Below are positions 1-18,369 of a stretch of 18,369 nt of DNA, piece after piece. Under the pieces are notes generated by a model. That model did not search any database. It was not told the DNA's origin and saw nothing but the letters and a program-made list of their open reading frames with translations. The translations under genes were made by a program, and so were the position numbers. How positions within the stretch are numbered: the first letter of the stretch is position 1; each line of letters begins with the position of its first letter. Origin of the DNA: an uncultured Aliarcobacter sp. (lineage in GTDB: Bacteria > Campylobacterota > Campylobacteria > Campylobacterales > Arcobacteraceae); the NCBI GenBank assembly GCA_947629065.1, contig CANRCH010000016.1, positions 1 through 18,369 of the forward strand, in the 5' to 3' direction.

Positions 1-629
1 GGCTCTTTCATCCACATATCAATCATAGATGCTTTTCCATCTCTACCAATAACATACATATATCTTCCAGATGCACTTGTTCTTGTGATGTGTGTTGCAA
101 ATCCAGATGGAACAACAGATTTAATCTCCTTTGTTTTTCCATCAATAATAGCAATTTGTCCAACATCTCTTAAAATTATTGAGAAATAATCTTTCCAGTT
201 TTCAGCACCAGCTTCTGGTTTTTTTGGTCTATCCTTTACAGGAATAACAACTTTATGAGATTTTTTCATATCAGCAAGAGATTTTTCAGGTGGAGTTTGA
301 GCCTCTACTTGAATATATTTTGCCATTAATTCAGTTTGAGCAGCTGTTAATTCACCAGATTTTCCCCAATCTGGCATTCCACCAGGAGTTCCTTCATGAA
401 TTATTGTTTTTAGATACTCAGTACCTCTAGTTTTCATCTCTTTTGCTTCAAGTGTAGGACCTAAAGCTCCTTTTCTTAGCATTCCATGACACCCAGCACA
501 TCTATCAAAATATACTTGATTGGCATCTTTCATCTGCTCTTCAGTTAATTTTATCTCTTCAGCCATAGAAACAGTTGTTAAACCCAAGCTAGCAATTGCT
601 ACCATACTTAAAACTTTTGTTAATTTCAT
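1..629 (-). CDS. nirS: Cytochrome cd1 nitrite reductase NirS, N-terminal part (cut by left window edge)
   Basis: Periplasmic dissimilatory nitrite reductase that reduces nitrite to nitric oxide using heme c and heme d1. About 210 N-terminal residues are visible; the family is usually about 550-600. A Sec-type signal peptide (residues 1-23, ending SMA) is followed by a cytochrome c domain. This has the heme motif CAGCH at 44-48 and the likely axial Met85 in TPGGMPDWG. The start of the d1 propeller follows: LRDVGQIAIIDG, then H180 in GFATHITR, which matches the His that ligates heme d1, and the family-typical SGRYMYVIGRDGK. The ATG is preceded by GGGAG. It is the last visible gene of the norC-norB-nirS unit, 81 bases after the small gene at 711-872, with a hairpin between. 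No heme d1 biosynthesis genes are in view. The NirS assignment is very secure; the C-terminus is outside the window. Confidence 0.95.
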   Translation of the reverse strand, partial: MKLTKVLSMVAIASLGLTTVSMAEEIKLTEEQMKDANQVYFDRCAGCHGMLRKGALGPTLEAKEMKTRGTEYLKTIIHEGTPGGMPDWGKSGELTAAQTELMAKYIQVEAQTPPEKSLADMKKSHKVVIPVKDRPKKPEAGAENWKDYFSIILRDVGQIAIIDGKTKEIKSVVPSGFATHITRTSASGRYMYVIGRDGKASMIDMWMKE

Positions 630-682
630 CTTTTTCTCCCTTTTAATAAAATAGATATACAACCAAACAATAGTTTAGTAAG

Positions 683-708
683 TTTTATAGTGCTTTACCA
701 CTATAAAA
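683..708 (-). other. Hairpin between the 53-residue gene and nirS
   Basis: Perfect 10-base-pair inverted repeat, TTTTATAGTG (683-692) and CACTATAAAA (699-708), with a six-base loop. On the minus strand it starts 2 bases after the stop of the upstream small gene. It is followed by TTACTAAAC, not a clean U-run, so a strong intrinsic terminator is unlikely. It may be a partial terminator, or an RNA processing or stability element setting nirS output relative to norCB. The repeat is seen; its role is inferred. Confidence 0.5.
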
Positions 709-710
709 TT

Positions 711-872
711 TTACTTGCCTTTATTTTCACTCTCTAATCTTTTCTTCTCTTGTTTGTATATAAAATACATTGGAAGAACTATTGCACTGTGTAAAAATAG
801 TGTCAAAGTCATAGGACCTTGATTTAACCATCCAAAAAAACTTGGAACAATATCTGTAAATTCTGTAAACAT
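711..872 (-). CDS. Small single-helix membrane protein between norB and nirS (53 aa)
   Basis: A 53-residue open frame from ATG at 872 to TAA at 711, with an almost ideal ribosome-binding site (AGGAGG five bases before the ATG). It starts 12 bases after the norB stop, on the same strand. The protein has an N-terminal part with FTDIVPSFFGWLNQ, one hydrophobic segment (about residues 20-39, LTLFLHSAIVLPMYFIY) and a charged Lys/Glu-rich tail. That layout suggests one helix with a cytoplasmic C-terminus. Size and layout resemble small accessory subunits of heme-copper oxidases such as CcoQ, but I see no diagnostic motif, so that is only analogy. The strong ribosome-binding site, operon position and sensible protein make it a real gene. 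It may help assemble or stabilise the NO reductase or the nitrite-reduction complex. No recognised family. Confidence 0.8.
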   Translation of the reverse strand: MFTEFTDIVPSFFGWLNQGPMTLTLFLHSAIVLPMYFIYKQEKKRLESENKGK

Positions 873-884
873 AATTACCTCCTT

Positions 885-2297
885 TTATGATTCTTGATTT
901 ATTTTTGCATTTTTTATTGTTAGTAAATCAATTACTAAAAATAAGAAACCTACAAATGTAACAAGTCCCATAGCTAATCTCCAACCCATAGCTTGTTTAA
1001 ACCAAACACTACTTTGACCAATAAAATATGCTTCCCAAGTCGCACCAAACTGCGCTCTTTCAATCATAACTTGACCATATCCAGCGATAGTTAAAGCTAC
1101 TGTCATTCCAACAACTCCAATAGTTATTAATGCAAATCCCCATTTTGTAAGACTTGTCATTTTTAACTCTTTTTTATTACCTTGAACTCCCATATAGAAC
1201 ATTGCAATCATAGCCATTGCAAATGCTCCAAAGAAAGCTAAGTGACCGTGTGCTGAAGTGAATTGTGTACCGTGAGTATAGATATTCATTTGTGGTAAAG
1301 TGTGGAAGAATCCCCAAATACCAGCACCAATGAAGTTACCAAATGCACTTCCTGCAAACCATAAAAATGCTGGTGTGTTATTCATTTGGGCTTTCTCACC
1401 TTTTCCTTCTTTAATTCCTTGCTCTTTCCCCCAGTCATACATTACGTGTACAAACATAGCAACTAATGGCACAGGCTCAAGTGCTGAGAATAAAGCTCCA
1501 ATTTCCCACCAATACTCAGGTGTTCCAATCCAGAAATAGTGGTGTCCTAATCCTAAAATTCCAGATCCAAATAGCATTGCTACTTCAATCCATAACCACA
1601 TTTCAACAATTTTTCTATTTGCTCCAATAATAGTAATTAAAGCCCAACCAATAACAGCTGCAACGAATACTTCCCAAGTTGCTTCAACCCATAGGTGAAT
1701 TACCCACCACCACCAGTATTGATCCATTGAGATATTTATTGTATAGAACATTCCAGCAAGATATAATCCAGCAAGTGCTAAAAGGTCAGCCATTAAAACT
1801 GTAATAATTCCAGTTCTCTCACCTTTAATTGCAGTTAAATATACATTTGCTAAGAATACTAGTACAACAACTACTATTCCAATATCAGCCCATCTTGGTG
1901 CTTCAATATACTCTCTACCTTCATTGATTAACCATAGTGTTGATTCAGTTGCAGGTCCAATTTGAACGAAAATATATACAACAACAACTACAGCAATAGC
2001 AGCTGTTAAGATATAAAACCCAAGTTTTCCTAAACCAATTCCAACAGTTTCAATTCCAGTTTCATCTGGTAGTAAATAGTAAACAGATCCAATCATTGCA
2101 TATAAAAGCCATACAACAAGTGCGTTAATATGAACCATTCTAGCAACACTGAAATCTAATGTTTCAAATAAAAATCCAGGATAAACAAATTGTGCTCCTG
2201 CTATTAAACCAAATAGAATTTGTGCTCCAAAAAGTGTAGCAGCAACTGTAAAGTACATAATACCTAGTTGTTTAGATTTTGATATATTATTTTGCAT
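885..2297 (-). CDS. norB: Nitric oxide reductase catalytic subunit NorB (cNOR)
   Basis: Integral membrane heme-copper-oxidase-family enzyme reducing two NO to N2O, with heme b, heme b3 and non-heme FeB. At 470 residues it has the normal length of cytochrome-c-dependent NorB. It lacks the long N-terminal extension of quinol-dependent qNOR. About 12 membrane helices are visible. Probable ligands by motif: H56 (RMVHINALVVWLL) and H352 for low-spin heme b, H350 for heme b3 (SAHGHLAFFG), and H201, H252 and H253 for FeB (HLWVEATWEVF and GHHYFWIG). E205 and E209 match the conserved glutamates near FeB. The ATG overlaps the end of norC by 11 bases and has AAGGAG six bases upstream, so the two subunits are translationally coupled. 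Family and role are secure. Confidence 0.97.
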   Translation of the reverse strand: MQNNISKSKQLGIMYFTVAATLFGAQILFGLIAGAQFVYPGFLFETLDFSVARMVHINALVVWLLYAMIGSVYYLLPDETGIETVGIGLGKLGFYILTAAIAVVVVVYIFVQIGPATESTLWLINEGREYIEAPRWADIGIVVVVLVFLANVYLTAIKGERTGIITVLMADLLALAGLYLAGMFYTINISMDQYWWWWVIHLWVEATWEVFVAAVIGWALITIIGANRKIVEMWLWIEVAMLFGSGILGLGHHYFWIGTPEYWWEIGALFSALEPVPLVAMFVHVMYDWGKEQGIKEGKGEKAQMNNTPAFLWFAGSAFGNFIGAGIWGFFHTLPQMNIYTHGTQFTSAHGHLAFFGAFAMAMIAMFYMGVQGNKKELKMTSLTKWGFALITIGVVGMTVALTIAGYGQVMIERAQFGATWEAYFIGQSSVWFKQAMGWRLAMGLVTFVGFLFLVIDLLTIKNAKINQES

Positions 2298-2934
2298 CTA
2301 CAGCTCCTTGTATTTTCCCGAAGTTTCTTGGGAAACCATTTGTGTCAATTGATGACATATGTTTTAAAAATGCAACTAAACCTTTAGCCTCTTCAGCTGT
2401 AATACCAAGATTTGGCATCATTCTTTGATGAGAAGGATAGCTTGATGGGTTTTGTAAGAATTCAGCAATAGCTTCTTCTTTTGTATCTTTTCCAGTCATA
2501 GCCATATATTGTTCCCATTTTGGATCTAGCCATGCTTTAGTTAAGTCAGGAGCATAATATGCACCATTTCCTAAAAGTGTATGACAGTTCATACAGTTTT
2601 TTGCTTGAGAACCTAGTTTACCTAAGTGTAAAAGAGCAGTTGCTTCCTCTTCTGAGTAATCATCTCTTCCAAAGAATTTCTCTTTTTCCCCAATAACTGG
2701 AACTTCATGACCTCTTTTATCACTTGCTTCATAAGTGATTTTATAGTTTATAACAGTAGGAGCTGGAACTCTTTTTATTACACCACTTTCAAGATCCTCA
2801 TTTGTACCCATACCAATTTGACTCATAGTGTCAAAAGTTAGCCAAATAAGTAGAATAGAAGCAACACCCGTAACCCAAGCAGCTGATCGTTGCCAAAAAC
2901 GGTTACTTGTCCATACAGAAACTTTTTTAGACAT
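2287..2934 (-). CDS. norC: Nitric oxide reductase cytochrome c subunit NorC
   Basis: Membrane-anchored monoheme cytochrome c that passes electrons to NorB. It has an N-terminal anchor helix (about residues 16-36) and a periplasmic domain with heme motif CMNCH at 114-118. The family-typical TLLGNGAYYAPDL follows, and Met172 or Met173 (RMMPNLGIT) is the distal ligand candidate. At 215 residues it is clearly longer than the roughly 150 usual for NorC. The extra length lies mainly between the anchor and the heme motif (about 45-110, charged and soluble-looking). The gene follows the 118-codon membrane-protein gene after a four-base gap, with AAAGGA before its ATG, and overlaps norB by 11 bases. 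It sits in the unit driven by the FNR-type promoter near 3321-3370. Assignment secure from the heme motif plus the norB neighbour. Confidence 0.95.
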   Translation of the reverse strand: MSKKVSVWTSNRFWQRSAAWVTGVASILLIWLTFDTMSQIGMGTNEDLESGVIKRVPAPTVINYKITYEASDKRGHEVPVIGEKEKFFGRDDYSEEEATALLHLGKLGSQAKNCMNCHTLLGNGAYYAPDLTKAWLDPKWEQYMAMTGKDTKEEAIAEFLQNPSSYPSHQRMMPNLGITAEEAKGLVAFLKHMSSIDTNGFPRNFGKIQGAVDAK

Positions 2935-2938
2935 TTGC

Positions 2939-3292
2939 TTACTTTCCTTTCTTAATTTCTTGATTTTCGTACTCTTCTTCAGTCTCTGCTGTGTGAGTTA
3001 AATAGTAGTATAAATGTGGAAAAGTTAAATAAGCAATCATTACAACAGCTAGTATTTTTCCAACTATTGGATCTACTTGTAGTTTAACAGCTACAAAATA
3101 CATACAATAAGCTTGTAAAATCCAAAAAATATAAGCTAATGGAGCATATATTTTTTTAAGAATTCCCATTTTAACTAGAGTATAAATACCCACAAACAAA
3201 GCACCAAAAATTAGCACCATAGAAGATGATAAAAATATAGGTAAAAAATCATCTAAAGCTATTTCAGGTCTACTTCTTATAACTTCATCCAT
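2939..3292 (-). CDS. Three-helix membrane protein of unknown function, first gene of the nor-nir unit
   Basis: Uncharacterised 117-residue protein. Three hydrophobic segments lie at about residues 17-42, 48-69 and 76-98, followed by a Glu/Lys-rich soluble tail. Two histidines near the end of helix 3 (H93 and H100 from this start) could be metal or heme ligands, but there is no recognised motif. It is the promoter-proximal gene of the operon, followed four bases later by norC, so it is co-expressed with NO reductase. It could be an assembly or electron-transfer accessory subunit, comparable in position but not evidently in sequence to NorE/NorF. Start choice: GGAG lies 10 bases before this ATG and seven before an in-frame GTG at 3295, so a protein one residue longer is equally possible. 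Function unknown. Confidence 0.85.
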   Translation of the reverse strand: MDEVIRSRPEIALDDFLPIFLSSSMVLIFGALFVGIYTLVKMGILKKIYAPLAYIFWILQAYCMYFVAVKLQVDPIVGKILAVVMIAYLTFPHLYYYLTHTAETEEEYENQEIKKGK

Positions 3293-3320
3293 CACTTTTT
3301 GTCTCCTTTATACTTTTATC

Positions 3321-3370
3321 TGGGAGCAATTATATATGAATAAGAAAATTAACAATTGATTAATATCAAT
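3321..3370 (-). promoter_or_regulatory. FNR/CRP-type activator site and promoter for the nor-nir unit
   Basis: TTGAT-TAAT-ATCAA at 3356-3369 is a perfect match to the FNR-family consensus, extended by one pair to ATTGAT/ATCAAT. A perfect minus-strand TATAAT lies at 3334-3329. A start site at 3321 puts the box centre at -41.5, the classic class II position. The box centre is 67.5 bases from the GTG at 3295. The sequences are directly visible. Which FNR/DNR-like regulator binds, and whether it senses oxygen or NO, is inference. Confidence 0.85.
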
Positions 3371-3394
3371 AAAATAAGAAAGTTTTTAGGAGGA

Positions 3395-3841
3395 TTATGT
3401 ATTTTGGTTAATTAGGTTTTTTACGCAAGTATCAATCATTTTAAATACTTCATAAAAGCCATCAAACTCTTTGAAGTAATATGGATCTGGCACACATTCA
3501 TTGTTGTAGCCATAAAATCCAAGTTTTTGTAAGTTCTTAGCATTATTTGATAGTTTTTGTAAATCTTTTAGGTTGCTATTATCCAGTGCAATAATTAAAT
3601 CATATTTTGTAAAGTCTGATTTTTTTACCTGTTTTGCTCTTTGTTTGCTTATATCAACTCCAAACTCAAGTGCTACTTTTATAGATCTTTCACAAGGCTC
3701 TTTGCCTTCATGCCAAGAAGCAGTTCCAGCACTTGATACTTCTATATCTAGATTTTTCTCTTTTATATAGTTTCTTGCTATTCCCTCAGCTAAAGGAGAT
3801 CTACAAATATTTCCAAGACAAACAAAAAGAATTGATTTCAA
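3395..3841 (-). CDS. Low-molecular-weight protein-tyrosine phosphatase
   Basis: Cytoplasmic phosphatase of the LMW-PTP/Wzb/YfkJ family that hydrolyses phosphotyrosine or related substrates. At 148 residues it has normal length. The P-loop CLGNICRS (C8 nucleophile, R14) is at the N-terminus, and the general acid is D119 in the VPDPY loop. The start is a TTG, one base after the stop of the rhomboid gene. No ATG gives a complete P-loop, and the family typically begins MK-I-LFVCLGN, so TTG is well supported. The ribosome-binding site is poor (AAGAAG), which suggests translational coupling to the rhomboid gene. No kinase or exopolysaccharide gene is adjacent, so the substrate cannot be inferred. 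An arsenate reductase of the same fold is possible but less likely, because the extra redox cysteines are not evident. Confidence 0.92.
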   Translation of the reverse strand: MKSILFVCLGNICRSPLAEGIARNYIKEKNLDIEVSSAGTASWHEGKEPCERSIKVALEFGVDISKQRAKQVKKSDFTKYDLIIALDNSNLKDLQKLSNNAKNLQKLGFYGYNNECVPDPYYFKEFDGFYEVFKMIDTCVKNLINQNT

Positions 3842-3842
3842 A

Positions 3843-4400
3843 TTAATATCTTCTTCTTAAAATAGTATATTTTTCAACAATTGCATATAAAAAACCAACA
3901 ATTAATCCAATAATATGTGCATACCAAGCAATTGGAAGTCCAAGAAGTAGTGGTGCAACAGAAATTAGTAAAATCCAAGTTACAATTCCACTTCTTTGTG
4001 ATTTTTCAAAAAATGCAAAATATCCTAAAATAGCACATATAGCACCACTTGCACCAACTAAATTTACATGAATATCAACATAAAATATATATAAAAAAGA
4101 TAGTAGTGAAGTGATAATTCCTGTAATAAAGTATAAAAGTAAAAACCTTTTTTTACCCATAAATCTTTCAAGCATATTTCCAAACTGCCATAATACAAAC
4201 ATATTCATCCCAAGATGTGCAATTCCTCCATGAGAAAACATAGATGTAAGTGGTTGCCAGTAAAAATGACCTAAAAGAAAATATAGATTCAAGCCCATAA
4301 AAAGGCTTCCTGAATCTATATTTATTTGAATAATATAGGCTATTACTGTAATAGCTATTAAAATATTTGTAGCAGTGAAATCTTTTTTAGAAAAAGTCAT
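3843..4400 (-). CDS. Rhomboid-family intramembrane serine protease
   Basis: Polytopic membrane protein of 185 residues with about six helices, the compact bacterial rhomboid core. The catalytic serine is S118 in GASGAIC and the catalytic histidine is H162 in YAHIIGLIVG. The conserved HLGMNM segment (H62, N66) supplies the oxyanion-side residues. All needed residues are present, so it should be active in cleaving transmembrane substrates; the substrate is unknown. The ATG lies one base after the lon stop (TAA-A-ATG), and the phosphatase gene begins one base after this stop, so the three genes are co-translated. Pairing with Lon suggests a protein-quality-control unit, but that link is inference. 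Confidence 0.93.
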   Translation of the reverse strand: MTFSKKDFTATNILIAITVIAYIIQINIDSGSLFMGLNLYFLLGHFYWQPLTSMFSHGGIAHLGMNMFVLWQFGNMLERFMGKKRFLLLYFITGIITSLLSFLYIFYVDIHVNLVGASGAICAILGYFAFFEKSQRSGIVTWILLISVAPLLLGLPIAWYAHIIGLIVGFLYAIVEKYTILRRRY

Positions 4401-4401
4401 T

Positions 4402-6819
4402 TTAGATTAATGCCTCTTTTAAAACATCTTCAATTTTATCAACAGCTTTTATTTCTAAAGCATCTTTTACTTCTTGTGGAACATCATCTAAATCTCTATC
4501 AAAATTCTTTCTTGGAATTAGAACTTTTTTCATTTTTGCTTTATAAGCTGCTATTAGTTTCTCTTTTAATCCACCAATAGGAAGAACTTTTCCACTTAAA
4601 GTAAGTTCACCCGTCATTGCAATATCTGCTTTTATTTTTCTATTACTTAAAAGTGAAGCAATTGCAAGTGCCATAGTTATACCTGCACTTGGACCATCTT
4701 TTGGAGTTGCACCTGCTGGAACATGAAGATGAATATCATATCTTTTATAGATTTCACTTATTTCAACTTTTGAGTTTTCTTCTTCCTCTTTAAAAGTTTT
4801 AGGAACTAAATTTTCATCTATTTTTAAAATATTTTCATCTATTAGGCTTTTTACAACAGAGTAAGAGATGCTTGAAGACTCTTTCATAACATCGCCTAAG
4901 CTTCCTGTTACTTTTAAAATACCTTTTCCTTTTAGTTTTATTGCTTCAATTTTTAAAATATCTCCACCAACACTTGTCCATGCTAAACCATTTGTAATTC
5001 CTACAAAATCCTCTTTATCAGCTGGATCTATCTCAAAAATAGGATTATCTAAATAATCTTTTAAATCTTTTTGAGAAATTGTTACTTTTAGTAAAGATGG
5101 ATCTCCTAAAATTTGTTTTACAACTTTTCTAAATAGTTTAGAAAAAACTCTTCTTAAGTTTCTAACACCTGCTTCTCTTGTATATTTTGCAATAATTGTT
5201 TCAATTGTTGCTTTATTTATACTCACTTCATTTTTAGAAAGACCATGTTTTTCTAACTCTTGAGGAATTAAATAATCTTTTGCAATAAAATATTTTTCAC
5301 TTGGAGTATATGAACTTATCTCTATAAACTCCATTCTATCTCTAAGTGGTGCTGGAATTTTTCTAATATCATTTGCAGTTGATACAAAAATAACTTGAGA
5401 TAAATCTATTGGAAAGTTTAAGTATAAATCTCTAAACTCATGATTTTGTTCAGGATCTAAAACTTCAAGCTTCACAGCTGTTGGGTCACCTCTATGATTA
5501 CTTCCTAGTTTATCTATCTCATCTAAAACCATAACTGGATTCATTTTTTTTGCATCAATAAGACCTTTTACAAGTCGTCCTGGCATTGCTCCTACATAAG
5601 TTCTTCTGTGACCTCTTAACTCATTTACATCTTCCATTCCACCAAGTGCAATTCTTATAAGTGGTCTTTTTAGTGCTTCAGAAATTGAGTTTGCTAGTGA
5701 AGTTTTACCAACACCTGGAGGTCCTACAAAACATAAAACAGTACCTTTTGATTTTAAATCTTTGATATTTCTTTGTTCAAGTAGTTGTTTTACTGCAAAA
5801 TATTCAGCAATTCTCTCTTTTGCTTTATCAAGTGAATAGTGATCTTTATTTAGTTGTCTCTCAACACTTGCAACTGATATTTTATCGTTTGCATACTCTC
5901 CAAAAGGAATATCTAAAACCATCTCAACATAAGTTTGAAGTAACGAAGCATCAGGCGAATCTGGATTCATTCTACTTAATTTTTCAATTTGTCTTTTTGT
6001 CTCTTTATAAGCCTCTTTACTCATAAAAGCTTTTTTTGCTTTTAATTTTTTCTTATAAGATTTTATATCCTCTTCTTTTTGATTATCACTTCCAAGCTCT
6101 TTTTGAATAGCTTTAATCTGCTCTTTTAAGAAGTAATCTTTGTGAGATTTTTCTATTTTTGAGTTTACTTGTTTTGTAATCTCTTTTTGGATTTTATATG
6201 ACTCAATCTCTTTTTTTACAACTTCAATAATATCTAAAACTCTTGTTTCAATATTTGTTTGTGAAAATAGTTTGTAAGCCTCTTCTTTTTTTAGTTTTAA
6301 AACAGATGATACTAAATCAGCAATTCTAATTGGATCATCATTTTCTTCAATTGTTTTAATTAAATCAGCTGGAAATTTATTATTTAAAATTGATAGTTTT
6401 TTTATATTTTCAATTAAAACTTCTATTAAAGATTTTGCACTTTGTTCATTAAAATCTTCTGTTTGTAGTTTTTCTACTATTGCAAATAAAGATTCTTGCT
6501 CTGTAAAACTTGTTATTTTACCTTTATATTGCCCTTGAAAAAGAACCTTTACTTTTCCATCAGGTAAAGATACCTTTCTCATAATATTTCCAACTACTCC
6601 AACATCATAAAAAGCGTCTTTCACTCTTGGATTTTCAATATTATCTTTTGAAACAGCTAAAATTACCATTGAATTTGATTCAATTGCTTTATCCACAGCT
6701 TTAATATTTTCTTGATTATCTAAAAATAGTGGGGCAATCATAAAAGGGTATAAAAAAATATCATCTTCAATAACAAGTGGTAAGTTTTGTGGAAAATTCT
6801 CATAATTTTCTAATTGCAT
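4402..6819 (-). CDS. lon: ATP-dependent Lon protease
   Basis: Cytosolic AAA+ serine protease that degrades misfolded and regulatory proteins. The order is an N-terminal substrate-binding domain (about 1-200), a coiled-coil linker (about 200-310), an AAA+ module with Walker A GPPGVGKT (366-373) and Walker B VMVLDEID (429-436), then the protease domain. The protease dyad is S711 (in KDGPSAGIT) and K754. At 805 residues it is close to the family norm, so it is intact. The ATG has AGGAG ten bases upstream and lies 22 bases after bamD, which suggests a shared transcript. No CIRCE-like heat-shock operator was seen. From memory, lon next to this lipoprotein gene and proC is also the Campylobacter jejuni arrangement. 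Confidence 0.97.
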   Translation of the reverse strand: MQLENYENFPQNLPLVIEDDIFLYPFMIAPLFLDNQENIKAVDKAIESNSMVILAVSKDNIENPRVKDAFYDVGVVGNIMRKVSLPDGKVKVLFQGQYKGKITSFTEQESLFAIVEKLQTEDFNEQSAKSLIEVLIENIKKLSILNNKFPADLIKTIEENDDPIRIADLVSSVLKLKKEEAYKLFSQTNIETRVLDIIEVVKKEIESYKIQKEITKQVNSKIEKSHKDYFLKEQIKAIQKELGSDNQKEEDIKSYKKKLKAKKAFMSKEAYKETKRQIEKLSRMNPDSPDASLLQTYVEMVLDIPFGEYANDKISVASVERQLNKDHYSLDKAKERIAEYFAVKQLLEQRNIKDLKSKGTVLCFVGPPGVGKTSLANSISEALKRPLIRIALGGMEDVNELRGHRRTYVGAMPGRLVKGLIDAKKMNPVMVLDEIDKLGSNHRGDPTAVKLEVLDPEQNHEFRDLYLNFPIDLSQVIFVSTANDIRKIPAPLRDRMEFIEISSYTPSEKYFIAKDYLIPQELEKHGLSKNEVSINKATIETIIAKYTREAGVRNLRRVFSKLFRKVVKQILGDPSLLKVTISQKDLKDYLDNPIFEIDPADKEDFVGITNGLAWTSVGGDILKIEAIKLKGKGILKVTGSLGDVMKESSSISYSVVKSLIDENILKIDENLVPKTFKEEEENSKVEISEIYKRYDIHLHVPAGATPKDGPSAGITMALAIASLLSNRKIKADIAMTGELTLSGKVLPIGGLKEKLIAAYKAKMKKVLIPRKNFDRDLDDVPQEVKDALEIKAVDKIEDVLKEALI

Positions 6820-6841
6820 ATCTTAAATTACTCCTAAAATT

Positions 6842-7495
6842 TTATTCAAAAAGTGACCTATGTAAAGGTACATCTACTTTTTCAATCTCATCTAAATCTA
6901 CCCAAGAATTTTGAGCTCTCTCTTTATAAATTCTTGCAGCTTCTTCTTTTCCTCTTCTTTCGTAAAGTTCAGAAATTTCATTATCTAAACTAGCTTTTGC
7001 CATATAGATTCTAGTATTTATTGTATCAACAAGAGGCATATATGGAGAGTTTTGATACTGTCTTTTAAAGTTTTCTATTTGAACTATAGTGTCATCAAGA
7101 AGTTGTTGATTTCGAAATTGATATTTAAACCCCATAAAGTTTGCTTTGATTTTTAAGTATCTTACATAATCAATATCTTTATTTAATCCAAATCTTTTAA
7201 TATATTCATCTAAATAGAAGTTTGCAAGGGCATACTCTTCTTCATCCATGTGTCCGTTTACTAAAATTAATAAAGCTGTTGGAATATATGGTGAGTTTCT
7301 ATGTTCGCTTTCAAGTGAAGTGTAAGTATCATCAGCTTCATCAAGCTCTCCCATAGATATTTGTTTCATCATTTTATTGTACCAATAAAGGGCTGGTTTA
7401 TTATATTCAGCTTCACTTTTTGAAGAACAAGCACTTAATACAAAAACTGCACAAGTTGCTAAAAGAAGGTTTCTTAGTTTAATTTTATTTAACAT
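6842..7495 (-). CDS. bamD: Outer membrane assembly lipoprotein BamD
   Basis: TPR-type lipoprotein of the BAM complex, which inserts beta-barrel proteins into the outer membrane. The signal peptide ends in a lipobox LSAC, with the lipidated Cys at residue 23 of the start used here. The helical repeat part carries the family-typical early segment YNKALYWYNKMMKQI-like and later YLKIKANF. At 217 residues it is normal for an epsilonproteobacterial BamD. Start choice: an ATG at 7501 lies only about two bases after the AAGGAA ribosome-binding site. The in-frame ATG at 7495 has six bases of spacing and is preferred. It heads the bamD-lon-rhomboid-phosphatase unit and diverges from proC, sharing the 115-base gap for both promoters. 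Confidence 0.9.
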   Translation of the reverse strand: MLNKIKLRNLLLATCAVFVLSACSSKSEAEYNKPALYWYNKMMKQISMGELDEADDTYTSLESEHRNSPYIPTALLILVNGHMDEEEYALANFYLDEYIKRFGLNKDIDYVRYLKIKANFMGFKYQFRNQQLLDDTIVQIENFKRQYQNSPYMPLVDTINTRIYMAKASLDNEISELYERRGKEEAARIYKERAQNSWVDLDEIEKVDVPLHRSLFE

Positions 7496-7577
7496 CTTCA
7501 TTTCCTTTTTATAAATAAAGCAATATATTAGCCAAAACTTACTTTATGTATCTCTAAAAGATTAATTAGTAAATTGA

Positions 7578-7605
7578 TATAATAAAACATAAGTGAAAAA
7601 AAGGA
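7578..7605 (+). promoter_or_regulatory. proC -10 element and ribosome-binding site
   Basis: A perfect TATAAT at 7578-7583 predicts a start site near 7590 and a leader of about 20 bases. AAGGA (7601-7605) lies five bases before ATG 7611. This supports ATG 7611 over the GTG at 7593, which would overlap the start site. No convincing -35 box is visible. Confidence 0.65.
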
Positions 7606-7610
7606 AAAAT

Positions 7611-8375
7611 ATGAAAATCACAATAATTGGAAATGGAATAATGGCACAATCTTTGGCTCTTGGATTGGCAAGAACTTATGAAATCCAGATGATTGGAAGA
7701 GATATAAAAAAGCTTCAATTAATAAAAGAAAAGCTTCCAAGTATAGAAATAAAACAGCTTGAAGATAAAGAGGATATAAGTGGAAAAAATATTCTTTTTT
7801 GTGTAAAACCTTTTGCACTTGAAAGTATTTCAGCAAGACTTGTTGGTGAAGCAAATTCTTTGATTTCAATACTTGCAGGTACAACTTTGGATTTTTTAAG
7901 AAAAAATATAAAAGCAAAAAGTTATATAAGAGCAATGCCAAATATTGCTGCAAGTGTTCATCAATCAATGACTACTTTAGTTGGAGATTTAGATGAGAAA
8001 AAACTTGCAAATGAGATTTTTTCAAAAATAGGGCAAACTGTATGGTTAAATACAGAGTATCAACTTGATATTGCAACAGCAGTTGCTGGAAGTGGACCGG
8101 CATTTTTAGCTTTAATTGCTGAAGCACTTGCAGATGCAGCTGTTAAAGAGGGAATTGAAAGACATATTGCAAATCATTTGGTTCAAGGACTGTTTTTAGG
8201 AACTTCACTTCTGTTAAAAGAGTCAAAACCATCATTTATAAAAGATTCTGTTATGAGCCCAGGTGGTACAACAGCTGCTGGTTATGCTGCTCTTGAAGAG
8301 TATGGAGTAAGAAATGCTATGATAAAAGCTATTGAAAGTTCTTATGGAAAAGCAAAAGAATTATCTAAAAAATAG
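7611..8375 (+). CDS. proC: Pyrroline-5-carboxylate reductase
   Basis: Catalyses the last step of proline synthesis, the NAD(P)H-dependent reduction of 1-pyrroline-5-carboxylate. At 254 residues it is near the usual 260-275. An N-terminal Rossmann segment is present (IIGNGIMAQSLA, 5-16). The MPN motif is at 109-111, and the C-terminal dimer/active-site motifs are GSGPAF (160-165), EALADAAVKEG and SPGGTT (216-221). The start is set by AAGGA five bases upstream, and an upstream GTG at 7593 is rejected because the ribosome-binding site would lie inside the gene. The gene is followed without a gap by a pseudopilin gene starting inside it. From memory, Campylobacter jejuni has proC (Cj1076) directly before ctsT (Cj1077), a transformation pseudopilin. 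The enzyme assignment is secure. Confidence 0.96.
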   Translation: MKITIIGNGIMAQSLALGLARTYEIQMIGRDIKKLQLIKEKLPSIEIKQLEDKEDISGKNILFCVKPFALESISARLVGEANSLISILAGTTLDFLRKNIKAKSYIRAMPNIAASVHQSMTTLVGDLDEKKLANEIFSKIGQTVWLNTEYQLDIATAVAGSGPAFLALIAEALADAAVKEGIERHIANHLVQGLFLGTSLLLKESKPSFIKDSVMSPGGTTAAGYAALEEYGVRNAMIKAIESSYGKAKELSKK

Positions 8376-8646
8376 TTTTACTTTAATTGAAACTATTTTT
8401 GCAATTTTCTTGCTTTTAATTGTAATTATGGGATTTAAAAGTTTTGAAGAAAAAGATGCTTTTTCTTCAAAAATATATATGAAATTAAATGATATTGAAA
8501 ATCTATTTACAGTTAAAAACTACTCAAGTTTTCAAACAAATAGCAAAAATATTGAGATAGTAAAAGATGATAAATCCTCTTTTGAAACCTTAAAAATAGT
8601 ATCTTATGAAGATGAAAATATAAGAGTTTTTAAATATGAAAAATAG
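8344..8646 (+). CDS. Pseudopilin-like protein, probably CtsT-related competence factor
   Basis: A 100-residue protein with a type IV prepilin-like start: a short basic leader, then KNS-FTLIETIFAIFLLLIVIMGF. Phe lies at mature +1, Glu at +5, then a membrane helix. The remainder is a small soluble domain without Cys pairs. The residue before the cleavage site is Ser rather than the usual Gly. ATG 8344 is in frame inside proC (32-base overlap), with a weak GAAAG upstream; a TTG at 8332 is also possible. It is followed by two more small genes of the same type. Position after proC matches what I recall for ctsT in Campylobacter, which is needed for natural transformation, so a DNA-uptake pseudopilus is the likeliest role. 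A type II secretion-like function cannot be excluded. Confidence 0.75.
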   Translation: MEKQKNYLKNSFTLIETIFAIFLLLIVIMGFKSFEEKDAFSSKIYMKLNDIENLFTVKNYSSFQTNSKNIEIVKDDKSSFETLKIVSYEDENIRVFKYEK

Positions 8647-8980
8647 TTTTACAATTTTAGAACTCATTGTTACACTTATTATTTCATCTGTTGTTATTAT
8701 TTTTTCTACAATATTTTTAAAAAACAGCTATTTAGAAAATAGTGAATCTTTAAAACTTGAAGAAGCAAAAATCAAAATGCTATCAACTAAAATCTTCTTA
8801 GAAAAAAATATAGATGAGATTTCAGAACTATACTACAACAACAAAAAGCTATATTTTAAAAATTCAATACTACTAGATAATATTGAAGAGTTTAATATTC
8901 AAAAAACTCAAAATTTTGTTGATATTTTTATAAATTATGATGAAAAAATTATTCAATCTTGGCAAATAAAAAGAGATTAA
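8636..8980 (+). CDS. Second pseudopilin-like protein
   Basis: A 114-residue protein starting MKNS-FTILELIVTLIISSVVIIFST: a very short leader, Phe at +1, Glu at +5 (counting from Phe) and a long hydrophobic helix, the hallmarks of a type IV pilin or pseudopilin. As in its neighbour, Ser replaces Gly before the predicted cleavage point. The ATG overlaps the end of the first pseudopilin gene by 11 bases, so translation is coupled. The C-terminal region is charged and has no recognised domain. I cannot assign it to a named pseudopilin. Location between two similar small genes after proC suggests a minor pseudopilin of the competence or secretion apparatus. Confidence 0.75.
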   Translation: MKNSFTILELIVTLIISSVVIIFSTIFLKNSYLENSESLKLEEAKIKMLSTKIFLEKNIDEISELYYNNKKLYFKNSILLDNIEEFNIQKTQNFVDIFINYDEKIIQSWQIKRD

Positions 8981-8981
8981 A

Positions 8982-9341
8982 ATGAAAAAAGCATATACAC
9001 TTTTTATTACAATTTTTTTAATAACAGTTTTTTCATTTTTAGCAATACAAATTTTAGAGAAAAAAGCTTTAAGAAGCGAAAATTTAACAAATCAAGTTTT
9101 ATATATTCAGGCAAAAAATCATCTTGAATTTTTAAAAGAGTATCTAAAAGATGAGATGAGTATTAGAAAAAATGCTTTAGATGAAGGAGGTGAAACTTTT
9201 GAACTTTCTAAAACTATAGAGATAATTGATGAAAAATTCACTCTAAAAGCTGTAAAAAGTGAAGATGAAAAATATTATAATTTATATGTAAAAGCAAAAG
9301 ATTATGATATTGCACTATATAAAAAGCTAGAGATTAAATAA
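8982..9341 (+). CDS. Third small membrane-anchored, pseudopilin-like protein
   Basis: A 119-residue protein with a short basic start (MKKAYTLFITIFLITVFSFLAIQIL) running straight into one hydrophobic helix, then a Lys/Glu-rich soluble domain. The layout resembles a minor pseudopilin. However, no Gly precedes the helix and the +5 Glu is absent (Ile/Thr there), so processing by the prepilin peptidase is uncertain. The ATG comes one base after the stop of the second pseudopilin gene, so it belongs to the same transcript. Its stop overlaps that of the convergent rdgB gene by eight bases. In position it corresponds to small hypothetical genes after ctsT in Campylobacter (recalled, not checked). Confidence 0.65.
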   Translation: MKKAYTLFITIFLITVFSFLAIQILEKKALRSENLTNQVLYIQAKNHLEFLKEYLKDEMSIRKNALDEGGETFELSKTIEIIDEKFTLKAVKSEDEKYYNLYVKAKDYDIALYKKLEIK

Positions 9342-9361
9342 TAATCTCTAAAACTTTTTTT
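9328..9361. terminator. Bidirectional terminator at the overlapping stops of the pseudopilin unit and rdgB
   Basis: TAGAGATTA (9328-9336) and TAATCTCTA (9342-9350) form a nine-pair stem with a five-base loop. On the plus strand AAAC and a run of seven T follow; on the minus strand GCTTTTT follows. Both genes end inside the stem-loop, so a single element serves both strands. Confidence 0.75.
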
Positions 9362-9933
9362 GCTAAATTTAAAGCTTTACTTCTATGTGAAAACTCTTTT
9401 TTTACTTCCAAATCAAGTTCTCCTAAAGTTTTATTAAATCCATTTGGAATAAAAAGTGGGTCATATCCAAAACCATTTGTCCCTATTTCCTTATTTGTAG
9501 CCATTCCATGCATAAATCCATGAACTGTATATGTAAAATCTTTATAAACTATTGCTATACAAGCTGTATAAAAAGCTGGTGTTTTTTCTAGTTTTAATTC
9601 ATTTAATTTAGAGATTAATTTATCGTTATTCTCTTTATCACTTGCATTTAAACCAGCAAATCTAGCACTATAAATTCCTGGAGCATTATTTAAAATAGGC
9701 AAAGAGATTCCAGAATCATCTGAAATTACCACAAAATCTTTATAATTTTTACTTATTAGTAAATCATAAATTGTTTTTGCTTTTTTTATAGCATTTTTTT
9801 GAAATGTATCTTGATCTTCATCTATTTCAACTTTCCCCAAAATATCGCTAAATGCTATGACTTCAACATTTGGCAAAAGTTGTTTAAACTCTTTGATTTT
9901 TCCTTGGTTGCTTGAAGCTAAAATAATCTTCAT
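9334..9933 (-). CDS. rdgB: XTP/dITP pyrophosphatase (RdgB/HAM1 family)
   Basis: House-cleaning nucleotidase that hydrolyses XTP, dITP and ITP to the monophosphates, keeping deaminated purines out of DNA and RNA. At 199 residues it has normal length. N-terminal nucleotide-binding SSNQGKIKEF lies at 7-16. The metal/catalytic segment SDDSGISLP has D72 and D73, followed by PGIYSARFAG. GTNGFGYDPLF is at 151-161 and the base-recognition motif FSHRSKALN at 181-189. All conserved residues are present. The ATG is preceded by AAAAGGT. The gene stands alone on the minus strand, convergent with the pseudopilin genes and divergent from the MFS gene, so it has its own promoter in the 75-base gap. Confidence 0.95.
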   Translation of the reverse strand: MKIILASSNQGKIKEFKQLLPNVEVIAFSDILGKVEIDEDQDTFQKNAIKKAKTIYDLLISKNYKDFVVISDDSGISLPILNNAPGIYSARFAGLNASDKENNDKLISKLNELKLEKTPAFYTACIAIVYKDFTYTVHGFMHGMATNKEIGTNGFGYDPLFIPNGFNKTLGELDLEVKKEFSHRSKALNLAKKVLEIII

Positions 9934-9969
9934 TTTTTACCTTTTAGTCGCTTATTATTAATATTTAAA

Positions 9970-10002
9970 TATAATCAAGCAAAAATTATAATATATTTAG
10001 GA
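9970..10002 (+). promoter_or_regulatory. Probable -10 elements and ribosome-binding site of the MFS gene
   Basis: Two TATAAT hexamers lie at 9970-9975 and 9987-9992. The first fits better, because the second would start transcription within the AGGA ribosome-binding site (9999-10002). AGGA is six bases before ATG 10009. An ATG at 10005 opens only a three-codon frame. Confidence 0.5.
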
Positions 10003-10008
10003 TTATGT

Positions 10009-11319
10009 ATGGTTAAAACGATTATGCCTTTGAGCTTTATTATAGCTCTTAGATTTTTTGGTTTGTTTATAGTATTACCTGTTTTATCGGTTTATGCTTT
10101 AAGTTTAGAGGGTGCAAATGCAACTTTAGTTGGAATTGTAATTGGTGGTTATGCCTTAACACAAGTAATTTTTCAAACTCCATTTGGAATTATGAGTGAT
10201 AAATTAGGAAGAAAAGGCACAATTATAACAGGGCTTCTTCTTTTTGCTATTGGTTCACTTATTTGTGCAGTTGCAACAGATATTTTTACATTGATGTTAG
10301 GTCGTTTACTTCAAGGAGCAGGTGCAATTGGTGCTGTTGTAACAGCGATGCTTGCAGACATTGTAAAAGAGCATGAAAGACCAAAAGCAATGGCTGTTAT
10401 GGGGATGTTTATTGGGGTTTCATTTGCACTTGCAATGATAGCTGGTCCACTTGTTGGTGGATTTATAGGGGTTCCAGTACTATTTTATCTTACAATGATA
10501 TTAGCACTTGTTTCAATATATATTCTTGCAAAAAAAGTTCCAAATCCTCCAAAAATAACGCACACTTATAATGAAAAACTAAAATTAGCAGATGTTTTAG
10601 GAAATAAAAATATTAATATTATGAATCTTACAAACTTTTTACAAAAAGGTTTAATGACATTTGCATTTTTAGTTATTCCTATTATTTTAACAAGAGATTA
10701 TGGATGGCAATTAAGTGAGCTTTGGTATGTATATCTTCCAGCTATGATTTTTGGAATTTTATCAATGGGACCAGCAGCTGCTATTGCTGAAAAAAGATCA
10801 AAATTTAGAGAGATTTTAGCTTTAGGAATTTTGTTTTTTATTATTTCATATTTAGTTATAGGATTTAGTACAAGTTCAACAATTTTTGTAATTGGAGTTG
10901 TTCTATTTTTTATTGGATTTAATATGCATGAACCAATTATGCAATCTTTAGCTTCAAAATTTGCAAAAGTTCACCAAAGAGGAAGTGTTCTTGGAGTATT
11001 TAACTCTTTTGGATATATGGGAACTTTTGTTGGTGGAGTTTTAGGTGGAATTTATTTAGATAGAATAGATTTAAGTACACTTGGAATTGTTATTGCTGTT
11101 GTTTGTGTTGTTTGGTTAGTTCTAATTCTTACAATGCCAAATCCATCGAAAACAAAAACAGTTTATTTAGATTTAAATGAGTATAAAAAAGATTTAAATA
11201 TCTTAAGTAATAACGATAAAATAGAAGAGTGGTATATAAACAATAGTGAAAATATTGTAGCTATTAAGTTTAATGAAAACAATATTAGTGAAGATGAGAT
11301 TAAAGCTTTAATAAAATAG
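10009..11319 (+). CDS. YajR-like major facilitator superfamily transporter
   Basis: A 12-helix proton-coupled MFS transporter of 436 residues. Motif A is at 62-70 (MSDKLGRKG), the motif-B-like GRLLQGAGA at 98-106, and the antiporter-type motif C region with GPLVGG at 146-151, all typical of drug/H+ antiporters. After the last helix comes a soluble tail of about 55 residues (382-436). Its pattern (YLDLNE, IEEWYINN, IVAIKF, SEDEIKALI) looks like the small ferredoxin-like YAM domain at the C-terminus of E. coli YajR. That tail is what points to YajR rather than Bcr/CflA pumps. The substrate is unknown. The next gene starts one base after the stop (TAG-T-ATG), so the two are coupled. Confidence 0.85.
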   Translation: MVKTIMPLSFIIALRFFGLFIVLPVLSVYALSLEGANATLVGIVIGGYALTQVIFQTPFGIMSDKLGRKGTIITGLLLFAIGSLICAVATDIFTLMLGRLLQGAGAIGAVVTAMLADIVKEHERPKAMAVMGMFIGVSFALAMIAGPLVGGFIGVPVLFYLTMILALVSIYILAKKVPNPPKITHTYNEKLKLADVLGNKNINIMNLTNFLQKGLMTFAFLVIPIILTRDYGWQLSELWYVYLPAMIFGILSMGPAAAIAEKRSKFREILALGILFFIISYLVIGFSTSSTIFVIGVVLFFIGFNMHEPIMQSLASKFAKVHQRGSVLGVFNSFGYMGTFVGGVLGGIYLDRIDLSTLGIVIAVVCVVWLVLILTMPNPSKTKTVYLDLNEYKKDLNILSNNDKIEEWYINNSENIVAIKFNENNISEDEIKALIK

Positions 11320-11320
11320 T

Positions 11321-12082
11321 ATGCTTTTCTATCTAAAAAAACTAATCTCTGCATTTTTACTTCCTGTGCCAATTGGAGTTATTTTACTTCTTTTGGCATT
11401 TATATTTTTGTTAAAAAACTCTTATAAAAAAGCAAAAATATTTCTTATAATCTCTATTTTATGGTTTGGAACTTTAAGCAATCAAACTATTTCAAATATG
11501 ATTATAGCTCCACTTGAAAATAGTCATAAAACACTTTTTGAAACACCAAATGATATTAAATATATCTTGGTTTTAGGAAATGCCCATTTTAGTAATGAAA
11601 ATTTACCTATAACTTCAGAAGTTCATACAACAGCTATGAATAGATTAACTGAAGGATTAAGACACTATTTTAATTTAAAAAGTATTGATAAAAATCCTAA
11701 ATTAATAGTTAGTGGATACTCTTTTGATGATCCAAACTCTCATGCTCAAATGCAAAAAAGATTGGCTATTTCTTTAGGAGTTGATGAGCTTGATATTATT
11801 ACTTTAGATACTCCAAAAGATACAAAAGAAGAGGCAATAGAGAGTAAAAAAATAGTAAATGATGAAAAAATAATACTTGTAACAAGTGCTAGTCATATGA
11901 AAAGAGCTTCTATGTTATTTCAAAAAGAGGGATTAAATATAGTTGAAGCTCCTACAAATCATAAAGTTTTCTCAAGCAATTATCCAAGTTCATATTTTAG
12001 TGCAAAAAATTTAGAAAAAGTAGAATTGGCTTTTCATGAATATTTAGGGATGATATATTCATATTTAAAAGATGAAATTTAA
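11321..12082 (+). CDS. ElyC/SanA/YdcF-family (DUF218) envelope protein
   Basis: A 253-residue protein with two N-terminal membrane helices (about 9-31 and 38-56), then a DUF218 domain. The domain motifs are YILVLGNA (81-88), an Asn-Arg helix (MNRLTEGLR), VSGYSFDDPNSHA (130-142), the acidic TPKDTKEEA (164-172), SASHMKRA (189-196) and HEYLG (239-243). Length and the two-helix start match E. coli ElyC, which is implicated in cell-envelope and peptidoglycan/lipid-carrier homeostasis. The soluble domain would face the periplasm. The exact biochemical activity of the family is unsettled. There is a one-base gap after the MFS gene and a weak ribosome-binding site, so it is likely translated by coupling. 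Family assignment strong; functional equivalence to ElyC inferred. Confidence 0.85.
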   Translation: MLFYLKKLISAFLLPVPIGVILLLLAFIFLLKNSYKKAKIFLIISILWFGTLSNQTISNMIIAPLENSHKTLFETPNDIKYILVLGNAHFSNENLPITSEVHTTAMNRLTEGLRHYFNLKSIDKNPKLIVSGYSFDDPNSHAQMQKRLAISLGVDELDIITLDTPKDTKEEAIESKKIVNDEKIILVTSASHMKRASMLFQKEGLNIVEAPTNHKVFSSNYPSSYFSAKNLEKVELAFHEYLGMIYSYLKDEI

Positions 12083-12099
12083 TAAAATTTTTGATACTA

Positions 12100-12116
12100 T
12101 TGCAACTTGGTTGCAA
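12100..12116. promoter_or_regulatory. Inverted repeat just upstream of the metal-transporter ATPase gene
   Basis: TTGCAAC-TTG-GTTGCAA, seven-base perfect arms with a three-base centre, ends one base before the AAAAGGA ribosome-binding site of the GTG start at 12128. It could be an operator for a dimeric regulator such as a metal sensor, or an RNA hairpin next to the ribosome-binding site. It does not match the Zur consensus sequences I know. The repeat is seen; function inferred. Confidence 0.45.
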
Positions 12117-12127
12117 AAAGGAAAATA

Positions 12128-12868
12128 GTGAATATAATAAGTATTAAAAATCTTTCATATAAATATGAAAATACAAAAGCTTTAGAAAATATAAATTTAA
12201 ATATAAAAAATGATGATTTCTTAGCTATTATTGGTCCAAATGGTGGTGGAAAATCAACACTTCTAAAGCTAATTCTAGGAGTTTTAAAACTTCAAAAAGG
12301 AACTTTAGAAAATAGTCTTAAAAACTACGAGATGGGATATGTCCCACAAAATACAAACTTAAATATGGATTTCCCAATTACAGCTTTAGAAGTTGTTTTA
12401 ATGGGGCATAAAATTAGCCATAAAAAACTTTTTGGATATAGCAAAGAGGATATATCTTGTGCAATTAATTCACTAAAACAAGTAGGAATGGAAGATTTTG
12501 CAGATAAAAAAATAGGCGATTTAAGTGGAGGGCAAAGGCAAAGAGTGTTTATAGCACGAGCTTTATGTACAAATCCAAAGGTGCTTTTTTTAGATGAACC
12601 AACAGCTAGTATTGATGTAAAAGGTCAGCAAGAGATTTATAAACTATTAAAAGATTTAAGCAAATTTATTGCAATTGTTGTTGTAAGCCACGATTTATCA
12701 GTACTTTTAAACTATGCAAAAAGTGTAGCCCATGTAAATAGAACTTTGGTATATCATGAACTTGATGATGTTATAAAAAATGTAGATATTGAAAATGGTC
12801 ATTTGTGTGAAGTTGAACTTTTAACAGCACTTGGAAAAACGCAAATTTGCTGTAATCATGAACATTAG
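12128..12868 (+). CDS. Zinc/manganese-type ABC transporter ATPase (ZnuC-like)
   Basis: Cytoplasmic ATPase of a metal-uptake ABC transporter, 246 residues. Walker A GPNGGGKST is at 36-44, the Q-loop Gln at 74 (YVPQNTN), the signature LSGGQ at 132-136, Walker B VLFLDEP at 152-158 and the switch His at 188 (VVSHD). The PITALEVVLMGH stretch is typical of the ZnuC/MntB/SitB family. The C-terminus ends in CCNHEH, a compact Cys/His cluster fitting a metal-related role. GTG 12128 is chosen as start because AAAAGGA lies six bases upstream; a TTG at 12107 would put that site inside the gene. The partner permease follows after a 123-base hairpin-rich gap. No substrate-binding protein gene is in the window. 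Zinc is the best guess, manganese or iron possible. Confidence 0.88.
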   Translation: MNIISIKNLSYKYENTKALENINLNIKNDDFLAIIGPNGGGKSTLLKLILGVLKLQKGTLENSLKNYEMGYVPQNTNLNMDFPITALEVVLMGHKISHKKLFGYSKEDISCAINSLKQVGMEDFADKKIGDLSGGQRQRVFIARALCTNPKVLFLDEPTASIDVKGQQEIYKLLKDLSKFIAIVVVSHDLSVLLNYAKSVAHVNRTLVYHELDDVIKNVDIENGHLCEVELLTALGKTQICCNHEH

Positions 12869-12872
12869 ATAA

Positions 12873-12890
12873 AAGACAACTCGTTGTCTT
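12873..12890 (+). other. Hairpin 1 in the ATPase-permease gap
   Basis: AAGACAAC (12873-12880) and GTTGTCTT (12883-12890) are perfect inverted repeats separated by TC. As RNA this is a seven-pair stem with a CUCG tetraloop, starting five bases after the ATPase stop codon. No long U-run follows, so it is not an obvious terminator. Confidence 0.5.
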
Positions 12891-12903
12891 CTTTAGGATT
12901 TTG

Positions 12904-12940
12904 CTACTTTTAAATGAACTTGTTCATTGCTAAAAAGTAG
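12904..12940 (+). other. Hairpin 2 in the ATPase-permease gap
   Basis: Long two-part stem: CTACTTTT (12904-12911) pairs with AAAAGTAG (12933-12940). Inside it AATGAAC (12913-12919) pairs with GTTCATT (12922-12928), leaving a small asymmetric internal loop. Fifteen pairs in all. The element also contains a nine-codon micro-frame (ATG 12914 to TAG 12940) with no well-placed ribosome-binding site. Confidence 0.5.
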
Positions 12941-12957
12941 TCATTAAACAAACGGTC

Positions 12958-12984
12958 CCTTAAAAAATGGGACATTTTTTAAGG
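12958..12984 (+). promoter_or_regulatory. Hairpin 3, sequestering the permease ribosome-binding site
   Basis: CCTTAAAAAATG (12958-12969) and CATTTTTTAAGG (12973-12984) form a perfect 12-pair stem with a three-base loop. The 3' arm contains AAGG of the AAGGAAG ribosome-binding site (12981-12987) for the GTG at 12992. If folded, it would block permease translation, a layout typical of translational control. Confidence 0.6.
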
Positions 12985-12991
12985 AAGCTTA

Positions 12992-13798
12992 GTGGAAATT
13001 TTACAATATGATTTTATACAAAATGCCATTATTGCAGGAGTTTTAATCTCAATTGCAGCTGGAGTTATCGGAACTTTAGTTGTAGTAAATAAGATTACTT
13101 TTTTAACTGGTGGAATTGCACATAGTGCTTATGGTGGAATTGGAATGGCTATTTATTTGGGAATTCCAGTACTTTTTGGAGCTACGGTTTTTTCTATAAT
13201 TACAGCAATTTTAATTGCAATTATAACTTTAAAAAACAAAAGCAGAATAGATGCAATTATAGGTATGATGTGGGCAAGTGGAATGGCTATAGGAATAGTT
13301 TTAATAGATTTAAGCCCTGGATATAATGTAGATTTAATGAGCTATTTATTTGGAAGCATAATTGCTGTTTCAAGTGCTGATCTGCTTTTTTTATTACTAC
13401 TTGATATTTTTATTATTTTAATTGTATCAATATTTTATAAAGAACTTCTAGCTGTATCTTATGATAGTGAGTTTGCAGGACTTAGAGGTATAAATGTAAA
13501 GTTTTTTTATACTTTGATTTTAATACTATCAGCACTTTGTGTAGTTGCAGCAATTAAGGCTGTTGGGCTTATTTTAGTAATTGCACTTCTTACAATTCCT
13601 ACATATTTAGCTGAAAATTTTGCTTCAAGATTATCAACAATGATGATTATTAGTTCAATTTTAGCTACAATATTCACAATTTTAGGACTAGCACTATCAT
13701 ATTATTATGATATAAGTTCAGGTGCTAGTATAATTATAGTTGCAGTTTTAGCTTTATCACTAGTTAAACTTGCGAAAATTGCAAAATTAAAAAGTTAA
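12992..13798 (+). CDS. Zinc/manganese-type ABC transporter permease (ZnuB-like)
   Basis: Polytopic inner-membrane permease of the ABC-3 metal family, 268 residues and about eight helices. Family marks are GGIAHSAYGGIG near 40-51 (compare the ISHAVLPG region), the central coupling segment DSEFAGLRGINVK, KAVGLILVIALLTIPTYLA, and the C-terminal SSGASIIIV (compare SGPTIVL). It works with the upstream ATPase. The start is GTG 12992, seven bases after AAGGA, and this ribosome-binding site lies in the 3' arm of a strong hairpin. The family is clear; the metal is not, although the Cys/His tail of the partner ATPase favours zinc. A periplasmic binding protein must be encoded elsewhere or borrowed. Confidence 0.9.
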   Translation: MEILQYDFIQNAIIAGVLISIAAGVIGTLVVVNKITFLTGGIAHSAYGGIGMAIYLGIPVLFGATVFSIITAILIAIITLKNKSRIDAIIGMMWASGMAIGIVLIDLSPGYNVDLMSYLFGSIIAVSSADLLFLLLLDIFIILIVSIFYKELLAVSYDSEFAGLRGINVKFFYTLILILSALCVVAAIKAVGLILVIALLTIPTYLAENFASRLSTMMIISSILATIFTILGLALSYYYDISSGASIIIVAVLALSLVKLAKIAKLKS

Positions 13799-13829
13799 AA
13801 AATAAAAAAGAAAGAGACGGAAAAACCAT

Positions 13830-14678
13830 ATGAAAAATGAAAACAGAAAAATAAACAAAAAACTAGAACAGGGTGTTATAAATACTCTAAAAGTAAAAAG
13901 AGTAAGCGAACCAGGGCTTTATTTAGAAAGTCTTGATGAAAGTGAAGTTTTACTTCCAAATGCTTATGTAAAAAAAGAGATGAATATTGATAGTTTAGTA
14001 GATGTATTCATTTATACAGATAGTGAAGATAGACTTGTTGCAACTACACTTAAACCATATTTATACTTAAATGAGTTTGCATCTTTAAAAGTTGTTGATA
14101 CTACAAAATTTGGGGCTTTTGTGGATATTGGATTAGCAAAAGATTTGCTTGTTCCAAAAAATAGACAAAGAGGAACTTTTTATAAAGAGTCTTACAAAGT
14201 TTTACAAATGCAGTTTGATGAAAGAACAAGCAGACTAATTGCTAGTGAAAAATATACTTTAAATAAAGAGCCAAAAAACTTAGCACAAAATGATGAGGTT
14301 GATATTCTTTTATACTCAAAAACACCGCTTGGATATAAAGTAATAGTAAACAACCTATATGATGGTTTAATCTTTCACTCTGAAATTTTTGAAAATGTTC
14401 AAATAGGTGATAAAAAAAGAGCTTATATAAAAAATGTAAGAGAAGATGGAAAACTAGATATTAGTTTACAAAAAATAGGGCAAAAAATAGATGAAGATAG
14501 AGTTTTAGATATCCTAAAAGCAAATGGTGGAAGTATAAATTTCACTTACAAAAGTGAAGCAAGTGATATAAAAGATACTTTTGCAATGAGCAAAAAGGCT
14601 TTTAAAGCCACTTTAACAAAACTTCTTGAAGAAAAAAAGATAATTTTAGAGGAAGATAAAATTAGGATTTGTAATTAA
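13830..14678 (+). CDS. CvfB-like S1-domain RNA-binding protein
   Basis: A 282-residue cytosolic protein with the CvfB/YitL layout. Three S1-type OB folds lie at about 14-75, 80-145 (FASLKVVDTTKFGAFVDIGLAKDLLVP is the clearest, with the typical GAFVDIG) and 150-217 (VNNLYDGLIFHSEIF). A winged-helix domain at about 222-282 follows (RVLDILKANGGSINF, then KATLTKLLEEKKIIL). CvfB in staphylococci and pneumococci binds RNA and affects virulence-gene expression; the role here is unknown. The ribosome-binding site is unusual (GAGACGGA, about nine bases from the ATG). It begins 31 bases after the permease gene, probably as a separate function on the same strand. An imperfect inverted repeat (14660-14697) surrounds the stop codon. 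Confidence 0.85.
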   Translation: MKNENRKINKKLEQGVINTLKVKRVSEPGLYLESLDESEVLLPNAYVKKEMNIDSLVDVFIYTDSEDRLVATTLKPYLYLNEFASLKVVDTTKFGAFVDIGLAKDLLVPKNRQRGTFYKESYKVLQMQFDERTSRLIASEKYTLNKEPKNLAQNDEVDILLYSKTPLGYKVIVNNLYDGLIFHSEIFENVQIGDKKRAYIKNVREDGKLDISLQKIGQKIDEDRVLDILKANGGSINFTYKSEASDIKDTFAMSKKAFKATLTKLLEEKKIILEEDKIRICN

Positions 14679-14697
14679 GACAAACTTTATCCTAATT
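14660..14697 (+). other. Inverted repeat spanning the cvfB-like stop codon
   Basis: AATTAGGAT (14660-14668) pairs with ATCCTAATT (14689-14697). Inside, TTGT (14669-14672) can pair with ACAA (14680-14683). There is no clean U-run afterwards; the tpx promoter TATAAT follows at once. It could be a weak terminator or an operator for tpx. Low certainty. Confidence 0.35.
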
Positions 14698-14701
14698 AAA
14701 A

Positions 14702-14734
14702 TATAATTTTAAGAATTTAATTAAAAAATAGGAG
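14702..14734 (+). promoter_or_regulatory. tpx -10 element and ribosome-binding site
   Basis: TATAAT at 14702-14707, with a weak -35 candidate AAGACA at 14677-14682 (19-base spacing). AGGAGT lies about 10 bases before ATG 14744. A good promoter here fits a separately expressed peroxidase. Confidence 0.55.
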
Positions 14735-14743
14735 TAAATTATT

Positions 14744-15283
14744 ATGGCAACAGTAAAATTTCATGGTGAAGTAGATGTAAACTTAAGTGGAACAGAGCTA
14801 AATGTTGGTGATATAGCACCAGTTGTAACAGGTGTTGCACAAGATTTAAGTGATATTCAAATCGGTGGACAAAAAGGAAAAGCTCAAATTATTTTAGCAG
14901 TTCCATCACTAGATACTGGTGTTTGTGCAAAAGAGGCAAAAAGATTTAATGATGAAGCAGCAAAACTTGATCACGCTGAAGTAATTATTGTATCAATGGA
15001 CTTACCATTTGCAATGAAAAGATTCTGTGCAGCTGAAGGTGCAAATAATATCGTAGTTGCTTCAGATTATAGAGCAAAAGCATTTGCAAAATCTTACGGT
15101 GTATTACAAGCAAATGGACCATTAGCGGGACTTACTGCACGAGCTGTGTTTATTGTAAATCCATCAGGAAAAATTACATATAAAGAGATTGTTCCAGAAA
15201 TTACAGATGAGCCAAACTACGATGCAGTTTTAAGAGCAGCTGCTGAAGCTACAAGCACAGCTTGTTGTGGATCTTGTCACTAA
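14744..15283 (+). CDS. tpx: Thiol peroxidase Tpx (atypical 2-Cys peroxiredoxin) with Cys-rich tail
   Basis: Thioredoxin-dependent peroxidase that removes H2O2 and organic peroxides. In Gram-negatives it can be cytosolic or periplasmic; no signal peptide is seen here. The Tpx signature around peroxidatic C61 is complete (VPSLDTGVCAKEAKRFN), and resolving C95 lies in KRFCAAEGANNIVVASDYR, giving the expected intramolecular pair. The protein has 179 residues against about 165-168 for the family. The excess is a C-terminal tail ending STACCGSCH, which adds Cys174, Cys175, Cys178 and His179. GSC-H looks like a CxxCH heme motif, but a cytosolic protein would not be hemylated, so metal binding or extra redox function is likelier. 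Codon choice is slightly more optimised than in neighbours, consistent with strong expression. It is followed by a strong terminator. Confidence 0.95.
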   Translation: MATVKFHGEVDVNLSGTELNVGDIAPVVTGVAQDLSDIQIGGQKGKAQIILAVPSLDTGVCAKEAKRFNDEAAKLDHAEVIIVSMDLPFAMKRFCAAEGANNIVVASDYRAKAFAKSYGVLQANGPLAGLTARAVFIVNPSGKITYKEIVPEITDEPNYDAVLRAAAEATSTACCGSCH

Positions 15284-15317
15284 GACATTAAAATAATTAG
15301 TTTTTACTAAATTTCTC

Positions 15318-15350
15318 AAATAGATTGGATTTTTCCAATCTATTTACTTT
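15318..15350 (+). terminator. Rho-independent terminator after tpx
   Basis: AAATAGATTGGA (15318-15329) and TCCAATCTATTT (15334-15345) form a perfect 12-pair stem with a TTTT loop, followed by ACTTTTATAAATC. It lies 35 bases after the tpx stop and separates tpx from the Sel1-repeat gene. The rest of the gap (15351-15444) holds only the AT-rich leader and weak -10-like words. Confidence 0.88.
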
Positions 15351-15444
15351 TATAAATCTTTCATACCCTATCCATTTATTCTAATTTAATCTAAAAATTG
15401 TAATATAGTTTTATAAAATTTAATTTATAAAAAAAGGAAAAACT

Positions 15445-16155
15445 ATGTTGAAAAATATACTAAAAGTCTTGGCTCTAGCTTTTTTGATAAGTACTTTTTC
15501 AAGTGCCGCAACTATTCAAGATGGCTACAATGAATTAAAAGCTGGAAATACTCTTGAAGCTATGAATATATTTAAATATAATTGTGAAAAAGGTGCATTT
15601 GCAGGATGTTATAATTTAGGAACTATATATTATCAAGGAAAATATATAGAAAAGAATTACCAAAAAGCATTTGAAAACTTTGAAAAGGCTTGTAAAGAAG
15701 GGCATGAATTAGCTTGTTTTAGTCAAGCTATTATGTATGAAAATGGACAAGGAACACAAAAAAATCTAGCAAAAGCAATAGAACTTTATGAAAAATCTTG
15801 TGAAAAACAAAATGGAAGTGCTTGTTATAATCTAGGAAATTTATATGATAAGCAAAATGATAGTTTTAATGCAGTTGATTATTTAACAAAAGCTTGTAGT
15901 TTAAATCACGCAAAAGCTTGTTATAATCTTGCAATAAAATATTATAATGAAGATTCTGTAGAATATTTACCAAAAAAAGCACATAATTTATATGAAAAAG
16001 CTTGTAAATTAAATTATGCAAAAGCTTGTTACAATTTATCTACACTATATTTAGATGGAAAATATTTTGAAAAAGATATAGGAAAAGCTAGAGGTTATTT
16101 GAGAAAAGCTTGTGATTTAAAACTAAAAATAGCATGTGAAGAGCTGCAAAAATAA
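15445..16155 (+). CDS. Exported Sel1-repeat protein, Helicobacter cysteine-rich protein (Hcp) type
   Basis: Secreted or periplasmic helical-repeat protein of 236 residues. The signal peptide (about 1-22, ending SSAA) is followed by six to seven Sel1-like repeats. Each repeat carries a Cys pair with C-x7-C spacing: 47/55, 83/91, 119/127, 151/159, 187/195 and 223/231. This is the disulfide-stapled pattern of Hcp proteins in Helicobacter and Campylobacter. Repeat phase is 36 residues except between the third and fourth Cys pairs, where it is 32. Family members can bind peptidoglycan-related ligands or engage host immunity, but no specific role can be read here. AAGGAA precedes the ATG by eight bases. 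It stands as its own unit between the tpx terminator and nnrS. Confidence 0.9.
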   Translation: MLKNILKVLALAFLISTFSSAATIQDGYNELKAGNTLEAMNIFKYNCEKGAFAGCYNLGTIYYQGKYIEKNYQKAFENFEKACKEGHELACFSQAIMYENGQGTQKNLAKAIELYEKSCEKQNGSACYNLGNLYDKQNDSFNAVDYLTKACSLNHAKACYNLAIKYYNEDSVEYLPKKAHNLYEKACKLNYAKACYNLSTLYLDGKYFEKDIGKARGYLRKACDLKLKIACEELQK

Positions 16156-16202
16156 TAATTATTGGGAATAAATATAGTTAATTACATTATAGCTTTTTCT
16201 TC

Positions 16203-16251
16203 TTGCTTACAATCAAGCAAAAATTAGAAAAAAATAGATAAAATCTTCCTA
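16203..16251 (+). promoter_or_regulatory. FNR/CRP-type site and promoter of nnrS
   Basis: TTGCT-TACA-ATCAA (16203-16216) matches TTGAT-N4-ATCAA at 9 of 10 positions. A -10 candidate TAAAAT lies at 16239-16244. A start site at 16251 puts the box centre at -41.5. The centre is 67.5 bases before the nnrS ATG, as it is before the GTG of the nor-nir unit. Nine-of-ten matches also arise by chance in this AT-rich DNA, so the geometry carries the weight. Confidence 0.6.
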
Positions 16252-16276
16252 AAATAATACAATTTTAGGAGTTTTT

Positions 16277-17503
16277 ATGAAATCGTGGTACAAAAAGTTT
16301 GCCTCGCAACCACATCAACCATTTTTTACAAATGGGATTCTATTTTTTACGCTATTTATGATAATACTTTTTTTAAGTTATTCAAATTTAATTTCTTTAG
16401 ATACAAATCTTTTAACATATCATGCTTATACTTTGGTGTTTTTGGTATTTATTCAGTTTTTTCTTGGATTTTTATATGTAGTATTTCCGAAGTTTTTAAT
16501 GCAAGCTGAAGTAGAACCAACTATTTATATGAAGCAGTTTTTTCTATATTTTATAGCAAGTGTAGGGCTGTTTTTTGCAATAATATTTTATTCAAAATTA
16601 ATTATAGTTTTTCAAATAATTTTACTTATTGCACAAATACTTAGTTTTAATCTACTTTATTCAATGCATAAAAAAAGTGTTATGAAAGATAAAAATGATA
16701 CAAAATGGGTTTTAATAGCATTTAGTGCAGGTCTTGTTTCACACCTTATGTTTATTGTTTCAGAGTTCAATTTTTCTTCATCATACATAGTATCAAAAGT
16801 TGCAATCAATAGTGGATTTTATCTATTCTTATTTATGGTTATTTTTACAATTTCTCAAAGAATGATACCGTTTTTTACAAGAGTTATGGTTCCAGAATAT
16901 ATAATAAATAAAAGTCCAAAACTACTTGATAATCTAATGGGATTACTGGTTTTAAAAGTATTTCTACTAAGTTTTGATAATGCAAAATTAAATCTAATTG
17001 CAGATATTCCACTATTTATATTTATTACAAAAGAGTTATTTAGATGGAAAATGCCAACATTTAGAACTCCTCCAATAGTTTGGATACTACATCTTGGACT
17101 TTACTGGATAGTAATTGGATTTATTATATCAATTATTGAGGGAATAATGGCATTTATTGATCCAAATTTCTATTTTGAAAAAGCAGTTTTACATACATTT
17201 GCTGTAGGTTATTTTGTTACAGTTTTAATTGGATTTGGAACAAGAGTAATACTAGGACACTCTGGAAGAAAAATTGAGACAAATAAATTTGCAATATCTA
17301 TATTTATTGCAGTTCAGATTTTAGCATTTTTTAGGATATTATCATCTCTTGTTTCAAATTTTTCACTAGACTATATGTTATTTATTAACCTGAGTGCCTT
17401 AATTTTGGTACTTGCTTTAATTATTTGGTCTTGTAAATATATTGCAATTTTAGTAGAAAATGAGAAAAAAGAGGAAATTTCTACTAAATGGAAACAAGGT
17501 TAA
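16277..17503 (+). CDS. nnrS: NnrS-family heme/copper membrane protein
   Basis: Twelve-helix inner-membrane protein of 408 residues, the family length. NnrS proteins are widespread beside denitrification genes, bind heme and copper, and protect against NO stress, notably of iron-sulfur proteins. Visible marks are the N-terminal FASQPHQPFF (compare the family start with PFRPFF), QRMIPFFTRVM (194-204), and the strongly conserved VLHTFAVGYF with H306, then GTRVILGHSGR (321-331). AGGAG lies six bases upstream of the ATG. An FNR-type box with the same spacing as in front of the nor-nir unit precedes it, so it is probably induced together with nitrite and NO reduction, though 13 kb away and on the other strand. 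The molecular mechanism of the family is not settled. Confidence 0.92.
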   Translation: MKSWYKKFASQPHQPFFTNGILFFTLFMIILFLSYSNLISLDTNLLTYHAYTLVFLVFIQFFLGFLYVVFPKFLMQAEVEPTIYMKQFFLYFIASVGLFFAIIFYSKLIIVFQIILLIAQILSFNLLYSMHKKSVMKDKNDTKWVLIAFSAGLVSHLMFIVSEFNFSSSYIVSKVAINSGFYLFLFMVIFTISQRMIPFFTRVMVPEYIINKSPKLLDNLMGLLVLKVFLLSFDNAKLNLIADIPLFIFITKELFRWKMPTFRTPPIVWILHLGLYWIVIGFIISIIEGIMAFIDPNFYFEKAVLHTFAVGYFVTVLIGFGTRVILGHSGRKIETNKFAISIFIAVQILAFFRILSSLVSNFSLDYMLFINLSALILVLALIIWSCKYIAILVENEKKEEISTKWKQG

Positions 17504-17537
17504 GCTTAATTTAAATTTATATTTATTATAATTCAAT

Positions 17538-17662
17538 CATAAGTTTATTAGTTTACTAATACTCTTATAGTAAAAACTATTTTTAAGATAAGTTTCTTAA
17601 ATAGATAATTTTTATGTTTCCTTGTGTAAAAGAAGGGCGCTTCCCCTAGGCGCCCTTTTTCT
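17538..17662 (+). ncRNA. Candidate structured RNA or long structured 3' end of nnrS
   Basis: A TATAAT at 17527-17532 stands 24 bases after nnrS. The 125 bases that follow contain three AT-rich perfect hairpins (17546-17561, TATTAGT/ACTAATA; 17567-17580, ATAGT/ACTAT; 17582-17601, TTTAAGA/TCTTAAA) and end in the GC-rich terminator. No reading frame of useful length is present. This could be an independent small RNA or the nnrS 3' untranslated region. I recognise no known RNA family. Confidence 0.25.
17633..17662 (+). terminator. GC-rich Rho-independent terminator
   Basis: AAGGGCGC (17633-17640) pairs with GCGCCCTT (17650-17657), extendable by T-G and T-A pairs to ten pairs with a five-base loop, then continuing into TTTTTCTTTT. 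It is the most GC-rich stretch of the window. It closes the nnrS transcript, or a small RNA between, before the helicase gene. Confidence 0.92.
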
Positions 17663-17737
17663 TTTCAATCATTCTTAAAACTTTTATGCTAATATTCCAC
17701 AATGATTTCAAATAACAAAACTTTAAACGACTAATTT

Positions 17738-18369
17738 ATGCCTTTATCAAACCTCAATCAAGAACAAAAAGATGCAGCAACTTGTAAAAGTGGATATAAT
17801 TTAATAATAGCTAGTGCAGGAACTGGAAAAACTTCAACAATAGTTGGAAGAATTGCAATGCTTTTAAATAGTGGAGTAAAACCAGAAGAGATTTTACTAC
17901 TTACATTTACAAATAAAGCAGCTTTAGAGATGATTAGTAGAGTATCTAATCTATTTTCAAAAGATATTGCCTCAAAAATAATGGCAGGAACTTTTCACTC
18001 TGTTTCATATAAACTATTAAAAGAGATGGATTTAAAAATTATTTTAAAACAACCAAGTGAGTTAAAAACACTTTTTAGATCTATTTATGAAAAAAGAGTT
18101 TTTATGAATAGAGGTGAAACAAGCCCTTATGATGGCGGATATTTATATGATATTTACTCTTTATATTTAAACTCAAACAATAACGAAGATTTTACAACTT
18201 GGATAAAAGAGAAAAATAGTGAACATGAGATTTATTCATTAATTTATGAAGATGTAATTGATGAGTTTAATACCCTAAAAAAAGAGTATGGATATCTAAA
18301 TTTTGATGATTTATTAACAACAATGCTTGAAGTTTTAAAGACAAATGAATTTAATTTTAAAGAGATATT
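17738..18369 (+). CDS. UvrD/Rep/PcrA-type superfamily 1 DNA helicase, N-terminal part (cut by right edge)
   Basis: ATP-dependent 3'-5' DNA helicase; about 210 N-terminal residues are visible. The Q motif is LNQEQKDA (6-13), Walker A ASAGTGKT (25-32), motif Ia LLTFTNKAALEM (54-65) and motif Ib AGTFHSVS (83-90). The 1B-domain segment LNFDDLL (187-193) is also present. The Walker B DExx motif should follow just outside the window. The order is that of the UvrD/Rep group, but the fragment cannot separate uvrD, rep or pcrA orthologues from other paralogues. The ATG at 17738 is forced: the upstream in-frame ATG at 17702 runs into a stop after 10 codons. No ribosome-binding site of the usual type precedes it (ACGACTAATTT), so initiation may be weak or the leader short. 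Confidence 0.93.
   Translation, partial: MPLSNLNQEQKDAATCKSGYNLIIASAGTGKTSTIVGRIAMLLNSGVKPEEILLLTFTNKAALEMISRVSNLFSKDIASKIMAGTFHSVSYKLLKEMDLKIILKQPSELKTLFRSIYEKRVFMNRGETSPYDGGYLYDIYSLYLNSNNNEDFTTWIKEKNSEHEIYSLIYEDVIDEFNTLKKEYGYLNFDDLLTTMLEVLKTNEFNFKEI

Follow-up and report, generated by a model that had tools for sequence, protein, structure and literature searches.

What do three tandem hairpins do between the two genes of a metal transporter? The question arises in the window, by which we mean the whole 18,369-nt stretch of DNA from an uncultured Aliarcobacter sp. that was analysed, where the genes of an ABC ATPase and its partner permease are separated by a gap of 123 bases that houses all three stems. 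A sequence-only reading had placed these stems in 12869..12991, the last of them holding the AAGG of the permease ribosome-binding site in its 3′ arm, and had offered a metal- or protein-responsive translational switch as one interpretation and a cluster of small repeats as another. Positions and pair counts stand for all three stems, and the AAGG indeed lies in the 3′ arm of stem 3 as part of the Shine–Dalgarno (SD) sequence; a second helix open to the third stem, here called fold B, was absent from that reading, which gave the fold A stem alone. The features are, in order:

12128..12868, + strand: ABC ATPase partner (AztA/ZnuC-like); open reading frame (ORF) with an uncertain start codon and a longer TTG frame from 12107; NCBIfam matches below curated cut-offs
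12871..12985, + strand: whole element (P1, CUUUAG joint, P2, linker and the predicted bistable P3 with the SD); covariance-model match 12871-12984
12873..12890, + strand: P1 hairpin, 12873-12879 paired with 12884-12890; 7 pairs, loop CUCG
12891..12896, + strand: CUUUAG joint; among the most conserved unpaired bases in alignments A1-A3
12904..12940, + strand: P2 hairpin; 15 pairs in all, with a joint that is unequal on the 3′ side
12904-12911/12933-12940, + strand: P2 outer helix, CUACUUUU/AAAAGUAG; 8 pairs
12913-12919/12922-12928, + strand: P2 inner helix, AAUGAAC/GUUCAUU; 7 pairs
12955..12973, + strand: P3 fold B (predicted), GUCCC 12955-12959 with GGGAC 12969-12973; SD left free
12958..12984, + strand: P3 fold A (predicted), 12958-12969 with 12973-12984, CCUUAAAAAAUG with CAUUUUUUAAGG; perfect 12 pairs, loop GGA; buries the SD
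12981..12985, + strand: Shine–Dalgarno AAGGA; the AAGG lies within the 3′ arm of stem 3
12992..13798, + strand: ABC permease, zinc/manganese type (AztB/SloB/ZnuB-like); ORF with GTG start; NCBIfam matches below curated cut-offs

Taken as a single sequence, the gap folds only slightly better than expected (z −2.03; in 7 of 200 shuffles the fold is equally good or better); such energy alone would be insufficient, and the stems are proven by comparative evidence. The gap is one copy of a dispersed element of ~115 nt and not a znu-specific device. DNA searches revealed further copies in the window's own genome and in other genomes of the genus, many of them at unrelated genes, which bears out the repeat-family alternative of the earlier reading. 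A covariance model (R1), built from 13 copies with P1 and P2 paired and P3 entered as sequence only, matched all 31 of 31 genus genomes at an E-value of 0.1 or better, with 1-14 matches each; the single match in G014 is weak (E 0.0092), and in the genome of the window there are three, one each ahead of the permease gene, thrC and sufC. R1 matched 43 of 61 genomes and 16 of 20 genera in a family sample, with up to 28 copies per genome, and at E 0.001 it matched 10 of 149 genomes in an order sample, nine of Arcobacteraceae and one (G140) of another family; because only some of the first-look candidates were scored, these counts are minimum values. An exact 22-base pattern of the element occurs in 14 stretches of genome contigs, all from Arcobacter or Aliarcobacter. 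Tandem arrays comprise three copies at G071:C1:1061399-1061739 and two at G077:C1:42764-42989. Many copies per genome and variable presence at orthologous sites (see below) are what is expected of a small interspersed repeat.

No Rfam 15 family reached its gathering threshold over the element in the window stretch, in the 13 loci, or in sets of 5 loci and 7 viral loci: the window stretch gave four matches far below gathering, the set of 5 loci gave sub-threshold matches and rRNA only, and the sole gathering-score match among the 13 loci, 5′ ureB sRNA (RF02514), lies away from the element in L153. This match (L153:2234-2523(+)) is antisense within ureC, ~150 nt from an element copy before ureC. 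Searched by blastn at E 0.001, collections of plasmid and phage records yielded nothing that matched the window copy. In variant copies at L023, L060, L075 and L242 P1 and P2 are separated by an additional hairpin (CUCUCGAAGAGAG-like), and the element is therefore modular; at L153:849-968(-) and L235:1501-1613(-) a further nested hairpin interrupts P3 between the arms of fold B.

The pairing of P1 and P2 is maintained across copies by compensatory change. In alignment A3 (97 matches, 90 distinct rows), which was fitted to the P1–P2 structure and thereby favours it, 96.1% of P1 and P2 cells form standard pairs versus 69.2% after shuffling, and the covariation score is 0.680 versus 0.180 when shuffled and 0.07-0.16 for slid structures. 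Double changes are found in 20 of the 22 pairs: at all 7 pairs of P1, where 98.9% of cells are paired, at 7 of 7 inner and at 6 of 8 outer pairs of P2. Each of the 14 P1 and inner-P2 pairs occurs as at least three Watson–Crick types, and 7 of them as all four. An arm-swap test of P1 on unaligned sequence supports the covariation in A3 despite its structure-fitted alignment: over 70 distinct arm pairs the Watson–Crick fraction is 0.886 for own arms, which were picked as the best register, a choice that favours own pairing, and on average 0.426 for swapped arms, with 0 of 1000 swaps as high. Copies before the same gene were compared all-against-all within 16 author-chosen groups from A3, one of which was left with 3 rows, L061 not being in A3; here 201 of 1162 comparisons of P1/P2 pairs differ, 134 by compensatory double changes, 28 by one-sided changes that still pair and 39 by broken pairs, whereby the events are not independent and same-gene copies in different species may partly be separate gains. 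The rate of change is similar in paired (0.153) and unpaired (0.149) columns; the stems are thus free to vary provided that pairing is kept.

P3 is, by energy model and arm-swap comparison, bistable: the predicted fold A buries the AAGG, and a competing GGUCCC/GGGAC(C) fold B removes the CC partner from the SD and leaves the AAGG free. In the window copy the two folds have 12958-12959, 12969 and 12973 in common. Of 169 copies, 145 could be parsed for P3 with fold A and 24 could not; the eight pairs of fold A after CC/GG have an own-arm fraction of 0.909 versus 0.647 for swapped arms (maximum 0.716 of 1000). A perfect fold B helix of at least five pairs is present in 89 of 117 distinct segments and lacking in 28, whereas 200 swaps, treated with the same optimization as the own segments, gave a mean of 42 and a maximum of 55. 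Fold B is also kept by compensation in the variants GGUUACC/GGUAACC, GGUUUCC/GGAAACC and AGUCCC/GGGACU. At 37 °C, in an energy model that ignores tertiary contacts and proteins, fold A averages −9.8 kcal/mol over 143 copies and the best SD-open fold −8.9 kcal/mol, with 86% of these copies within 4 kcal/mol of balance between A and B. The balance is closer than controls give: over the 117 distinct segments A minus B is −0.86 kcal/mol, compared with −5.41 kcal/mol when the upstream five bases and the loop are shuffled and −2.69 kcal/mol when the upstream five bases are taken from another copy. Two mutually exclusive conserved helices, one of them over the SD, are what is expected of an SD-sequestering translational switch. 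Overall, P1, P2 and both folds of P3 are conserved and covary across copies, and the stems first proposed from the window alone are borne out.

Several more specific readings of the hairpins were considered. Fold A minus fold B shifts from −2.3 kcal/mol at 10 °C to −0.4 kcal/mol at 45 °C, which is the right direction for a thermometer but a small change, and this reading was rejected; so was a CsrA-type GGA loop, which by eye is missing in some copies, e.g. those before gatC. Integron attC sites, transposon ends and boxA-like antitermination were likewise among the readings considered. By eye, the CUUU beside P1 could pair with the AAGG as a third state. The sequence-only reading had also pointed to a nine-codon micro-frame in the middle stem. 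The frame exists (12914-12940, MNLFIAKK*, in P2 of the window copy); it is not generally conserved, and it looks incidental and was rejected as a leader peptide because only 23 of 133 parsed copies carry any ATG frame of at least six codons inside P2. Six copies judged by eye to lack P3 nevertheless stand before a gene (L076, L179, L210, L062, L111 and L166).

Where the element sits relative to genes was assessed in a pool of 167 copies, namely the 169 distinct matches in fetched loci (82 and 89 sources) after removal of two in L159, a locus from outside the family; more copies appear in the searches than entered this pool. In 156 of the 167 the start codon of a same-strand ORF of at least 50 codons lies within 32 nt of the element end, and most copies at other loci, too, end in AAGG(A) ahead of a start codon. 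Three of the remaining 11 are upstream members of tandem arrays, and by eye several others have a start in the blind range of the script or an interrupted P3. Within the family the copies thus lack the varied orientation and position relative to genes of an interspersed repeat. An upstream same-strand ORF ends within 150 nt in 146 of the 167, at −10 to +19 nt from the element 5′ end in 87 of these, so most copies lie between cistrons. Among 28 downstream proteins chosen for variety, 22 scored above the curated NCBIfam cut-offs (thrC, sufC, gatC, hisA, cysK, guaA, leuA, trpB, thrB, purD, rpsB, lepA, hemE, mnmA, ispH, nifD, ureC, urtA, hypB, thiD, urtE and dnaK), four matched below cut-off (P-II, metE, DHFR-like and ATP-adenylyltransferase-like proteins) and two had no NCBIfam match at E 1e-10. 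No common pathway or ligand-naming theme was seen among the 28, nor do the downstream genes share the pathway or transporter expected behind a metabolite riboswitch. Behind the copy at L262:1200-1315(-) lies no long ORF but a short frame, MMIQVIGIKT, together with another SD-like stretch, which may be a leader peptide or a degenerate junction.

The same gene can carry the element in one species and lack it in a relative. Among 30 genus znuB loci, one of which (L030 of G019) is a more distant relative with 62% identity, a full insert is found in the window (L001) and in L023, and L015 holds a remnant of stem 3; in the other 27 the two genes overlap or stand no more than 21 nt apart, as measured to the aligned start. 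A structured insert between ZnuC/ZnuB-type genes is therefore as odd as the earlier reading had held. A full copy (L112) also precedes this permease gene in G047, a genome from a different genus of Arcobacteraceae. Before thrC, four full copies and one degenerate copy are found among 29 readable loci (30 fetched), and before gatC five copies among 26 readable loci (28 fetched). In the filled gatC locus of G008 and the empty one of G009 the first 40 GatC residues are identical and AAAGGAAAAATTTATG is shared at the downstream junction. A quick ZnuC–ZnuB tree of 30 rows, with the distant G019 row and an oddly long G000 branch and with genomes of unreadable state left out, requires a minimum of 3 (znuB), 4 (thrC) and 4 (gatC) changes, which we read as gain or loss of the element. 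Inspected by eye, the gatC, thrC and znuB junctions show AAGG-like bases at both ends of some copies and no constant target duplication. At znuB, P1 of L112 and L023 resembles by eye the native SD context of empty relatives, and a target-derived origin of the P1 5′ arm was considered; the resemblance is not clear at gatC and thrC. Predicted SD accessibility is 0.04-0.47 in four filled thrC loci versus a mean of 0.72 in 24 empty ones, and 0.18-0.51 in four filled gatC loci versus a mean of 0.68 in 16 empty ones; at znuB (filled 0.25 and 0.70, remnant 0.89; 25 empty, mean 0.49) there is no consistent fall.

The P1–P2 core reaches beyond the family. A pattern of CUUUAG and the P2 5′ arm matched 34 of 397 genomes of the phylum: 23 of the 43 from Arcobacteraceae and 11 of the 354 from other families. 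Reversed as a control, the pattern matched none of the rows listed. Inspection covered the 11 outside genomes except G259, G271 and G359, and the matches in two of them (L350, L352) were dismissed as chance, there being no P2 partner. The pattern recurs 8 times in G127 and 16 times in G140 (both of family f10), and loci from G127, G140, G348, G349 and G290 yielded 18 distinct cores with intact P2, 17 of them with perfect P1. The CUUUAG joint is present in these cores, and no P3 was seen in any of the 18; a script placed one near an SD and start codon and 17 not. In viral contigs two patterns matched 6 and 32 stretches with 29 distinct cores of intact P2. Twelve of these precede an SD and start codon, five of the twelve with a P3-like hairpin, and 17 do not; several other pattern stretches were discarded as chance matches in coding sequence. 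Four of 8 proteins downstream of viral cores matched PHROGs, as head closure twice, neck/tail completion and portal, and of the two head-closure contigs one has P3 and one does not. With 17 of 18 chromosomal and 17 of 29 viral cores located away from any SD and start codon by the script, a core by itself shows no fixed link to genes. The P1–P2 core may be the older part and P3 an addition of Arcobacteraceae.

How are these properties best explained? We consider it somewhat probable that what lies in the gap is a copy of a dispersed leader RNA that acts in cis in Arcobacteraceae and gates downstream translation. The P1-CUUUAG-P2 part would act as a platform and the bistable third hairpin would supply the SD of the gene behind it. 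During transcription fold B would form first, because both of its arms are made before the SD, leaving the AAGG open; fold A would then capture the AAGG and shut translation. In this manner the downstream cistron would be translated to a limited or gated extent compared with its upstream neighbour, and P1–P2 would bias the choice between A and B via a bound factor or via the ribosome that ends at an upstream stop a few bases before P1. Since the element is gained or lost as a unit with its own ribosome-binding site, its gain would be tolerated. Against this reading count the mixed SD accessibility at znuB, the copies in which P3 is unparsed or lacking, the segments with no perfect fold B helix, the cores away from genes, the broken pairs and the similar change rates of paired and unpaired columns at the same gene, and the want of a theme among downstream genes. 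Position, orientation and compensation indicate selection on the RNA within the mRNA; the existence of two P3 folds over the SD suggests a translational gate, and dispersal together with polymorphism an element that moves or is exchanged. We take RNA-level selection and mobility both to be true. A further-reaching form of the idea, which we hold only tentatively, is a portable translational switch: a self-contained leader RNA, related to cores in viral contigs and in other families of the order, that is gained at the ribosome-binding sites of unrelated genes. With its own SD in a bistable hairpin, it would place many genes per genome under one common signal, e.g. temperature, an RNA-binding protein shared by the copies, or the state of the ribosome or of upstream translation.

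The weightiest rival is a selfish small interspersed repeat, similar to BOX, REP or MITE elements, that jumps into SD sites and spares the host gene by bringing its own SD, the hairpins serving the jump and not gene control. Up to 28 copies per genome, tandem arrays, presence and absence between related species, the broad and unrelated set of genes, and the P1–P2 core away from genes in other families all speak for it. We nonetheless regard it as rather unlikely: an enzyme that recognizes DNA hairpins can hardly account for at least three Watson–Crick types at each P1 and inner-P2 pair plus two covarying, mutually exclusive P3 folds, and the junctions at gatC, thrC and znuB show, by eye, no constant target duplication. 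Less probable still is an mRNA processing or stability element, in which P1 and P2 would protect or expose a new 5′ end of the downstream cistron, as an RNase III or endonuclease site, for unequal expression, with P3 secondary. It would suit the location of most copies between an upstream stop codon and a start, the regular 15-pair helix of P2 and the fact that P1–P2 is the part that occurs beyond the family and exists without P3, but it leaves the conservation of both P3 folds around the SD unexplained.

As for the switch of the sequence-only reading, the anatomy agrees with translational switching at the ribosome-binding site of the permease, whereas a metal-responsive device is unsupported. 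A metal- or metabolite-specific riboswitch for a zinc/manganese transporter might be read from the position before a metal permease and from the riboswitch-like layout of a platform and an expression switch over the SD; the same element before many unrelated genes, together with its absence from 27 of 30 genus znuB loci, largely refutes this reading, which we consider very improbable and reject as metal-specific. That the hairpins arose by chance in an AT-rich gap and have neither history nor function would be compatible with the single-sequence z-score of only −2.03 and is refuted by homologous copies and covariation.

Translational riboswitches generally combine a platform with mutually exclusive hairpins over the SD. 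The present element has the same layout and differs from them in having no single downstream pathway, few conserved unpaired bases and presence or absence at orthologous genes. Helicobacter pylori and the present host belong to the same phylum. The AapA3 toxin mRNA of H. pylori likewise has short metastable hairpins around the SD, proposed to be transient during transcription; it is a toxin mRNA with an antisense RNA, the abstract mentions no dispersed family or P1–P2 platform, and the early fold of the present element would open, not close, the SD (PMC6733600). Among the nearest known systems are the pneumococcal BOX, RUP and SPRITE small interspersed repeats, for which a parasitic origin is favoured by the authors; the present element, in contrast to what is described there, lies mostly on the sense strand directly before a start codon, holds the SD inside a putative bistable hairpin and has strongly covarying stems (PMC3049150). 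The TIGR03647 riboswitch candidate also has hairpins around the ribosome-binding site, one encompassing it, and a conserved CUUU between hairpins that might pair with that site; by its description it is set apart in always preceding one transporter gene, for a symporter small subunit, whereas the present element precedes unrelated genes (PMC6429828). The same study analysed Arcobacter sp. L and names a small Arcobacter motif, HRC-4, shown in its supplements only; its outline and main-text passages do not describe the element (PMC6429828). None of five group terms occurs in the main text of PMC8632094. Literature searches aimed at the element, together with the main-text passages covered, gave no description of it, and earlier notice is possible.

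A small interspersed repeat is often regarded as a parasite and a translational switch as bound to a single pathway; the present element bears marks of both: its presence at the same gene is polymorphic in related species, yet its stems and two predicted SD folds are kept by compensatory change. If it is active, a single control carried in the leader would be common to as many as a few dozen genes per genome, among them genes of amino-acid and nucleotide synthesis, nitrogen fixation, urease and translation factors, and the trigger of that control can now be sought. For annotators, the element provides an RNA family with strong covariation that is not in Rfam 15.

Some further observations concern the cores outside the family. 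Many cores of G140 and G127 (L159, L353-L366) lie inside longer composite intergenic repeats (GGGGTACCCC, AAGTGGGAAGGGG and others). In L351 (G348) a P1-CUUUAG-P2 core is antisense to rRNA, between the 23S and 5S matches; its flanking bases are shared by L367-L370 (G348), and L371 (G349) has similar ones. L348 (G225) contains a further core-like hairpin in which the 3′ arm of P2, AAAAGGAG, doubles as the SD, with an ATG 8 nt downstream; this hairpin is possibly a simpler form of the element.
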